The translations under genes and the position numbers were made by a program. Positions 1-64,000 of a stretch of 64,000 nucleotides of DNA are shown piece after piece (within the stretch, counting starts at the first letter, position 1; each line of letters begins with the position of its first letter). Below the pieces are notes generated by a model, which was not told where the DNA came from, ran no database searches, and saw only the letters and a program-made list of their open reading frames with translations. Source of the DNA: Chloroflexi bacterium ADurb.Bin180 (GTDB lineage: Bacteria > Chloroflexota > Anaerolineae > UBA2200); assembly GCA_002070215.1 (NCBI GenBank), contig MWCV01000012.1:1-64000 (forward strand), given 5' to 3'.

Positions 1-83
1 AGCAAGAAAATGCGGCGCAGGTACTCAGTATACCCGTACCTCATGAAGTGTATAGTATGTGTTGGACACCGCACACGTTCGGT

Positions 84-111
84 TTGACTTCTGGCAGGCA
101 TTTGCGATAAT
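84..111 (+). promoter_or_regulatory. Sigma70-type promoter for the secreted nuclease gene
   Basis: A TTGACT -35 box (84-89) and a GATAAT -10 box (106-111) are separated by 16 bp. Transcription would begin near 118, giving a leader of about 80 nt to the GTG at 200. The position excludes the upstream in-frame GTG at 59 as the start. Confidence 0.5.
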
Positions 112-199
112 AGGGTATCGACCCCAGCGCAGACCCGCTGTGGCTGCGTCTGGAGGCGTTACCATTCCCCTCGCCCTGCAGGGCAGGAGGTATGTCGCC

Positions 200-3100
200 G
201 TGGATCAACAGACAGGCAGAGTCAGTCGACCCCGATCCCGTACTGCATTCCTTCGCTTCCTCCTTCAGTTGGCACTCATCATCCTTCTACTCCTCACCCC
301 GATGCTCTCCGCCCTGGCAGATGAGGACTGGCGGCCCCGTCGCCGACCGTACCCTGAGCAGGAACAGCCCCGGCCCGAGTTGGCCGGTGATGCCGCCGCT
401 CAGCTTTCCGCTGACATCGTCATCAGCCAGGTGTACGGAGGTGGTGGCAACGCCGGTGCACCGTACCAGCGGGACTTTATCGAGCTGTTCAATCGGGGCC
501 CGAACGCGGTGAGCATCAATGGCTGGTCGCTGCAATACGCCTCGGCGGCTGGGACGAACTGGACCAACAAGACCAATCTCAGCGGAACGATTCCGTCCGG
601 CGGCTATTTCCTGGTCGTCGAAGCGTCGGGGGGCAGCAACGGCTCACCGTTGCCAGTCACGGGCGACATCACCGGCACCATCAACCTCAGCGCCACGACT
701 GGAAAACTGGCCCTGGTCCGACATCAGGTGACCATCACCAGCGGAACCAGTTGCCCCATCACCAGCAACCCGGTTGAGGTCGTCGACTTTGTGGGCTTTG
801 GAGCGACCGCCAACTGCTACGAGGGCAGCGGACAGACACCCGCCCCAAGTAACAGCACTGCCATCTTCCGCGGCAACAACGGCTGCACCGAGACCGATAA
901 TAACAACTTTGACTTTGCCACCGCGTTTCCCAGCCCGCGCAACAGTTCCAGCGCCCCGCACTACTGCGGTGGACCCACCAATCCCAGTGGAATAGGCGCA
1001 GCCAACCCTGGCGCGGTTCTGCCCGGCGGGACGTCATTGCTAACCGTTGCCGTCACCCCCGGGGCGAACCCGCCCAGTACTGGGCTGGCAGTATCGTGCG
1101 ACCTCGGCGCGATCGGCGGGGCCAACCCCCAGACCTTCTATGATGACGGCACGCATGGCGACACCGCAGCGGGCGACAACACTTTCTCCTATCAGGCCAC
1201 GCTGCCAGTAACGCTGACTGCGGGCAGCAGGTCCTTGCCCTGCACCATCACTGACGCCCAGGCCCGCACCTTTAGCACCACGATCACTATCGATGTGATG
1301 CCACCTTGCACGCCAATACACGACGTGCAAGGAGCCGGGCACCTTTCGCCCTACGACGGCCAGAAGGTGACACTGTGCAATGTGATCGTCACCGCCATAC
1401 GGCGCCCCGCCTCCGGCGGCGGATCGAACGCCTTCTGGGTAGAAGAAAAGACGGCCAACTGGGACACTGACGATGCCACCTCGGAAGGGCTCTACATCTT
1501 CCTGGGTTCGACCGCCCCGACGGTCGCGGTGGGCGATGATGTGACCGTCTATGGTACCATCAGCGAGTACCGCCCGGCCTCGGCCCCGGAGAGCCTGACC
1601 CTCACCGAGCTCACCTATCCGCTGCTGATCCAGATCAACTCTAGCGGCAACGCGCTCCCGTCCATTCCCATTATCGGGCACCCGAGCGGCCGTGTTCCTC
1701 CGGCGACCGTCATCGAAGACGATGCCTCGGGCGACGTGGAAACGAGTGGCATCTTTGACCCGGTGACCGACGGGATCGACTTTTGGGAGAGCCTCGAGGG
1801 CATGCTGGTACAGTGCGACTCGCCGGCTGCTGTCGGTCCAACACACGACTTTGGCAGCAACCGTGAGATACCGGTCGTCCATTCCTCGGCTACCGTGCGC
1901 ACTCCGCGTGGCGGTATTGTCGTCCGCCCCGGCGACTTTAACCCGGAGCGCATCATCCTCAACGACTGGGTCAAGGACGGGCCGACGATGCCGGCAGTCG
2001 ATGTTGGGGATACAGTCTCTGGCACCCTGACGGGGGTAATCGACTACAGTTTCAACAACTACAAGCTGCAGGTGGCCAGCCCTGCGCCTCTGACCTTTGT
2101 GCCGGGGGGTATCACCCAGGAGACCACCGCCCCGGCCGGGCCCGGTGAGGTCGCTGTCGCCACATTCAACGTGGAGAACCTGGCGGCCACGGATCCGATC
2201 ACCAAGTTCAACACCCTGGCCAATCTCATCGTCAACAATCTACAAGCGCCAGATATCATCGCCATCGAGGAGATCCAGGACAACAACGGCACCGTCAACG
2301 ACAGCGTCGTGGACGCATCGAACACCTGGAACACCCTCATCAACGCGATTACCACTGCCGGCGGGCCAAGCTACAGCTACCGTCAGATCGACCCCGTTGA
2401 CGACCAGGACGGCGGTGCCCCAGGCGGCAACATCCGCCAGGGGTTCTTGTTCCGAACGGACCGCGGAGTGGCCTTTGTTGACCGGCCCGGAGGCGGCTCG
2501 ACCACAGCCAACCAGGTCGTGGGCTCGGGTGCTGGAACTCAACTGCTGTACAGTCCAGGGCGCATTGATCCGACCAACGCCGCCTTCACCACGTCGCGCA
2601 AGCCGCTGGCCGGTGAATTCACGCATAACGGGCGCACCCTGTTTGTCATCGCCAACCACTTTAACTCCAAGGGCGGTGACGACCCGCTGTACGGTCGCTA
2701 CCAGCCGCCCGTTCTCTACTCAGAAGTGCAGCGCTTGTTGCAGGCCAGCGCAGTCAACGGCTTTGTCGACAACTTGCTGGCCGCAAACCCGGCCGCCAAC
2801 ATTGTCGTTCTGGGTGACCTGAACGACTTTCCGTGGTCCAACCCGCTTCACGCGCTGACCGGCTATCCCGGCACCCTGGTGCTCCACAACCTGATGGAGG
2901 ATCTGCCGGAGAACGAGCGCTACAGTTATGTCTACGAGGGCAATTCGCAGGCACTCGATCAAATCCTCCTCAGCGACGCTCTGTACTCCAGGGGCTGGTA
3001 CGCCTACGACGTCGTGCACGTCAACTCCGAGTTCGCCACTCAGGCCAGCGATCACGACCCGCAGGTCGTGCGCCTGATGCAGGGGCTGGAAATCGACAAG

Positions 3101-4099
3101 TGGCACAGCCCGGAACCGGTCACGGCGGGCTGGAACTTTACCTTCTACATCGATATCACCAACACGGCAGCGGCCCCGGCGACCAACGTTGTCGTCACGG
3201 ATACCCTTCCGACCGGCGTTGCCCCCTACGCGGTACAGCCGAGCCCGGGCGGGGTGTTCGACGGGGTAAGTACCGTCGTCTGGACCATCCCCTCCATTGG
3301 CCCCAATTCAACCATGCGCCTCTACATCAAGGCACGCACCTTTAGCACACAGGCCGGGAACTGCCTTACGAACCTGGTCGTGGCCGACAGTGACCTGGCC
3401 ACGCCTTTGGCTTCGGCCACCGACGTGTTCTGCGTTGTCAAGGGTGCCCTTGCCCAGCCTACTCCCACACCCACACCGACGCCGCCTCCTGTGCCACCTG
3501 GAACCACCATCACCCTCAAGAAGGGTGGCCCGGGCACCAGCCTGGATACCTACATCTACCGCAACCAGCCCAACAGTAACTACTGGCTCGACCCGCTGTT
3601 GAAGGTGGGCTACAAGCAAACGCACGCTGCCCTCATCCAGTTCGACCTGTCGCCCATCCCGCCGGGGGCGACGGTGGAGGAGGCCTGGCTGGAGGTCTTT
3701 GCGGCTGGCTGGAGCGGACCGGGCTCGGATATCAGCATCGGCGCTTACGCCATCAGCGGCACGGTCCAGATCAGCCAGACGACCTGGGTGTCGCCCGAAC
3801 TGGGCAGCACATGGTTTGTGCCTGGCGGCAACGACGTGCTCTTTGATCGTCGGCCATTGCCCGAGTCAACCGTAACCACCTCGGGACCGCTGCTGTGGTA
3901 TCGGTTCAATCTCAAGCAGCTCACGCAACAGTGGCTCGACGGCACAATTGCCAACAACGGCGCCATGTTGCGCTGCGAGCTATGTACTGGCGGGCAGATG
4001 ACCTTGCCGGGCAACCTCTGTCCCTACACCTTCTTCTTTGCCTCCAGCGAGTACAGCAACCCGGCGCTCTGGCCCAAGCTGGTCGTGCGATACCAGTAG
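200..4099 (+). CDS. Secreted multidomain lamin-tail / extracellular endonuclease-phosphatase protein
   Basis: This 1299-residue protein begins at a GTG preceded at 9 nt by AGGAGG (185-190) and has a typical signal peptide ending near ALADE. In order it shows a lamin-tail domain (about residues 70-190, starting ADIVISQVYGGGG), an OB-like segment seen in ExeM/NucH-type nucleases (370-640), an endonuclease/exonuclease/phosphatase domain (650-950), a DUF11-like beta-sandwich (965-1075), a Thr/Pro linker and a C-terminal DNRLRE domain (1102-1299). The phosphatase fold keeps its signatures TFNVEN, IEEIQD, NHFNSK, GDLNDFP and SDHDP, so the catalytic Asn, Glu, Asp and His set looks intact. An extracellular DNase or phosphodiesterase is most likely; the exact substrate cannot be read. 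It stands alone, with its own promoter and terminator. Confidence 0.85.
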   Translation: MDQQTGRVSRPRSRTAFLRFLLQLALIILLLLTPMLSALADEDWRPRRRPYPEQEQPRPELAGDAAAQLSADIVISQVYGGGGNAGAPYQRDFIELFNRGPNAVSINGWSLQYASAAGTNWTNKTNLSGTIPSGGYFLVVEASGGSNGSPLPVTGDITGTINLSATTGKLALVRHQVTITSGTSCPITSNPVEVVDFVGFGATANCYEGSGQTPAPSNSTAIFRGNNGCTETDNNNFDFATAFPSPRNSSSAPHYCGGPTNPSGIGAANPGAVLPGGTSLLTVAVTPGANPPSTGLAVSCDLGAIGGANPQTFYDDGTHGDTAAGDNTFSYQATLPVTLTAGSRSLPCTITDAQARTFSTTITIDVMPPCTPIHDVQGAGHLSPYDGQKVTLCNVIVTAIRRPASGGGSNAFWVEEKTANWDTDDATSEGLYIFLGSTAPTVAVGDDVTVYGTISEYRPASAPESLTLTELTYPLLIQINSSGNALPSIPIIGHPSGRVPPATVIEDDASGDVETSGIFDPVTDGIDFWESLEGMLVQCDSPAAVGPTHDFGSNREIPVVHSSATVRTPRGGIVVRPGDFNPERIILNDWVKDGPTMPAVDVGDTVSGTLTGVIDYSFNNYKLQVASPAPLTFVPGGITQETTAPAGPGEVAVATFNVENLAATDPITKFNTLANLIVNNLQAPDIIAIEEIQDNNGTVNDSVVDASNTWNTLINAITTAGGPSYSYRQIDPVDDQDGGAPGGNIRQGFLFRTDRGVAFVDRPGGGSTTANQVVGSGAGTQLLYSPGRIDPTNAAFTTSRKPLAGEFTHNGRTLFVIANHFNSKGGDDPLYGRYQPPVLYSEVQRLLQASAVNGFVDNLLAANPAANIVVLGDLNDFPWSNPLHALTGYPGTLVLHNLMEDLPENERYSYVYEGNSQALDQILLSDALYSRGWYAYDVVHVNSEFATQASDHDPQVVRLMQGLEIDKWHSPEPVTAGWNFTFYIDITNTAAAPATNVVVTDTLPTGVAPYAVQPSPGGVFDGVSTVVWTIPSIGPNSTMRLYIKARTFSTQAGNCLTNLVVADSDLATPLASATDVFCVVKGALAQPTPTPTPTPPPVPPGTTITLKKGGPGTSLDTYIYRNQPNSNYWLDPLLKVGYKQTHAALIQFDLSPIPPGATVEEAWLEVFAAGWSGPGSDISIGAYAISGTVQISQTTWVSPELGSTWFVPGGNDVLFDRRPLPESTVTTSGPLLWYRFNLKQLTQQWLDGTIANNGAMLRCELCTGGQMTLPGNLCPYTFFFASSEYSNPALWPKLVVRYQ

Positions 4100-4114
4100 C
4101 AGTGAACAGCAAAA

Positions 4115-4149
4115 CCTCCCGCAAGCGCTTGGCTTGCGGGAGGTTTTTT
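4115..4149 (+). terminator. Strong bidirectional intrinsic terminator
   Basis: A perfect 12-bp stem (4115-4126 with 4132-4143) with a 5-nt loop is followed by six T residues (4144-4149). Four A residues precede the stem, so it could also stop the convergent aldolase transcript on the minus strand. Confidence 0.9.
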
Positions 4150-4172
4150 GGTTTCGCGGGTGCACGCGCCGG

Positions 4173-4814
4173 CTAGACGGCTTTGCCGCCGCGCAAGATC
4201 CGCCGCAGCGTCGCTACAGAAGCATCGGGGATCGGGTTGAGCGTACCGCAGGACATGGCCAGCACGGCCACTTGAGCACCTTCCTCCAGGTACACGGCCA
4301 GGTTCAGCGCCTCAGGGAGGGTCTCTGCCGCGATGATGGGGCCGTGGTTCTGCAGGAGCAGCGCGCGCCGGTCGGTGCCCAGAGCTCTTACCACCGCGTG
4401 GGCCAGGTCGGCGGACCCGGGTAATTGCCAGGGCACTACGGGTACTGGCGCAATGCCGGCGAGTGGCACCGTGATTGGCGGCAGGTCGCGGTTGATGACG
4501 CACAGCGTGGTCGCGTAGACCGAATGGGTGTGCACGATGCCGTGAATGTCCCGCCTGGCGCGATAGATCGCTGTGTGCATCGGCGTCTCAGAGGACGGTT
4601 TGAACTGACCATCTACCAGGTTGCTGTTGACGTCGACCACAGTGATGCCACCTGGATCCAGCCGTTCGTAGGGAATGCCGCTCGGGGTCACGCATACCAG
4701 CCCAGTTTGCGGATCGCGCGCCGAGACGTTGCCGCTGGTGCAGCGACACAAGCCAAACCGGTCCGTATCGAGCGCAACCTTGAGAACCAGCGAGCGGAGT
4801 TCTTCGAGCAGCAT
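4173..4814 (-). CDS. Class II aldolase/adducin family protein (fuculose-phosphate aldolase-like)
   Basis: The 213-residue product matches zinc-dependent class II aldolases that cleave sugar phosphates such as L-fuculose 1-phosphate or L-ribulose 5-phosphate relatives. Visible signatures are the N-terminal SGNVSARD loop, the TPSG phosphate-binding segment, the SSETPMH stretch with the catalytic Glu region, the HTHS zinc-ligand pair and a third ligand region LLLQNHG. The length is normal for the family. The ATG at 4814 is chosen because an upstream in-frame ATG at 4892 lies inside the promoter. The gene is monocistronic and converges on the terminator of the preceding gene. Substrate is not determinable from sequence alone. 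Confidence 0.87.
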   Translation of the reverse strand: MLLEELRSLVLKVALDTDRFGLCRCTSGNVSARDPQTGLVCVTPSGIPYERLDPGGITVVDVNSNLVDGQFKPSSETPMHTAIYRARRDIHGIVHTHSVYATTLCVINRDLPPITVPLAGIAPVPVVPWQLPGSADLAHAVVRALGTDRRALLLQNHGPIIAAETLPEALNLAVYLEEGAQVAVLAMSCGTLNPIPDASVATLRRILRGGKAV

Positions 4815-5125
4815 AGGCGTCCTTTCCGGCCAGGATGTATGGCGCGTTGTCTCAGCCGGCCAGAGTATAGCCGGAAGGGTGAGGCGTGCCAAACCAGGCC
4901 GTTGTGGACAGATGAAAGAACCGTCACCAGCGCGGTGTGCGCTGTCACACCATTTTCACCAATTGCGTGTACACTAGAACCGGATCGGGTCGCTTCTTAA
5001 GGACCGCCTGCGTGCCCGACGGCGTGGGCTCACTCATGCCCTGAACCCTCGTCACCGCAAGCCAGTCAGAACAGGCCCTCGCGCAGCAGCGCCCAATCGC
5101 CGCATCACGAGCGAGAGCCCCTTCA
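4815..5125. other. Divergent intergenic region
   Basis: This 311-bp spacer holds the minus-strand promoter of the aldolase at 4864-4892. I see no coding capacity and no convincing promoter for the plus-strand protease. Confidence 0.6.
4864..4892 (-). promoter_or_regulatory. Sigma70-type promoter for the class II aldolase
   Basis: On the minus strand a TTGGCA -35 box (4892-4887), a 17-bp spacer and a TATACT -10 box (4869-4864) are present. The start point would be near 4857, about 43 nt before the ATG at 4814. Confidence 0.65.
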
Positions 5126-8100
5126 ATGCGAAAAGAGGAGGGTGCCTTGACCCTGCGACATTTTCGGCTCTTTGCGCTGATTGTGCTGCTGTTCGTGCTC
5201 TCCGACCTCGTTGGCCCCGGCCTTCGCGCTGATTCTCCTCCGCCCACAACTGGCTCGACCGCCACGGGCGATCCATCGGAGAAGATCGACGTTATCCTTC
5301 GACTCAAGGGATCGTCGGTGGCCGAGTTCAAGATTCGCCCGGGGCAAGGCACCGCCCGTTCGTCCCCCGCCACTGATGAGCAGGTTCGCAGCTATGGGCA
5401 GATCATTCTCGCACAGCAAGACCGACTCCTGGCCGAGCTGCACGGAAACGGCATCGCGGTCCAGGTCCACAGGCGCTATACCTACCTCCTGAATGGCCTG
5501 GCGGCCACTGTCGCTCGCGGGGACCTCGAGGCTGTCTCGGCCAATCCGCTGGTGGCGGTCGTCGAAGCGGACCCTCTGCTGCACGTGACTCTGTCCGAGA
5601 GCGTGCCACTGATCGGCGCGCCGCAGGTCTGGGCAATGTTGGATTCGAGTGGCGCGGCGGTGACCGGAACCGGAGTCAAGATCGCCCTCATCGACACGGG
5701 CATCGACTACACTCATCCCGACCTGGGGGGCTGCTTTGGTGCAGGATGCAAAGTGGCGGGCGGCTATGACATCGTCAACGACGATGCGGACCCAATGGAC
5801 GACCACGGCCACGGAACGCACTGCGCCGGCATCGCCGCGGCCAACGGCACGCTCAAGGGCGTGGCGCCTGGCGCTACGCTGTACGCTTACAAGGCCATGG
5901 ATCAGAACGGCTGGGGCAGTGGTTCCTGGCTCATCGCGGCGCTGGAAAAAGCGACCAATCCCGACGGCGATCCCGCTACCGACGACGGCGCTGACATAGT
6001 CAGCCTGAGCGTGGGTCAGGTCGGTGGCAGCCCCAGCGATGCCCTGTCGCTGGCCGTCGACGCCGCGGTTGAGCGGGGTGCAATCGCGGCCGTGGCAGTA
6101 GGCAACGAGGGCGGCTCCGGCTACTGGAGCATCTCCACGCCAGGCACAGCGCGCCGCGCCATCTCCGTCGGGGCCTCGACCAAGAGCGATCAGCTCTTCT
6201 CCCTGTCTTCGCTCGGCCCAATCTACGACTGGTGGACCCTCATCAAGCCGGACCTTCTGGCGCCGGGAGCGGCCATCTCATCCACCGTCCCCGCAGCCGG
6301 CCCCCTGGGCAATCCGAGCCGCTATGCCCGCCTCAGCGGTGACAGCATGGCAGTGCCCCACATCGCCGGCTGTGCGGCCCTGATCAAGCAGCTACACCCG
6401 AACTGGACTCCCGACCAGATCAAGTCGAACCTGATGAACACCGCGCGAGATCTAGACCTGGGTGCCTACGTACAGGGCGCGGGGTGCGTGCAGGTGGATC
6501 AGGCTGCCAGGACACCGCTGCTGATTATGCCCGCCTCCATTGGCTTCGGCCTCGTGGACAGTCAGGTGCCGTTGTGGACGTCAGCGCTTCCTCTGAGGCT
6601 GACCAACGTGACCACCGGCACCATCGGCTACTCACTGACGGTGAATGGAACCCTGCCGGCCGGTGTCGCCGTGGGTTTCTCGCCCGCTCTGGTCAACCTC
6701 GGGCCCGGTCAGACGCTGACTGTCACCGTGATGATCACCATCGACAACTCGCTCCTGCTTCTGGCCACGTCGGATCCCTACTTTCTGGACGGGCGCATCG
6801 TGGCGCATCCTCAAGGCGGCACGACCGGTCCGTCGCTCGGTGTCCCGTTCTCGTTCTGCAAGACCTCGTACCTGGAGATCTCGCACTGGGGGGTCTTGCG
6901 CCTGCTCGTGCATGATGGTTCGCACCAGTGGCTGCAGGACCGGCAGAATCCATCAAACCCGCTCACCATTCTTGTTCCGGTCGGTACCTATGATGTCATT
7001 GCGGTGTCGAGCCTTGCCAAGTCCTGGGTGGTGCGTGAGGGCGTGGTAGTCACTGGGTCGACACGGCTTACCCTCTCCAAGAGCGAGGCCAAGCACTGCG
7101 TGACGATGAATCCGCTGGACATAGCCGGTCACCCCGCGGCTTCGACCAGTTGGGGGGTAACGCAGCGAGTAACGCACCTGGCCTCAGGAATCGGCCTGGA
7201 GGTAGCACCCTGGAATCAGACCCTATACCCGGTCAAGCTCTCCGATATGAGCGAGAACTATGCGTGGGAGTGTCGTCTGGACACAGCGTGGGAGGGCAGC
7301 TGGTACGAATTCAACCGCCGCTTGGTCGGCGTCCGTTCCGACTCGCTCTTCCAGAACGACCCATCTGATCTCCGGCATGTGGTGTACCATTTTCATGCAC
7401 CGCCCGGCACTGCGGGCCTGCGTGCCAAGGTCTACACACCCAACCCGTCGATCATCGACCTGGTGCCAGCACCATTGGTCAAGCACGCCTACTACATGCC
7501 CTTTGGTGCGGATTCGCAGCTGTCCCGCTTCTCCGTATCCACTCACCAGGTGGACACGGATCAGTGGGTGCATATCTCCCCCGAGCTGCAAGTCCTGTCC
7601 ACCAGTGCCATCGAGGGATTCGTTCCTCTCAACCAGGAGGCCTGGTATCGCAGCAGCGGCGACGAGGTGCACCTGGGCCAGTCTCCGCCCCACTGGTTCA
7701 CCAATTTTGGCAATGGCAGCACGTCGATCAATCTCCGGCCAGTGGCTCGGGAGGCCTCCTGGTTCTTGAACCAGGCCAGCGACAGGCGGTTGACCCCTGC
7801 TCTGCCCTATGAGGTTCGCAATGCCGCCGGAACTCTAGTCGCTGCAGGAGCGCTCATCGAGATCGTCGGGCCCTGGCAGCCGACGCCGCCGCAGTCCGTC
7901 GCTCTGCCTGCCGCCGGGGCGTACACGTTCACCCTGGTCTCGGTCCCTTACTGGGTGAGCGATCAGCCCGGGTCGGCGCGCGTCGCGGCCACGTTCGACA
8001 CGCGGCGTGCCGACAAGGACCCGCCCAGTCTGCTTACGCTCAATGTGCTGCACGACGGTGAAACCACGGACACGGTACAGCGCTACTCACCCTGCACGGT

Positions 8101-10495
8101 GCGCTTCCGCGTCGCCGACGGCGGCGGGCTTGACCTGGTGCGGCTGGGCTATTCCACAGCCGGGCCGTGGCAGGATCTGCCGCTGACCCAGAGCGGTGAT
8201 GAATACTCTGGCGTTTTCCCTGGCTCACCGGCCGACACCGTGGTTTCGCTGCGCATCCTGGCCAGGGACGAGTCGGGCAACGAGCTGGTCTACGAGATGA
8301 GCCCCGCGTTCATTGTCTCGGGCGGAGCTATCGCGGCCACCCCCACACCGACCACTGCACCCTCCCCGACGGTCACCGCTACCCCCAGCCCAACAGCGCC
8401 TCTGGTGGCCGGCAGGCAGGTCATTTTGCAGCAGGGCCGCGAGGGCTATGCTGGCGCTCAGGACACGACCCTGGACCAGTGGTCGCCAGATACGAACAGT
8501 TGCCACGCCGAGTTCATCAAGGTGGGTTACCACCAGCAATATGCCAGTCTGGTGCGCTTTGACGTCACCTCCATCCCGGCCGATGCCAGAATCGTGCAGG
8601 CCCGGCTAGAGCTCTATGCCAGAGCCTGGGACGGCACTCAGGTCGGCGTTGAGGCCTACTACATCACGCGGACGGTTGAGCTCTGCCAGGCCACCTGGAA
8701 CAAGGCCAGCTCAAGCGTCTCCTGGGGCAGTCCGGGCTGCAACAACACCGCGACGGACCGGCGCGCCGCAGCCGAGGACTCGTTTACCACAACCGGGAAC
8801 TATCAGTGGTACCGCCTGGATCTGACCAGTCTCGTGCAGGGCTGGGTGGACGGCAGTCTGGCCAACAATGGAGTACTGCTGCGGGCTCTTGCCTATGCCC
8901 ATCTTGGTCCGTTCCAGTTCGCCTCGGCCGAGAACAACGAGGCCAGTCAGAGACCACGCCTGGTTGTTAGCTATATGAGGCCCCACATCCAGGTAACGAA
9001 TCACCCAGCTATCGACCATGATCCGAGTGTGGTCCAGGCTGCCGATGGCACCCTTGTGGTGATCTGGAGCTCGGATCGCTCGGGCAATTACGACCTGTGG
9101 TTAAGGAGCAGCGCCGACGGCGGTAAGGCTTGGTCAACCGAGTCTCCACTGACCACCGACGGCGGCCGGGACGATGCGCCCTGCGCCATCGCGACCAGTG
9201 GCGGCAAGCTGCTGCTGGTCTGGAGGTCGGACCGTTCAGGACAGCCGGCATTCTGGTTCAGGAGCAGCGCCGATGATGGACACACCTGGTCCCCGGAGGC
9301 CTTGCTGGGAGCGGTAGACCCAGCCGCTCGACCCGCGATGACTCAGGCCGCCGACGGCAAGATCTGGCTCATCTGGCTCGGCGGCCGCTATCGAACCAGC
9401 TCCGACGGCGGTTTGACCTGGTCCGCGGAGGGTCACCTGGCTGTTGGCCCTGGCCATCCAGCCATCTATCAGGCCAAGAGCAGCATTCTGTGGGTGGTCT
9501 ACGCGGCCCCCACCGCCGGGCACGATCCGAGCGATGTCATCTGGGGCATCACCAGCCAGGATGCGGGCTCTACCTGGTCCGTTGCCCGCGAGCTGACACC
9601 GGCGAGCTGGAAAACCTACGACGACTTGCCCACACTGGCCCAGGGAGGTGACGGCCAGCTCTACCTCTTCTGGTTGCGGGACCAGTTCTATGAAGCCTGC
9701 GGACCAGAGTTGCTGTACCAAACCTCGACCAATGGTGGGCTCACCTGGTCGGACCCGGGCAAGCTATGGTCGCCTCTGGCCGGAGCAGCAGCACCCAGAG
9801 CGGCCGCATTGAAAGATGGAAGCGTGGGGGTCGTCTGGGCTTCGCGACAGGTCGGGGACGATGTCTGGCTCGGGATCCCGGGGCAGACAGAAAGCACACG
9901 CCTGCCGCCCTACGTGTGCTGCCTGTACCGGGAACTACCGGGAGCGAACGAAGTGCTTCCTGGCCAAGTCGTGCGACTGTGCACCCGTGTCTACGGGGCA
10001 AAGGCGGTGCAGCTCGTCTGGACGCGCAACGGCGCGCCGCAGCCGAACCTGCCGTTCGGCCCTGCTACTGCCGGGACTTGCAGTGGATTCTGCGGCGGCA
10101 ACTTCTCGGTCGAGCTGGGGCCCTTCTACGCTGGCGAGGTCATCCGCTTCCAGTTGCAGATAGAGGGTACCGGCTGGCCGGTCGTACTCTGGCCAAACCA
10201 ACCACTGTCGTTCACCGTGGTCGAACCGGCAACGCCAACGCCGACCTCGAGTGCGACGCCTACCAGGACAGCCACCGCGACAATTACAGTGACGCCGACG
10301 TCGACGACGACCGCGACACCCACCAGCACATTGACCGTTACTACAACGCCGAGCGCGACTCCCACTCCGACCGTGACTGCGTCCGCCACGCCCAGTAGCA
10401 CGCCTACTCCCACCGTGACCGACACACCGCCCTCTCCGACGCCGTCGGCAACGACGGCGTACTGGCGTGCCTTTCTGCCGCTGCTCTGGCGATAA
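5126..10495 (+). CDS. Secreted subtilisin-family (S8) protease with DNRLRE and Asp-box modules
   Basis: This giant exported protease of 1789 residues has a signal peptide, an I9-type propeptide region (about 55-150) and a peptidase S8 domain (165-440) with a complete triad: Asp190 in ALIDTGID, His229 in GHGTH and Ser407. The Ser motif reads GDSMAVPHIAG rather than the usual GTSMA. Then follow a long unassigned beta-rich region, a Thr/Pro linker (about 1071-1092), a DNRLRE domain (1097-1286) homologous to the one ending the nuclease at 200-4099, several sialidase-type Asp-boxes such as SSDGGLTWS (1290-1580), an Ig-like segment, a second Thr/Pro stretch and the tail AFLPLLWR. A TTG at 5147 has a better ribosome site (GAGGAGG) than the ATG at 5126 and may be the true start. 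Confidence 0.88.
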   Translation: MRKEEGALTLRHFRLFALIVLLFVLSDLVGPGLRADSPPPTTGSTATGDPSEKIDVILRLKGSSVAEFKIRPGQGTARSSPATDEQVRSYGQIILAQQDRLLAELHGNGIAVQVHRRYTYLLNGLAATVARGDLEAVSANPLVAVVEADPLLHVTLSESVPLIGAPQVWAMLDSSGAAVTGTGVKIALIDTGIDYTHPDLGGCFGAGCKVAGGYDIVNDDADPMDDHGHGTHCAGIAAANGTLKGVAPGATLYAYKAMDQNGWGSGSWLIAALEKATNPDGDPATDDGADIVSLSVGQVGGSPSDALSLAVDAAVERGAIAAVAVGNEGGSGYWSISTPGTARRAISVGASTKSDQLFSLSSLGPIYDWWTLIKPDLLAPGAAISSTVPAAGPLGNPSRYARLSGDSMAVPHIAGCAALIKQLHPNWTPDQIKSNLMNTARDLDLGAYVQGAGCVQVDQAARTPLLIMPASIGFGLVDSQVPLWTSALPLRLTNVTTGTIGYSLTVNGTLPAGVAVGFSPALVNLGPGQTLTVTVMITIDNSLLLLATSDPYFLDGRIVAHPQGGTTGPSLGVPFSFCKTSYLEISHWGVLRLLVHDGSHQWLQDRQNPSNPLTILVPVGTYDVIAVSSLAKSWVVREGVVVTGSTRLTLSKSEAKHCVTMNPLDIAGHPAASTSWGVTQRVTHLASGIGLEVAPWNQTLYPVKLSDMSENYAWECRLDTAWEGSWYEFNRRLVGVRSDSLFQNDPSDLRHVVYHFHAPPGTAGLRAKVYTPNPSIIDLVPAPLVKHAYYMPFGADSQLSRFSVSTHQVDTDQWVHISPELQVLSTSAIEGFVPLNQEAWYRSSGDEVHLGQSPPHWFTNFGNGSTSINLRPVAREASWFLNQASDRRLTPALPYEVRNAAGTLVAAGALIEIVGPWQPTPPQSVALPAAGAYTFTLVSVPYWVSDQPGSARVAATFDTRRADKDPPSLLTLNVLHDGETTDTVQRYSPCTVRFRVADGGGLDLVRLGYSTAGPWQDLPLTQSGDEYSGVFPGSPADTVVSLRILARDESGNELVYEMSPAFIVSGGAIAATPTPTTAPSPTVTATPSPTAPLVAGRQVILQQGREGYAGAQDTTLDQWSPDTNSCHAEFIKVGYHQQYASLVRFDVTSIPADARIVQARLELYARAWDGTQVGVEAYYITRTVELCQATWNKASSSVSWGSPGCNNTATDRRAAAEDSFTTTGNYQWYRLDLTSLVQGWVDGSLANNGVLLRALAYAHLGPFQFASAENNEASQRPRLVVSYMRPHIQVTNHPAIDHDPSVVQAADGTLVVIWSSDRSGNYDLWLRSSADGGKAWSTESPLTTDGGRDDAPCAIATSGGKLLLVWRSDRSGQPAFWFRSSADDGHTWSPEALLGAVDPAARPAMTQAADGKIWLIWLGGRYRTSSDGGLTWSAEGHLAVGPGHPAIYQAKSSILWVVYAAPTAGHDPSDVIWGITSQDAGSTWSVARELTPASWKTYDDLPTLAQGGDGQLYLFWLRDQFYEACGPELLYQTSTNGGLTWSDPGKLWSPLAGAAAPRAAALKDGSVGVVWASRQVGDDVWLGIPGQTESTRLPPYVCCLYRELPGANEVLPGQVVRLCTRVYGAKAVQLVWTRNGAPQPNLPFGPATAGTCSGFCGGNFSVELGPFYAGEVIRFQLQIEGTGWPVVLWPNQPLSFTVVEPATPTPTSSATPTRTATATITVTPTSTTTATPTSTLTVTTTPSATPTPTVTASATPSSTPTPTVTDTPPSPTPSATTAYWRAFLPLLWR

Positions 10496-10509
10496 CGCGC
10501 CTTCGTAGA

Positions 10510-11352
10510 CTAGAGCTCGAGCGTCGACCCGGCCGGGAACGGCGCCACGCGCCGGCCGAAGCAGGTCGACAGAGCCAACAGACCGGCCGGTCCAGTGCAG
10601 TGATTGAGGTAGAGCATGGGCGGACCCAGGCGGCCCAGCACCTCTACCACGTGGCTGAGCTGCGCTGGATCGGCTGTCACCAGGTGCGTACCTCCGACCA
10701 CCATGCTGGGCACGGTGCCAAAGACCCGCCGTACGTGCTCCAGAGTGTTCAGCAGCCCGGCGTGACAGCAGCCGCACACCAGAGCCCAGCCCTGCGGCCG
10801 TTCGATGACCAGTGACAGATCATCCTCGTACGGGTCGGGAACGTAGCCGTTGCCGTCTGGTGCCCGGATCACGTGATTCGTTCCTCGGCCCTCGGCCTCC
10901 GTCCGAACAGAAATCACACCAGTAGTCCACACACCGGGCAGAATCTGCTGCGGCGAGGCGCTGAGCTTTAGGTCCGCCTGGCGCTGGAGATCCTCCGCTC
11001 TCATGCGAGGGCCAATGCTCTTGGCGCTGCCCTCGACCATGGCGAACCGCTCTCTCAGCAGCGTGGCGTTGCCATAGATAGATAGGCCAGGCCGACGCTC
11101 CAGTAGATCCGCCAGCCCCCCGGTGTGGTCAGCGTGCCCATGGCTCAACGCACAGGCGGTGAAGGTGCGCGTTTCTATCCCGGCAGTCAGCAGGTTATGC
11201 ACCAGGACAGTGCCCGATGCGCCCGTGTCAAAGAGCAGACGCCCCTGCGGCGTCTCCAGCAGCATGGACAGGCCATGTTCGCCCCACAGAGGCGAACTCT
11301 GCTTGACCGAGTTGTCAACCAGACATGTTAGCTTCACATTGTCGTCCTTCAC
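10510..11352 (-). CDS. MBL-fold metallo-hydrolase (COG1237-like)
   Basis: A 280-residue cytoplasmic metallo-beta-lactamase-fold protein. The metal-binding signature SHGHADHTGG is intact, and later ligand regions are visible as CGCCHAGLLNT and GGTHL, with LNHCTG near the end. This pattern matches the branch annotated as dihydropterin ribofuranosyl-aminobenzene phosphate synthase-like, common in anaerobes and often found beside NifX/NifB-domain proteins and Mrp ATPases. It lies 81 bp downstream of a NifX-like gene and is probably the last gene of the mrp operon. The biochemical reaction is not established for most members. The stop lies 14 bp from the end of the convergent protease gene. Confidence 0.8.
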   Translation of the reverse strand: MKDDNVKLTCLVDNSVKQSSPLWGEHGLSMLLETPQGRLLFDTGASGTVLVHNLLTAGIETRTFTACALSHGHADHTGGLADLLERRPGLSIYGNATLLRERFAMVEGSAKSIGPRMRAEDLQRQADLKLSASPQQILPGVWTTGVISVRTEAEGRGTNHVIRAPDGNGYVPDPYEDDLSLVIERPQGWALVCGCCHAGLLNTLEHVRRVFGTVPSMVVGGTHLVTADPAQLSHVVEVLGRLGPPMLYLNHCTGPAGLLALSTCFGRRVAPFPAGSTLEL

Positions 11353-11433
11353 ACACTATTGATCGGATCGCACACCCAAGGCCTCGCACGAACGCCCGGC
11401 CAACCACAATGGAATCCGAGTCCCGCCCCGGCG

Positions 11434-11796
11434 TTAGTGGAAGAACGAGCGCCGCCCTCCAGGCTTTTCCTGTCGTGGCAGGCGGCCCGACTTGAACAGA
11501 TCGACGGCCTCACGCACCGTACAGAGTGGCGCCTCATAAGCTAGCACGCCTGCTGCGTCAAACACCTCCATGGCGTTGGGGCCCAGCCTACCAGAAAGGA
11601 TTGCCTCGGCGCCCTTGCGGATGACCAGCTGCGCTGCCGCAGTTCCCGCCCCGCCGCCAAGGGCAATTGCAGTGTTGTTGACGGCCTCACAAGCCAGCGT
11701 GTCCGTATCGACAAACAGCAACACCGGTGCCCTGCCAAACACATCGCTGGTCTGTGCGTCCAGCGTGCTCCCCTGTGCGGAAATGGCAATCTTCAC
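11434..11796 (-). CDS. NifX/NifB-type iron-molybdenum cofactor-binding domain protein
   Basis: The 120-residue product starts MKIAISAQGSTLDAQTSDVFGRAP and runs as one dinitrogenase FeMo-cofactor biosynthesis domain, including the conserved GGGAGTAAAQL segment. Such stand-alone domains bind Fe-S or FeMo-cofactor-like clusters in anaerobes and usually occur without nitrogenase; no nif structural genes are visible here. I chose the GTG at 11796 because GGGAGGA lies 7-8 nt upstream; an ATG at 11916 would add 40 residues unlike the family. The C-terminal tail is basic and ends RRSFFH. It follows the peroxiredoxin gene by 165 bp and precedes the metallo-hydrolase, suggesting a shared Fe-S or redox role. 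Confidence 0.82.
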   Translation of the reverse strand: MKIAISAQGSTLDAQTSDVFGRAPVLLFVDTDTLACEAVNNTAIALGGGAGTAAAQLVIRKGAEAILSGRLGPNAMEVFDAAGVLAYEAPLCTVREAVDLFKSGRLPRQEKPGGRRSFFH

Positions 11797-11961
11797 TATG
11801 TCTTCCTCCCTGCGTTCTGTCAAACGACCAGCGGACAACAGGTCATGAGCGGACGGGACCGAGCCAGGGCGCTGCGGACGACGGCTCCGTACCGAGCGCC
11901 CCGGCTGTCCGCTCATCGACTATCCAATGCCGAGCCCACTACCCAGAAACAGGCGGTGCGG

Positions 11962-12663
11962 CTACGGCTTCCAGACCTTCCACACCTTGCCCACCAGGTC
12001 CGGACCCGGCTTGAGCGTCTTGTCGCCCGGATGCCAGCCTGACGGTGTCACCTCTCCCGTCGCAACGACGTGCTGGAAGGCCTTGATCTGCCGAATCAGC
12101 TCGTCCGGGTTCCGTCCCACTTCCGGAGTCAGAACCTCCATCGCGCGGATGACCCCATCGGGATCCACGATAAAGCGCCCTCGAATGTCCACTCCGGCTG
12201 CCTCATCGTAGACGCCGTACACCGTTCCGATCCGACCCCCTCCGTCTGACAGCATCGGGAAGGGCACTCCCCCTTCTACCATCTTGGAGAGCTCCTCTTC
12301 CTGCCAGATCTTGTGCACGAACCGGCTGTCCACGCTAATCGCCAGGAACTCGACACCAAGCTTCTTGAACTGATCGTACTTGGCGGCGACCGCCGCCAGC
12401 TCGGTCGGTCAGACAAAGGTAAAGTCACCCGGGTAGAAGCAGATCACTACCCATTTGCCCTTATAGTCCGACAACTTGATGTTCTTGAACCCCTTGCCCT
12501 GGACATAGGCGTTCGCCTCAAAGTCAGGGGCTGGCTTGCCTGTTCGCGCGACGGTCATTCGGATTCCCTCCTTCGGTGCAGATGATCCTGCTTCTGGTGC
12601 CGCTTGCGGCGGCGCAATAGGGCCACCAGCAGGCTTGACACATCCATCAACTTCCTTCGCCAT
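11962..12663 (-). CDS. prxU: Selenocysteine-containing peroxiredoxin (AhpC/TSA family), TGA read as Sec
   Basis: The frame is a single peroxiredoxin interrupted only by TGA at 12409-12411, exactly where the peroxidatic Cys belongs: PGDFTFV, then the stop, then [13 protein letters not shown], matching PxxxTxxC/U. Read-through gives 233 residues with Sec at position 85. AhpC-like features continue on the far side ([30 protein letters not shown]). A GC-rich hairpin starts 11 nt after the TGA. The second half contains no Cys: the usual resolving Cys in GEVCP is Thr (GEVTP), so a 1-Sec or externally resolved mechanism is inferred. Two starts are plausible: ATG 12663 (AGGAGG at 4 nt) and ATG 12558 (GGAGG at 8 nt), the latter placing Sec at residue 50. 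The gene begins 24 bp after mrp. A nonsense mutation is the alternative, made unlikely by site and hairpin. Confidence 0.9.
12382..12397 (-). promoter_or_regulatory. Bacterial SECIS-like hairpin of the peroxiredoxin mRNA
   Basis: In the mRNA, GGCGGC (12397-12392) pairs perfectly with GCCGCC (12387-12382) and closes a GGUC tetraloop (12391-12388); an adjoining U-A pair can extend the stem. The loop begins 17 nt after the UGA. Bacterial SECIS elements that recruit SelB lie just 3' of the UGA within the coding region and carry conserved G residues in the apical loop, as in E. coli fdhF (GGUCU), so spacing and loop fit well. Confidence 0.8.
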
Positions 12664-12687
12664 ATGACCTCCTTCTAGTGATATTGA

Positions 12688-13743
12688 CTACAGCTCCTCA
12701 GCCAACTGAAGCAGACGCGCCGCAATAGGCGCGAACTCTTTGGCTGCCAAGTCCTCCACCCGCCCCGAATCGCAATGGATCGCGATCTGGGGATCGATGG
12801 GCAGTCGTCCCAGGAACGGTACGCCGATCAAGCGGGCCGTCTCTTCGGCGTGGCTGGGACCAAACACCTCATAGCGCCGGTGCGTGTCTGGACATTCAAA
12901 GTAGCTCATATTCTCCAGCAAACCCAGCATCGGCGTGTTTGTCTGCTGTGCCATATCTGCTGCTTTGCGTACTACCATCCCGGCCAGGTCCTGCGGGGAA
13001 CTTACCAGCACAATGCCGGTGATAGGCAGCGACTGCATCACCGTCAACGATGCATCCGAGGTCCCGGGTGGAAGGTCGACAATGAGATAGTCCAGCTCGC
13101 CCCAGTAGATGTCGCCCCAGAATTGCCGGATGGCGCTGCTGATGAGCGGGCCCCGCCAGATCACGGCCTGGTTTTCGTCGGGCAGCAGGACATTGATCGA
13201 GATTACCTTGATCCCGGTCTTGCTCTCCGGAGGCACCAGACCAAACGGGCTGGTCAGTGCGTGCTGGCGTTCGCCAAAGAACATCTTGGGTATGCTCGGT
13301 CCCGTGATGTCCGCATCCAGCACGCCCACCGACTTGCCTGCTCGATGCAGAGCCACGGCCAACAGCCCACTTACCAGCGACTTGCCCACGCCGCCTTTGC
13401 CGCTCATGACGGCAATGACCTTGCCCACCTTGTTGAAGCGAGCAGCAGTACCCTCTTCGTCCTTCTGCGGGGTGAGTCCGATGCGCCGCTTTTCCTCATC
13501 GGTCATCTCCGTCATCTCGATCTCGACCTCAGATACACCCTCCAGGGCTCCAACCGCTTTCTTGATGTCGTCCGAGATCTGATGTTTCAGCGGGCACCCC
13601 ATCATCGTCAACGCGACGGTGATTCTCACTCGGTTTCCATCGATATCCACCTTGCGAATCATACCGAGATCAATGAGGCTCTTGTGCAATTCGGGGTCCA
13701 TCACCCCCTGTAGAGCCTTGCGCACCATGATTTCCGTTACCAA
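12688..13743 (-). CDS. mrp: Mrp/ApbC-type Fe-S cluster carrier P-loop ATPase
   Basis: A 351-residue cytosolic protein with an N-terminal MIP18/DUF59 domain (DPELHKSLIDLGM through GCPLKHQI, about residues 8-85) and a C-terminal Mrp/NBP35 P-loop NTPase. The deviant Walker A is MSGKGGVGKS, followed by DADITGPSIP, and Walker B is LIVDLPPGTSD. Members of this family hold and transfer Fe-S clusters. The C-terminal metal-site region reads ECPDTHRRYEVFG, so the second Cys of the common CPxC motif is missing, a variant I believe occurs in anaerobes. TTG 13743 is preferred over ATG 13761 because GGGGAGG lies about 9 nt upstream and the result begins like other Mrp proteins. It is the first gene of the operon continuing into the selenoperoxiredoxin. 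Confidence 0.87.
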   Translation of the reverse strand: MVTEIMVRKALQGVMDPELHKSLIDLGMIRKVDIDGNRVRITVALTMMGCPLKHQISDDIKKAVGALEGVSEVEIEMTEMTDEEKRRIGLTPQKDEEGTAARFNKVGKVIAVMSGKGGVGKSLVSGLLAVALHRAGKSVGVLDADITGPSIPKMFFGERQHALTSPFGLVPPESKTGIKVISINVLLPDENQAVIWRGPLISSAIRQFWGDIYWGELDYLIVDLPPGTSDASLTVMQSLPITGIVLVSSPQDLAGMVVRKAADMAQQTNTPMLGLLENMSYFECPDTHRRYEVFGPSHAEETARLIGVPFLGRLPIDPQIAIHCDSGRVEDLAAKEFAPIAARLLQLAEEL

Positions 13744-13950
13744 CTTGCCCTGCCTCCCCATAGATATGCTTTCTCAGCTTCGAACCATTCACCTGAACTC
13801 AGTGGCCCGACCGCCACTGTGCTCGCGAACACTGATGGACGCAGGTCTTTGGCCGCTCGGTGCCAAGGCACAGCCCGCCGCCAGCGCTGAGGCCCGGCGC
13901 GCTATGGAGCACCGTTGTCCTTGCTCCACCAGTATGTGCACCCTGCATCT
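13744..13950 (-). other. Structured 5' leader of the mrp operon
   Basis: Between the promoter and mrp lies about 200 nt without a gene. On the minus strand it can form at least two hairpins: TGGAGC/GCTCCA with a 12-nt loop near 13906-13929, and CAGTGGC/GCCACTG (13819-13813 with 13806-13800). No U-tract follows either. It may be regulatory, but no known riboswitch class is recognisable. Confidence 0.3.
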
Positions 13951-13979
13951 AGTCTACTGCATTCACCGGCGCTTGCCAA
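13951..13979 (-). promoter_or_regulatory. Sigma70-type promoter for the mrp-peroxiredoxin operon
   Basis: A TTGGCA -35 box (13979-13974), 17-bp spacer and TAGACT -10 box (13956-13951) lie on the minus strand just after the feoC-like stop codon. Transcription would start near 13944. Confidence 0.5.
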
Positions 13980-13985
13980 ATGACC

Positions 13986-14267
13986 TCAGGGTGCCGGGAG
14001 ATGTGCGGCACGTTTACCCCGCTCCGTAAGTGCCCACACTTTCACCCGGCCGCCTAACTGGCAGACCGCTCGCTCGCTGCAGTCGCCGCAAGTCGTGGGA
14101 CAGGCGACCTCAATCTTCTCCAGGTAGCCTGCTTGAACGAGCTCTTGCAGCATACTGTCAACGAGCTCTACGCTCGTACCCAGCGCTGCTGCCAGGTCCT
14201 GCGAACGTTGGACCCTCGCCGAACCAACTAACCCAAGCAGCTGCGTCAATAGGTCCACGTATTCCAC
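13986..14267 (-). CDS. feoC: FeoC-like winged-helix protein with four-Cys motif
   Basis: A 93-residue protein encoded immediately after feoB. Its N-terminal half reads as a small winged helix (LLTQLLGLVGSARVQRSQDLAAALGTSVELVDSMLQ is the helix-rich part, cited as a region). A CPTTCGDCSERAVC segment supplies four cysteines near residues 55-68, a pattern typical of FeoC-type proteins that carry an oxygen-sensitive Fe-S cluster. FeoC modulates FeoB stability or acts as a local regulator. I chose the GTG at 14267, which follows an AGGAG and starts 8 bp after the feoB stop; a GTG at 14258 is an alternative. The longer frame back to 14372 overlaps feoB and is rejected. Confidence 0.7.
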   Translation of the reverse strand: MEYVDLLTQLLGLVGSARVQRSQDLAAALGTSVELVDSMLQELVQAGYLEKIEVACPTTCGDCSERAVCQLGGRVKVWALTERGKRAAHLPAP

Positions 14268-14275
14268 TGCTCCTG

Positions 14276-16273
14276 CTAGAATCCGGCCGCCCACATGAGA
14301 TGGTAGGCCAGAATCCCTCCCGCCAACGACACCGCCAGTAAGAGAACTACGCTCGAGACGGTCCAGCGCCACGAGTTCGTCTCTGAGCGGATGGCGCCTA
14401 CCGTTGCAGCACAGGGAACAAAGAGCATCTGTACTACGAGAAATGCCGACGCCGTCGCGACACTCACCTGACTGCGCAGCTCCGCCAGTAGATGAGCCGG
14501 GTCTCCTCCGCTGTACAGGACCCCAAGGGTAGCAATCGAATTCTCCTTAGCCACAAAGCTGCTCAGCAGGGCAATGATCATTCTCCAGTCCATGCCCATC
14601 AGCCTGCCCACGGGCTCCAGCAGACGGCCGATACGCGCCAGGAGGCTTGTCTCGATGGTGCTTCCTGGCACCGACGAGAGCAGCCAGATGAGAAGCGATG
14701 CCGCCAGAATAACCGTGCTGGCCTTTTGCAGAAAAGACACTAGCCTCTGCCAGGCCAGGGTGCCGATGGTACGCCAGTTCGGTATGTGATAGAGCGGCAG
14801 CTCCATGATAAAGGCCACGTTCTCGCTGCGCAGCATGACCCGGCTAAGCACCATGCCGATCAGGGCGAGCACGACCAGATTCGTGGCCACCAGCCCCCAC
14901 GATACCAGGGTCGGCGAGGCAAAGAACCCCGGTGCTAGAGTGGCCACAACCGCCATTCGCGCCGTGCAGGGCACCAGCGGTGCCAGCAGAATGGTGACCA
15001 GCCTGGCTCGCTCAGAATCGACGACCCGCGTGCCAGTGACCGCCGGCACGTTGCAGCCGAAACCCAGAAACAGCGGCAGAAACGACCGGCCGTGCAGTCC
15101 CATCAAGTGCATGAAACGATCCATAACAAAGGCCGCCCGGGCCATGTAGCCCACATCCTCCAGGACACCCAGAACGACGAAGAAGATGATCAGGATGGGA
15201 AAGAACGTCACCACCGTTCCCACGCCACCGATGATCCCATCGACTACCAGACCCCGCAGCCATGACGGCCCGCCAGAGAGCAGGTTTGTCGCTCCACGAA
15301 CCAGGCCGCCCACGACGTACTGGTTCAGCAGTGCCTGCAGCGGCGAGCCCACCGCATAGGTCAACCAGAAGGCCATCCCCAGGATGCCGCCCAGAATCAA
15401 CAGGCCCCACCATGGATGCGTGGCCCAGCGGTCAAGCCGGTCGGTGAGGGTAACCTGCCCGATACCGGGTCGTACCACTGCCGCGCGGACCATCCTAGCG
15501 ATCCAATCGTAGCGCCCTCCGGCAACCGCCACAAAAGCATCCTCGTGCTGCTGGAGGATGGTCTGAATCTCGCTCCAATCCTCGGGGTGAATGCGTTCAC
15601 GAATGAACTTGGTGAGCTGCGGGTCACCTTCCAGCACCTTGAGCGCCACCCAGGTCGGCGGGTAGCCCTCAGGAACGTGGTCACCGATAAGCGACTCGAT
15701 ACGCTCCAGTACCTCTTTGTGGTCGCTGCGGATGTCCGGCCGATTGGGGTGATAGTCGTCAGGATTGCAGACTAGAGCCTCGATGCGTTCCAGCAGCTCG
15801 GTAATGCCCTGGTTCTTGGTCGCCACCATAGGCACCACAGGCACTCCCAGAGCGGCTTCGAGCACATGCGGCTCTAGCTTCATGCCCTGCTGCTCGGCGA
15901 CATCAACCATGTTCAGCGCCACGATCACCGGCGCGGGCAAAGGCAAGAGTTCCGCCACCAGGTACAGGCTGCGCTCCAGCGCGGCCGCGTTGATCACTGC
16001 TACCACCACATCCGGCTTTTCGCGAATGATGAACTCGCGAGCGATGAGTTCTTCAGGAGAATTGGCACTCAGACTATAAGTGCCCGGCAGGTCGATCAAC
16101 TCGAATTCGAGCGGCCCCTCGCGGCACGTCCCGCTCATCCTCTCCACCGTTTTGCCGGGCCAGTTGCCCACGTGCTGGCTCAGGCCTGTCAGCAGGTTGA
16201 ATACCGAGCTCTTGCCCACATTGGGTTGCCCTGCCAGAGCAACGCGGATGGAAGGCTTCTGCGCCTGACTCAT
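14276..16273 (-). CDS. feoB: Ferrous iron transport protein B
   Basis: This 665-residue inner-membrane protein imports Fe(II). The N-terminal G domain shows G1 GQPNVGKSS, a switch region with TVERMSG, G3 DLPGTYSLSA and G4 NMVD. The C-terminal half has about eight to ten hydrophobic segments with the two Gate repeats typical of FeoB, including GFGCNVPAVTGTRVV and LVPCTARMAVV, and later FVAKENSIATLGVLY and FVPCAATVGAI. The Cys residues in these gate motifs are those proposed to line the pore. Length is slightly short of the E. coli protein but usual for this group. Its ATG overlaps the feoA stop by four bases (ATGA), which implies translational coupling. Confidence 0.96.
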   Translation of the reverse strand: MSQAQKPSIRVALAGQPNVGKSSVFNLLTGLSQHVGNWPGKTVERMSGTCREGPLEFELIDLPGTYSLSANSPEELIAREFIIREKPDVVVAVINAAALERSLYLVAELLPLPAPVIVALNMVDVAEQQGMKLEPHVLEAALGVPVVPMVATKNQGITELLERIEALVCNPDDYHPNRPDIRSDHKEVLERIESLIGDHVPEGYPPTWVALKVLEGDPQLTKFIRERIHPEDWSEIQTILQQHEDAFVAVAGGRYDWIARMVRAAVVRPGIGQVTLTDRLDRWATHPWWGLLILGGILGMAFWLTYAVGSPLQALLNQYVVGGLVRGATNLLSGGPSWLRGLVVDGIIGGVGTVVTFFPILIIFFVVLGVLEDVGYMARAAFVMDRFMHLMGLHGRSFLPLFLGFGCNVPAVTGTRVVDSERARLVTILLAPLVPCTARMAVVATLAPGFFASPTLVSWGLVATNLVVLALIGMVLSRVMLRSENVAFIMELPLYHIPNWRTIGTLAWQRLVSFLQKASTVILAASLLIWLLSSVPGSTIETSLLARIGRLLEPVGRLMGMDWRMIIALLSSFVAKENSIATLGVLYSGGDPAHLLAELRSQVSVATASAFLVVQMLFVPCAATVGAIRSETNSWRWTVSSVVLLLAVSLAGGILAYHLMWAAGF

Positions 16274-16515
16274 GAGGACACCACCGGAACGGTCACGTGG
16301 ATCTTGCTCGCCTCACCTCTCCCCAGAGCCACACGCGTGTCCCGCAGCACCACAATCAGCGGCCCGCGCCCCCGGTTCTGAACAACCTCCAGCTGAGTGC
16401 CGGGTGTGAACCCCAACGCGGCCAGCCGACTGCGAAACTCGTGGCCGCCTTCCAGGGATACCAGGATCGCCCTGGCACCAGTCGGCACTTGACTCAGATT
16501 CTGTGATAGTTCCAC
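16270..16515 (-). CDS. feoA: Ferrous iron transport protein A
   Basis: An 81-residue SH3-like protein that works with FeoB. The sequence contains the family core GHEFRSRLAALGFTPGTQLEV and a closing segment GRGEASKIHV with the usual beta-barrel spacing. The start is taken as GTG 16515, with GGAGAG six nt upstream, because this gives the standard FeoA length; the open frame extends 32 codons further to 16611 but into the end of the ZIP gene with no similarity to FeoA. The 88-bp gap to the upstream ZIP gene holds no terminator that I can see. Confidence 0.9.
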   Translation of the reverse strand: MELSQNLSQVPTGARAILVSLEGGHEFRSRLAALGFTPGTQLEVVQNRGRGPLIVVLRDTRVALGRGEASKIHVTVPVVSS

Positions 16516-16603
16516 TGTCTCTCTCCGCGCGACATAGATGGGCCACTGCCCGTACTGAGCCTGGCCCGTGCCTCCTCCGGGCGGGGAACTCGCTGCTCGG
16601 CGG

Positions 16604-17344
16604 CTAGACAAACAGGCGAGTTAACGTGACGAGCAGCATGAACCCGAGCAGAAAGCCTGCCGTAGCCTGGTGCTCAAAGCCGTGGCTGTGACTCTCCGGT
16701 ATGAGTTCGTCCGAAACCACATACAGCATGGCTCCACCGGCAAAGGCCAGTGCAAATGGCAACATGGGGCGGAAGATGGCCACTGCCAGCGCCCCAACCA
16801 GAGCGGCGGCCGGCTCAGCGAGGCCAGACCCGGCAGCCCACAGCAGGTACTGGCGGCGCGGCATACCGCATGCCCGGAAGGGGCCAGCAATGGCCACCCC
16901 CTCCGGGATATTGTGCAGGGCAATCGCTAGAGCCAGCAACAGCCCGAGCCTGGCACTGGAAGCGTACCCTGTTCCCACAGCCAGCCCCTCCGGCAAGTTG
17001 TGGAGCGTCATGGCTGTCAGCAGCAATAGACCCCTGCGATAGGCGACATGATCGGAGCATTCAAAGGGCAACTGCTCGTGCTCATGCGGAAGGAAGCGGT
17101 CCATCAGAAAGAGCAGCGCCGCCCCGGAAGCGATTCCCAGCAGCGACACCAGCAGACTACCTACGCTGACGGCCTCCTGCACCAGCCCCAGCGTCGCCAC
17201 AGCAGTCATCACGCCGGCAGAAAAGCCCAGCAAGCTGTCGTACACCTTCATATCCATCTTGCCGAGAAGAGCAACCGCGAACCCGCCCAGCCCTGTGGCC
17301 AATCCGGCAATGAGACTGAGCGCAACCGCGTTGAGAACTGTCAT
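16604..17344 (-). CDS. ZIP-family divalent metal transporter
   Basis: A 246-residue membrane protein with about eight transmembrane helices, a His/Glu-containing loop (RFLPHEHEQLPFEC) between helices three and four, and the ZIP metal-binding motifs HNLPEG and HNIPEG in helices four and five. These residues build the binuclear metal site of ZIP importers such as ZupT, which take up zinc, iron and other divalent metals. It is encoded between a Fur-family regulator (59 bp upstream) and feoA, so uptake of iron, manganese or zinc under the same control is inferred. Substrate preference cannot be read from the sequence. Confidence 0.9.
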   Translation of the reverse strand: MTVLNAVALSLIAGLATGLGGFAVALLGKMDMKVYDSLLGFSAGVMTAVATLGLVQEAVSVGSLLVSLLGIASGAALLFLMDRFLPHEHEQLPFECSDHVAYRRGLLLLTAMTLHNLPEGLAVGTGYASSARLGLLLALAIALHNIPEGVAIAGPFRACGMPRRQYLLWAAGSGLAEPAAALVGALAVAIFRPMLPFALAFAGGAMLYVVSDELIPESHSHGFEHQATAGFLLGFMLLVTLTRLFV

Positions 17345-17403
17345 GGATCACTCCCCGGTCCGGGTTTGCACCCGGGTGGATATGATATGGCGCATTGCCC
17401 GGA

Positions 17404-17847
17404 CTAGGCCTGCGGGCCCTTCGTACGTCGACACTCTTCGCACAGCCCGATCACTTCGAGCCTTGCGGCCGATACCTGAAAGCCAATCTCCCGCCCCGCA
17501 TCCCGGGCCGCTTTGGAGAGGGCCTCGCTATCGACCTCCCAGACCCGGCCGCAGGTAGAGCAGACCAAATGGGCGTGACGGTCTTTTCTGTCCAGCTCAA
17601 AGTAGAGTCTCTCTCCGGCCAGGTGCATCTGCCGCACCAGACCGCTCTCGCGCAAGGCATTCAAGGCTCGGTAGACGGTGGCCAGGCTCAGGCGCGGCTC
17701 GCGCACGCGCGCTCGCGCATAGATCTCACTGGCATCCAGATGTCCGTCCGCGTTGGCCAGGATATCCAGCACCAGCATCCTCTGATTCGTAACGCGCTTG
17801 CCCAAAGCCCTGAGGCGCGTCTCACTGGTTAGCCTTTGCTCGCCCAT
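17404..17847 (-). CDS. Fur-family metal-dependent transcriptional repressor
   Basis: The 147-residue protein has the Fur winged-helix DNA-binding domain (VTNQRMLVLDILAN and LATVYRALNALRESGLV) and a C-terminal dimerisation domain. Metal ligands are visible as HAHLVCSTCG and, near the C-terminus, CEEC, forming the structural zinc site of two CxxC pairs. Whether it senses iron (Fur), zinc (Zur), manganese (Mur) or peroxide (PerR) cannot be decided, although co-transcription with ZIP and Feo genes favours iron. It is first in the operon and probably autoregulates through the inverted repeats just upstream. The start codon follows an AGGAGG-like site. Confidence 0.92.
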   Translation of the reverse strand: MGEQRLTSETRLRALGKRVTNQRMLVLDILANADGHLDASEIYARARVREPRLSLATVYRALNALRESGLVRQMHLAGERLYFELDRKDRHAHLVCSTCGRVWEVDSEALSKAARDAGREIGFQVSAARLEVIGLCEECRRTKGPQA

Positions 17848-17860
17848 GTAGGCCTCCTGT

Positions 17861-17904
17861 TGCTATTGCAAACGCTAACTATTCGCATTAGCGACAGCAT
17901 AGCA
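17861..17904 (-). promoter_or_regulatory. Candidate Fur-family operator with nested inverted repeats
   Basis: Between the -10 box and the fur start lie nested repeats: CGCTAA (17873-17878) with TTAGCG (17888-17893), and an outer TGCTAT (17861-17866) with ATAGCA (17899-17904). The inner pair covers the expected transcription start near 17889. Position and symmetry suit a repressor site of the product of the adjacent gene; the match to a named Fur or Zur consensus is only partial. Confidence 0.6.
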
Positions 17905-17924
17905 CTTACCCTCGTTGTTGTCAA
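17896..17924 (-). promoter_or_regulatory. Promoter of the fur-zip-feoABC operon
   Basis: On the minus strand a perfect TTGACA -35 box (17924-17919), 17-bp spacer and TATGCT -10 box (17901-17896) precede fur. The -10 box lies inside the outer repeat of the operator. Confidence 0.75.
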
Positions 17925-18153
17925 GTGAGCGATGTCACGATAGAATGAGCTGATGGCCTGGGAGGGGCAGTGCGGCAGGACCCGGGGGCCCGTTGCTTCG
18001 GCCACGCCATCAACTGAAACCGACAGCGGCCCGGGCGGCCGAGGGCTTGCTCGCCGCCTCCTACTCGCGGCCCGGCGCGGATGCGGGTTTGCGGCACTGG
18101 CAGCAGTCGGGTCGGCCAGGACTGATTGAGGCCCTTGCTTTCGAGGAGGAGAA
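17925..18153. other. Divergent spacer between fur operon and DUF3795 gene
   Basis: Apart from the fur promoter on its left edge, I see no further feature here. No clear plus-strand promoter for the DUF3795 gene was found. Confidence 0.5.
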
Positions 18154-18558
18154 ATGGAAGAGGTTTTGTCCCGGTGTGGCTATCGCTGCGACCTTTGCCT
18201 GGCTTACGCTCCGAACGTACAGGCCCACCCGGAGTACCGCCAGACCTTGAGCGACGGCTGGTTCAAGTACTTTGGCTTTCGCATCCCTGCAGAGCAGATC
18301 TACTGCGACGGTTGCCTCTCCGGCGGCACTCGACTCATCGACCGCGAGTGCCCCGTGCGGCCGTGCGTCATCGAGCACGCAGTGGACAACTGCTCGGCCT
18401 GCGCCGAGTATGTCTGCGACCGGCTCAAAGAGCGGCTGGTGGCGTTTGAGGAGGTAGAACGGAGGGTCGGCATGACTATTCTTCCCGAGGACCGGGAAAG
18501 GTTCATCCGACCCTATGAGAACCAGGCGCGCCTGGAGAAGCTGAAAAAGCGCAGTTAG
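18154..18558 (+). CDS. DUF3795-type cysteine-rich protein
   Basis: A 134-residue soluble protein with eleven cysteines, opening with CGYRCDLC and continuing with IYCDGCLS, CPVRPC and CSACAEYVCD. The Cys spacing matches the DUF3795 family, small proteins presumed to bind zinc or an Fe-S cluster and of unknown function, frequent in anaerobic bacteria and archaea. The ATG has a strong GAGGAGGAG site just upstream. A paralogue with the same N-terminal logic lies at 62319-62906. The stop codon overlaps the end of the convergent zinc-ribbon gene by four bases. Confidence 0.8.
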   Translation: MEEVLSRCGYRCDLCLAYAPNVQAHPEYRQTLSDGWFKYFGFRIPAEQIYCDGCLSGGTRLIDRECPVRPCVIEHAVDNCSACAEYVCDRLKERLVAFEEVERRVGMTILPEDRERFIRPYENQARLEKLKKRS

Positions 18559-19028
18559 TGTTGTTTCTTGATTCCCATCGCGGCCAGGCCGAACATGGCT
18601 CCCGCGACAAAGTTCCACATGGCAGCGATTACGTCCCCATTGGCCATCCCAAGGAAGCCAAAGAGCAGCGCCGCTCCAGCAGCAATCGTTGCCCCGGTCG
18701 CGGCTGTGCTGAAATCGCCTTTGGTGAGCGGTAGGTAACCCATAGCAAAACCCACCGCCGCGATTCCGGCGCTGAGAATCACGTTCAGCATGGACCCCTG
18801 CATCAGGGTAAGCACTGCCGCCACCACGTACAGTCCAATGCCGATGAGCAGCATTGTCTGGGGCGCACCGCCCAGCCCCGAAAGGGCGTTTTCCAGGTCT
18901 TGGGATTTCGGGGGAGAAGCCGGGGCACCGGCGGCGGACTTGGCTGCCTGACCCATAGGCTGGCCACAGCTTTCGCAAAAGCTCGCCCCATCACGATTCT
19001 GAGCACCACAATGAGAACAGAAAGCCAT
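18555..19028 (-). CDS. Zinc-ribbon membrane protein
   Basis: The 157-residue product starts with a zinc ribbon (FCSHCGAQNRDGASFCESCGQP), then a short Ala/Pro/Ser linker and three to four hydrophobic helices from about residue 60 to the end. Such zinc-ribbon plus membrane-domain proteins are common and mostly uncharacterised. ATG 19028 is selected because AAGGAGG lies just upstream and a good promoter starts transcription about 45 nt before it; the longer frame to 19142 crosses that promoter. Function is unknown; a membrane-associated scaffold or stress role would be speculation. Confidence 0.8.
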   Translation of the reverse strand: MAFCSHCGAQNRDGASFCESCGQPMGQAAKSAAGAPASPPKSQDLENALSGLGGAPQTMLLIGIGLYVVAAVLTLMQGSMLNVILSAGIAAVGFAMGYLPLTKGDFSTAATGATIAAGAALLFGFLGMANGDVIAAMWNFVAGAMFGLAAMGIKKQH

Positions 19029-19079
19029 CGTATCCTCCTTTCGACCAGCAGACGTAGTACCAATCCCGATTGCACTCGC

Positions 19080-19108
19080 AGTATAGGCCGCCGGGATGCT
19101 GTTGTCAA
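19080..19108 (-). promoter_or_regulatory. Sigma70-type promoter for the zinc-ribbon protein
   Basis: A perfect TTGACA -35 (19108-19103), 17-bp spacer and TATACT -10 (19085-19080) are on the minus strand, about 45 nt upstream of the ATG allowing for the start near 19073. Confidence 0.75.
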
Positions 19109-19126
19109 CGCCCCTTCCGCGGTGAC

Positions 19127-19155
19127 TTGACAGAGAACGCACGCTTCCGTACTAT
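19127..19155 (+). promoter_or_regulatory. Sigma70-type promoter reading toward the DUF364 gene
   Basis: A perfect TTGACA -35 (19127-19132), 17-bp spacer and TACTAT -10 (19150-19155) are on the plus strand. The nearest gene start is almost 400 nt downstream. Confidence 0.6.
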
Positions 19156-19551
19156 GTATGTGCGCTGTGCACCTAGGCAGTGCGCCGGACACGCTCTGCG
19201 ATCAGACACAGCGTCCTTGGCGGGCCAGGTCGACCGGTGAGCAGGTGCCACGCCGAATCACAGACTCCCTTGAGCCGCGTTTGCTCCCGCTCTTCCATCG
19301 AGGTCTGACTCAAAGCGACGACCCGCTGGAAGATCCTGGACCCTCTGGCACTGGCCAGAATCCGGCCAAGCCAAGTGCAATCTGGCCGTCTGACGGCAGC
19401 GCGCCCGCAGTCGAGAGCCTGCCTTGAGTCAGCGCGGTACAGGCAGTGCCGATGAGCATCGCCAGCACCGACGAATTGAGGAGCCCGGGGAAACACACCG
19501 TACTCCTCACGCTCTTCAGGTAGCCTGTGACAGAGCTATGAAGGAGCACCG
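19156..19551 (+). other. Long non-coding leader or unassigned transcript
   Basis: About 390 nt between a good promoter and the ATG of the DUF364 gene contain no frame with a ribosome site. The segment is GC-rich with several short inverted repeats. I do not recognise SRP, 6S, RNase P or tmRNA signatures in it. Confidence 0.35.
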
Positions 19552-20298
19552 ATGAGCATCACTGAGAACCTGCTCTCCAACCTGCCGGGCCGCCCCGTTT
19601 CCGTACGCGATGTCCGCATTGGCCCGTTCTGGACCCTGGTTTGGACCGCCGCCGGGGCAGGCCTGGCCTCCACCATGCGCGAGCAACACGCTCTGCACGG
19701 CGAGCCGGTCATCAGCGGGGCAGGTGACCTGCTCACTCACTCGGCTCAGGAGCTCGCACAGCTACTACGTAGCAACTCGGTGATGGAGAGGGCTCTCGGA
19801 ATGGCTGCGGTCAACGCCCTGCTCTCCATCGATGAGGGCCGGCTGACTGAACGAAATGCCTCCGAGGAGATCTGCCTCAGGGGCGTCAACAAGCGCGTCG
19901 TGGTGGTGGGCCACTTCCCCTTTTTGCCCGATGTGAAGCGCAGGGTCGGCAAGCTCGATGTTCTTGAGCTGACGCCAGGCCCCGGCGACCTGCCTGCCGA
20001 GGCAGCAGAAGAGGTGATCCCCGAAGCGGACGTTGTAGCCATCACCGGAACGTCGCTGGTCAACGGAACCTTTGATCAGCTCATCGCGCTGTGCGCTCCG
20101 CAGGCTTATGTGCTCGTGCTTGGACCTACAACGCCCCTTTCGCCCTGCCTCTTCGATCACGGCGTTGACCTTGTTGCCGGCACGCTGGTGACCGATCCGG
20201 AATCGGCTGCACGGTCGGCCTGTCAGGGAGCAATATTCACGCAGATGAGGGGCGTGCGGCTGGTGACGATGGTCAAGGATGAGCGGCAGAGGCGTTGA
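19552..20298 (+). CDS. DUF364/DUF4213 family protein (putative heavy-metal chelation domain)
   Basis: A 248-residue soluble protein. The N-terminal part (about 1-90) fits the DUF4213 enolase-like domain, and the remainder fits DUF364, a Rossmann-like fold with the segments VVVVGHFPFLPDVKRR, ADVVAITGTSLVNGT and VLVLGPTTPLSPCLFDHGVD. Members have been proposed to chelate heavy metals or bind metal-cofactor precursors, and often occur near molybdenum- or corrinoid-related genes; direct evidence of function is lacking. The ATG follows AAGGAG at good distance. A candidate promoter lies nearly 400 nt upstream. Confidence 0.82.
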   Translation: MSITENLLSNLPGRPVSVRDVRIGPFWTLVWTAAGAGLASTMREQHALHGEPVISGAGDLLTHSAQELAQLLRSNSVMERALGMAAVNALLSIDEGRLTERNASEEICLRGVNKRVVVVGHFPFLPDVKRRVGKLDVLELTPGPGDLPAEAAEEVIPEADVVAITGTSLVNGTFDQLIALCAPQAYVLVLGPTTPLSPCLFDHGVDLVAGTLVTDPESAARSACQGAIFTQMRGVRLVTMVKDERQRR

Positions 20299-20387
20299 GT
20301 CAGCCAACGTGTTGCTCTAGCAGGCCTGGCAAATGACAGCAGCCTCTTGACCAGACTCTGGCCCGGGGCACTGAGAACGAGGCAACG

Positions 20388-20867
20388 ATGAGCATTATCT
20401 ATTCTGCGATAGGCGTGATCCACAGCCCATTTCACGATATCGAGAACGTGCCCATCCAGCCGGCAGGAGCGGTGGGGGTGCGCGGTATCCTTGAAATCGA
20501 TAGCCGCTACGGGCCCGGGCTGAAGGACCTTGAGGGCTTTTCGCACATCTTGGTGCTCTATCATTTCCACCTTGCACGTCAGTATCGGCTTGTTGTGACG
20601 CCGTTTCTCGATTGTCGACCGCACGGCGTGTTCGCTACCCGCGCTCCGGCGCGTCCGAATGCCATCGGCCTGTCGGTTCTCAGGCTCCTTTCAGTTCGCG
20701 GCACCGTCCTCGAAGTTGAAAACGTGGATATTGTGGATGGCACACCGCTCCTCGATATCAAGCCCTATGCACCGCAGTTCGATCACTTCGAAGTAGAGCG
20801 TATCGGCTGGCTGGCTGGTTCTGCCGCTGACGTGTCGAGCCAGAGGTCCGATGGCCGTTTTCGCTAA
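20388..20867 (+). CDS. trmO: tRNA (adenine37-N6)-methyltransferase TrmO
   Basis: The 159-residue product matches the TsaA/TrmO family, a class VIII SAM-dependent methyltransferase with a beta-barrel fold that methylates the threonylcarbamoyl group of t6A37 in certain tRNAs. Diagnostic segments are AIGVIHSPF at the N-terminus, the central block GVFATRAPARPNAIGLSV and the C-terminal DGTPLLDIKPYAPQFD. It is close to the minimal family length, lacking the extra C-terminal domain of E. coli TrmO. It sits 89 bp behind the DUF364 gene in the same direction and may share its transcript. Confidence 0.92.
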   Translation: MSIIYSAIGVIHSPFHDIENVPIQPAGAVGVRGILEIDSRYGPGLKDLEGFSHILVLYHFHLARQYRLVVTPFLDCRPHGVFATRAPARPNAIGLSVLRLLSVRGTVLEVENVDIVDGTPLLDIKPYAPQFDHFEVERIGWLAGSAADVSSQRSDGRFR

Positions 20868-21154
20868 CCATTGCTCGAACACAAGGCCATTGCCCTCAGC
20901 ACGCTGGCCAGCAAATACAGAGGCCGACCAGCCAACCGGCGCAGTGAGGACCGCCGCACCGCTCGACCGGCAGAACCTTGTCGGCGCCCAGGGAGAACGT
21001 GCACCATTCCGCTGAGGTCGCGCGTATCCCCCAACATGGACACTGCCGCAAGCGTACCGACCTGGTCCGTCTGCTAAGAAGTCAGAGAGCTCGTACGCCG
21101 GAGCTCACCCTGACACCTGCCACAACACTCCGAAGATCAGATGCCTCCGTCAGG
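20868..21154. other. Intergenic region with no recognised feature
   Basis: This stretch between trmO and the lipoprotein promoter carries no credible gene and no terminator hairpin that I could find. Confidence 0.5.
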
Positions 21155-21183
21155 TGGACAGGTGCGGGATGGCAGAGTATCAT
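21155..21183 (+). promoter_or_regulatory. Candidate promoter for the lipoprotein operon
   Basis: TGGACA (21155-21160), a 17-bp spacer and TATCAT (21178-21183) would start transcription near 21190, about 50 nt before the ATG at 21242. Confidence 0.45.
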
Positions 21184-21241
21184 TGTCGACGGTTATCTGC
21201 GGCGTCGACGAGGTACCTATGAGCCACCAGGAGGTGCAGCA

Positions 21242-22693
21242 ATGACCCGGACCAGACGCAAGGCGCGAGGCGTTGTCCTCTCAGTGATTGTAACCATGCT
21301 GTGTCTGGCCGGCTGCCAGGGCACGTCTTCAGAGGTCCCGACCTCAACGCCGGCTTCTCTGCCCCCAAGACTGGTCTCTGAGCCCACGCGTTCAGCCACC
21401 GTGACTCCCCAGCCGCTGGTGCAGCGGCCAACCGTACCCCTTCTCGAGCCAGCAACGCCACAGGCCATCGTCGTCGACAACAACGATCCGGGCTTTGCCA
21501 TCGACGCGGGCGAATGGGGCCATTGCTTTGACGGCGAGTGCGGAGGCACGTGCTTTGGCCAGGATTTCGTCTATGCCGAACCTGGCTGCCTGACCTGCCA
21601 GGCCAGCTTTGCTCTGACCGTTCCCCGTTCGGGTGATTATGACCTCTGGGCCTGGTGGCCGTGGGGCGAGGACCGTGCCACCAACACCGCGTTCACCCTG
21701 GTGTACTCTGGAGGTTCGCTGCCCATCGAGGTCGATCAGCAGAACAGCGGCAACCTGTGGTTCTGGCTGGCCAAGGTGGGACTGTCGGAGGGCGACCGGA
21801 TTCGAGTCATCGTGCAGGGCTCCAGGACGGGTTATGCCAACGCCGATGCCATCGCCCTCACGCCGGCAGGCACCGAGCCACCGGCGGAGGATACAGAGAT
21901 AGCCATTCCCCTCGTTGGTGATGTCGAGCCAGCGGCCACGCCCACTCCCGACACGCAGCCCCGCGTACCCACCCCTCTGCCTTCGCAAGACTACCGTCCG
22001 GCAGGTGGCGGGAAGACGATCATCTTCCTTCACCACTCTTGCGGAGCCAACCTGATCGAGCAGGGTGGAGTCCGCCAGCGATTCACCGAACGGGGCTACG
22101 AGTTCTTTGACCACGGCTACAACGGCGACGGACTGGTGCTCGCAGATGGGACCTGGACGGGAGAGAACTGGGACGTCCCCGATGACAATACCGACCCAGG
22201 CGGCCTGGCGGTCATCTTCGCCCAGCCATTGCAGCGTCCGCCCGACAACACATTCAGCCACCTGCTGGAATTCGACGCCATCATCTTCAAGAGCTGTTTC
22301 CCCAACAGCAACGTTGGCAGCGACGAACAGTTGGCCGAGTTCAAGGGCTTTTACCTGTCCATGCGCGACCGAATGGATCAGTTCCCCGACAAGCTCTTTG
22401 TCATCGTGACGCAGCCGCCCCAGGTACCGTCGAACACCAACGCCGCTGAGGCCAGGCGAGCACGGGCCCTGGCGAACTGGCTGGCATCAGCCGAGTACCT
22501 CAGCGGGCACCCCAATGTGGTTACGTTCGACTTCTTCGGGCTGCTGGCCGATCCATCGACCAACATGCTACGGGCCAGGTACACCAGCGATCCGTCTGAT
22601 GCCCATCCAAACGAACTGGCCAACGAAACCATCGGCCCGCTATTCGTTGACTCTGTGGTAGACTCGATGCGGGCGTTCGCGGGACACCAGTAA
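21242..22693 (+). CDS. Lipoprotein with golvesin-like and SGNH-like domains
   Basis: A 483-residue exported lipoprotein: the N-terminus has a signal peptide with lipobox LAGC, so lipidation at the Cys near residue 21 is expected. After a Thr/Pro-rich spacer comes a beta-sandwich domain (about 75-215, ending in GYANADAIALTPAG, as in golvesin C-terminal-like carbohydrate-associated domains), a second Pro-rich spacer, and a C-terminal domain (about 255-480) beginning IIFLHHSCGANLIEQGG. The latter resembles SGNH-hydrolase-like domains of Chloroflexi surface proteins, but a clear catalytic Ser motif is not visible. ATG 21242 has AGGAGG seven nt upstream; the longer frame from 20978 crosses the promoter. 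It is followed by another gene after 10 bp. Confidence 0.78.
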   Translation: MTRTRRKARGVVLSVIVTMLCLAGCQGTSSEVPTSTPASLPPRLVSEPTRSATVTPQPLVQRPTVPLLEPATPQAIVVDNNDPGFAIDAGEWGHCFDGECGGTCFGQDFVYAEPGCLTCQASFALTVPRSGDYDLWAWWPWGEDRATNTAFTLVYSGGSLPIEVDQQNSGNLWFWLAKVGLSEGDRIRVIVQGSRTGYANADAIALTPAGTEPPAEDTEIAIPLVGDVEPAATPTPDTQPRVPTPLPSQDYRPAGGGKTIIFLHHSCGANLIEQGGVRQRFTERGYEFFDHGYNGDGLVLADGTWTGENWDVPDDNTDPGGLAVIFAQPLQRPPDNTFSHLLEFDAIIFKSCFPNSNVGSDEQLAEFKGFYLSMRDRMDQFPDKLFVIVTQPPQVPSNTNAAEARRARALANWLASAEYLSGHPNVVTFDFFGLLADPSTNMLRARYTSDPSDAHPNELANETIGPLFVDSVVDSMRAFAGHQ

Positions 22694-22703
22694 GGGAACG
22701 TGA

Positions 22704-23516
22704 ATGAGCCAGGAACTGGCACACGAAGAGTACCTGTATCTGTACGACAACCTGCCCGGGTTGCTGTCGATGGCCTGGACCATCTGGCAGCGATTCCGCG
22801 GCGACGTCTACCGCATTCAAGACGAGCTCGCCGTAGAGCATCAGGTCAAGGGCCTGCCCTACCGCTGGTCGATGCCTCACCGCAGCTTTTACACCTGTGC
22901 GGCCTGCGGCCATCAGGACACCAACGTGCAGCACGTCCTGCAGGACGCGGCGGGTCACCGGGTTGAGTTGTGGGAAGAAGCGGTGCACTGTGCTCGTGAA
23001 CACGGCACGCCCTTCCCCGAACATGTCCGCTCGTTTCTGGCCAACCTGGCTGCAGGCGAGGATGGCGCGGCGGCGGCGTTGCTGGAGCGCAAGCAGGCCG
23101 CCCACAGCGCCAGTAGCGCGACAAACGAGAAAGGTGCCCCTGACTTGCCGGCCGTGAGGGACAGATTGATCGTCATCTTGAAGCCATATGAGATAGCCCC
23201 GCTCAAGCTGACCATCACCAGGGGCTGGGACTATGGCCTGGCAGGTCCGCCGACCCATGAGAGCATTCGCAAGGCTGTCTGGTTTGCAGGTGTCAAGACC
23301 ACCAAGAAACACGTCTCCTATTACTTGATGCCTGTGTACGCCTTCCCTGATCTTCTGGAACGCATCTCGCCCGGGTTAAGAAAACGGATGCAGGGCAAGT
23401 CCTGCTGGAACTTTCGCGTCATCGACGAGGCGTTACTGGCAGAGCTTGCTGTCCTCACAGAGAGCGCTTATCAGCGTTACATCGCAGAAGGGTGGCTCGT
23501 GCCTCAGAAGGAATAG
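22704..23516 (+). CDS. Uncharacterised protein with N-terminal Cys pair and DUF1801-like C-terminus
   Basis: A 270-residue soluble protein I cannot assign to a characterised family. The N-terminal part contains a CAACGHQD zinc-ribbon-like pair near residue 70. The C-terminal 110 residues (GVKTTKKHVSYYLMPVYAF onward) resemble the small YdhG/DUF1801-type domain found in many bacterial proteins of unknown function. The middle (about 110-150) is charged and Ala-rich and looks like a linker, so this may be a fusion of two small proteins. The start lies 10 bp after the lipoprotein stop, so co-transcription is likely. Confidence 0.6.
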   Translation: MSQELAHEEYLYLYDNLPGLLSMAWTIWQRFRGDVYRIQDELAVEHQVKGLPYRWSMPHRSFYTCAACGHQDTNVQHVLQDAAGHRVELWEEAVHCAREHGTPFPEHVRSFLANLAAGEDGAAAALLERKQAAHSASSATNEKGAPDLPAVRDRLIVILKPYEIAPLKLTITRGWDYGLAGPPTHESIRKAVWFAGVKTTKKHVSYYLMPVYAFPDLLERISPGLRKRMQGKSCWNFRVIDEALLAELAVLTESAYQRYIAEGWLVPQKE

Positions 23517-24067
23517 GAGCAGACTGGGATCGGGAACCAGTCATGCGCGCCGATGGACGCATTCTCCTCATGCAGGTCGCCAAGGGCAACTGTTGCCGCA
23601 TTCTTCCCAACGTTCTCGGCACTGACTATGCGCGTGCACCTGCGGCAAAGCCGGTCGATGCTCGCTACGGCGAGGACAGGCGAGTCTCTTCAGGCCGCCT
23701 CCTAGTGGGTTCGCGTTGAGTACTCCTTCTGGTGGAACGAGCTTGTCTCAGCTATGGATACGAGATCGGTGCTGAGCCGGGGAACCTAGCGCGGCTGCTT
23801 GAAAACCAGAGTGAGGAGCGTGGTTCATCGACCACCTCGGTCAAGCCAGGGCCACACGAGCCGCGCATCCGAGAGAGACCCCGGCGGGCGACGCCAGCCA
23901 TTGGCCAGGAGCGGCGCAGGCTACTGGGATGGCCCTGGACGCCAGTGCCCTGGAGGGAAGCACTGCCGATGGGCCCTGCTCCAGGCGACTGCATACCCAC
24001 TCCAGCACCCGCAAGGCCGAATCCGGCGGGCCCGCCCGGGCGACTTCTCCCGAACTGAGTCGGAGCT
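23517..24067. other. 550-bp region without a credible gene
   Basis: Open frames here are short, lack ribosome sites and have no family resemblance. I see no RNA gene. It may be decayed coding sequence, but nothing recognisable remains. Confidence 0.5.
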
Positions 24068-24096
24068 TTGCCTCTTCCTGCCATTGCGCCTAGAAT
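24068..24096 (+). promoter_or_regulatory. Promoter of the anchored Cys-domain protein
   Basis: TTGCCT (24068-24073), a 17-bp spacer and TAGAAT (24091-24096) place the transcription start near 24103, inside an inverted repeat. Confidence 0.5.
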
Positions 24097-24098
24097 AC

Positions 24099-24120
24099 CT
24101 GGGACCTGGAATGGTCCCAG
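24099..24120 (+). repeat. Perfect 8-bp inverted repeat at the transcription start
   Basis: CTGGGACC (24099-24106) and GGTCCCAG (24113-24120) flank six bases. The repeat begins 2 bp after the -10 box, so it could be an operator or a 5'-terminal mRNA stem-loop. No T-run follows, so it is not a terminator. Confidence 0.6.
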
Positions 24121-24167
24121 CCATCGTCAAGACAGGAGCAGACGCAGAGTAAGACGGAGGTGAACCC

Positions 24168-24650
24168 GTGGCTGAATGGTGCTGGTTCGGAATGGGGCTT
24201 TGCTGTCTCGCCATCGGGGCAACAGTGGCTCTGCTGGCGCTCTTGGTCTGGTTTGTCGTCTGGCTGATCAAGGCACCGCAGAGTCCCAGGGCGGAGGCAG
24301 TTGCTCCGCCGCCCAAGGCTCCACCAGCGGAGCTCGCCCCTGCGGCCCCTCCCACAGAGACGCCCGTTGCCGCGCCTCAGGAGCCGCCCGTGGCAGAGTC
24401 GCCGGTGGAGTCGCCAGTCGTCGAGGCCTCGGCACTGGCCTGCCCCTTCATCACCTACGAGAGCCGGCATTTCGGGCGAGTTACCATCCACCGCCGAGGC
24501 TGCTGGGCCATCGAGAAAAAGAGCGGCGGTCAACGCCACGAAGCGGCCCACTACGTCGGGCACGACTCGTACGAGGCCGCCCGGACCTACGCCGACGGAA
24601 CGGGGCTCACTGTGCATCTCTGCGGCATCTGCAAGCCGGAAACGAAATAG
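24168..24650 (+). CDS. Membrane-anchored protein with Pro/Ala linker and C-terminal Cys domain
   Basis: A 160-residue protein with a single N-terminal transmembrane helix (about residues 8-33), a Pro/Ala/Glu-rich linker to residue 87, then a compact domain holding Cys and His residues (VTIHRRGCWAIEK and, at the end, HLCGICKPE). The spacing of an early HRxxC and a late CxxC is reminiscent of small metal-binding domains of unclassified bacterial proteins. The GTG start has GGAGGTGA seven nt upstream. No function can be given. A promoter with an inverted repeat lies directly in front. Confidence 0.65.
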   Translation: MAEWCWFGMGLCCLAIGATVALLALLVWFVVWLIKAPQSPRAEAVAPPPKAPPAELAPAAPPTETPVAAPQEPPVAESPVESPVVEASALACPFITYESRHFGRVTIHRRGCWAIEKKSGGQRHEAAHYVGHDSYEAARTYADGTGLTVHLCGICKPETK

Positions 24651-24774
24651 CGTCACGGAACCCGGGCTGCCGGTTGATAGCTCGGGACTATTGATGATGA
24701 GTTGCCCGATGTCGTTGTACCGTTGACGCACAATGGCGCTCACTGCCAGCAGAACGATGATTGGGAGAGAAGCG

Positions 24775-25827
24775 ATGGTTTCAGACCGAAAGCACGCGGG
24801 GCAAATGATCACCAGTGTGGCGCTCGTGGTCCTGGTTGCGCTCGTGCCAGCAGCCCCTCTGCTCGCCGCCATCCCCGGCGACATCAACAACGACGGCGTT
24901 GTCAACCTCTTTGACCTGGTCTTGGTCTCCCTCGCCTACCGGCCGGGCTTGCCGGTCAGCGATGCCCGCGCCGATACTAACGGCGACGGGAAGGTCGATC
25001 TATTTGACCTCGTGACCGTCTCCCTAAACTATGGCGCGGGGACGTCCATGGGCCCCTCCCCTAGCCGGCCCATCGGCTATGCCGCCGTGCCGACCTCGCG
25101 CCAGTATCCGGCTAACATCTACTCGCTGCAGCAACAGCGCAACTTCTCCGGCTACACCGTCTCGCTCTGGGAGTCCACCACTCAGGGCTGGCGGCACCAG
25201 ATAGTGACCATTGATGCCGCGGGTCAGAAACGCATCCAGATCGAGGACGTGGAATCGCTCGATGCGCTGACCGGCTCCGACGTCACCGGCGACGGGACGC
25301 TGGACGTAGTCATCCATACCTTCACCCAGGGGGCGCACTGCTGCTTCTCCCTGATCATCTACGAGCTAGGTGCCACACCGTTCAAGGCGCTGGAGACGCC
25401 GCCATCGAACTGTCCTTCGTCCCTGGTGAATCTCGATGCGGACCGCGCACTGGAAGTCGAAACCTGCGACGACCTGTTCGCCTACCTCTACTGCAGCTAC
25501 GCCTCTTCGCCTCTGGTCAAGGTGTATCTGGACTATCGTCCCGGAGTGGGGTACATCCCTGCCTCGCCGCGCTTTGCCAGCCTGTACGCTCTGGACATTG
25601 CCGCCCACACGTTCCGTGCCGAGCGAACCGTGGCCGGCCAGGGATGCAACCTGGCGGGCGAGAGCCGCTGCGCGGTTCTGGCGGTGGTGCTGGATCACCT
25701 GTACTCGGGAGCCGAAAGCAAGGCCTGGAGTGAGCTGCGCCGCATCTATCGTTGCCCCGACGTCGATTCGTTCGCCGCCGAGATCAAGGCCACCGTAGAG
25801 GCCAGTCCTTTGTACATCAAGCCGTAG
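24775..25827 (+). CDS. Exported protein with tandem dockerin-type calcium-binding repeats
   Basis: A 350-residue protein with a signal peptide (residues about 10-34) followed directly by two dockerin-type I repeats: GDINNDGVVNLFDLVLVS and DTNGDGKVDLFDLVTVS, each with the calcium loop D-x-N-x-D-G. The remaining part has a FG-GAP-like DVTGDGTLDVVI segment and several cysteines (GAHCCFSL, CPSSL, CDDLFAYLYC), suggesting disulfides. Dockerin repeats in non-cellulosomal bacteria mediate cell-surface protein assembly, but no cohesin is present in the window. ATG 24775 is chosen for its GGGAGAG site; an earlier ATG at 24733 lacks one. Confidence 0.78.
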   Translation: MVSDRKHAGQMITSVALVVLVALVPAAPLLAAIPGDINNDGVVNLFDLVLVSLAYRPGLPVSDARADTNGDGKVDLFDLVTVSLNYGAGTSMGPSPSRPIGYAAVPTSRQYPANIYSLQQQRNFSGYTVSLWESTTQGWRHQIVTIDAAGQKRIQIEDVESLDALTGSDVTGDGTLDVVIHTFTQGAHCCFSLIIYELGATPFKALETPPSNCPSSLVNLDADRALEVETCDDLFAYLYCSYASSPLVKVYLDYRPGVGYIPASPRFASLYALDIAAHTFRAERTVAGQGCNLAGESRCAVLAVVLDHLYSGAESKAWSELRRIYRCPDVDSFAAEIKATVEASPLYIKP

Positions 25828-25837
25828 GCGGCGCTGG

Positions 25838-26647
25838 ATGAAATCACCAGGTTTGTACCTCTTTCTCGATACCGAAACCACCGGGCTGCCCACACGCTAC
25901 GACGCACCCGCCTCGGACGTCCGTGCCTGGCCGCGAATGGTGCAGGTAGCCTGGGTGCTGGCGGACGCCCAGGGCCACGAGCTGGCGTCCCGCTGCCATC
26001 TCATCAGGCCGGAGGGTTTCACCATCCCCGCCGAGGCGGTGCGGATACACGGGATCACCACCGAGATTGCACGGTTGCACGGGGTTGACGTGCACCGGGC
26101 GCTGGATGAGCTGGTGGTCGACCTGCCTCAGGCCAGACTGCTGGTCGGCCACAATCTCGAGTTTGACTATGGAGTGGTTGGCGCCGAGTTCTTCCGCGCC
26201 GGCAGCACCGTCAATCCGCTCGACGGGTTGCAGCGCTATTGCACGATGAAGACGACAGCCGACCTCTGCCGCATTCCTGGCGGCTACCGCGGCTACAAAT
26301 GGCCCACGCTGGATGAACTGCACTGGACCTTGTTCCGCCAAGAGCTCAAGGCCGGTCACGACGCCCTGGCCGATGCCAGGGCCTGCGCGAAGTGCTACTT
26401 TGCGCTCTTGAACCGGACCCTGCCGGCGGACGCGGACGAAGACCTCGAGGACGATGGTCCTGATACTGACGACGACGCTGGTGAGTTGCTGGAGGAGATC
26501 TACGACCTGGCCGAGGGCCAGCCCTGGTTCGACACCGAGTTCGTGGACAGTGTGAACGAGCAGTACGAAGAGCGAGGCTGGATCAGCGACGCGCAGATGG
26601 AAGCACTGCAGCGAATTCGCGACATGCTGGAGCGGAAGGCGCGCTGA
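25838..26647 (+). CDS. DEDDh 3'-5' exonuclease (RNase T / DnaQ superfamily)
   Basis: A 269-residue cytosolic nuclease. The DEDDh signature is complete: DTETTG (ExoI), GHNLEFDYGV (ExoII) and HDALADARA (ExoIII). This places it with the proofreading epsilon subunit and related exonucleases that remove nucleotides from 3' ends of DNA or RNA. After the catalytic domain (about 1-185) comes an acidic linker rich in Asp and a helical tail of about 60 residues not typical of DnaQ. It starts 10 bp after the dockerin gene and converges with the ABC exporter. Whether it serves DNA polymerase III or acts alone cannot be said. Confidence 0.88.
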   Translation: MKSPGLYLFLDTETTGLPTRYDAPASDVRAWPRMVQVAWVLADAQGHELASRCHLIRPEGFTIPAEAVRIHGITTEIARLHGVDVHRALDELVVDLPQARLLVGHNLEFDYGVVGAEFFRAGSTVNPLDGLQRYCTMKTTADLCRIPGGYRGYKWPTLDELHWTLFRQELKAGHDALADARACAKCYFALLNRTLPADADEDLEDDGPDTDDDAGELLEEIYDLAEGQPWFDTEFVDSVNEQYEERGWISDAQMEALQRIRDMLERKAR

Positions 26648-26680
26648 AGGAGCTGCTACTCAGCTACGTCACCCGCGGCT

Positions 26681-28525
26681 CTATTGCTCCTTGAACTGGC
26701 TCATGTACAGTCGGTAGTAGAATCCCTCCTGCGCCAGCAGCTCGTCGTGCGTTCCCCGCTCGATGATTCTGCCGTGATCCATCACCAGCACCAGGTCGGC
26801 GTCACGGATGGTGCTAAGACGATGCGCGATGACAAAGGATGTTCTCCCCTGCATCAACCTCAGCAGCGCTTCCTGGATATGCATCTCCGTCCTGGTATCG
26901 ACCGAACTGGTGGCTTCGTCGAGCACGAGGATCCGCGGATCGGCCAGAACTGCACGGGCGATGGCCAGAAGCTGCCGCTGGCCCTGGCTCAGATTGCTGC
27001 CACGCTCCGATAGCGGAGTCTCGTAGCCCCTCGGCAATCGGACGATGAACTGGTCGGCGTTGGCCAACCGGGCCGCGGCCTGGCACTCTTCGTCCGTCGC
27101 GTCGAGGCGCCCGTAGCGGATATTCTCCATCACTGTGGTCGAGAACAAGTAGGTATCCTGCAGTACGACGCCGATCATTCGCCGCAGGCTCTCCTGCGCC
27201 ACGGTGCGAATATCACGGCCATCAACCAGGATGGCACCGCTGTCGACATCGTAGAAGCGTGTCAAGAGATTGACGATGGTTGTCTTGCCGGCGCCCGTCG
27301 GTCCGACCAGGGCAATGGTCTGTCCCGGCATTACCTCCAGACTGATGTCGTGCAACACCGGGGCTCCGGACACATAGCCAAAGGAGACATCCTTGAACTC
27401 GACGTGGCCATCGATTCGGTCCAGCGTCACGGCATCAGGGGCGTCGACCAGCGCCGGTCTGATGTCGATCAGTTCAAACACGCGCTCCGCACCGGCCAGA
27501 GCGGCCTGGATCTGGTTATAGAGGTCGGCCAGCAGACGAAGCGGCTGCGAAAACGTGCGCGCGTAGGCCGCAAACGCAGCAATCGTACCGATAGTGGTAA
27601 AGCCGCGCAGAGCCAGCCACCCGCCGAAGCCAGCCACCACGGCAATATCGGCCTCGGTCAGGGCGGTCATCAGCGGCGGAACGATGAGGGACAACTCCTG
27701 CGCGTGGATCCCGGCCAGGCGCTGTGCTTCGTTACGTTGGTCAAAGGTCTCCAGCGCCGAGCTTTGCTGACCAAAGGCAGTGACGACCCGCTGGCCGGCG
27801 ATGGTCTCTTCCATCGTTGCGTTGAGGTCACCCAGCGTGATCTGCTGCTGGCGGAAGGCCCGCCGCGTGCTGCGGCCAACGACGAGAGTCACACCCACCA
27901 TCATCGGCAGCACCAGCAGAGTGCTCAGGGCCAGCCTCCAGTCAAGGGCGAACATCATGACGACTACTCCACCCAGCGTCAGCGCACTCGACACGACCTG
28001 GGTGATATTGTTGGTGAGAAGGAGGCTGATCGTGCCAATATCGTTCACCAGGCGGCTCATCAGCTCGCCCACCGGTCTCTGGTCGAAAAAGCTCAGCGAA
28101 AGGATTTGCAGGTGGTTGAAGAGGTCGTTGCGCATCGTGCGCAGAGCCTGCTGGCCAAGACGCGCCATGAGCAGGCTCGAGGCAGTCTGAGCCAGCCAGT
28201 TGGCAGAGTAGAGCGCCAGCAGAACCAGCGCGGAGCGCAGCAACAGGGGGACCTGAGCAGCATCGGGCGCGCGCAGATAGCTGTCGATGGTCCGGCCCAG
28301 GGCATAAGGGGCGGCCAGGTTAAGCAGCGTGCTGAGGACGACCAGGAGCACCGCCGCAGTGACTTCACCCGAGTACGGCCGCAAGTACTCGGCCAGTCTG
28401 TGCAGAGTCCCTCTGGGGTCGTGAGCACGCTCGATCCTGACACCCCCTCCCTGGCCGGGACCTCCCCCCGCACCAAAGCGAGGAACGGGAACGGGCTTGT
28501 CAGCGGGTGTCGCTCGCTCAGTCAT
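26681..28525 (-). CDS. ABC exporter half-transporter, second subunit
   Basis: A 614-residue type IV ABC half-transporter: six transmembrane helices (about 45-330) fused to a nucleotide-binding domain. The NBD shows Walker A GPTGAGKTT, Q-loop GVVLQDTYLF, signature LSQGQRQLL, Walker B ILVLDEATSS and the switch His in IAHRLST. The catalytic Glu after Walker B is present. Its ATG overlaps the end of the upstream half-transporter by eight bases, so the two most likely form a heterodimer of the MsbA/BmrCD type exporting a drug, lipid or peptide. The N-terminal 35 residues are Pro/Gly-rich. The longer frame to 28753 is a shadow in the partner gene. Confidence 0.92.
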   Translation of the reverse strand: MTERATPADKPVPVPRFGAGGGPGQGGGVRIERAHDPRGTLHRLAEYLRPYSGEVTAAVLLVVLSTLLNLAAPYALGRTIDSYLRAPDAAQVPLLLRSALVLLALYSANWLAQTASSLLMARLGQQALRTMRNDLFNHLQILSLSFFDQRPVGELMSRLVNDIGTISLLLTNNITQVVSSALTLGGVVVMMFALDWRLALSTLLVLPMMVGVTLVVGRSTRRAFRQQQITLGDLNATMEETIAGQRVVTAFGQQSSALETFDQRNEAQRLAGIHAQELSLIVPPLMTALTEADIAVVAGFGGWLALRGFTTIGTIAAFAAYARTFSQPLRLLADLYNQIQAALAGAERVFELIDIRPALVDAPDAVTLDRIDGHVEFKDVSFGYVSGAPVLHDISLEVMPGQTIALVGPTGAGKTTIVNLLTRFYDVDSGAILVDGRDIRTVAQESLRRMIGVVLQDTYLFSTTVMENIRYGRLDATDEECQAAARLANADQFIVRLPRGYETPLSERGSNLSQGQRQLLAIARAVLADPRILVLDEATSSVDTRTEMHIQEALLRLMQGRTSFVIAHRLSTIRDADLVLVMDHGRIIERGTHDELLAQEGFYYRLYMSQFKEQ

Positions 28526-30254
28526 GAAGCACCGCCAAAGAACCGAGCTGCGATTCATAGATCTCGCGATACAAGGGGCTGGAACGAAGCAGCACCTCGT
28601 GTCGGCCCAGGGCCACAACCCGGCCACGCTCGAGAATGATGATCTGATCCGCGTGCAGCACGGTGCTGATGCGCTGAGCAATGATGAAGGTGGTGGAATT
28701 GGCAGCCACCTGGGCCAGGGCGGCACGGATCCGGGTCTCCGTCTGCACATCAACTGCCGAGGTCGAGTCGTCCAGGATGAGAATGCGCGGGCGAACTAGC
28801 AGGGCACGCGCGATGGCAATGCGTTGCTTCTGTCCGCCGGAGAGTGCGGCGCCTCGCTCACCGACAACAGTATCGTATCCGCGCGGCAGGGAGATGATGA
28901 AATCGTGCGCCTGAGCGGCACGGGCGCAGGCCACTACCTCATCGTCCGCGGCATCGGGGCGGCCGTAGGCGATGTTGCTGCGGATGGACCCGTAGAAGAG
29001 CACGGTTTCCTGCATGGCCACCCCGATGTGACCCCGGAGAGAAGCCAGGGTAAGGTCACGCACGTCGTGCCCGTCCACCGTAATACGCCCCCGCGACACG
29101 TCGTAAAAGCGCGGTATGAGGTTGACCAGGCTGGATTTGCCTGAGCCGGTTGCGCCCAGGATGGCAACGTTTTGGCCGGGCTGAGCGGTCCAGCTCACGT
29201 GGTCAAGCACCGGCTCAGAGCAGTCATCGTTGTAGCTGAAACAGACGTCTTCAAACGCAACCCGGCCCTCGCAAGTGGTCAGCTCCAGCGCGCCCGGTTT
29301 CTCCTGCACCAGCGGAGGCGCATCGAGCACCTCCAGGATGCGCGTGGCCGATGCCGCGGCAGACGAAAACAGCGCCGCGATGTTACCCAACATTACCACC
29401 GGATAGGTGATCGTGGCGAGGTAGTTGACGAAGGCCATCACCTCGCCCACAGTAAAGCGGCCGGCGATCACTTTCTGGCCGCCGAACCACACCACGGCCG
29501 ACACCCCCAGGTTGAGCAGCCAGATGCTGGTGGGCATCAAGGCCGCCATGAACTGGTTGACGCGGATGGTCTGGTCGGTCAGGTCGACGTTGGCCACGTC
29601 GAAACGGCCGCTCTCGAAATCGCGGCGCACGAATGCCTTGACCAGACGCACACCGGACAAGTTCTCCTGGAGCAGGTTGTTCAATCGGTCCATCTTGACC
29701 TGCACACTCCGGAAGAGGGGCAGTGCCCGGTCGGCAAAGGCAAACACCACGACGAGGGTTAACAGCAGCAACGAGAAGAGGATGAACGCTAGTTGTCGAT
29801 TAACCTGCGCCATGAGGATCATGCTGCCAACAATCAGCAGGGGGGAGCGGGTCAACACGCGCATGGACATCATCACCAGCATCTGCACCGAGCTGACGTC
29901 GCTCCCGAGGCGCACCATCAGCGTTCCAGTGTGCAGGCGGTCGAGGTTCCCGAAGGAGAGGGTCTGAATATGGCGGAAGGCGGCATTTCGTATATCAGCG
30001 CCAAAGGACTGCGATACCCGCACGGCCAGCGCCGTGTTCCCGAGCGACAAAAGCGCTCCAGCGATGGAGGCGGCTACCATCATCGCCGCCGTTCGCACCA
30101 CTGCCGCCAGGTCGTGACGAGCCACTCCCTGGTCGATGACCTGCTGAAGGAGTCGGGGAATGGCCAGGTCGGCTCCTGCCATGCAGAAGAGCAAGAGCAG
30201 GGCGATGATCGCCTGGCCAACATATGGCTTGAGAAAACGCAGCAGTCTTGTCAC
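28518..30254 (-). CDS. ABC exporter half-transporter, first subunit
   Basis: A 578-residue half-transporter with six membrane helices followed by an NBD with Walker A GATGSGKSS, signature LSGGQKQRI and switch His IAQRIST. After Walker B (RILILDDSTSAVD) the catalytic Glu is replaced by Asp, which is the usual mark of the degenerate site in a heterodimeric exporter; the partner retains Glu. GTG 30254 is chosen because the promoter at 30294-30322 starts transcription about 33 nt upstream and the length becomes standard; the frame continues to 30395 through that promoter. The downstream subunit is translationally coupled. Confidence 0.92.
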   Translation of the reverse strand: MTRLLRFLKPYVGQAIIALLLLFCMAGADLAIPRLLQQVIDQGVARHDLAAVVRTAAMMVAASIAGALLSLGNTALAVRVSQSFGADIRNAAFRHIQTLSFGNLDRLHTGTLMVRLGSDVSSVQMLVMMSMRVLTRSPLLIVGSMILMAQVNRQLAFILFSLLLLTLVVVFAFADRALPLFRSVQVKMDRLNNLLQENLSGVRLVKAFVRRDFESGRFDVANVDLTDQTIRVNQFMAALMPTSIWLLNLGVSAVVWFGGQKVIAGRFTVGEVMAFVNYLATITYPVVMLGNIAALFSSAAASATRILEVLDAPPLVQEKPGALELTTCEGRVAFEDVCFSYNDDCSEPVLDHVSWTAQPGQNVAILGATGSGKSSLVNLIPRFYDVSRGRITVDGHDVRDLTLASLRGHIGVAMQETVLFYGSIRSNIAYGRPDAADDEVVACARAAQAHDFIISLPRGYDTVVGERGAALSGGQKQRIAIARALLVRPRILILDDSTSAVDVQTETRIRAALAQVAANSTTFIIAQRISTVLHADQIIILERGRVVALGRHEVLLRSSPLYREIYESQLGSLAVLHD

Positions 30255-30293
30255 GCGACGCGAGCCCCCTGGAGTAGTCAAACAGGCCGGCTG

Positions 30294-30322
30294 AGAATAG
30301 CGTACCGGCGGCCGATTGTCAA
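30294..30322 (-). promoter_or_regulatory. Promoter of the ABC exporter operon
   Basis: Minus-strand TTGACA (30322-30317), 17-bp spacer and TATTCT (30299-30294). Transcription would start near 30287. Confidence 0.75.
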
Positions 30323-30360
30323 ACCGCAGTTGCGTTTGGAGAGGGTCACCCCGAGTACGG

Positions 30361-30389
30361 TTGACCCGACTCTGTTTCGCGCCTAGAAT
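30361..30389 (+). promoter_or_regulatory. Promoter of the DUF2804 gene
   Basis: TTGACC (30361-30366), 17-bp spacer and TAGAAT (30384-30389), starting transcription near 30396 and leaving a leader of about 39 nt. It is divergent to the ABC exporter promoter. Confidence 0.7.
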
Positions 30390-30434
30390 GGCCATAGACT
30401 ACCAGTCCAGTCCCATACGAACGGAGGTGTCCAC

Positions 30435-31469
30435 GTGCAAGCGGAAATCACTTCCCCCTCGCCTTTGCTCGACTCCAGCGGTCGCCTGACGCAAGTCGGC
30501 TGGTCGCGCCAGCCACTGCTCGACTGCAATCTGGAGAATGTGTCCTTCTACCGCTGCCGCGCACTCCAGCCGCTGCGGGTCAAGCGCTGGGATTACTACG
30601 GCCTCACCACTCCCGAGTTGTTCTTCTCGGTAACCCTGTCTCATGTGGGCTACTTGGGGCTGCCCTTCATCTATGCCGTCGACCTTGCCACCGGTGAAAT
30701 GTGCGAAGAAACGCTGCTCATCCCCTTTGGCAAAGGCGTCGAGCTGGCCCGGAACAGCACGGAGGGCGCCTGCTCATTCGACAATGGCCGGGTCAAGATC
30801 GCTTTCACTGTCCAGGGCCAGGCACGCACCGTGCGGGTGGACTGGCCAGCCTTTAATCGCGGCGAAGGCATCTCCTGCGACCTGACCATGAGCTGTCCAC
30901 CCGAGCACGAGTCGATGGTCATCGTGACCCCTATTGCGTCGAAGAGGTTCTACTACAACCGCAAGACCAACTGCCTGCGCACAACGGGCTGGATCCAGAG
31001 AGGCGGGCGCCGAAGCGAGATCAGCCCCGACCGGGCGCTTGCTACCCTGGATTGGGGTAGAGGCGTCTGGGAGTACAAGGGCTTTTGGGTGTGGGCGAGC
31101 TCGTCCGGATTCCTGCCTGATGGCAGGACCCTCGGGCTCAATATGGGCTATGGATTTGGCGATACCAGTGCCGCAACGGAAAACGCCTTCATCCTGGACG
31201 GCAGGGTGCACAAGCTGGAACAGGTCGATTTCGAGTACAGCTCCCGGTCATTCATGAGCCCATGGAAGATGCATTCGCCGGACGGCAGGCTGGACCTGGT
31301 GTTTGAGCCGTTCAAGGAGCGGGTAGCCAAGAGCGAACTGCTGGTTCTGTCCAGCGAGGTGCATCAGATGTTCGGCCGCTACTCCGGGACTCTCAAGACC
31401 GACGAAGGTGAGACGCTGCACGTCGAGAACCAGGTCGGGTGGGCGGAAGAACACCACGCCAAGTGGTGA
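30435..31469 (+). CDS. DUF2804 family protein
   Basis: A 344-residue soluble protein matching DUF2804, with recognisable segments WDYYGLTTPELFFSVTLSH, the central FYYNRKTNCLRTTGW and the C-terminal FGRYSGTL. It appears beta-rich without a signal peptide or membrane helix. No reaction is established for the family, which is scattered among bacteria and some eukaryotes. The start is GTG 30435, preceded by GGAGGTG. It is followed after 54 bp by the AMMECR1 gene, which has its own ribosome site. Confidence 0.8.
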   Translation: MQAEITSPSPLLDSSGRLTQVGWSRQPLLDCNLENVSFYRCRALQPLRVKRWDYYGLTTPELFFSVTLSHVGYLGLPFIYAVDLATGEMCEETLLIPFGKGVELARNSTEGACSFDNGRVKIAFTVQGQARTVRVDWPAFNRGEGISCDLTMSCPPEHESMVIVTPIASKRFYYNRKTNCLRTTGWIQRGGRRSEISPDRALATLDWGRGVWEYKGFWVWASSSGFLPDGRTLGLNMGYGFGDTSAATENAFILDGRVHKLEQVDFEYSSRSFMSPWKMHSPDGRLDLVFEPFKERVAKSELLVLSSEVHQMFGRYSGTLKTDEGETLHVENQVGWAEEHHAKW

Positions 31470-31523
31470 CCGAGAACGCGGCGCAGCTTTGCGGTAGGCC
31501 TGGAGGCAATCGAGGAGGAAGAC

Positions 31524-32081
31524 ATGCTAACCGATAGCGAAAAGATGACCTTGCTCAAGCTGGCGAGGTCGACGCTGGAAGCCTTTTTCGCCGACCGGGA
31601 GCAGCCCCAGATGGACAACCCGTCAGCGGGTTTGCGAGAGCACTGCGGCGCGTTCGTGACCCTGACCGAGCAGGGCGAGCTGAGGGGCTGCATCGGCCAC
31701 TTGCGCAGCGAGCAGGAACTGTACCTCACCATTCAGCAGATGGCCATCGCCGCGGCGACGGAGGATCCTCGTTTCAGGCCGGTCTCGGCGGCGGAGCTGG
31801 CCCTGGTCCACATCGAGATCTCCGTGCTGAGTCCGATGGTCAGGGTAGCCGACGTGAAAGAAATCGAGATCGGGCGCGATGGGTTGTACATCGTCAGTGG
31901 TTTTCAATCGGGGGTGCTGCTGCCACAGGTCGCCACCGAGTGGGGTTGGGACAGGGACGAGTTCCTGGAGCAGGTGTGCCGCAAAGCAGGGCTGCCCCGC
32001 AACGCGTGGAGGGCCGGCTCGACGCTCTACCGCTTCAGTGCCCAGGTGTTCGAAGAACAGCTGCAGGCCAAGAGCGCTTGA
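31524..32081 (+). CDS. Stand-alone AMMECR1-domain protein
   Basis: A 185-residue protein consisting of a single AMMECR1 domain, with the family hallmark LRGCIGHL, the preceding GAFVTLTEQGE strand and the later VHIEISVLSPM. In many anaerobes this domain belongs to the AmmeMemoRadiSam group, next to a Memo-like and a radical SAM protein; neither partner is present in this window. Conserved Cys and surrounding residues suggest an enzymatic role, but the reaction remains unknown. The ATG follows a strong GAGGAGG site. The promoter of the next transcript overlaps its last codons. Confidence 0.88.
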   Translation: MLTDSEKMTLLKLARSTLEAFFADREQPQMDNPSAGLREHCGAFVTLTEQGELRGCIGHLRSEQELYLTIQQMAIAAATEDPRFRPVSAAELALVHIEISVLSPMVRVADVKEIEIGRDGLYIVSGFQSGVLLPQVATEWGWDRDEFLEQVCRKAGLPRNAWRAGSTLYRFSAQVFEEQLQAKSA

Positions 32082-32106
32082 CATCCGATTTGCTTTGTGC
32101 TACGAT
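32078..32106 (+). promoter_or_regulatory. Strong promoter of the structured RNA / metallo-hydrolase transcript
   Basis: A perfect TTGACA -35 (32078-32083), 17-bp spacer and TACGAT -10 (32101-32106) lie at the end of the AMMECR1 gene. The expected start is near 32112. Confidence 0.75.
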
Positions 32107-32111
32107 GACGC

Positions 32112-32297
32112 TGCGTCACCTGCCGTGTTCGTGATGCGCCGTATGTTTTGAGCCAACATGTGTTTCAAACGGGAATCATAGTGCTCAAGGGAATGTAGTA
32201 GCTTCCGAGCCAGGCAAACCCGCGAGGTTAGGTTCCCACCTGCGAGAGCAGGTTCGAAACTAAAGTGCACACGGCATGGCGGGGACGCCTTCTTTTT
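32112..32297 (+). ncRNA. Candidate structured RNA (riboswitch-like leader or small RNA), unknown class
   Basis: The transcript starting near 32112 can close on itself: GCGUC (32113-32117) pairs with GACGC (32284-32288) and UGCCGUGU (32121-32128) with ACACGGCA (32269-32276). Inside are GUAUGUU/AACAUGU (32141-32147, 32155-32161), GUUUC/GAAAC (32162-32166, 32256-32260), GGGAA/UUCCC (32171-32175, 32233-32237), a bipartite hairpin GCUC+GGAA (32183-32210), AACC/GGUU (32217-32229) and ACCUGC/GCAGGU with a GAGA tetraloop (32238-32253). A CUUCUUUUU tract follows directly. A short GGCG/CGCC hairpin (32278-32289) before the U-tract competes with the outer stem, as in a transcriptional switch. I recognise no known riboswitch, 6S, SRP, RNase P or tmRNA core. 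Folding was done by eye. Confidence 0.5.
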
Positions 32298-32311
32298 GTC
32301 TGGCGGGGTGC

Positions 32312-33163
32312 ATGAGACGCGACCGGATCGCAGAAGATATCTACACATTCAGCAGCGACGTTTACGCTCAGGTCACCTCCGGAGTCATCCTGACCACCGA
32401 GGGCACCATCGTCATCGATACCCTCCCCTTCCCCGAGGAAACCCGCCAGGTGCTGGCCTTTGCCCGCGAACGAGGCAAGGGGCCGGTGCGTTATGTCATC
32501 AACACCCACCACCACTCGGACCACACCAACGGCAACTTTTTGTTTCCGGAGGCAGAGGTCATCGGACACCGTTTGTGTCGCCAGAAGATGCTGACCTCTG
32601 GCGTGCGCACCCTTGCCGAAGCGAAACGGGAGCAGCCCGAACTGAACGAGGTGGAGCTCAGACCGCCCAACGTTGTCTTTGAGCACGATGTCTATGTGCA
32701 CCTTGGTGGCCGAGCGCTGTGCCTCACTCCCCTGCCCGGTCATACCGAGGATTCAATCGGGGTGATGATCGAGGGCGACCGGATCTTATTCTCCGGTGAT
32801 GCGGTGCTGCCTGTGCCTCACGTGGTCTGGGGAGACCCTGAGGAGATGATTCGTTCCCTCAAGGCGGTTCGAACGCTGAAACCAGAGAGCGTCATCCAGG
32901 GGCACGGAGATCTCTTGCTCAAGGGCGAACTCGTCGACGAGATCGAGTCCAGCATTCACTACCTGGAGTGCGTCACGACCAGGGTGCGGGAGCTGGTTCA
33001 GAAACGTGCACCCACCTCCGCGCTGCTCGAGATCGACATCGAATCGTGCGGCAAGTCGCGAGTGCCGTTGGATGGCCTGGTGCAGTTCCTGCACCGGGAC
33101 AATCTACTCGCACTCTACCACAAGTACCAGGCTGCCGAACGTCCCAGGAAGCCAGCCAGTTAG
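32312..33163 (+). CDS. MBL-fold metallo-hydrolase
   Basis: A 283-residue metallo-beta-lactamase-fold enzyme. The zinc signature is NTHHHSDHTNGN, followed by the later ligands in LPGHTEDSIG (His), FSGDAVLP (Asp) and GHGD near residue 195. No signal peptide is present, so it is probably cytosolic. The substrate cannot be told; relatives include glyoxalase II-like and quinohemoprotein-associated hydrolases. ATG 32312 is chosen over 32276, because 32276 lies inside the closing stem of the candidate RNA and adds 12 residues without similarity. The ribosome site is weak (GGCGGGG). Expression probably depends on read-through of the structured leader. Confidence 0.85.
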   Translation: MRRDRIAEDIYTFSSDVYAQVTSGVILTTEGTIVIDTLPFPEETRQVLAFARERGKGPVRYVINTHHHSDHTNGNFLFPEAEVIGHRLCRQKMLTSGVRTLAEAKREQPELNEVELRPPNVVFEHDVYVHLGGRALCLTPLPGHTEDSIGVMIEGDRILFSGDAVLPVPHVVWGDPEEMIRSLKAVRTLKPESVIQGHGDLLLKGELVDEIESSIHYLECVTTRVRELVQKRAPTSALLEIDIESCGKSRVPLDGLVQFLHRDNLLALYHKYQAAERPRKPAS

Positions 33164-33196
33164 CGCCGTATTTGTTGCCCCGGTACTACCTGCTCT

Positions 33197-33613
33197 CTAG
33201 CCGATCACCTTCTCGATCGGATGAGCGGCCATGATGCGCGTTGTCAGGCGGAACGACAGCTTTTTCCAGAACTGGAGGTCATCGCCTGGCACAGTCACGC
33301 AGAGGCTCGTTGCCCCCTTCTCCTTAAAGCGCCTGGCCGACTCGCGCACGAGAGCGGTGCCAATTCCGCGACGCTGGTGGTCCGGATGCACTGAAACGAT
33401 ATGGATCAGTGCCTTGGAACCATCGTAGACCCCCCTGCTCATACCAACAACCTGACCACCATCCTCGGCCACAAGAAAGACCGCTGCCTGGCACTGATGC
33501 ACCCGCATCATGGCCTCCGGCCCTTCAGAGGCGGGATCGCCGTACTGGAGGTTCATCTTGAGAATCTCCACCAGGGCCTCGCAATCGCTCGCTCGAAAGT
33601 CACGGATGATCAT
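33197..33613 (-). CDS. GNAT-family N-acetyltransferase
   Basis: A 138-residue acetyltransferase with the acetyl-CoA binding motif A in IVSVHPDHQRRGIGTALV, which contains the Q/RxxGxG/A signature as QRRGIG. Strand beta-4 and the C-terminal wedge (FWKKLSFRLTTRIM) are normal. It covers one complete GNAT fold. The ATG is preceded by GGGAGG. The acceptor substrate cannot be inferred. It is followed, in the same orientation, by no other gene; the upstream gene at 33675-34082 is 61 bp away. Confidence 0.85.
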   Translation of the reverse strand: MIIRDFRASDCEALVEILKMNLQYGDPASEGPEAMMRVHQCQAAVFLVAEDGGQVVGMSRGVYDGSKALIHIVSVHPDHQRRGIGTALVRESARRFKEKGATSLCVTVPGDDLQFWKKLSFRLTTRIMAAHPIEKVIG

Positions 33614-33674
33614 GGGTTGCCTCCCTGGAGAGCCCCACCTGGCAGTGTCCGGCCGGTTGGCCGAGGCCGCTGCT

Positions 33675-34082
33675 CTACTCGCTGCCCTTCTTGAATGCCC
33701 CCAACTGACAGGGTGTGATCCTGATCCCGAGGGTCTCGGCTGCGTTGCTCACAGTCATCTTCTCGACCTTGAGCGAGCGGGCGATCTTCCACGCCGCAGC
33801 GCAACTGATGTTGCCGTCCTTTTTCACCGCCGCTCGAATGGCCGATTCGAGCTCCGGCGGCACCTTGTCCATTGCTCGAACGGTCTTGTGCTTGCCCTCG
33901 CTCTTGGGACCATAGCCAAACAGCCCTAGCTGGCAGCGGCTCAGCCGTATTCCGCCTTCGTCGCAGGCATTGCCAATCTGACGCGGGGTGACCTTGAGTT
34001 TCTTCGCGAGCTCAAATGCCACCTCACATGGAAGCTGCCCTTGCTCCAACACCGCCTGGATCTCTTTGTTCAGTGTGGCCAA
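33675..34082 (-). CDS. Small protein with two tandem helix-turn-helix-like CQLG domains
   Basis: A 135-residue protein built from two related units of about 60 residues. Unit one contains AFELAKKLKVTPRQIGNA and GIRLSRCQLGLFGYG; unit two contains AWKIARSLKVEKMTVSNA and GIRITPCQLGAFKKG. Each looks like a helix-turn-helix followed by a conserved GIR-x-(S/T)-x-CQLG-x-F motif with one Cys. The fold suggests nucleic-acid binding, and the Cys could be redox- or metal-sensitive, but I know no characterised member. TTG 34082 is preferred because GGAGGAG is seven nt upstream; ATG 34118 would add 12 residues. The frame extending to 34568 overlaps the divergent glycosyltransferase. Confidence 0.7.
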   Translation of the reverse strand: MATLNKEIQAVLEQGQLPCEVAFELAKKLKVTPRQIGNACDEGGIRLSRCQLGLFGYGPKSEGKHKTVRAMDKVPPELESAIRAAVKKDGNISCAAAWKIARSLKVEKMTVSNAAETLGIRITPCQLGAFKKGSE

Positions 34083-34155
34083 CTCGACTCTCCTCCGATG
34101 TCCGTTGTTCGCCGCCATTCGAGCACGAACTGCGTGTCGAAACGAGGACGGCTTT

Positions 34156-34184
34156 TTGTCCGCAAAGGATGCTGCCAGTATAAT
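34156..34184 (+). promoter_or_regulatory. Promoter of the glycosyltransferase-PHP operon
   Basis: TTGTCC (34156-34161), 17-bp spacer and a perfect TATAAT (34179-34184). Transcription would start near 34191, 30 nt before the ATG. Confidence 0.75.
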
Positions 34185-34220
34185 CGTTCTGGCCTCAGGC
34201 GCAAACTCGCTCTGGAGGTA

Positions 34221-35417
34221 ATGATGAGAGTACTCATGCTCTCCTGGGAATATCCACCGCATGTCGTGGGCGGGCTCGGCCGGCACGTGGCCGACATCGT
34301 GCCTGCGCTCGTTCAAGAAGGCGTTACAGTCCATCTGGTGACCCCTCGTTGGGCAGGCGGCGACCCATTCGAACGTGACGGACAGCTCACCGTGTACCGC
34401 GTCGACCCGGCGCCAGAATCCGGGCTCGATTTCTTCGCCACCACGGTGAGGGTCAACGCCCGACTGGAAGCCACGGCGGAGGACATCTGCCGTCGCGAGA
34501 ACATCCAGTTGATTCACAATCACGACTGGCTGACTTCTTTCGCTGCCATCGCGCTGAAGCACAGGCACAAGCTGCCGCTCCTAGCTACCATACACGCCAC
34601 GGAGCGTGGCCGGGCCAGGGGCCCACTCGGCACGGAGGTGCAGCGGTCGATTGACCACGCCGAGTGGAACCTCACCTATGAGGCGTGGAGGGTCATCAAC
34701 TGCAGCAGGTACATGGCCGGCGAGGTGATGGACTTTTTCGCCACACCAGCCGACAAGATCGATGTGATCCCCAACGGGGTCACAGCCGGGCAGTTCGCGC
34801 GCCGTGACACCAAGGACCTGTCGACCTTCCGCGCCGGATACGCGGCGCCCACCGAGGACATTGTGCTCTACGTCGGCCGGGTTGTGGCGGAAAAAGGCTT
34901 GCAGGTACTGGTTGAGGCAGTGCCCCTGGTGCTGGCGGAGCATCCCAACGCCAAGTTCGTGGTGGCGGGAACAGGATGGCTGCTGCCCACGTTGCAGAAG
35001 CGGGCCAGCGAACTCGGGGTGGCCAGCAAGATCTACTTCACTGGCTTTATCCCCGATGAGGATCGCGATGGGCTCTACCGTGTGGCCTCCTGCGCCGTGT
35101 TCCCGAGCCTGTATGAGCCTTTCGGCATCGTCGCGCTGGAAGCAATGGCGGCCAAGGTGCCGGTAGTCGTATCTCTGGCGGGGGGCCTGCAGGAAGTCGT
35201 GCGTCATTCAGAGACGGGGATCACCGTCCACCCGGACAACCCGGTGTCGCTGGCCTGGGGGATCAACCACACCCTGGCGCGACCTGACTGGGCCAGGCAG
35301 AGGGCAGAAAACGCCTATCAGGTTGTCCTGAGCGAGTTCAACTGGCAGAAGATCGCGCGAGAGACTCTGGCCGTCTACTCGCGCGTCGTCACCGAGCGGT
35401 CCCGCACCTCCTGGTAG
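34221..35417 (+). CDS. GT4-family glycosyltransferase (glycogen synthase-like)
   Basis: A 398-residue GT-B enzyme. The N-terminal half begins RVLMLSWEYPPHVVGGLGRHV, the ADP/UDP-glucose starch-synthase-like opening with the GGL loop; the C-terminal GT4 domain shows VLYVGRVVAEKGL, the nucleotide-binding PSLYEPFGIVALEAMA with the E-x7-E retaining signature, and AGGLQEVV. Such enzymes transfer glucose or another sugar from a nucleotide donor, in glycogen, trehalose or cell-wall pathways; the acceptor is not identifiable. Two adjacent ATGs (34221, 34224) share a GGAGG site. A PHP-domain gene starts 10 bp after its stop. Confidence 0.88.
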   Translation: MMRVLMLSWEYPPHVVGGLGRHVADIVPALVQEGVTVHLVTPRWAGGDPFERDGQLTVYRVDPAPESGLDFFATTVRVNARLEATAEDICRRENIQLIHNHDWLTSFAAIALKHRHKLPLLATIHATERGRARGPLGTEVQRSIDHAEWNLTYEAWRVINCSRYMAGEVMDFFATPADKIDVIPNGVTAGQFARRDTKDLSTFRAGYAAPTEDIVLYVGRVVAEKGLQVLVEAVPLVLAEHPNAKFVVAGTGWLLPTLQKRASELGVASKIYFTGFIPDEDRDGLYRVASCAVFPSLYEPFGIVALEAMAAKVPVVVSLAGGLQEVVRHSETGITVHPDNPVSLAWGINHTLARPDWARQRAENAYQVVLSEFNWQKIARETLAVYSRVVTERSRTSW

Positions 35418-35427
35418 GAGCCGCTCA

Positions 35428-36108
35428 TTGAAGCTGGACCTGCACGTTCATACCTGCTACTCCTACGACTGTCTGCTTTCTCTGCCGGACCTGATCAAGG
35501 CCGCGTCTCAAAGAGGGTTGGACGGAGTTGCGGTGCTGGACCACGACGAGATCGATGGGGCCAAGCGGCTCCGCGAGCTGGCCCCTTTCGAGGTGCTCGT
35601 CGGCGAGGAGATTGGCACGAGTGATGGCGGCATTGCCGGGTTGTTCCTCAAGGAGCGAATCCCGCCGCACCTGACGGCCGAAGAAACGGTGGAGCGAATC
35701 CACCACCAGGGCGGGCTCGTCCTGGTACCTCACCCCCTGTCGCGAGGCGTGCCGGGAAGGATCGAACGGCGCAAGCTGCAGGAGATCCTCAGCCAGGTCG
35801 ACATTATCGAGGGGTACAACGCCCGGGCACAACTGGCGGCAGATGACGAGGAGGCCAGGCGATTGGCCGCACGGTTCGGGATAGCGACCAGCGCTGGTTC
35901 CGATGCCCACTGGGCCTGCGAGGTTGGTCGGGCCTGGACGGAGGTAGAGCCAGCGCGCAGCCCCGCCGCTTTCCTGGCCAATCTTCGACAGGGACGGCTC
36001 CACTATGCGGCCAAGACGCCGTACCTTGTGGCCGCCCTCACGATCGCAGTGATCGCTCCGCGCACGTTATGGCGCTCGCTGCGCAAGCCGGCGCAAAGCC
36101 TCAACTAG
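35428..36108 (+). CDS. PHP-domain metal-dependent phosphoesterase
   Basis: A 226-residue protein with the PHP fold. The N-terminal metal motif is LDLHVHTCYSYD (HxH), followed by VLDHDEIDG, EEIGTSDG, the HP pair LVPHPLSRG and the C-terminal SAGSDAHWACEVG with the DxH ligands. These provide the trinuclear metal site of PHP phosphoesterases (nucleotide or histidinol-phosphate phosphatases). The start is TTG 35428, preceded by TAGGAG. The last 40 residues contain a hydrophobic helix, so membrane association is possible. The gene is second in a glycosyltransferase operon and its end overlaps the convergent GCAxxG gene by four bases. Confidence 0.87.
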   Translation: MKLDLHVHTCYSYDCLLSLPDLIKAASQRGLDGVAVLDHDEIDGAKRLRELAPFEVLVGEEIGTSDGGIAGLFLKERIPPHLTAEETVERIHHQGGLVLVPHPLSRGVPGRIERRKLQEILSQVDIIEGYNARAQLAADDEEARRLAARFGIATSAGSDAHWACEVGRAWTEVEPARSPAAFLANLRQGRLHYAAKTPYLVAALTIAVIAPRTLWRSLRKPAQSLN

Positions 36109-36554
36109 CTCCGGGCTCCAGCCCCGGGCGAGAGTACCTCGCCAAGCACCTGGAAGAGGATGGCCACCGTCCGCTCACCTACCGGCGCGCAAAAGCCTGC
36201 GGCATCCGGCTTTTCGTACTGCGCCCTGATCGGCTCGCATTTGGTGCTGCCAAATTCCGCCGCGAACCGCTCACGCAGTCTGGTGACTATCTCACGAGCT
36301 CTGGATTCGTCAAACTCGGGGCTCTGACGGCCATAGAGAGCGCCGACTACCATCACCGCACCGGCCAGCGCCCCGCACATCTCCTGGTGCGTACCCGCCA
36401 CGCCCCCGCCAAAGATACTGGCCACTTTGATCATCGAGGGTGAGACCGAGCCGAGCAGATGTTCACCGGCACTCAGCAGCACGGCTTCGGAGCAGTGGTA
36501 ACCCTGCCGCATTAGCTGCCCTGCGCGGGCGGCGGTGCTGTCTTGTATCGCCAT
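36105..36554 (-). CDS. C_GCAxxG_C_C family (putative redox-active) protein
   Basis: A 149-residue protein of the C_GCAxxG_C_C family: an early Cys (GYHCSEAVL), the core MCGALAG, and two further Cys (STKCEP and AGFCAP). The spaced cysteines form a presumed redox or cluster-binding site; such proteins are common in anaerobes and function is not firmly known. ATG 36554 follows GGAGG within a usable distance and an extended -10 promoter lies 38 nt upstream. The frame open to 36641 is rejected because it crosses this promoter. Confidence 0.83.
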   Translation of the reverse strand: MAIQDSTAARAGQLMRQGYHCSEAVLLSAGEHLLGSVSPSMIKVASIFGGGVAGTHQEMCGALAGAVMVVGALYGRQSPEFDESRAREIVTRLRERFAAEFGSTKCEPIRAQYEKPDAAGFCAPVGERTVAILFQVLGEVLSPGAGARS

Positions 36555-36591
36555 GGCCAACGTCCTCCAACCAGAATGATGTGCTGGGGAT

Positions 36592-36600
36592 AGTATACCA
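36592..36600 (-). promoter_or_regulatory. Extended -10 promoter for the GCAxxG gene
   Basis: The minus strand carries TGGTATACT (36600-36592), an extended -10 element. No good -35 box is present 17 bp upstream. Confidence 0.45.
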
Positions 36601-36639
36601 CAGAAAGCGTCCGCCTGGCCAGTCCAGGACGAGGGGAAC

Positions 36640-36669
36640 AAGAGGGCGAACCTGCGGGTTCGCCCTCTT
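36640..36669 (-). terminator. Terminator-like hairpin downstream of the Yip1 gene
   Basis: A perfect 13-bp stem (36640-36652 with 36657-36669) with a 4-nt loop lies 33 nt beyond the stop of the Yip1-type gene. On the minus strand it ends in CTCTTGTTCC, so the U-tract is short and termination may be partial. Confidence 0.6.
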
Positions 36670-36701
36670 CTGCAACACAGACTGCACCAGCGGCGCGATG
36701 A

Positions 36702-37238
36702 CTAGCGCCCGGAGACCATCCCCCCGAGAGCTGATCCAACCCCCAGAACGCTGGCGATGATGAAAGCTACCAACATCAGGGCAAGCCAGCCGACCACAGT
36801 CACGATGATGGCCTGCGTGCTATCGAGGTCCAACCCCTCGCGGATGGCCAGTACGCCGGCAACCAGAGCCAGGATACCACCGGCCAGTGAGCCGATCCAG
36901 CCCACGCACGGGATAATGCCCAGAATGCCCAGCAGACGGGGTGCGTTGGCATAGCCGACCACACGCAGCACTTCGTTGAGTGAGCCCTTGCTCTGGTAGA
37001 GCATACGGCCCACGAACTGGGAGACGTAAGACCAGACGAACCAACCAATGAAACCGCCGATCAGTTCCGAGACAAAACCGTTGGCCGGTCGAGCCGCGCC
37101 TGCGGCGGCGCCAATGCCGGACAGCACACTGGCCACCGCCACGATAATGGCCGCCTGCTTCGTCGCCTGCGGATCTGACTCGATCTCCTTGAATACGGAG
37201 AAATCCAACTTGATAATGCGCATAATTCGGTCGAGCAT
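36702..37238 (-). CDS. Yip1-domain membrane protein
   Basis: A 178-residue integral membrane protein with about five hydrophobic helices starting near residue 28 and extending to the end, and a short soluble N-terminus (MLDRIMRIIKLDFSVFKEIESD). The layout and the conserved segment VLRVVGYANAPRLLGILG match the bacterial Yip1/DUF1282-type family; these proteins are of unknown function. ATG 37238 is chosen for its GGGGAGG site and because the promoter at 37268-37297 lies just upstream. Divergent to the glycerophosphodiesterase gene. Confidence 0.8.
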   Translation of the reverse strand: MLDRIMRIIKLDFSVFKEIESDPQATKQAAIIVAVASVLSGIGAAAGAARPANGFVSELIGGFIGWFVWSYVSQFVGRMLYQSKGSLNEVLRVVGYANAPRLLGILGIIPCVGWIGSLAGGILALVAGVLAIREGLDLDSTQAIIVTVVGWLALMLVAFIIASVLGVGSALGGMVSGR

Positions 37239-37267
37239 GGTTCCTCCCCGGGCCCTAGAATGGCACC

Positions 37268-37297
37268 ATTGTAGGCCCATTCCTTGCCCGATGTCAA
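37268..37297 (-). promoter_or_regulatory. Promoter of the Yip1-type gene
   Basis: Minus-strand TTGACA (37297-37292), 18-bp spacer and TACAAT (37273-37268), starting near 37261. Confidence 0.7.
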
Positions 37298-37328
37298 GAG
37301 GTAGCTGCAAAGACCGCACAGCGAGCGG

Positions 37329-37356
37329 TTGACCGACCGGGAGCGAAGCCTATAAT
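37329..37356 (+). promoter_or_regulatory. Promoter of the glycerophosphodiesterase gene
   Basis: TTGACC (37329-37334), 16-bp spacer and a perfect TATAAT (37351-37356). The start near 37363 leaves a leader of about 22 nt. Confidence 0.72.
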
Positions 37357-37384
37357 TACGGCGAGTGACGCGAGAGGAGGCTGA

Positions 37385-38131
37385 GTGATCCTGGAAATCG
37401 TGGCACACCGGGGTGCGCACGAGAAGCTGCCGGAGAACACGCTGGCTGCGTTCCAGCAGGCAGCGGTGATGGATGCCGATATGGTCGAAATGGACGTCAG
37501 GCTGACCCGCGACCACGTGCCGGTGATCTGCCACTATTATGCGCTTCCAGATAGGCTAGGGCTGCCTGGCTGTGTGTTCGAGTACACGCTGTCCAAGATG
37601 AGGCAGGCTGAAGAGAAGCTCCAGGCTACTGACAGCACAGGGAGCATTGCCATCCTCAGGGAGGTCTTGGAGTCACTCACCGGCCGTGTCGGACTCGAGA
37701 TCGAGGTCAAAGGGCCCGAGCCGGAGTGCGTCGAGATCATCTCCGCAACGCAGCTCGACTACCGCCGTTTCTGGGATACGATGGAGTTGACTTCATACGA
37801 GCCGGCGTTGCTTCTGGCGCTGTCGGAGCGCTGCCCCGGCCTGGCTTCGGACCTGCTCTATCCTCCATCAGAGCCCTGGAAGACGCTCGATATCGTGGCC
37901 TATGAGGCAAAACACCTGGGCAGACTGGCCAGGGCCAGGGCCGTGCACCTCCACCACGGCCAGCTCTCGGAGCAGGTGGTGGCAAGCCTCTATGCCTTTA
38001 GCTTGGAAACGCACGTCTGGGGAGTGAATGACGTCAGCGCCCTGCAACTCTGCCGTGACCTGGGCCTGAAGCGAGTCTGCACGGATCAACTGACCATGGC
38101 TCTTGACTGGCGGTCCGAGGCTGCAGCTTGA
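37385..38131 (+). CDS. Glycerophosphodiester phosphodiesterase family protein
   Basis: A 248-residue TIM-barrel enzyme. The N-terminus has the GDPD hallmark VAHRGAHEKLPENT and the EMDVRLT pair (Glu and Asp ligands); EIEVKG in the middle supplies the Glu of the second site, and VWGVND near the end matches the family C-terminal motif. One catalytic region is unusual: the expected HD dipeptide after VPVICH reads HYY, so the second acid residue is missing or shifted. Role: hydrolysis of glycerophosphodiesters to glycerol 3-phosphate and alcohol, in lipid turnover. No signal peptide is visible. The GTG start has GAGGAGG upstream. Confidence 0.85.
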   Translation: MILEIVAHRGAHEKLPENTLAAFQQAAVMDADMVEMDVRLTRDHVPVICHYYALPDRLGLPGCVFEYTLSKMRQAEEKLQATDSTGSIAILREVLESLTGRVGLEIEVKGPEPECVEIISATQLDYRRFWDTMELTSYEPALLLALSERCPGLASDLLYPPSEPWKTLDIVAYEAKHLGRLARARAVHLHHGQLSEQVVASLYAFSLETHVWGVNDVSALQLCRDLGLKRVCTDQLTMALDWRSEAAA

Positions 38132-38164
38132 GACCCACCTAGCGCATCGGTAAGGAGGTAGTCA

Positions 38165-39235
38165 ATGTGGTCTCCGTGCGACGACCAGAGTGCAGTGGTG
38201 AACTGGCTGCTGCGGCCGGAAGACCCATCGATTCGGTTGCTGAGCCTCAGGCATCTGATGGGTCTGCCGTCTGATGATCCAGGTGTGCAGGAGGCAAGCG
38301 TTGCGGTCGTTGACTCACCACTTGTCAAACGAATCCTCTCGCGCCAGAACGCAGACGGAAGCTGGGGCAAGTCCGCAAACCCCTACCTGCCCAAGTACAA
38401 ATCCAGCTACTGGACGTTGATGTTGCTCGGCCATCTCGCCGTGCCATATGGCAACGAACCGGTTCGGCGAGCGGTCGACCACATCCTTACTTTCCAGCAG
38501 CCCTGTGGCGGCTTTGCCACCTACGAAGAAGACAACGCCAGGGTAGAATACGAATTCGCCGTCAAGCGCGAGGCAGCCCGCGGCAAACCGGCTCCTGATG
38601 AACAAAGTTTCCTCGAGAACCTTCTGCGCGAGATGACGCTCTCCTGCCTCACCGGCAATGTGGTCTCGGCGTTGGTGCGTCTGGGCTACGGGCGACTGCC
38701 TGAGGCTGCGCGAGCGGTCGATTGGCTGATTCAGATCCAGAATGCCGACGGGGGCTGGCTGTGCCCCTACTGGTCGGCCCACCTCCGCGACAAGCACTCC
38801 TGCTTCTATGGCACCATCAGCGCGCTGGAGGCCCTGGCAGAGATGCTGCGGCTGAGGCCATCAACCAGACTGCGCCAGGCAGCGGACCGCGGCGCCGAGT
38901 TCCTGCTGCTGCACCGCCTCTATCGCGCAGACCACCACGACTGGCAACCGATCAACCCACAGTGGCTCAGACTCTCCTTCCCGTGGTTCTATGGCTACAG
39001 CATCCTGCGCGGACTGTGGGTGCTCGGCTTGCTGGGCTGCTGCGACGAACGAGCTCAGGATGCCCTCTCAGTCCTCCTTGAACGCCGCACTCCCGATGGT
39101 CGCTGGATCCTGGAGCATTCGCCCTATGGGCGGATGGCAGCCAATCTGGAGAAGGTCGGCCAGCCCAGCAAGTGGGTGACCCTGCACGCGCTGTGGGCGG
39201 TGCGTAACCTCACGAGTGGTGCATCCTCGCATTAA
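38165..39235 (+). CDS. Prenyltransferase/squalene-cyclase-repeat (alpha-alpha toroid) protein
   Basis: A 356-residue soluble protein with recurring QW-like repeats: ILSRQNADGSWG, ILTFQQPCGGFA, LIQIQNADGGWL and VLLERRTPDGRWI. These mark the alpha/alpha toroid fold of terpenoid cyclases and prenyltransferases. The catalytic DxDD motif of squalene-hopene cyclase is not visible and the protein is shorter, so it is more likely a non-cyclase member, of which many occur in Chloroflexi and Firmicutes. It lies 33 bp downstream of the glycerophosphodiesterase gene, with a good AAGGAGG site. Function unknown. Confidence 0.8.
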   Translation: MWSPCDDQSAVVNWLLRPEDPSIRLLSLRHLMGLPSDDPGVQEASVAVVDSPLVKRILSRQNADGSWGKSANPYLPKYKSSYWTLMLLGHLAVPYGNEPVRRAVDHILTFQQPCGGFATYEEDNARVEYEFAVKREAARGKPAPDEQSFLENLLREMTLSCLTGNVVSALVRLGYGRLPEAARAVDWLIQIQNADGGWLCPYWSAHLRDKHSCFYGTISALEALAEMLRLRPSTRLRQAADRGAEFLLLHRLYRADHHDWQPINPQWLRLSFPWFYGYSILRGLWVLGLLGCCDERAQDALSVLLERRTPDGRWILEHSPYGRMAANLEKVGQPSKWVTLHALWAVRNLTSGASSH

Positions 39236-39448
39236 GCAAGGCACCGGTGAGGTCAACCGCTGGGCGGACCGGCATCGGCACTCACTGCCCCTCTGAGCAG
39301 TTCTTGATTATCCCGGCCTTCCTGCGAGGCCTTCGATTGAGGCGAACCGGCACCTGTTGCGGCCCGAGGTCTCAGCCACCCCTGAATGCCCTCCACACCG
39401 AACGCCGCTCCGCTTGGCGCAAGAGCTGCGACGGAACGTTCTGGCGGC

Positions 39449-39500
39449 TTGACAAATCCCCAAGACATGCTAATATATGAATACTTGCTCAATTATTCAC
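39449..39500 (+). promoter_or_regulatory. Promoter with ArsR/SmtB-type operator for the metal efflux operon
   Basis: A perfect TTGACA -35 (39449-39454) and TAATAT -10 (39471-39476, 16-bp spacer) are followed by an imperfect 12-2-12-like inverted repeat centred on TGAATA (39478-39483) and TATTCA (39494-39499). The repeat overlaps the transcription start, typical of ArsR/SmtB metal-sensing repressor sites. Confidence 0.75.
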
Positions 39501-39513
39501 CAGGTGAAGATCT

Positions 39514-39894
39514 ATGACCGAGGCCGATCTCGACCATTGTGAAGTGGAGGCCATCCATCCGTCCGTGGTTCGCCAGGCCCAAGAGCAAATGCTCGATGAG
39601 CCGACGGCCACCCGCTTGGCCGAGCTCTTTCAGGCGCTGGGCGATCCCACCCGCGTGCGCGTCCTTTCGGCGCTCTGCGTGGGCGAACTGTGCGTGTGCG
39701 ACCTGGCCGCAACCCTCGCGATGAGCCAGTCCGCCATCTCGCACCAGTTGCGAGTCCTGCGGCAGCTCAGGCTGGTCAAGCGGCGCAAGATGGGGCAGAT
39801 GGTCTTTTATTCGTTGGACGACGAACATGTGTCGTCTCTGTTCAGTGAAGGCCTCGATCACGTCCGGCACCCACCGGCGGTGAGCGCGTGCTGA
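39514..39894 (+). CDS. ArsR/SmtB-family metal-sensing repressor
   Basis: A 126-residue winged-helix repressor: the sequence GDPTRVRVLSAL, the ELCVCDLA metal-binding motif in helix alpha-3 and the recognition helix SQSAISHQLRVLRQLRLV are all standard. The ELCVCD Cys pair suggests sensing of Cd, Pb or Zn as in CadC-type members, and additional His/Glu/Cys residues at the N-terminus (DHCEVEAIHP) may form the second part of the site. It is encoded before the P1B ATPase and likely represses both; metal binding would release it. The very regular operator overlaps its promoter. Confidence 0.92.
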   Translation: MTEADLDHCEVEAIHPSVVRQAQEQMLDEPTATRLAELFQALGDPTRVRVLSALCVGELCVCDLAATLAMSQSAISHQLRVLRQLRLVKRRKMGQMVFYSLDDEHVSSLFSEGLDHVRHPPAVSAC

Positions 39895-39928
39895 GCTTGC
39901 CGGAGTCTGCTCGTTGCGAGAGAAAGAA

Positions 39929-42304
39929 ATGACACAACACATCACTCTTCCCATCAAAGGTTTGGACTGCGCAGACTGCGCCAGGGCGCTCGAAGGCGGT
40001 GTCGCCCAGCTTGAAGGTGTGGTGCATCCTGTCCTCAACTTTGCCTCCTCATCGCTGGCCGTAGAGTACGACCCGGCCCGCGTCTCTCTGGGCAGCGTGA
40101 TGAAGCGGATCAAAGAGCTCGGCTACGACGTTGCGGGCGAAACCCTGACCTTTCAACTGGAAGGCCTCGACTGCGCAGACTGTGCTGCCAAGCTGCAGCA
40201 AGCCGCAGCGAACGTTCCCGGTGTGCTCAGCGCCCAGGTCAACTTTGTCACCGCCGAGATGCACTTGCTTGTTCTACCCCGTCAGGCAGTGGAGCAGGCC
40301 GTCTTCGGGCTTGCGTCAGAGATGGGCTATCGGGTCCGCACAGCCGCCGAGACTGACAGGCTAACGCGTGACGAGCCCAGGTCGAACTGGCGCATCTGGC
40401 TGTACGAACGGAGACGAACGGTCCTGACGGTGCTATCAGGCTCGTTCCTTGTATTGGCGCTCGTGGCCGGGCGCCTGGATTGGAACCCAATCCTGGTCAG
40501 CGGTCTCTTCGCTCTGGCCATGTTGTGTGGTGGTGTCTACATCGCCCGCAGCGGATGGGCGGCCCTCAGGACCACGCACACCCTCGACATGAACATGCTG
40601 ATGACCATTGCTGCCATCGGCGCAGCGGCCATTGGCGAGTGGGCCGAGGGTGCCTCAGCGATGTTCCTGTTCTCGCTGGGCAACACGCTCGAAGCGATGA
40701 CTATGGACCGGGCCAGAAGTGCCATCCGCAGGTTGATTGCCCTGTCTCCCCGAGAGGCTACGAGGGTACACGGCGACCACGCTGACCGGGTTCCGGTCGA
40801 GCAGCTTGCGGTGGGCGACCTGATCGAGGTCAAGCCCGGAGAGCGCGTGGCGATGGACGGAGCCATCGAACAGGGCCGCTCTTCGGTCGACCAGTCCCCC
40901 GTCACTGGCGAGTCGGTGCCCGTCGATGTGCAGCCCGGGTCGCCCGTCTATGCTGGCTCGATCAACGGGCAGGGTGCCCTGCTGGTTCGAGTGACCAGAC
41001 TGGCCAGCGACAACACGCTCTCGCGCATCGTGCAGATGGTCCAAGAGGCGCAGGGCAGACGAGCGCCGGCACAGCGCTTTGTTGATACCTTTGCCCGCTA
41101 CTACACACCTGCGGTGATCGCCCTGGCGGCAGGGGTCGCCGTCCTGCCTCCACTGATATCCGGTGCGCCCTTCCTGACCTGGCTCTACCGCGCACTGGTG
41201 CTCCTGGTGATCTCGTGCCCGTGTGCGCTGGTCATATCAACTCCTGTAGCCATCGTCAGTGCCATCTCGAGCGCTGCTCGTAAGGGCGTGCTGGTCAAAG
41301 GCGGAATGTACCTCGAATCCATCGCCAAGGTGCGCGCCGTGGCCTTTGACAAGACCGGCACGCTGACCGAAGGCAGGCCGGCGGTCGTCGATATCGTGCC
41401 TCTGGGCAGCGTACCTTCCCTCCCGGGGCTGGCTCAAGAACCGACAAACCCCGCCGACCGGGTGCTCACGGTAGCGGCGGCCATCGATGTGCATTCGCAA
41501 CATCCCGTGGCCAGAGCCATCCAGGCGGAGGCCCGCACCAGGGGGCTTGCTCTTCCTCAGACCAGTGAGTACCAGCAACTGGTCGGCTTTGGCGGTCAGG
41601 CGCGCTTTGACGGCAGCATCTACTACATCGGCAACCATGCCCTGTTCACCGACCGAGTTCCTCACGCCGAGGAAGTGTGCGGTTTGGTAGAAAAGCTCGA
41701 GGCGGAGGGCAAGACCGTTGTGCTAGTTGGGTCTCCGGACGGTGTGCTGGGTGTCATCAGCGTTGCCGACCGAGTACGGCCGTCCAGCCCGGCAGTGCTG
41801 AAAGAGCTGAAGCATTTGGGTGTGAGCCACACGGTGCTTCTGACCGGCGACAACCAGCGCACAGCTCAGGCGATCGGTCGGGCAGTCGGCGTGGATGAGA
41901 TCCGTGCCGGGTTGATGCCTCAGGACAAGGTCGAGGCAGTGGAGCAGGTTCTGAAGGACTATGGCAGCACGGTGATGGTGGGCGACGGAGTGAACGACGC
42001 CCCGGCCATGGCCAGGGCCTCGGTGGGCGTGGCGATGGGTGCGGCCGGCACCGACGCCGCACTGGAGACGGCGGACATCGTGCTGATGTCCGACGACCTG
42101 ACCCGGGTGCCCTACGTCATGCGATTGGGCAGGAGCACCATCCGCCACATTCAGCAGAACATCGCCCTATCACTGCTGATCAAGGGTGTGTTCCTTGCCC
42201 TCGCCCTGATGGGCAGGGCGACCCTGTGGATGGCTGTGTTCGCTGATATGGGCACGTCGTTGATCGTCACCCTGAACGGCATGCGACTGCTCCGCGCAAA
42301 GTAG
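39929..42304 (+). CDS. P1B-type heavy-metal efflux ATPase (Zn/Cd/Pb type)
   Basis: A 791-residue membrane ATPase that exports divalent soft metals. Two N-terminal heavy-metal-associated domains each carry CADC (Cys14/17 and Cys82/85), followed by about eight membrane helices. The transport motif is CPC (about 430-432), the phosphorylated Asp lies in DKTGTLTEG (about 474), and TGES, HP and GDGVNDAPA are present. The last helix has ADMGTSLIVTLN, whose Asp marks the ZntA/CadA subgroup for Zn, Cd and Pb. ATG 39929 follows GAGAGAAAGAA; a TTG 15 bp earlier is possible. Controlled by the ArsR-type repressor. Confidence 0.94.
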   Translation: MTQHITLPIKGLDCADCARALEGGVAQLEGVVHPVLNFASSSLAVEYDPARVSLGSVMKRIKELGYDVAGETLTFQLEGLDCADCAAKLQQAAANVPGVLSAQVNFVTAEMHLLVLPRQAVEQAVFGLASEMGYRVRTAAETDRLTRDEPRSNWRIWLYERRRTVLTVLSGSFLVLALVAGRLDWNPILVSGLFALAMLCGGVYIARSGWAALRTTHTLDMNMLMTIAAIGAAAIGEWAEGASAMFLFSLGNTLEAMTMDRARSAIRRLIALSPREATRVHGDHADRVPVEQLAVGDLIEVKPGERVAMDGAIEQGRSSVDQSPVTGESVPVDVQPGSPVYAGSINGQGALLVRVTRLASDNTLSRIVQMVQEAQGRRAPAQRFVDTFARYYTPAVIALAAGVAVLPPLISGAPFLTWLYRALVLLVISCPCALVISTPVAIVSAISSAARKGVLVKGGMYLESIAKVRAVAFDKTGTLTEGRPAVVDIVPLGSVPSLPGLAQEPTNPADRVLTVAAAIDVHSQHPVARAIQAEARTRGLALPQTSEYQQLVGFGGQARFDGSIYYIGNHALFTDRVPHAEEVCGLVEKLEAEGKTVVLVGSPDGVLGVISVADRVRPSSPAVLKELKHLGVSHTVLLTGDNQRTAQAIGRAVGVDEIRAGLMPQDKVEAVEQVLKDYGSTVMVGDGVNDAPAMARASVGVAMGAAGTDAALETADIVLMSDDLTRVPYVMRLGRSTIRHIQQNIALSLLIKGVFLALALMGRATLWMAVFADMGTSLIVTLNGMRLLRAK

Positions 42305-42328
42305 AGTCTGCATCTATCTGCCCTAGTC

Positions 42329-43201
42329 TCAGGTCACATCGGCCAGGGACCAGGGCAGCACATCCGGGGGTCGACCAGTAACCTTGATCTGCTCGCAAAG
42401 GCGGGCAACCGGTGCCGACTCCAGACCACAGGCGGCTTGCGCGAGCTCATCAAGCAGGCGCCGGTCGCGCTCCGTCACTTGTGCTTCGTCTGCCAGCGGA
42501 ATGCCCATGGCCACCCAGGACAGGCCTTCGTGCTTGGTCAGCGCAAATGCGTCGCGCAGCAGAACGTGGCGCAGGTAGCCCCATCCTCGCCAGCGTAGAA
42601 AGCCGAACTGCTCCGCAGCGAGATGGCCCATCCGGCACGATAGCCACGCTTCAGCGCCGGTGCGGTAGTCTTCCGTAGGTACGTCGTTGGGATCAAAAGA
42701 GATCGCATAGCCAGCGCGCTGGACCGAATCAAGCTGGGCGTCCACTCTGTGCCAGCGAGCGCTCTCTGGGGACCAGACCTCGCAAAGCCAGTGATCGACC
42801 CACATAGTCTGGTTCAGATAGCGAGCAAAACCAGCGCGTGGCCTCGCCGGGCGGCCCTGATAGCGGAGAATCGCGCAGAGCAGGACGGCATAGTCGTGGC
42901 AGGTAGTGACCACACGTCGCCCAGGCGGCCGCGGCTCGGTCAGCGGACGCGAGTCGAGGTCGAATGCCCTCGCCAGTATGCCCCGAGCATCGCCAATCTC
43001 GACCTCGCCCCGGCGCTCCGCTGGAATCTGAGCGCCATAGCGCCAGGTCTCAAGCACGTGGATGAGCGTATGTTGCAGCGTGGCCGTCAGGAGGCCCGTA
43101 TCTCGAGGCAGCCCATCCAGGCAAGACGAGAACTCTCCGGGAGCACTGTGGTCTCCAGAACAGGAGTAATAGGCCAGAGTTTCGAGGCTGGGTGTGGTCA
43201 C
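42329..43201 (-). CDS. Transglutaminase-like domain protein
   Basis: A 290-residue protein with the Cys-His-Asp triad of transglutaminase-like proteases: TTCHDYAVLLC (Cys), WVDHWLCEVW (His) and HRVDAQLD (Asp). The family includes peptidases and peptidoglycan- or protein-processing enzymes. There is no obvious signal peptide, so it is probably cytosolic. GTG 43201 is selected because GAGGAG lies upstream and the promoter starts transcription about 25 nt before it; the longer frame to 43234 crosses the -10 region. It converges with the P1B ATPase gene. Confidence 0.82.
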   Translation of the reverse strand: MTTPSLETLAYYSCSGDHSAPGEFSSCLDGLPRDTGLLTATLQHTLIHVLETWRYGAQIPAERRGEVEIGDARGILARAFDLDSRPLTEPRPPGRRVVTTCHDYAVLLCAILRYQGRPARPRAGFARYLNQTMWVDHWLCEVWSPESARWHRVDAQLDSVQRAGYAISFDPNDVPTEDYRTGAEAWLSCRMGHLAAEQFGFLRWRGWGYLRHVLLRDAFALTKHEGLSWVAMGIPLADEAQVTERDRRLLDELAQAACGLESAPVARLCEQIKVTGRPPDVLPWSLADVT

Positions 43202-43232
43202 GTGGCCGCTCCTCGCGACTGTCCATCGAGCC

Positions 43233-43261
43233 ATTCTAGCCTGCTCTCACGGCAGCGACAA
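43233..43261 (-). promoter_or_regulatory. Promoter of the transglutaminase-like gene
   Basis: Minus-strand TTGTCG (43261-43256), 17-bp spacer and TAGAAT (43238-43233), starting near 43226. Confidence 0.6.
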
Positions 43262-43281
43262 GCGGGGGCGCCGCTCTCGCT

Positions 43282-43310
43282 TTGACGCGCGTGCGCCCCC
43301 TGAGTACAAT
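43282..43310 (+). promoter_or_regulatory. Promoter of the MgtC-like gene
   Basis: TTGACG (43282-43287), 17-bp spacer and TACAAT (43305-43310), starting near 43317 and about 33 nt before the ATG. Divergent to the preceding promoter. Confidence 0.68.
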
Positions 43311-43349
43311 CCTTGACCAAGAGCATGGATCTCAGCGCGGAGGTTCAGG

Positions 43350-43838
43350 ATGTCACCCCTTGAGTGGACCCTCTTCTTCAAGGCCGCGACTGCTGCTGCG
43401 GCTGGCTTCGCCATCGGTCGAGAACGTGAGGCCCACGGCTCGCCCGCCGGTGACCGGACACTAGCCCTGGTGGCTCTTGGGGCGGCGGCGCTGACGGGGC
43501 TGGGCATGTTCGCCTTCCCCGACCACGTGGCCCGCATCATTGCCGGCGTGATCACCGGAGTTGGCTTTCTTGGCACGGGTGTGATCATGCGCGATGGCAG
43601 CGGGGTGGTTCGTGGTCTTACCAGCGCCGCCTGCATTTGGACCGTAGCCGCGGTCGGGGTAGTCATCGGCGCAGGGCATTACTGGCTCGGCCTGGCATTG
43701 GCCGGGTTGGTCATGCTCCTCCTGCTGTGCGACAGGTTACCCATGACAAAGCCAGCGGATCCGGCACACCAGCCAGAGTTCCGCGGGCGACAAGATGCTC
43801 TCTCACCGAGCGATCAGTCCCCGCCGGCAACGGGTTGA
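43350..43838 (+). CDS. MgtC/SapB-family membrane protein
   Basis: A 162-residue integral membrane protein with four helices. The family core is present: AIGREREAHGSPAGDRTLALVALGAAA and RIIAGVITGVGFLGTGVIMRDG, followed by VRGLTSAACIWTVAAVGVVIGAG. MgtC-type proteins affect magnesium homeostasis and ATP synthase activity in pathogens; in environmental bacteria the role is unclear. The long C-terminal cytoplasmic domain of Salmonella MgtC is lacking. The ATG has a GGAGG site. No magnesium riboswitch is seen upstream. Confidence 0.88.
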   Translation: MSPLEWTLFFKAATAAAAGFAIGREREAHGSPAGDRTLALVALGAAALTGLGMFAFPDHVARIIAGVITGVGFLGTGVIMRDGSGVVRGLTSAACIWTVAAVGVVIGAGHYWLGLALAGLVMLLLLCDRLPMTKPADPAHQPEFRGRQDALSPSDQSPPATG

Positions 43839-43916
43839 CGATCAAGTCGAATTGGAACCAAGTTCCGCTGTCTGGGTGCTCGGCGTCCACACCATTCCTA
43901 GTCCGCGAGGTTAACC

Positions 43917-44486
43917 ATGAACCAGATTGCGCAACGATTCACGCGCGTACCTACTCGCTTTGGCGAGCTAGTGCTCCTCTGGACGCCAGAGTCCCACCGG
44001 CCGCTCGTGCGGGAGATACTGCTGCCGACTCCTCGAGCAGCCGCCCTGGCTCTGCAGCTAGGCCCCGAGTGCGAGAGCGGACCTGGCGAACACCCGGACC
44101 TTTTCCGCCTCGTAGAACAGCTTGCGGCGTTCTGCGCTGGGGTGCCGGTTGATTTCTCGTTGGACAACCTGGACCTGACGCAGTGCCGACCATTCCACAA
44201 GCGGGTATTGTTAGCCGATTTCGCCATCCCTCGCGGCTCCGTGACCACCTATGGTCTCTTGGCCCGTTATGTGGGCGCGCCGGGGGCAGCGCGTGCGGTA
44301 GGCTCCGCTATGGCCAACAATCCGTTTCCCCTGGTGATCCCCTGCCACAGGACTATCGGCTCGGACGGTCGCCTCCGCGGATTTGGCGGCGGGCTACCGA
44401 TGAAACGATCGTTGCTCGAAATGGAGGGTATCGAGCTAAGCCCTGCTGGACGAGTGGTCAACCCCAGGTGGTACTACCTTGGCTGA
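43917..44486 (+). CDS. ogt: Methylated-DNA--protein-cysteine S-methyltransferase
   Basis: A 189-residue O6-alkylguanine-DNA alkyltransferase that repairs alkylated guanine and thymine by moving the alkyl group to its own Cys. The active-site motif VIPCHRTIG is intact, preceded by PRGSVTTYGLLARYVG, ARAVGSAMANNP (the Arg finger and helix-turn-helix) and followed by LRGFGGGLPMKR. The first 85 residues form the usual N-terminal domain, without the Ada regulatory part. The start follows GAGG. The next gene begins 51 bp later in the same direction, with its own ribosome site. Confidence 0.92.
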   Translation: MNQIAQRFTRVPTRFGELVLLWTPESHRPLVREILLPTPRAAALALQLGPECESGPGEHPDLFRLVEQLAAFCAGVPVDFSLDNLDLTQCRPFHKRVLLADFAIPRGSVTTYGLLARYVGAPGAARAVGSAMANNPFPLVIPCHRTIGSDGRLRGFGGGLPMKRSLLEMEGIELSPAGRVVNPRWYYLG

Positions 44487-44537
44487 CCGGCTCACTCCGG
44501 CGCCACAAAGCGGCCAACACTGGCCTCGGAGGCAGGG

Positions 44538-45680
44538 ATGAGAGTGTGTGTCCTTGGCGCGGGCATGGTGGGCAGCGCGATCATTGCCGACCTGGCGCAG
44601 GATAAGAACCTTGAGGTTTTGGCGATTGATCGAGATCAGGCCGCGCTGGACCGAGTACGGCAGCGAGCACCCCTGCTGAGTCGGGCAGTCCAGGCAGACC
44701 TTGGCCAGGTGGGCGACGTGCCCACACTGGTCAAGGACGCGGACCTCGTGGTCTCGGCCGTACCGGGCCATCTGGGGACCCGCACCCTGGAGGCCGTCAT
44801 CCGGGCTGGCAAGAACGTGGTCGACATCTCCTTCAGTCCCGAGGATCCCTTCCTTCTTGATGATCTCGCCTGCACGCTTGGTGTCACCGCGGTCGTGGAT
44901 TGCGGCGTAGCTCCGGGCCTGTGCAACATCATCGCCGGTTACGTCTCTGGCCAGCTAGAGGTCACTGACCGTTATGAGTGTTATGTGGGGGGTCTGCCCG
45001 AGGTCCGGGTGAAGCCATACGAATACCGGGTCGTCTTTTCGGCGGTGGACGTATTGGAGGAGTACACTCGGCCCGCGCGATTCAGAGAGAACGGCCAGCC
45101 GGTCACGCGTCCCGCTCTCTCCGACGTCGAGCAGCTCGACATGCCTGGCGTGGGCACGCTCGAGGCCTTTAACACGGACGGCCTGCGTTCACTGCTGCAC
45201 ACTCTCCCTATCCCCACCATGCGGGAGAAAACGCTGCGTTACCCGGGCCATGCCGCGCTGATGCAGGTCCTGCGCGACAGCGGCTTCTTCAGCACCACAC
45301 CCGTTGAGCTCCGCGGCGCGAGCGTGGCGCCGATGGATCTGACGTCCCGTCTGCTGTTCCACCAGTGGCGAATGCCGGCGGGAGAACGCGACCTCACCGT
45401 CATGCTCGTCCGGCTGGATGGCCAGGCCAGCGGCCGCCGCGTTCGGCGCGAGTTCTACCTGCTCGACCGTTTTGACGATGCCAGTCAGACCACGTCGATG
45501 GCCCGCACCACGGGCTACACCTGCTCCCTGGTAGCGCGTCTGGTGCTTTGCGGCCAGTTCGCACGGCGCGGCATCTGCCCTCCCGAATTCATCGGACAGA
45601 CGCCCGGTTGCTTTGACTGGCTCAGGCAGGAGTACGAGAAGCGCGGCATCTGGTTGACCGAGTCAACCCGCCAGCTCTAG
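44538..45680 (+). CDS. Saccharopine dehydrogenase-family NAD(P)-dependent enzyme
   Basis: A 380-residue oxidoreductase with an N-terminal Rossmann fold (VCVLGAGMVGSAI, dinucleotide-binding G-x-G-x-x-G) followed by ADLVVSAVPG and the C-terminal saccharopine-dehydrogenase-like domain beginning VVDCGVAPGLCNIIAGY. The closest functional relatives by motif are lysine 6-dehydrogenase and carboxynorspermidine-type reductases, so an amine or amino-acid substrate is likely; I cannot name it. The length is normal. ATG 44538 follows GGAGG. It may be co-transcribed with ogt. Confidence 0.85.
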   Translation: MRVCVLGAGMVGSAIIADLAQDKNLEVLAIDRDQAALDRVRQRAPLLSRAVQADLGQVGDVPTLVKDADLVVSAVPGHLGTRTLEAVIRAGKNVVDISFSPEDPFLLDDLACTLGVTAVVDCGVAPGLCNIIAGYVSGQLEVTDRYECYVGGLPEVRVKPYEYRVVFSAVDVLEEYTRPARFRENGQPVTRPALSDVEQLDMPGVGTLEAFNTDGLRSLLHTLPIPTMREKTLRYPGHAALMQVLRDSGFFSTTPVELRGASVAPMDLTSRLLFHQWRMPAGERDLTVMLVRLDGQASGRRVRREFYLLDRFDDASQTTSMARTTGYTCSLVARLVLCGQFARRGICPPEFIGQTPGCFDWLRQEYEKRGIWLTESTRQL

Positions 45681-45704
45681 CAGCACCGCTGCGCTCGTCT
45701 CCGG

Positions 45705-46508
45705 CTAGGTGGCAAAGAGCAAAAAGCGCAGCACCTCAAAGTAGTTCTCGTGAGCATACTCGACCATTGCTTCGTCCATCTGCCTCGCGCCAGGATAGAA
45801 CCCCATCTGGTGCGCCCGAGATGCCTGCTTGTAGCGCACCTGCATCACGAACCGCTGCGGAACAGGAAGCCGACACAGGGACAGGTCACCTTTGAGCGCC
45901 AGGGCGACCCCCTCCCTGATCCGCCCCACGGCGACCTCGGGGTGCAGGTTCACCGTTGCCTCACCGATGCCTTCCTTCACCGGCACTGTCGTGATGTGCG
46001 AGTTGAGCAACGCCGCCTCGTCGCATAGTCCCTTGTCGCCCGAGAGAAATGCAACCGGTATACCCAGAGAGGCCGCAACATAGGAGTGCAACGTGAACTC
46101 GGACGCCGGATGCCCGTTGAGTGTCAGCAGAGCGATCTGCCCGGACATGGTGTGTGCCAGCGGATTGGTTGCTGCCCCGGCCCGAGAATGGTAGCCAACC
46201 ATCACCACGGCCGAGAAAGACTCGTTCAGCTCCTGAACCATGCTGAACGGGTGCCCCGTCCAGCCACGGACCAGCCGCACCTCGCGCGGCAGCCGCGCGG
46301 CAATAATGTTGCGCCCTGTATCGTGCGAGTCCTTGACCCACACGTCCTGCGCTCCCGCCGACAGCGCCCCCTCGCAGGCAGCAGCAACCTCGGCTGTCAT
46401 CTGCTCCCGAGCGGCCTTGCTTTCCTCCTTCTGCAGGTCCGTTTCGTCCCAGTGTGTGACGCCGGTAATGCCTTCAATGTCTGCACTTATGTAGACTTTC
46501 ACCATCAC
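45705..46508 (-). CDS. M55-family D-aminopeptidase (DppA-like)
   Basis: A 267-residue zinc peptidase of family M55. The metal-binding N-terminus SADIEGITGV (Asp and Glu ligands), WVKDSHDTGRN and the conserved VVMVGYHSRAG and LAHTMSG motifs are present. DppA-type enzymes hydrolyse D-Ala-D-Ala or related D-amino peptides and assemble as decamers; here use on peptidoglycan-derived peptides is inferred. No signal peptide is present. Start choice is uncertain within three codons (GTG 46508, ATG 46505, GTG 46502), all close behind GAGGGG. It converges on the dehydrogenase gene. Confidence 0.9.
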   Translation of the reverse strand: MMVKVYISADIEGITGVTHWDETDLQKEESKAAREQMTAEVAAACEGALSAGAQDVWVKDSHDTGRNIIAARLPREVRLVRGWTGHPFSMVQELNESFSAVVMVGYHSRAGAATNPLAHTMSGQIALLTLNGHPASEFTLHSYVAASLGIPVAFLSGDKGLCDEAALLNSHITTVPVKEGIGEATVNLHPEVAVGRIREGVALALKGDLSLCRLPVPQRFVMQVRYKQASRAHQMGFYPGARQMDEAMVEYAHENYFEVLRFLLFAT

Positions 46509-46567
46509 CCCTCGACCAGCTTGATTGTCTGGTGCCGGCGAGCCGCGGCAAGACTCAGCCGCACGCC

Positions 46568-46993
46568 TTACTCCGCCCGGTCACCACGCTCAAGAACGAT
46601 GGTCTGGCCATCGGTTCGCACCAGTTCCAGCCTATCCTCCTCGAGTCGGTACGTCTTGACTTCAGCCAGAGTGGCCAGGAATGCTCCTTGCTGCTTCATC
46701 ACCCCCGGCTCCTGGCAGGCCATCTTGGTGGCAGCCAGCTGCGCCACGTCGATCCGGCTGCCGGAGACGCTGTAAGAGCCAAAGTACGTATTACACCCCG
46801 AAGACCCTCTCACCTGGCCATTTTCAAAGGAAAGAGTCAACCTAGTGCCGGCCACGGCCTTCTGCCCGAGGCATTCCGTCACCACCCACAGGGTCCCCTT
46901 CAGCGGATCGGATGGCGCCTCGCGCCGGCATGCGATGATGGTCAAGAGCAGCAAGCCTCGCAAGAACAATAGGTAGCGGCGCTTCTTCTCCAC
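46568..46993 (-). CDS. META-domain lipoprotein
   Basis: A 141-residue exported protein: basic N-terminus, hydrophobic core and a lipobox-like IIAC, then a META/HslJ domain with GTLWVVTECLGQ and the hallmark GSSGCNTYFGSYSV. META-domain proteins are surface or periplasmic and in E. coli HslJ is linked to stress and novobiocin resistance; the molecular role is unknown. GTG 46993 is chosen because AAGGAGG lies five nt upstream; the frame to 47041 adds 16 residues without a signal-peptide shape. Located 59 bp upstream of the M55 gene and probably co-transcribed with it. Confidence 0.82.
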   Translation of the reverse strand: MEKKRRYLLFLRGLLLLTIIACRREAPSDPLKGTLWVVTECLGQKAVAGTRLTLSFENGQVRGSSGCNTYFGSYSVSGSRIDVAQLAATKMACQEPGVMKQQGAFLATLAEVKTYRLEEDRLELVRTDGQTIVLERGDRAE

Positions 46994-47086
46994 AGGACCT
47001 CCTTCCGCACCCCGTCTCGCCAACAGGACGCCCAGACGCACCTGTGGTGTACGCCGTTGGGCGGCGATGCGAGGCCTGTCAGGCGA

Positions 47087-49621
47087 CTACAATCGGACGC
47101 GCTCCCTGGTCAGCAGCTCCGCCTCCGCCATCGCCTCCGCCCGGATGTCGATGGGGAAGCGTCCGTGCAGCGGGCTGAGTCTGGCGCCCAGCGCACTCGC
47201 GCGCCAGAAGAGACGTGCCAGCGGCTTCATCAACCCGCTCAACTCGGCGGCTCGTTTCAGCTCGGCCAGGGTGTCATCGTCCCATCCCCCAAACAGACTG
47301 TAGAAGAAGGCATACAACGGGAAAGAAGGCAGAATGCCGATCAGGAAGATCAGCACGCTGGTGATTGGATCGCGCTGCCAGATCATCCCGCCGAGCCAAC
47401 GCAAGACCGCATAGTGCGCCAAGCCCGCCAGCAGCGGCGCGCCCAGCGACTGCCAGAAGTAAAAACGCTGTGGGAAGCATTGCTGCCCGTCGACAAAGTA
47501 GGCCACCACGTCCTTGGCCAACAGTCCGATGAAGTAGGCGATGATCAGAGCACTGATCTGGAACCGTTGGAGCAACAGCAGGGCCAGAATGATGCGCACC
47601 ATCTGCTCACCAGCCACGAGAATCGACTTCAGGTGGGGTCTGTTCGCCGCGAGCTGCACGTTGTCGCCCACCCACGACGGATACTGCACCGCTCCCCACA
47701 CGATCAAGGGACCGGCATAGGCGGCTGCCCGGACAAACTCGGGTCCGCTGGCACCGATGATGAACCGGTCTGCGACCGCCAACAGCACCGAGCCGATGAA
47801 CGCGCTGATCAAACCGCCCCATTTGTAGGCCATCGCCGCATAGTACTGGCTCAGTTTCTTGCGCGCCTGCGAGATGGCCTCAGAAATGGACGGCATCAGG
47901 TTGTTGTAAAGCGTGGCGACCACCTGGTAGGCAAAGATAAAGTTCTGCGCAATGCCCCAGTTGCCCCACACCTCGGCATAGTTGACCAGCCGTCCCTGGG
48001 TGATGAGAATCTCTACCGCTTGCCCCAGGCTCCAGGCCACGGAGCCAAGCATCTCAAACACCCCGAAGCGGAAGGAGCTCTTGACCGTGGCCCAGTCAAA
48101 GTGGGCCATAAACAGCAAGCCCGACCGATGTCCGAGCCGCCGATAGAGCCAGATGCCCACGAGAAAGTTCAACGCCTGGGCAGCGTAGGCGGCCAGCCCC
48201 AGGCCGATCAGGCCGGAAGTGGTGGTACCCAGGACCGGGTTGTTGCGGCCGAGCATCACCGCCAGGGTCACTACCACCGGCTGGGTGACGATCGGCGCCA
48301 GCACGTAAAAGCCGGTGTCCAGTACCTGCGCATAGTCAAAGCGTTGCCAGCCGGTGAAGGCATAGCGATATAGCTCGAGGAAGCCCGGAATCTGGATGAA
48401 AGTATGGACGATCACGCTCCACGAATAGAGCGCGTAGGCATTTCGAGGCAGCACCGTGCTTCCAATCCACACAAACAGCGCTACCTGCACCGCGCCCGAG
48501 AGTGCCTGCCACCAGACATAGACCTGGCCGTATAGTATCCCTCTTCTTGGATCGCGCACGCGGTATTCAGACAGGTACTTGACAAAGGCGGTGCTCGTGC
48601 CCACGTCAAAGAGATTCCAGATCAAGGTGAAAAACTGCACTACCCGGCCCCAGATGCCCAGCGCCTGGGCCGACGGCAGGATGTAGACCGGCAGAATGAG
48701 GTTCTGGTAGACGATAAGCGGAATGAAGCTGATCAGCCCGAGCATCAATGCCAGAAGAAAACCACCCAGTGGGCGGTGAAAGCCGACCTCTTCCCAGTCA
48801 GTACCCGCCTCCCGTGTTTCATAGTCCCGGCGGTTGGCTACCAGCGAGTCCAGCGCCTCCGGGTGAGCGAGGCTGTAGCGGCGCACCAGCACAAAGGCCA
48901 GCCCGGATAGCAGGAGCATCGCTGCCAGGCCGGAATAGAGGACCGTGCGTTCGCGCTGGTGCGGCACGGGCGCGCCGGCATAGTCGGCAAAGGCCAGCGG
49001 CCTACGTCCCGCTGCCCGCCAGGTGGCCTGGTAGACAAAGTACTTGAAGTAGGCCCAGTCTTGAAGCTGCGGGTTGTTCTCAGCCAGAAAGCCGCAAAAC
49101 ACAAAGTCGGTCCGCTCGGCAGCCTCGTGCCTGGCCAGCACCAGCGAATGGTCCTCATAGCCAACGACCAGCGGATTGAGGGCCCACGTTGAAGCCGCGC
49201 ACAGAGCACGCTCACGGATCTGCGGAGCGCCGTTCCACACGATGCCAGCCAGCAGCGGGTCTGACGCCTGGGGGGCCGGGATCAGGCTGAGAGCTTGATC
49301 ACTGCTGCCCAGGCGAAGAGGGAAACCCAGCACGACCTCTGCGTCGGCCTCTCTGACCTCAGGCCCAAGCAGCAGCACCACACCAGTGTGTCCCCGTACG
49401 CCAGCGGCGATGCTTTTCGGGTCAGGAACCGTGCCGTTGAGAACGACGGCGTCGGCATCCGCCGGGCGAGAGACGAACTCGGCTCCCGCCAGCTCCAGTG
49501 CTGAACGCACCGCGCCAGTGGGCCCAGCGTAGTAGACGCGCAGGGGGGGCTCGGCCGCGACAGGAGAAGCCGCGGCGAGAAGTAGGAGAACAAGAAGCAG
49601 GGTAGCAGACCATCTGCGCAT
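47087..49621 (-). CDS. Flippase-like polytopic membrane protein with N-terminal extracytoplasmic domain
   Basis: An 844-residue protein with a cleavable-looking signal (residues 1-23), an extracytoplasmic domain of about 200 residues (RVYYAGPTGAVRSALELAGAEF onward), one membrane helix (about 230-250), a linker and then twelve or more membrane helices resembling the MOP/MATE polysaccharide-flippase superfamily, with segments such as NLFDVGTSTAFVKYLSEY and YNNLMPSISEAISQARK. Flippases move lipid-linked oligosaccharides across the membrane. The fused N-terminal domain is unusual and unrecognised; it has a GATase-like flavour (VVLLLGPEV) but no catalytic Cys. Promoter and ribosome site (AGAGGAG) are clear. 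Confidence 0.75.
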   Translation of the reverse strand: MRRWSATLLLVLLLLAAASPVAAEPPLRVYYAGPTGAVRSALELAGAEFVSRPADADAVVLNGTVPDPKSIAAGVRGHTGVVLLLGPEVREADAEVVLGFPLRLGSSDQALSLIPAPQASDPLLAGIVWNGAPQIRERALCAASTWALNPLVVGYEDHSLVLARHEAAERTDFVFCGFLAENNPQLQDWAYFKYFVYQATWRAAGRRPLAFADYAGAPVPHQRERTVLYSGLAAMLLLSGLAFVLVRRYSLAHPEALDSLVANRRDYETREAGTDWEEVGFHRPLGGFLLALMLGLISFIPLIVYQNLILPVYILPSAQALGIWGRVVQFFTLIWNLFDVGTSTAFVKYLSEYRVRDPRRGILYGQVYVWWQALSGAVQVALFVWIGSTVLPRNAYALYSWSVIVHTFIQIPGFLELYRYAFTGWQRFDYAQVLDTGFYVLAPIVTQPVVVTLAVMLGRNNPVLGTTTSGLIGLGLAAYAAQALNFLVGIWLYRRLGHRSGLLFMAHFDWATVKSSFRFGVFEMLGSVAWSLGQAVEILITQGRLVNYAEVWGNWGIAQNFIFAYQVVATLYNNLMPSISEAISQARKKLSQYYAAMAYKWGGLISAFIGSVLLAVADRFIIGASGPEFVRAAAYAGPLIVWGAVQYPSWVGDNVQLAANRPHLKSILVAGEQMVRIILALLLLQRFQISALIIAYFIGLLAKDVVAYFVDGQQCFPQRFYFWQSLGAPLLAGLAHYAVLRWLGGMIWQRDPITSVLIFLIGILPSFPLYAFFYSLFGGWDDDTLAELKRAAELSGLMKPLARLFWRASALGARLSPLHGRFPIDIRAEAMAEAELLTRERVRL

Positions 49622-49659
49622 GGCGGCTCCTCTTGCTGCCTTGACTGGTAGACGAAGCG

Positions 49660-49688
49660 ATTATGCCACAGGCGCCGGTGTGGGTCAA
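49660..49688 (-). promoter_or_regulatory. Promoter of the flippase-like gene
   Basis: Minus-strand TTGACC (49688-49683), 17-bp spacer and CATAAT (49665-49660), starting near 49653, 32 nt before the ATG. Confidence 0.68.
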
Positions 49689-49747
49689 CGATGCATCACC
49701 GCGGACGCATGAAATCCGCACCAATGGAACCTTGCGTAGCCAGGCAA

Positions 49748-51100
49748 TCAGAGCTCGACCCCGTTGGCCTCGATGACCCGCCTGAACCACCAGCCGCTTT
49801 CCTTGACCGTTCGCTGCTGAGTGGCCCAGTCGATGTAGATGAGCCCAAAGCGCTTCCCGTACCCGTGGGCCCATTCAAAGTTGTCCGTCGGCGACCAGTG
49901 ATAGTAGCCGCGCACATCCACGCCGTCGGCAATGGCACGGTGAACCTGGGCGAGGTGCTGGCGGAGATAGTCGATGCGGCGTGGGTCGCGGATCTGTCCA
50001 TCGAAATCCGGCTCGTCCGCCACCGGGATACCGTTCTCGGTGACAATCAGATAAGGCGGATGGTAATCCTTCCAGACGCGGGTGAGGATCTCGTAAATGC
50101 CCTCCGGGTAGATCTCCCACATCTGAGAGTACTCCCTGCCAGCAGGGTGTGTCTCCACTGCTTCAATCAAGGGAAAATCGGGATCGCGCCTGGCCACGGT
50201 CCGACTGTAATAGTTGATGCCCAGCCAATCAATGGGAGCGGAGATGGTCTTCATGTCCTCCTCTGCGGCTGGAGTCAGCACTGCCTGAAGCAGCTCGACC
50301 ATATCCTCCGGATAGGTACCGCGGAATAGCGGATCGAGGAACCAGCGATTGAGCACCCCATCGAAACGCTGCGCAGCCTCCCGGTCCGCTTCCGAGTCGG
50401 TCTCGGGATGTACCGGGTTCAGGTTCAAGGCCAGGCCGATTGACGGCTTGCGCCGGCAGGTAGCGCGCAGAGCCTCCGTCGCCAGGCCATGAGAGAGCAG
50501 CAGGTGATGCGCTGTCTGAAAGGCCGCCACAGGGTCTTGAATGCCTGGAGCATGCTCGCCGGTAAAGTGGCCGGCAAAGGCCGCCACCCACGGCTCGTTG
50601 TGCGTGATCCAGTGAGTAACGCGGTCGCCCAGCCGCCCGGCAACAATGGCGGCATAGTCGGCAAAGTAGCGTGCCGTGTCGCGACTGGGCCAGCCGCCAG
50701 CATCCTGCAGCGCTTGCGGCAGGTCCCAGTGGTACAGGGTGAGGCATGGCACAATGTTGCGTGCCACCAGAGCGTCCACCAGCCGGTCGTAGAAATCAAG
50801 ACCCTGCTCATTCACCTTGCCCCGACCCGTGGGCTGAACCCGGGGCCAGGCAACGGAGAAGCGATAGACCTGCACCCCGAGCTGCGAGAGGAGACGAATG
50901 TCCTCTTCCCAGCGATGGTAGTGGTCGGCAGCAACGTCTCCCGTTTCGCCGCGGGCGGTCTTGCCCGGCGAGTGGCAAAAGGTATCCCAGATACTCGGAC
51001 CGCGGCCCCCTTCGTCTACCGCGCCTTCGATCTGATAGGCAGAGGACGCGACACCCCACTGGAAGCTTGCCGGGAAGGTCAGCAGTTCGCCTCGATCCAT
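49748..51100 (-). CDS. GH1-family beta-glucosidase
   Basis: A 450-residue glycoside hydrolase family 1 enzyme with the N-terminal signature FQWGVASSAYQIEGA, acid/base Glu169 in THNEPW, nucleophile Glu355 in IVTENG and the C-terminal WSPTDNFEWAHGYGKRFGL. It hydrolyses beta-linked glucosides, galactosides or fucosides in the cytosol; no signal peptide is present. Length and all substrate-binding residues that I can place are normal; the usual WSLLDN reads WSPTDN. The ATG follows AGGAGG at seven nt. It is divergent to larB. Confidence 0.94.
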   Translation of the reverse strand: MDRGELLTFPASFQWGVASSAYQIEGAVDEGGRGPSIWDTFCHSPGKTARGETGDVAADHYHRWEEDIRLLSQLGVQVYRFSVAWPRVQPTGRGKVNEQGLDFYDRLVDALVARNIVPCLTLYHWDLPQALQDAGGWPSRDTARYFADYAAIVAGRLGDRVTHWITHNEPWVAAFAGHFTGEHAPGIQDPVAAFQTAHHLLLSHGLATEALRATCRRKPSIGLALNLNPVHPETDSEADREAAQRFDGVLNRWFLDPLFRGTYPEDMVELLQAVLTPAAEEDMKTISAPIDWLGINYYSRTVARRDPDFPLIEAVETHPAGREYSQMWEIYPEGIYEILTRVWKDYHPPYLIVTENGIPVADEPDFDGQIRDPRRIDYLRQHLAQVHRAIADGVDVRGYYHWSPTDNFEWAHGYGKRFGLIYIDWATQQRTVKESGWWFRRVIEANGVEL

Positions 51101-51129
51101 CTCTGTACCTCCTGCGGTTGGTCGCTATC

Positions 51130-51158
51130 ATTATGGTACGTCGTGAGCGGATGGTCAA
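51130..51158 (-). promoter_or_regulatory. Promoter of the beta-glucosidase gene
   Basis: Minus-strand TTGACC (51158-51153), 17-bp spacer and CATAAT (51135-51130), starting near 51123. Confidence 0.68.
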
Positions 51159-51188
51159 TTGCGCGGGTTCCTCTGTGTTGGATATAAT
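51159..51188 (+). promoter_or_regulatory. Promoter of the larB-larE-larC operon
   Basis: TTGCGC (51159-51164), 18-bp spacer and a perfect TATAAT (51183-51188). The -35 abuts the -35 of the divergent beta-glucosidase promoter, so one regulator could act on both. Confidence 0.6.
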
Positions 51189-51216
51189 GGCCGAACACCA
51201 GAGCTGGGGGCAGCCG

Positions 51217-51999
51217 ATGGAATCAGAACAACTCAAGCATCTGCTTGCTCAGGTTCAGGCAGGGAACCTTTCGGTGGACGAGGCCGCGGAGCAACTCAAG
51301 AACCTTCCGTTCGAGCCAGTCAACGGCTATGCGAACCTCGATCACCACCGCGTTCTGCGCACCGGATTGCCCGAGGTGATCTACGCCGAGGGCAAATCGC
51401 CCGAGCAGGTGCTGGAGATCTTCCGACGGCTTGCCGCCCAGTCCCCAAGAGTGCTCGCGACGCGTGTTTCCCGGGAGATGTACGACCTCATCCGAACCGA
51501 CCTTCCGGAGGGCGTTGCGTACAGCGCTGCGCCTCGTCTGCTCTACCTCGACCGCGATCCCGGCCGCCCGCGCCAGGACGGCGTAGTGGTGCTCTCGGCA
51601 GGCACAGCGGACATCCCGGTGGCAGAAGAGGCGGCCATCAGTGCCGATTTGATGGGCAATGGCGTGCAGCGTGTCTTTGACGTGGGTGTAGCCGGGCTGC
51701 ACCGGCTGCTCCACCACCTGCCTGCGCTTCAGAAGGCGCGCGTCATCATCGCCGTTGCCGGGATGGAGGGGGCACTGCCGAGCGTCGTCGCCGGTCTAGT
51801 GAGCTGCCCGGTGATCGCCGTGCCCACCAGCGTCGGCTATGGCGCGAGCTTTCAAGGCCTCGCCGCCTTGCTGGCCATGCTGAACAGCTGCGCTGGCGGC
51901 ATCGCCGTGGTCAATATCGACAATGGCTTCGGGGCAGCATGCCTGGCCACCAAGATCAACCGGCTGAAGGATGCGACCGATGCGCCAGAGCACAACTGA
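51217..51999 (+). CDS. larB: LarB, pyridinium-3,5-biscarboxylic acid mononucleotide synthase
   Basis: A 260-residue PurE-like protein. The N-terminal part has the LarB-specific LDHHRVLRTGLPEVIYAEGKSPEQ, and the C-terminal domain carries the AIR-carboxylase fold with SAGTADIPVAEEA, AGMEGALPSVVAGL and PTSVGYGASF. LarB carboxylates and hydrolyses nicotinic acid adenine dinucleotide to P2CMN, the first step to the nickel-pincer nucleotide cofactor. ATG 51217 follows GCTGGGGG; an in-frame ATG at 51187 overlaps the -10 box. The stop overlaps larE by 29 bp. Confidence 0.93.
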   Translation: MESEQLKHLLAQVQAGNLSVDEAAEQLKNLPFEPVNGYANLDHHRVLRTGLPEVIYAEGKSPEQVLEIFRRLAAQSPRVLATRVSREMYDLIRTDLPEGVAYSAAPRLLYLDRDPGRPRQDGVVVLSAGTADIPVAEEAAISADLMGNGVQRVFDVGVAGLHRLLHHLPALQKARVIIAVAGMEGALPSVVAGLVSCPVIAVPTSVGYGASFQGLAALLAMLNSCAGGIAVVNIDNGFGAACLATKINRLKDATDAPEHN

Positions 52000-52840
52000 C
52001 ACAGTCAGAAGACAACTGGAGGCAGCAGCGCTCGGTCCGTTACTGCTGGGCAAATGGGACCGGCTCTGCGCCCTCCTGGAGCGCTATGGCTCCGTCGTAG
52101 TCGCCTACTCGGGAGGGGTTGATAGCGCTCTCCTGGCCTATGCCGCTCACACCGTGCTCGGTGACCGCATGTTAGCGGTGACGATTGAGTCACCCCTCGA
52201 ATCCGAAGAAGCACGCCAGAATGCGCTGGCTGTTGCGCAAGAGGCTGGGTTCCCCCATCGGGTTTTGCCCATGGCGATGCTGGAGAATCCCAAGATACGC
52301 GACAACTCCCCTGAGCGCTGCTATCACTGCAAGAAGGCCATCCTCGCCGCACTGCAGACGATTGCGGGGGAAGAAGGCTTCGCCGTCATTGTCGAAGGGC
52401 AAAACGTTGATGATGCTCGAGTCTACCGGCCTGGCCGACGGGCAGTGATCGACTGCGGAGCCAAGAGCCCGCTTGTGGAGAGCGACCTGGGCAAGCTCGA
52501 GATCAGAGCGCTGGCGCAAGCACTGCTCCTGACGGTCTGGAACCGGCCAAGCGCCCCCTGCCTCGCTACCCGGTTCCCCTACTGGACTGAACTGAGCGCC
52601 GAAGCCCTGATGAGGGTGGCGAAAGCAGAGAGCTATCTCCACGCGCTGGGCCTGGCCACAGTCCGCGTTCGTGTCGATGGGGGCGCGGCGCGCATCGAGG
52701 TGCCGGTCACGCAGATGGAGCTGATCCTGGCTCACCGCAAAGATGTCGTGCAGTACCTGTCCGAGCTCCACTTCGATTATGTCACACTCGACTTGGCCGG
52801 CTACCGCTCCGGAAGCCGGGACGAAGGATTGGGAAAATGA
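51971..52840 (+). CDS. larE: LarE, ATP-dependent sacrificial sulfur transferase
   Basis: A 289-residue PP-loop ATPase: the nucleotide motif is YSGGVDSALL (47-52 for SGGVDS), followed by CYHCKKAI and the C-terminal RPSAPCLATRFPY. Cys197 of the last motif corresponds to the single Cys that in Lactiplantibacillus LarE gives up its own sulfur to P2CMN; the three-Cys cluster motif of the Fe-S-dependent subgroup is not seen, so a sacrificial mechanism is inferred. It overlaps larB by 29 bp and larC by four, indicating tight coupling. Which of the first two Met codons (51971, 51980) starts translation is uncertain. Confidence 0.92.
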   Translation: MRPMRQSTTDTVRRQLEAAALGPLLLGKWDRLCALLERYGSVVVAYSGGVDSALLAYAAHTVLGDRMLAVTIESPLESEEARQNALAVAQEAGFPHRVLPMAMLENPKIRDNSPERCYHCKKAILAALQTIAGEEGFAVIVEGQNVDDARVYRPGRRAVIDCGAKSPLVESDLGKLEIRALAQALLLTVWNRPSAPCLATRFPYWTELSAEALMRVAKAESYLHALGLATVRVRVDGGAARIEVPVTQMELILAHRKDVVQYLSELHFDYVTLDLAGYRSGSRDEGLGK

Positions 52841-54039
52841 CCATTCTCTATTGCGATTGCTTCTCCGGCATCAGCGGGGATATGTTCCTGGCCTCGTTGC
52901 TCGACGCAGGACTTGCGGCAGAGCAGCTCGAGGCGATGTTGAGGCGCCTCGACTTGCCCGAATTCGTCTCGATGGACGTGCGCAAGGTGCGTCGCGGCCC
53001 GGTCGAGGCGACGCTGCTGGAATTCGACATTGGCGGCCACCAGCAGGGGCAGCACTCTCACCAGGCCCACCACCGCCATCTGGGTGAAATCACACAACTC
53101 ATCGAGCGCAGCGGGCTGCCTGAACCAGTGCAGCGCACCGCCAGAGCCATCTTTGAACAGCTTGCTCAGGCCGAGGCCAGGGTCCACGGGTCGACGGTGG
53201 AAGAGGTGCACTTTCACGAAGTGGGCGCCATTGATTCCATTCTGGACATCGTCGGTGCGGCAGCGGCGCTGCACATTCTGGGCATCGCTCAGGTCTATTC
53301 GTCGCCTCTGCCGCTGGGCACTGGCAAGGTAGAGACCCAGCACGGACTGTTGCCCCTGCCAGCACCGGCGACGCTGGAATTGCTTCGTGCGGCTCAGGCA
53401 CCTCTGCTGCCCTCTCCGGCGACGCAGGAGCTGGTCACGCCAACCGGCGCCGCCATTCTGGCCACGCTGGCCAAGTTCGAGCAGCCAGCAATGACCCTCC
53501 AACGCGTCGGCATCGGCGCCGGCCAGCGCGAGATGGACTGGCCCAACGTACTGCGCGTGATGATCGGCGCACCCGCTGAACAGCCTGACACACACGTCGA
53601 GCTCGAGACGAACATCGACGATATGAATCCGCAGCTCTTTGGCCCCACGATGGCCCATCTGTTTTCGGCGGGGGCGCTGGACGTGTTCTTGACACCCATC
53701 TATATGAAAAAGAACCGTCCGGCAACGCGCATCTCGGTGATTGCGCGGCAGCAGGATGAGGAAAAGCTGGCGGGCATCCTCTTGCGCGAGACCACCACGC
53801 TGGGGGTGAGAGCGAGCGGCTTGCGGCGTTACGAGGCAGGACGACAAATGCGCCGCGTCCACACACGGTGGGGCGAGGTAGCCGTGAAGGTCAAGGTGGT
53901 GGACGGCACCGCCGTCCAGGCCACTCCCGAGTTCGACGATTGTGCTCGCCTCGCGGAGGCCAATGCAGTGCCTGTGGCGCAGGTGATTCAGGAAGCGCAG
54001 GCTCTTGCTGCAATCGAGGTCAAGAGCAATCAGGAGTAA
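52837..54039 (+). CDS. larC: LarC, nickel-pincer cofactor nickel insertase (single-frame)
   Basis: A 400-residue CTP-dependent nickel insertase that completes the pincer cofactor. N-terminal LYCDCFSGISGDMFLASLLDAGL, the His-rich stretch GGHQQGQHSHQAHHRHLG, EVHFHEVGAIDSILDIVGA and the C-terminal ETNIDDMNPQLFGPTM are all family hallmarks. In Lactiplantibacillus LarC is made by a programmed frameshift joining LarC1 and LarC2; here the product is one continuous frame. The ATG overlaps larE by four bases. The operon ends here and no larA-like racemase is in the window, so the client enzyme must be encoded elsewhere. Confidence 0.94.
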   Translation: MTILYCDCFSGISGDMFLASLLDAGLAAEQLEAMLRRLDLPEFVSMDVRKVRRGPVEATLLEFDIGGHQQGQHSHQAHHRHLGEITQLIERSGLPEPVQRTARAIFEQLAQAEARVHGSTVEEVHFHEVGAIDSILDIVGAAAALHILGIAQVYSSPLPLGTGKVETQHGLLPLPAPATLELLRAAQAPLLPSPATQELVTPTGAAILATLAKFEQPAMTLQRVGIGAGQREMDWPNVLRVMIGAPAEQPDTHVELETNIDDMNPQLFGPTMAHLFSAGALDVFLTPIYMKKNRPATRISVIARQQDEEKLAGILLRETTTLGVRASGLRRYEAGRQMRRVHTRWGEVAVKVKVVDGTAVQATPEFDDCARLAEANAVPVAQVIQEAQALAAIEVKSNQE

Positions 54040-54058
54040 CGGCCCGCAGCGCCTCTAC

Positions 54059-55078
54059 TCAGGCGCTGGGCTCGCCCCAGACCGGATCAGAGCCGATGCT
54101 CTGCAGCAATTCCTGCTTGCGATCCCCGGGCAGCCACGATGCTCTCACCGCGTTGAGCACGACCGCGCGCACGTCGGCCCGCGAAAAGCTGTGGTGCTCC
54201 ATGAGCAGCCGATACTCCTCGGCCAGAGAGTTGCCGAACAGCTTGGGGTCGTCCGAGTTGACCGTCACCATCAGCCCACGTCGGTAGTACCTGCCCACCG
54301 GGTGCTCGTCGATCGAGCGAACCACTCCAGTCCTCAAATTCGAGAGCGGGCACATCTCCAGCGGTAGCTGGGTCTCGGCGAGATAGTCCAGCAATCGGGG
54401 ATCCTCTTCCGCCCTCGTTCCATGGCCAATGCGCTCGACTTTGAGGGCCCTGATCGCTCCCCAGATGCTAGCCGCGCCGGCTGCTTCGCCAGCATGGGCG
54501 CTGGTGTGCAGTCCCAGGCGCCGCGCCTCGCGGTAGACCTCTTCAAACGGCTCCGGAGGAAAGGTCTGCTCTGAACCGCCGATACCGATACCAATCACTC
54601 CGTGAGAGCGAACCTCATTGACTTCGCGCAGCGTGACCATCGCCCGCTCCGGGCCCGTATCTCGCACCAGGTCGACGACCAGAGCGACTTTTACATCGGG
54701 CACCCTGTTCAGGCCAGAACGTACCGCGGTAATCAGCTCCTGAGTCTTGAGGCCGTGCCGGAAGTAGTCGGCCGGCGAGAAGAATGCCTCCACGTAGCGA
54801 ATGTTCTGGCTGGCCAGATCGCGCGCCACGGCCTCCGCCAGCACGGAAAAGTCCTCGTACTCGCGCAGGAACTGGTTTCGCCAGATCCACGTGTCGATGA
54901 AATGCGGAAAGTCACGGAACACAAACCGGCGCCGCAGCGCTTCGATGTCAGGCAGCGACGGGTCTCCGCCGTACTTTTGCACCAGATCCCACGTCGTCTC
55001 CAGCGGGATCGCACCTTCCAGGTGCACGTGCAGTTCCACTTTCGGCACTCGCTCGAACCAGCTAGTGTGCGCAGGCAT
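54059..55078 (-). CDS. add: Adenosine deaminase
   Basis: A 339-residue zinc-dependent amidohydrolase that deaminates adenosine to inosine. Ligand and catalytic motifs are visible: VELHVHLEGA (two His), SAHAGEA (His and Glu), IGHGTRA and VNSDDPKLFG (Asp). The SxHAGE motif with its Glu supports deaminase activity; adenine or aminofutalosine deaminase specificity cannot be excluded. ATG 55078 follows AAGGGGAGAGG; the longer frame to 55207 lacks similarity. It fits functionally with the purine genes purA and purB further upstream, although a 913-residue gene lies between. Confidence 0.88.
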   Translation of the reverse strand: MPAHTSWFERVPKVELHVHLEGAIPLETTWDLVQKYGGDPSLPDIEALRRRFVFRDFPHFIDTWIWRNQFLREYEDFSVLAEAVARDLASQNIRYVEAFFSPADYFRHGLKTQELITAVRSGLNRVPDVKVALVVDLVRDTGPERAMVTLREVNEVRSHGVIGIGIGGSEQTFPPEPFEEVYREARRLGLHTSAHAGEAAGAASIWGAIRALKVERIGHGTRAEEDPRLLDYLAETQLPLEMCPLSNLRTGVVRSIDEHPVGRYYRRGLMVTVNSDDPKLFGNSLAEEYRLLMEHHSFSRADVRAVVLNAVRASWLPGDRKQELLQSIGSDPVWGEPSA

Positions 55079-55211
55079 TCCTCTCCCCTTATCCGTGCCG
55101 GCTGCGCAACCCCGTCGATTCGCTCGATCTGGGTTTGCAGACGAAGCCAACCAGAACGACTCGCCACGTTTCGACCCTTGAACAAAACTGCCAACGACCT
55201 CCCTCACCGGC

Positions 55212-57953
55212 TCAGGGCCGCTTGAGTATCAGCGGCAGATTGGCCATTGACTTCCATCCCACGGGAGTGAGGGTCGGTGTTGCCGTCCGAGTAGGTGTAA
55301 GGGTTTGGGTAGGAGTGCGTGTAAGCGTTGGCGTCAGTGTCACCGTGGGCGTGCGCGTGCTGGTGGGCGATATCGTCGCCGTAGGAGTTGGAGTTGCCGC
55401 GGCGGCGCTGCGCCAGAGCTGGCCATAGATGTCATAGCTGCCGTTGCGGAAATCCTGCCATACGCACAGCATCTCCCCCTGGAGTGAATTGTGAGCGAGC
55501 CCCGGGAACCACTGCACCTCCGGGGCGTCCGACACAGCGAACCCGGCCTCCGCCACTCCTGTTCCAGATACCGCCCCACCAGAGATATCCCAATCGCTCA
55601 GAGCGTGATAATCCTGCCACACTGTTAGCGACTGCGCACCGTGGGAATCATAGGCCACGGCGGGATAGCTCGGCAGAAAGTCACCCGGACTGACCACGAA
55701 TGCCGGTCCCACAACCGCGGCAGACGCATCGAGGCGTCGGCCGTACAACGAACCATCGCCCGAGTCGCTCCACACCACCAGGTACTCGTTCCTGGCCTGG
55801 TGGTACACCACGTCGTGACCGTAGAGATCCCCCGCCAGAGCGGCAAAGCGCAGCTCGTCACCCAGGGGACCGCCTGCCGCGCTCACGCGTCTTCCGCGCA
55901 CCTCCGTCACATCACTGGAAAAGCCGTACGCTACCAGGTACTCGTTGGTTGCGACGTTGTAGGTAACGCGTGCCTGAGTCTGATTGCCCGCTACCGCGCT
56001 GACCACCGTGTTGCTACCCAGCAAAGCTCCCGCTCCCGAGATGCGCTGAGCATAGATATCCCAGGACGAGCCCTTCCAGGCCGTCCAGGCAGCCAGGCAC
56101 TCGCCGCTGGTCGGATGACACACCACAGCGGCCTGACTCTCACTGATGGACGCCGTATCACGCGAAACCAGAATCGGACTGCCCACCAACTGCCCGGCAG
56201 AACTCACGCGCTGGCCATAGATGTCATAGCCTGAGCCAGGAGCATGGATCTCCTGCCACAAAACCAGATAGATGTTCTGAGCGGGGTTGTAGGCCACCGC
56301 CGGGTCCGCATTCAGTAGCCCCGCGGTTGCGATCACCACTTCAGCTCCGAACGGAGCACCGGACGCAGTAACCAACCGCCCGTAGACGTCGTAATCTTGA
56401 GCGCTGCGAAAATCCTGCCATACCACCAGGTACCGGTTGTTAGCCGGGTCATAGGCTGCCTGTGGACGTTCCTGCCCTTTGCGTGAGGCACACACGAGAA
56501 GCAAGCCACCAGTCAGTTGCCGGTCTGTGCGCAGCCGCTGGGCCATGATGTCTGGCTCTGCGCCGTAATAGCCGTCGGACCACACCGCCAGGTACTCCCC
56601 CGGACCCGGTGCCCAGGTCAGAGCTGGAGCCCACCGGCCGTTGGCTGCCAGGCGCACCACTACGGGGCTGCTTTTTGCGCCGCCTCCGGTAACCGTCAGA
56701 GCACGAATCGGCGGAGCCGTGCCGGTGTTCGTTTCTGTCACCATCGTGACCATAAACTGATCTGTGCTGCTGGAGGCGGCTACGGCTGGAGATTCGTCAT
56801 CCCACGTGCTGGCGTACAGCGATACTGCTCCCCCTTGTAGCTGCCCGTTGGCCAGCACGATCTGGCCATAGATGTCCCAGCTTGTGCCGCTTCGCCCGTC
56901 CTGCCACACCGCCAGGTACTTGTCGTTTATGGGACACCAGGCCACACGCGCCTGCCATTCGTTCCCAGTACCTTTGCTGACGTCAATCAATGACCCTTTG
57001 AGAGCGAGGTTGGCATCGAGCACCTGCCCGTTGATGTCCCAACCGGTGGCGTCATGGTTTTCTTCCCAGACAACCAGATACTCATCCGCTCCGCTGCGAT
57101 AGGCGACGTCGGGGCGTCCGGCCGCGTTCGTGCTGCGGATGGTGATCGGTGCGCCCTGAGCATTGCCCGCGGCATCGAAAGCGCGGGCCAGCAACGCGCT
57201 GGCAGAGCTGTCCCCTTCGTCCCAGACTACGACGCAGCGCCCTCCACCGCAGGTCACCCGAGGCCGATATGCGTCCTGAATTCCGGCATTGACGACCACC
57301 TCGGGACCGACGGGATTGCCCAAGCTCGACAGGCGACGCAGAAAGACCTGTATCTGGCTACTGGAACGGTGATCCTGCCAGACCACCCAGTACTGGTCGG
57401 CAACGGAATCGTAGGCGATGTCCGGGTTCACCTGGTAGCCTGCCGCGTTACAGATTGTCAGCAGAGTAGGCGACACGCCACCGCCCGCGGTCAGCTCGCG
57501 GCCGTAGATGTCATTGCCTGTGCCGCGCATGAACCCTTGCCACACCGCCAGGTATACGCCGCGCCGTGTGTTGAAAGCGACCTGCGGGCCCTCCAGATTA
57601 GCGGCAGAGGACACCTGGTCCACATAGTCCGCGATGGCCACATTCCCGCCAATCAACTCCAGTGCGCTGACGCCGCCCCCTCCACTGGCGCGGGGAGTTC
57701 GCCCCTCCTGGTCCCCGGGCGCAGCGTGATCACCCAAGATCCCGCTGTGCCGCAGTGGGTCGGGTGTGCCTGAGGGAAGCAGCGGCGGCCGCCAGGCGGC
57801 AGGAGCAAAGGGCGCGGCAATGGGAGCGGAAGAGGGCACAGTCTCGGCGACGGAGACCTGCGCCGGTGCATCCGGCCTGGCATAGGCCCGCACGACGGGA
57901 AACAACAACGACCACGTGATCAGACAGACAAGCATGCGTTGATATCTCGTCAC
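55212..57953 (-). CDS. Exported 14-repeat beta-propeller-like protein with LPLILKR tail
   Basis: A 913-residue exported protein with a signal peptide, a Pro-rich region (about 30-90) and then fourteen units of 50-60 residues each centred on YLAVWQD-type strands often followed by WDIYGQ (first near residue 135, last near 835). Fourteen equals two seven-bladed propellers. A Thr/Pro spacer (about 850-895) and the short tail SMANLPLILKRP close the protein. The pattern suggests a surface or S-layer-associated binding protein, not an enzyme; no catalytic motif was found. The GTG start follows AAGGAGG. It is 46 bp downstream of purA but may have a separate promoter. Confidence 0.78.
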   Translation of the reverse strand: MTRYQRMLVCLITWSLLFPVVRAYARPDAPAQVSVAETVPSSAPIAAPFAPAAWRPPLLPSGTPDPLRHSGILGDHAAPGDQEGRTPRASGGGGVSALELIGGNVAIADYVDQVSSAANLEGPQVAFNTRRGVYLAVWQGFMRGTGNDIYGRELTAGGGVSPTLLTICNAAGYQVNPDIAYDSVADQYWVVWQDHRSSSQIQVFLRRLSSLGNPVGPEVVVNAGIQDAYRPRVTCGGGRCVVVWDEGDSSASALLARAFDAAGNAQGAPITIRSTNAAGRPDVAYRSGADEYLVVWEENHDATGWDINGQVLDANLALKGSLIDVSKGTGNEWQARVAWCPINDKYLAVWQDGRSGTSWDIYGQIVLANGQLQGGAVSLYASTWDDESPAVAASSSTDQFMVTMVTETNTGTAPPIRALTVTGGGAKSSPVVVRLAANGRWAPALTWAPGPGEYLAVWSDGYYGAEPDIMAQRLRTDRQLTGGLLLVCASRKGQERPQAAYDPANNRYLVVWQDFRSAQDYDVYGRLVTASGAPFGAEVVIATAGLLNADPAVAYNPAQNIYLVLWQEIHAPGSGYDIYGQRVSSAGQLVGSPILVSRDTASISESQAAVVCHPTSGECLAAWTAWKGSSWDIYAQRISGAGALLGSNTVVSAVAGNQTQARVTYNVATNEYLVAYGFSSDVTEVRGRRVSAAGGPLGDELRFAALAGDLYGHDVVYHQARNEYLVVWSDSGDGSLYGRRLDASAAVVGPAFVVSPGDFLPSYPAVAYDSHGAQSLTVWQDYHALSDWDISGGAVSGTGVAEAGFAVSDAPEVQWFPGLAHNSLQGEMLCVWQDFRNGSYDIYGQLWRSAAAATPTPTATISPTSTRTPTVTLTPTLTRTPTQTLTPTRTATPTLTPVGWKSMANLPLILKRP

Positions 57954-57999
57954 GGTCGGCCTCCTTGCCTTTGGTCAATCCCTGAGAGCAGGGCGTTGG

Positions 58000-59316
58000 T
58001 CATTTGCGCAGCAACTGCTCTCGTCCCGGTCCTGTGCTGATCATTTCTACCGGTATTCCCACCTCGTCCTCGATGAGCTGCACGTAAGTGCGGGCCTGAG
58101 CAGGAAGGTCGGCGAAACGCCTGGCCTTTCCGAGGTCGCCCTCCCAGCCTTCCAGCTCCTCAAAGACGACCTCCGCCGCGGCGAGCTCATCCTCGTCAAC
58201 GGTGAAGGTCCGCGTCAGCCCGCCTCCGATACGATAGGCGACGGCCACGCGCAGCGATGGCAACCCGGCGAGGACGTCCAGCTTGGTCAGGGCCAGCGCG
58301 TCGAGGCCATTCACCCGCCGGGCATAGCGCAGGATGGTCAGGTCCAGCCAGCCGCACCGCCGCGGACGTCCGGTGGTCGTGCCGTACTCGTGCCCCAGCT
58401 CGCGGATGCGGCTGCCGAGCTCGTTGTCGAGCTCTGTCGGGAAGGGCCCGGCTCCCACGCGTGTGGTGTAAGCCTTGGCCACACCGAGCACCTTGAGCGG
58501 GTCGGGCCGTATGCCTGTGCCTACATAGACTCCCCCCAGCGTCGGGTGGGAGGAGGTCACGTAGGGATAGGTCCCGTGGGCAATGTCCAGCAAGGTGGCC
58601 TGAGCGCCCTCGAAGAGGATGTCCCCTCCGCGCTGGCGCACCTCATCCAGAAATGAACCGGCGTCGCCGCTGCTGACGGTTGCGTTGTTCCGGAGTGCCT
58701 CGATGGCCGGCCAGCACTGCTGCAAGACCAATTGGCTGGACAGTGCCGCTTCAATCGTCAGCTCCTCCTGCTTCTCTCGCGGCACCTGATAGAATCCCAA
58801 GAGCGCCTCAACCTCGGCGCGGTTCCAGGCCGCCTCTTCGGCAACTCGCCGCCCAAACCGCTCGCGATCCTTCGTGTCGCCCCAGCGAATGCCGCGCCGG
58901 CCGACATAGTCCATATAGGCAGGTCCGATGCCGCGTCCGGTGGTGCCGATGGCCCCTCCCGAGAGGCGATCCCTGAGCACGTGCCAGGGCAGGATGAGGT
59001 GCGCCTTGTCGCTGATCAACAGTCGGGCGTGCGCGCTTCCCAGCCGCGACTCGAGGGCGACCAGTTCATCACGCAGCACGAGCGGGTCAATTACTACCCC
59101 ATTGCCGATGACGCAGGTCTTGTCCGGGTAGAGGACCCCTGAAGGCAGCAGGTGGAAAGCGTGGCTCTGGTTGTTCACCACCACCGTGTGGCCAGCATTG
59201 TTCCCACCCTGGTAGCGCACAACCGCCACAAACCGGGCCTCTGCAGCGAGCGCATCAACGATCTTGCCCTTGCCTTCGTCGCCCCATTGGGTGCCAAGAA
59301 TCACCAGGTTAGTCAT
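58000..59316 (-). CDS. purA: Adenylosuccinate synthetase
   Basis: A 438-residue GTP-dependent ligase joining IMP and aspartate to adenylosuccinate. Hallmarks are the P-loop-like GTQWGDEGKGKIVD, the NAGHTV loop, IGTTGRGIGPAYMDYVGRRGIR and the nucleotide-binding LTKLDVL. The length is standard. Its ATG overlaps the purB stop by eight bases, so both steps of AMP formation from IMP are encoded as a coupled pair. The operon starts with a flavoprotein gene and its promoter at 62159-62187. Confidence 0.96.
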   Translation of the reverse strand: MTNLVILGTQWGDEGKGKIVDALAAEARFVAVVRYQGGNNAGHTVVVNNQSHAFHLLPSGVLYPDKTCVIGNGVVIDPLVLRDELVALESRLGSAHARLLISDKAHLILPWHVLRDRLSGGAIGTTGRGIGPAYMDYVGRRGIRWGDTKDRERFGRRVAEEAAWNRAEVEALLGFYQVPREKQEELTIEAALSSQLVLQQCWPAIEALRNNATVSSGDAGSFLDEVRQRGGDILFEGAQATLLDIAHGTYPYVTSSHPTLGGVYVGTGIRPDPLKVLGVAKAYTTRVGAGPFPTELDNELGSRIRELGHEYGTTTGRPRRCGWLDLTILRYARRVNGLDALALTKLDVLAGLPSLRVAVAYRIGGGLTRTFTVDEDELAAAEVVFEELEGWEGDLGKARRFADLPAQARTYVQLIEDEVGIPVEMISTGPGREQLLRK

Positions 59317-60772
59317 CTGCCCTGTTTCCCCTGTCGCTGCCCCGCTCCGCGCGGCGGTCGTCTTGGTTGTCTGCTAGCCCCAACTCGGCCTCGATTCGCT
59401 CTGCTTCGGCGACGGCCAGCTCCGCTGCCAACCCGGTGTACTCCTCCGGCTTCCAGGCCGAGACCACAGCGCGTTCCTCGTCTCCGAGACCAGCCACCAG
59501 TGACTGCCAGTCCGAGTCGCCACCACGAACCGCGGACTGCACGCCAGCAAAGGCCTCCGGCTGGCCATTGGCACGCCGCCGCAGTTGCAGCGCCTCGGAC
59601 AGCACCTCGGGGTGAGCCCTCACTTCCCTGAGCAGCGCCTCCTCATCTGGCTCCACGCGGGCCAGTCCCTCGGCCAGTGCCTCCGTCGCAACCAGGCTGT
59701 GCCCCAGGGCCACACCGATATTGCGCTTGGCCGTCTTGTCCGACAGGTCCCGCTGCAATCGGGAAAGAGAGAGCTTGTCAGAGAGCGCCTCCAGCAGGGC
59801 GCTACTCATCTGGAGGTTGCCTTCGGCGCCCTCAAAGTGAATGGGATTCACCTTGTGCGGCATGGTCGAAGACCCAACTTCCCCCGGCACTGCTTTCAGA
59901 CGCAGTGTCCCCAGCGCCGCGTAGAGCCAGACGTTCTGCGCCAGGTCGAGCCATACACTGTTCAACTGCCGCACCCAGTCGAGGAACAGCACGAGGTAAC
60001 TAGATGGGACAATCTGCGTTGTGATCGGGCTTGGCTCAAGACCCATTTCAGCGATGAATGACCTGGCGAACCGCTGCCAATCAAGCTCGGGGAAGAGCAG
60101 CGTCTGAGCGTTATAGTTGCCCACCGCGCCGCTCAGCTTGCCGCTCAAGCGCTGCTGTCGCAATTGGCCCAGCCAAAACGCCGCCCGCGAGAGAAAGACC
60201 GCCCACTCTTTGCCCATGGTGGTAGGCACCGCTACCTGGCCGTGGGTGCGCGCCAGCATGACCACCCTGGCATCTCGGCGTATCATGCCGCAGAGGATTC
60301 GCACCAGTTCCAATGAAGAGGGCACGATCACCTCTGCTGCCGCCCTCGCCAGCAGTCGGCCGTAGGCCAGACTGTCCGTGTCCTCGCTGGTCAACCCCCA
60401 GTGGATCCACGACGAATGTTGCTCCCAGACCGTGCCCCTGGCGTGCTCCCGAATCAGGTACTCCACTGCCTTGACATCGTGTCTGAGCCTGGCCTCAATC
60501 TGCTTCACCCGCTCCAGGTCCACGTCGCCCAGAGCGGCAGCCCAATCCAGGAGCGATGCCTGGTCTGCTGCGTTGGGCAGCTCGAGGCCCAGGAACTCGA
60601 GCAACCTGATCCAGTATCGCGCCTCCACTACGACGCGTTCGCGAATCAGCGCGCCCTCGGAGAACAGGTCGCGCAGTGGGCCACAGACTCGGGAGTATCG
60701 TCCGTCCAGCGGCGACAGGGCCCACAGCGAGGCAGTCTCTTTGCCGGAATCCATGATCACGCTCAAGCTCAC
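59309..60772 (-). CDS. purB: Adenylosuccinate lyase
   Basis: A 487-residue member of the fumarase/aspartase superfamily that cleaves adenylosuccinate to AMP and SAICAR to AICAR. The signature GSSTMPHKVNPIHFEGAEGN is intact, with SSWIHWGLTSEDT and ARTHGQVAVPTTMG as further conserved regions. Length is near that of the E. coli-type enzyme; the last 40 residues are a charged extension. The GTG start overlaps the preceding flavoprotein stop (GTGA); an ATG six codons further on is an alternative. Confidence 0.95.
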   Translation of the reverse strand: MSLSVIMDSGKETASLWALSPLDGRYSRVCGPLRDLFSEGALIRERVVVEARYWIRLLEFLGLELPNAADQASLLDWAAALGDVDLERVKQIEARLRHDVKAVEYLIREHARGTVWEQHSSWIHWGLTSEDTDSLAYGRLLARAAAEVIVPSSLELVRILCGMIRRDARVVMLARTHGQVAVPTTMGKEWAVFLSRAAFWLGQLRQQRLSGKLSGAVGNYNAQTLLFPELDWQRFARSFIAEMGLEPSPITTQIVPSSYLVLFLDWVRQLNSVWLDLAQNVWLYAALGTLRLKAVPGEVGSSTMPHKVNPIHFEGAEGNLQMSSALLEALSDKLSLSRLQRDLSDKTAKRNIGVALGHSLVATEALAEGLARVEPDEEALLREVRAHPEVLSEALQLRRRANGQPEAFAGVQSAVRGGDSDWQSLVAGLGDEERAVVSAWKPEEYTGLAAELAVAEAERIEAELGLADNQDDRRAERGSDRGNRADD

Positions 60773-62127
60773 TCGTGAGCGACGCGCTCAGCGATCTTGC
60801 GGGCGGCGATCACACCAGTCGCTGCCGCGCCGACGATGTTGCCCGACACACCTGCGCCATCGCCCGCGACAAAGACGTTCTCGACCTGCGTCTCGAGGTT
60901 GGCATCGATCTTGGGGCGACAGGAGTGGAACTTGACCTCTGGCGCGTAGAGCAACGTAGAGTCAGCGCCGATGCCCGGGATGAGCGCGTCGAGCCGTTCG
61001 ATTCCCTCAGTGAGATTCACCACCACGCGTGAAGGCAGCGCCATAGCGATGTCACCCGGAGTCACCTCGGTCAGCGTCGGCTCGATGTAGCTCTTGGACA
61101 GGCGCCCCCACGTGCTGCGCCGATAACGCCGAAAGTCAGACAGTCTTTGCAGCAGCGGCAGGCCGCCGCCGATGGTGTTGGCCAGCTTGGCGATGCTCTC
61201 TCCGTAAGCAATCGTGTTGGTGATTGGTTCCGATAGCCCGATCTTGTTCAGCAGTGCAAAATTGCTATTCGCCGAGTGGCGATCTTTGTACGCATGGCCG
61301 TTCACGCAGTCAAACTGCTTGTAGGGCTCTCGCGTGACAAAGCCATTGGGATTGGTGCAGAAGGTGCGCAACTGGTCATCGTAGGAGTGCGAGAAGAAAA
61401 AGATCGGCGGATCGTAGATGACCTCGCACACACCATGCAGCACTTCGGCAGGCACCTCCACGCGCACGCCCACCTCGATGGGCTGGTACTGCAACTCGCA
61501 GCCCAGACCCGCGAGCAGGTCGGCCAGCCACTGGTTTGCCGAGCGCCCCGGCGCCAGCAGCAGGTAGCGCGCATTCATGGCGACCCCACCCTCAGCCAGC
61601 ACCGCCACGCCGCCCTCGATGCGCTGTACCTGCTCCACGCGCAGCTCGGTGCGCAGCGTCACACCCTGGGCGGCCAGCCACGCCTCCATGCCGCTGATGT
61701 AGCCCGGCAGCCGGTCCGAGCCCAGGTGCTTCTGTTTGACCAGCATCAACATCATGCCCAGCTTGGTCGCTCGCGCCTTGAGCTCGTTCGCCGACCGTGG
61801 GTCACTGGGGTATGTCGGCCCATCCATACCGAACCTGGCAAAGGCCGCTTCGAGATAGTCAATCAACTGGTCCGCTTCGGACAGAGGCAAGAATTCGGTC
61901 AGGTCGGTCTTGCCGCGGCGCGCGGTAAAGTTCAGCTTGCCATCGGAGAACAATCCTGCGCCTCCAACCCCGTAGAGCACGTCGTCGTGTGGGTTGCGCC
62001 GCGCTGCCAGCTTGCCCCGGTCGATGAGCACGATGTCCTTGATGCCGCGTTCGTGCAGCTCGTAGCAGGCGAATAGCCCGGCCGGTCCTGCCCCGACGAC
62101 AACCACCTCGTGCCAGTTCTGAGCCAT
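60769..62127 (-). CDS. FAD/NAD(P)-dependent oxidoreductase (COG2509-like dehydrogenase)
   Basis: A 452-residue flavoprotein with the FAD-binding motif VVVVGAGPAGLFACYELHE, the GVGGAGLFSDGKLNF segment characteristic of the COG2509-type dehydrogenases, and a C-terminal FVAGDGAGVSGNIVGAA that completes FAD binding. The reaction is not known; these proteins are widespread in anaerobes. ATG 62127 follows CTGGAGG and lies about 25 nt behind the promoter; the frame to 62187 overlaps the promoter. It is translationally coupled to purB by four bases, an unexpected neighbourhood for purine synthesis. Confidence 0.85.
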   Translation of the reverse strand: MAQNWHEVVVVGAGPAGLFACYELHERGIKDIVLIDRGKLAARRNPHDDVLYGVGGAGLFSDGKLNFTARRGKTDLTEFLPLSEADQLIDYLEAAFARFGMDGPTYPSDPRSANELKARATKLGMMLMLVKQKHLGSDRLPGYISGMEAWLAAQGVTLRTELRVEQVQRIEGGVAVLAEGGVAMNARYLLLAPGRSANQWLADLLAGLGCELQYQPIEVGVRVEVPAEVLHGVCEVIYDPPIFFFSHSYDDQLRTFCTNPNGFVTREPYKQFDCVNGHAYKDRHSANSNFALLNKIGLSEPITNTIAYGESIAKLANTIGGGLPLLQRLSDFRRYRRSTWGRLSKSYIEPTLTEVTPGDIAMALPSRVVVNLTEGIERLDALIPGIGADSTLLYAPEVKFHSCRPKIDANLETQVENVFVAGDGAGVSGNIVGAAATGVIAARKIAERVAHE

Positions 62128-62158
62128 TTTTCCTCCAGGGATACCGTGCATCGCCGCT

Positions 62159-62187
62159 ATTGTACGGTATCCAGCACGGTATGGCAA
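62159..62187 (-). promoter_or_regulatory. Promoter of the flavoprotein-purB-purA operon
   Basis: Minus-strand TTGCCA (62187-62182), 17-bp spacer and TACAAT (62164-62159), starting near 62152. No purine riboswitch or PurR-like site was seen. Confidence 0.7.
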
Positions 62188-62214
62188 TCAGACCGCCGCT
62201 CAAGCGCACGACAC

Positions 62215-62243
62215 TTGTCGCCTCCACACAGAGCGGCTAGAAT
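62215..62243 (+). promoter_or_regulatory. Promoter of the second DUF3795 gene
   Basis: TTGTCG (62215-62220), 17-bp spacer and TAGAAT (62238-62243), starting near 62250. Confidence 0.6.
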
Positions 62244-62318
62244 CACGTGAGACGCGGCATTCGAGTGCCGTTTGTGGGCTCGAACCGCCAGCCCGGGTCC
62301 GATCACCGGAGGCGCCAG

Positions 62319-62906
62319 ATGAACAAACCGCTGCCGGAAAGCCAGCTTCAGGGAGCCTGTGGCCTGTACTGCGGTCTGTGCCCGCGTTATCAGTCCTCTT
62401 CACCCAGCCGCTGCCCCGGCTGCCAGTTGGGCGAACAACACTCGTACTGCTCCGTATGGCGCTGCGCCGTGCACACAAAGGGGCTGCTGACCTGCGCCAA
62501 ATGTGCCGAGTATCCCTGCGCCAAGCTCAAGCTCTGCATCGGCGAAGGAGCTGACTCGTTCCTGAGCCACCAACCAGCTTTCCCCAACCTGGAGCGCATC
62601 CGTGCCAACGGCCTGGAAAGTCACCTGGCAGAGGCTCGCGAGAGGCGCGAGCTCCTCGAGGAGCTGCTCGCCCGCTACAACGATGGCCGCTCGATGAGCT
62701 TTTACTGCGTGGCAGCGGCACTTCTCTCGCCGGAGAGGCTACGCCAGGCCTTGCAGAAAGTCGATGGGACCGTCTCCCAGGGGCGGGTCAACAAAGAGGA
62801 CCTGAAAGCCAGAGCCAGGGCAATGAGGTCGACACTGCAAGAATACGCAACTCAGGATGGGATCAGTCTGGCCCTGCGCAAGGGCAAGGCGGGGGACGGT
62901 CCCTGA
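62319..62906 (+). CDS. DUF3795-type cysteine-rich protein, second paralogue
   Basis: A 195-residue protein opening with CGLYCGLCPRY and continuing with CPGCQLGEQHSYCSVWRC and CAKCAEYPCAKLKLC, a Cys pattern of the DUF3795 family that may hold zinc or an Fe-S cluster. It has a longer helical C-terminus than the paralogue at 18154-18558. ATG 62319 follows GGAGG; the earlier frame start at 62247 lies at the transcription start. The GNAT gene follows after six bp. Function unknown. Confidence 0.8.
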   Translation: MNKPLPESQLQGACGLYCGLCPRYQSSSPSRCPGCQLGEQHSYCSVWRCAVHTKGLLTCAKCAEYPCAKLKLCIGEGADSFLSHQPAFPNLERIRANGLESHLAEARERRELLEELLARYNDGRSMSFYCVAAALLSPERLRQALQKVDGTVSQGRVNKEDLKARARAMRSTLQEYATQDGISLALRKGKAGDGP

Positions 62907-62912
62907 GAAGGG

Positions 62913-63527
62913 GTGAGCAGGGCCAGGGGGACGATAGGCGGGCGCGAGACTGGGAGGCCAACAACGTCATTTCGGTTCCAGGTGATGAACGAGCAATCGG
63001 CTCGCGCGGTGCTCTCCTGGGTCTACCCACCACCGTACCTCATCTACAACGAGGACCCGTTACGAATGGAGCAGGTCGTGCAGGAATTGCTGCGGCCTGA
63101 CTATCACTACTACACACTCGCCGAGGGCCGCGATTCACTTGTTGCCTACTGCTGCTGTGGCCTGGACGCCAGGGTTGGCGGGGGCGACTATGACGACGAC
63201 TCGCTTGACCTGGGGCTAATGGTGCGCCCGGACCTGAATGGTTTGGGACGAGGGGGCGAGTACGCTGGAGCGGTGCTGCAGTTCACCCGGCGGCACTTTC
63301 CGCAGCGCCGTTGGCGAGTGACCATTGCCGAGTTCAACCAGCGAGCACAGCGCGTTTGGAGCAAGCTGGGCTTCGTACGGGTGCAAACCTTTGCGCGGCA
63401 GGGAGACGGAACGGCTTTCGGGGTATGGGTCTTGGCCGGTGCCAACCAGGCCGATGAGCCCCAACCCAGGGGTTCGTGGAAGCAGGCCGGCCCCCCGCGC
63501 ATCATACGGCCGACGAATCGGATCTAG
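62913..63527 (+). CDS. GNAT-family N-acetyltransferase
   Basis: A protein of up to 204 residues with a GNAT fold: the motif A region reads LGLMVRPDLNGLGRGGEYAGAVLQF, where GLGRGG stands for the acetyl-CoA pyrophosphate loop, followed by NQRAQRVWSKLGFVRVQTF in motif B. The N-terminal 24 residues are doubtful, and ATG 62985 is an alternative start. A Pro/Arg-rich C-terminal tail lies beyond the domain. The substrate is unknown. It is co-oriented with the DUF3795 gene, six bp behind it, and probably shares its transcript. Confidence 0.75.
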   Translation: MSRARGTIGGRETGRPTTSFRFQVMNEQSARAVLSWVYPPPYLIYNEDPLRMEQVVQELLRPDYHYYTLAEGRDSLVAYCCCGLDARVGGGDYDDDSLDLGLMVRPDLNGLGRGGEYAGAVLQFTRRHFPQRRWRVTIAEFNQRAQRVWSKLGFVRVQTFARQGDGTAFGVWVLAGANQADEPQPRGSWKQAGPPRIIRPTNRI

Positions 63528-63553
63528 CGTGGGTCATCCGTGATGGCGTGTGA

Positions 63554-64000
63554 CTAGCGTTCCCAGTAGTAATAGTCCAGGGGACCGACCATCCGAAAGC
63601 CCAGCTTGAGGTAGAGCTCATAGCCCGCCGCGGACGATTCGAGCACGGCGGTTGTTTGGCCTTGCGCCTGCGCTGCCGACAGTGCATGGCTGGCCATCGC
63701 TGCGCCAACCCCCCGTCCCCGCGCTTCGGGCACCGTCGCCAGGTACCGCAGCGCGGCCACCCCGGCTCCCACGAACAGCGACGAGATCCCAGCAGGCGAG
63801 CCCCGCACGTACCCAACCCAGTGGCGGAGCGGTCCGCCATACCCGGCCCCGCGCAGGAGCTCGGCGATGCTCTCCTGCCAGGACTCGGGAAGGCCGAAGC
63901 CAGCGACCATGGTACAGGTCCACTCACGCAGCAGCTCGTCGTCGAGAACCTCGCGGATCTCCAGCCCGGGGCTGGCACGGTTCGCCAGAGGCGCAGCCGT
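63554..64000 (-). CDS. GNAT-family N-acetyltransferase, 5' end outside the window
   Basis: The frame is open from the stop at 63554 to the window edge with no start required: upstream of the first internal Met it reads LEIREVLDDELLREW, which looks like ordinary protein. The GNAT motif A is YLATVPEARGRGVGAAM and motif B is GYELYLKLGFRMVGPLDYYYWE at the C-terminus. At least 148 residues are present, so this is the C-terminal part of a single- or double-GNAT protein. The internal ATG at 63910 could be misread as a start. Confidence 0.8.
   Translation of the reverse strand, partial: TAAPLANRASPGLEIREVLDDELLREWTCTMVAGFGLPESWQESIAELLRGAGYGGPLRHWVGYVRGSPAGISSLFVGAGVAALRYLATVPEARGRGVGAAMASHALSAAQAQGQTTAVLESSAAGYELYLKLGFRMVGPLDYYYWER

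Follow-up and report, generated by a model that had tools for sequence, protein, structure and literature searches.

A single-copy 6S RNA gene upstream of a metallo-hydrolase gene in an uncultured Anaerolineae (Chloroflexota) bacterium

Positions 32112-32297 (+) of a 64-kb window, the whole stretch of DNA analysed here, almost certainly represent the single-copy ssrS (6S RNA) gene of a bacterium from the class Anaerolineae (Chloroflexota), with a housekeeping-type promoter and a rod-shaped product whose bubble mimics a promoter. 6S RNA is a widespread bacterial small RNA that mimics an open promoter and restrains RNA polymerase once growth stops. Family membership was determined with cmscan (Rfam 15), which placed RF00013 (6S/SsrS) at 32114-32288 (+) with 67.7 bits, compared to a gathering score of 46.4, and with the model covered end to end (positions 1-187 of 187). 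This was the sole Rfam match in the window, and no family besides RF00013, riboswitch families included, was detected within 32050-32350 at E-values up to 1. An earlier note on this DNA had placed here a structured RNA that has closed ends, is preceded by a promoter of its own and runs into a U-tract, and this was confirmed at about 32112-32297 (~180 nt). The note's assignment of the RNA to an unknown class did not hold, given the full-length match to RF00013 above the gathering score. The 3.13-Mb assembly contains one 6S copy only; a further, more divergent one was sought with Rfam and with a lineage-specific model and was not found. 6S RNA was known from Chloroflexi before (Wehner et al. 2014, via PMC7726162), and the RNA is a new but ordinary member of a known family, i.e. 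a formerly unlabelled 6S copy and neither a new RNA class nor a riboswitch.

Scanning of 600 bp for promoter-like sites returned a single one (shuffle mean 0.1), a predicted sigma-70-type promoter at 32078-32106 (+) with 10 of 12 consensus matches. It consists of a -35 element TTGACA (32078-32083), a 17-nt spacer and a TG-extended -10 element TACGAT (32101-32106). Based on the position of this promoter, the RNA would begin 6-8 nt past the -10 element, at about 32112-32114. The closing stem starts from 32113, in line with the previous proposal of a strong promoter that sets the 5' end beside a stem. Most 6S homologues are preceded by a similar promoter, likewise with a TG-extended -10 element. 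An AMMECR1-domain gene (31524-32081) lies upstream of the 6S gene, and its stop codon shares bases with the -35 hexamer of the window promoter.

The fold of 32112-32297 has a minimum free energy of -78.3 kcal/mol (z = -4.8), and none of 200 shuffled sequences was as stable. All parts of the RNA lie on the forward strand. The rod is closed by a stem of 32113-32132 (5' strand) and 32271-32288 (3' strand), the outer portion of which (GCGUC.../...GACGC) ends immediately 5' of the U-tract CTTCTTTTT, as the earlier note had correctly read. Helix P2 pairs GUUUUGAGCC (32145-32154), the pRNA template region, with GGUUCGAAAC (32251-32260). The 5' side of the central bubble (32155-32170) is largely unpaired as judged from the pairing probabilities of the fold and contains an invariant AACA, while the upstream (internal/terminal) helical arm of the rod (32171-32237) is marked by near-invariant GGG/CCC pairs. 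On the 3' side of the bubble, the hairpin CCUGC-GAGA-GCAGG (32239-32252) corresponds to the GNRA-capped helix drawn previously. In the pairing used here this hairpin and P2 have two bases in common and can thus compete. Folding with the template kept single-stranded, to represent bound pRNA, preserved the hairpin and lengthened it to 6 bp. Folds constrained by a bound 14-mer gave a GUUUC/GAAAC helix that collapses the central bubble; inspection of the alignment by eye showed that the 5' strand of this helix differs between relatives, and we do not claim it.

Conservation of the structure was evaluated on 33 homologues from the class, aligned by sequence and not fitted to the structure. Among these homologues, which were found with the Rfam model and are hence selected for likeness to RF00013, 84.6% of cells were paired for the 43 Rfam pairs carried over from the window sequence, and 24 of the 43 pairs displayed changes on both sides. 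Sliding the partners by 1-3 columns reduced pairing to 37-51%, and 0 of 500 shuffles matched the observed covariation score, number of both-side changes or share of paired cells. When RNAalifold was given no Rfam structure, it again arrived at the closing stem, P2 and the inner arm; 20 of its 42 pairs were compensated. The long rod with the closing stem and internal arm of 6S RNA is backed by compensatory changes; the test proposed in the earlier note for its own candidate thus upheld the structure, in favour of 6S RNA. The 3'-bubble hairpin was paired in 97.6% of cells (compared to 19-40% when slid); it is mostly invariant and therefore backed by conservation, without covariation evidence. 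P2 was paired in 97% of cells with double changes in three pairs, and the closing stem in 92.8% with both-side changes in 9 of 16 pairs. In the upstream arm, the pairs beside GGG/CCC show 10-11 double changes each; beyond them the arm fits the Rfam pairing loosely (64-71% of cells paired). The template strand GAGCCAACA is nearly invariant across the 33 sequences, and its AACA fully so.

A 6S match was present in 52 of 60 related genomes, in 47 of them above the cut-off. The lineage model retrieved 6S RNA in two (G016 and G043) of the eight relatives without an Rfam 6S match. Neither RF00013 nor the lineage-specific model gave a convincing 6S in G004, G009, G031, G046, G047 and G052, some of which are incomplete assemblies; G009 and G046, near-complete genomes of one family, may have lost 6S RNA or changed it strongly. 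The Anaerolineae-specific model missed E. coli 6S RNA, while RF00013 matches both E. coli and window 6S RNA. Two 6S matches each, the second below the cut-off, were seen in G038 and G054, and one Chloroflexi contig (L054) carries tandem 6S RNAs (173-341 and 432-598), both over the Rfam cut-off, upstream of the hydrolase. Separately, a T-box leader (RF00230, 99.2 bits) was observed in an Anaerolinea MAG (L042:7829-8229).

The 3' end bears a putative termination signal (32278-32297, +), composed of a GGCG-GGGA-CGCC hairpin (32278-32289) and the U-tract CTTCTTTTT. Its energy and its recurrence in relatives argue for this function: the hairpin alone amounts to -7.2 kcal/mol, and GGYG-GRGA-CGCC with a T run is found also in three loci (L032, L033 and L034) from the same family as the window genome. 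A scan of the 600-bp region for an additional terminator of the classical kind, with 5 or more stem pairs ahead of a T run, found none. The hairpin shares bases with the closing stem (3' strand), and in the full-length fold its probability is 0, because the closing stem (probability about 1) wins. Of the competition between outer stem and GGCG/CGCC hairpin postulated previously, the hairpin and its overlap with the stem are thus real, while the full fold leaves the hairpin unpopulated. Hairpin and U-tract look like an ordinary co-transcriptional terminator and not like a sign of ligand switching.

The start of the product RNA (pRNA) is predicted at the invariant C32157. In an ungapped comparison of the window segment GAGCCAAC with GAGCCGAU, which we take to be the corresponding E. 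coli sequence, U44 falls on C32157. U44 is the pRNA start of E. coli 6S RNA (PMC8876501). The predicted pRNA would read 5'-GUUGGCUCAAAACAU, with GUUGGCUCAAAAC as its first bases, and this start (GUUGGCUC/GUUGGCUCAAAAC) resembles that of the pRNA of B. subtilis 6S-1 (5'-GUUCGGUCAAAACUA, beginning GUUCGGUCAAAAC; PMC12005410). By analogy with the family, the RNA, transcribed from the housekeeping-type promoter, would present the open central bubble of its rod as a mimic of melted promoter DNA, bind the primary-sigma RNA polymerase holoenzyme and bar access to promoters, as it does in E. coli and B. subtilis. During recovery, the polymerase would copy the 5' bubble strand, starting opposite C32157, into a short pRNA (GUUGGCUCAAAAC...), the synthesis of which would break helix P2 and free the 6S RNA. 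Transcription of the 6S gene itself would stop at the U-tract past the closing stem, with possible read-through into the hydrolase gene.

This downstream gene (32312-33163, +) encodes a metallo-beta-lactamase-fold hydrolase (PF00753, E = 5.5e-26), in agreement with the metallo-hydrolase named in the earlier note, and the closest relatives of the protein are found in Anaerolineales/Chloroflexota MAGs, which places the host in Anaerolineae. Its start is most likely at 32312, given that a homologue from the same genus begins at the equivalent ATG; an alternative ATG at 32276 falls inside the 3' strand of the 6S RNA. The start thus follows the U-tract by 15 nt on the same strand, and together with the short hairpin and T run, which are real and recur within the family, this proximity could suggest a cis-acting riboswitch or attenuator that controls the hydrolase by letting the outer stem compete with the GGCG/CGCC terminator hairpin, in the manner of the attenuating riboswitch to which the earlier note had likened the RNA. 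We consider this reading to have practically no chance of being correct. The helices are explained by the architecture of 6S RNA, which the sequence matches over its full length, and what was taken for a competing hairpin is no more than the closing stem's 3' strand, followed by the U-tract. Moreover, among the 33 loci, which were picked by the RNA alone, the hydrolase lies downstream on the same strand within 1.5 kb in at least 17 (a lower bound, as some loci end earlier), at spacings of 24 to >1000 bp, and more distant relatives have the hydrolase without 6S RNA directly upstream. Such a partial association at varying distance makes cis control of the hydrolase unlikely as the main role of the RNA. 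With no constant position before a regulated gene, no Rfam match other than RF00013 and no hairpin in the full fold, the riboswitch or attenuator was rejected.

Compatible with the 6S identity, and an addition to it, is a dicistron in which the hydrolase is co-transcribed with 6S RNA by partial read-through at a weak terminator. The shared strand, the 15-nt gap in which no further promoter was found and the linkage in 17 of 33 loci are in its favour, as is the precedent of E. coli, where fau follows ssrS at 75 bp in the same orientation. However, a U-tract behind a stable stem suggests termination, and the spacing is not conserved, so that we regard co-transcription as a reasonable possibility which falls somewhat short of an even chance. 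It is improbable that 6S RNA and hydrolase form a conserved functional unit in the lineage, e.g. by growth-phase-dependent read-through at the overlapping closing stem and terminator hairpin; if true, read-through would couple polymerase sequestration to hydrolase expression. The arrangement of the 6S RNA and hydrolase genes is a lineage linkage like that of E. coli ssrS-fau and not a fixed leader-gene relationship.

These data set correct limits for the 6S RNA gene of an uncultured member of the Anaerolineae, and the alignment of 33 sequences together with the metallo-hydrolase linkage may aid the annotation of Chloroflexota genomes. Structural reasoning on sequence alone had hit a real global transcription regulator, the class of which was misread.

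Compared with known 6S RNAs, the window RNA is closest to the RF00013 homologues of Chloroflexota, which are found in most of the class and share the rod, central bubble, closing stem, P2 and 3'-bubble hairpin; it differs from them by normal sequence divergence only. As in B. subtilis 6S-1 RNA, a 5-bp 3'-bubble hairpin is already formed in the free RNA. In 6S-1 this hairpin is reported for both free and pRNA-bound RNA (PMC8876501), and its retention in the window RNA when the template was held unpaired is in line with the pRNA-bound form; in the window RNA, in contrast to 6S-1, the hairpin has two bases in common with P2. E. coli 6S RNA resembles the window RNA in its length (~180 nt), in a GAGCC template segment and in a same-strand protein gene downstream, which is fau in E. 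coli and a metallo-beta-lactamase-fold hydrolase here. The E. coli pRNA starts opposite U44, whereas the window pRNA is predicted to start with G opposite C, and, unlike E. coli 6S RNA, the window RNA has a U-tract directly behind its closing stem.
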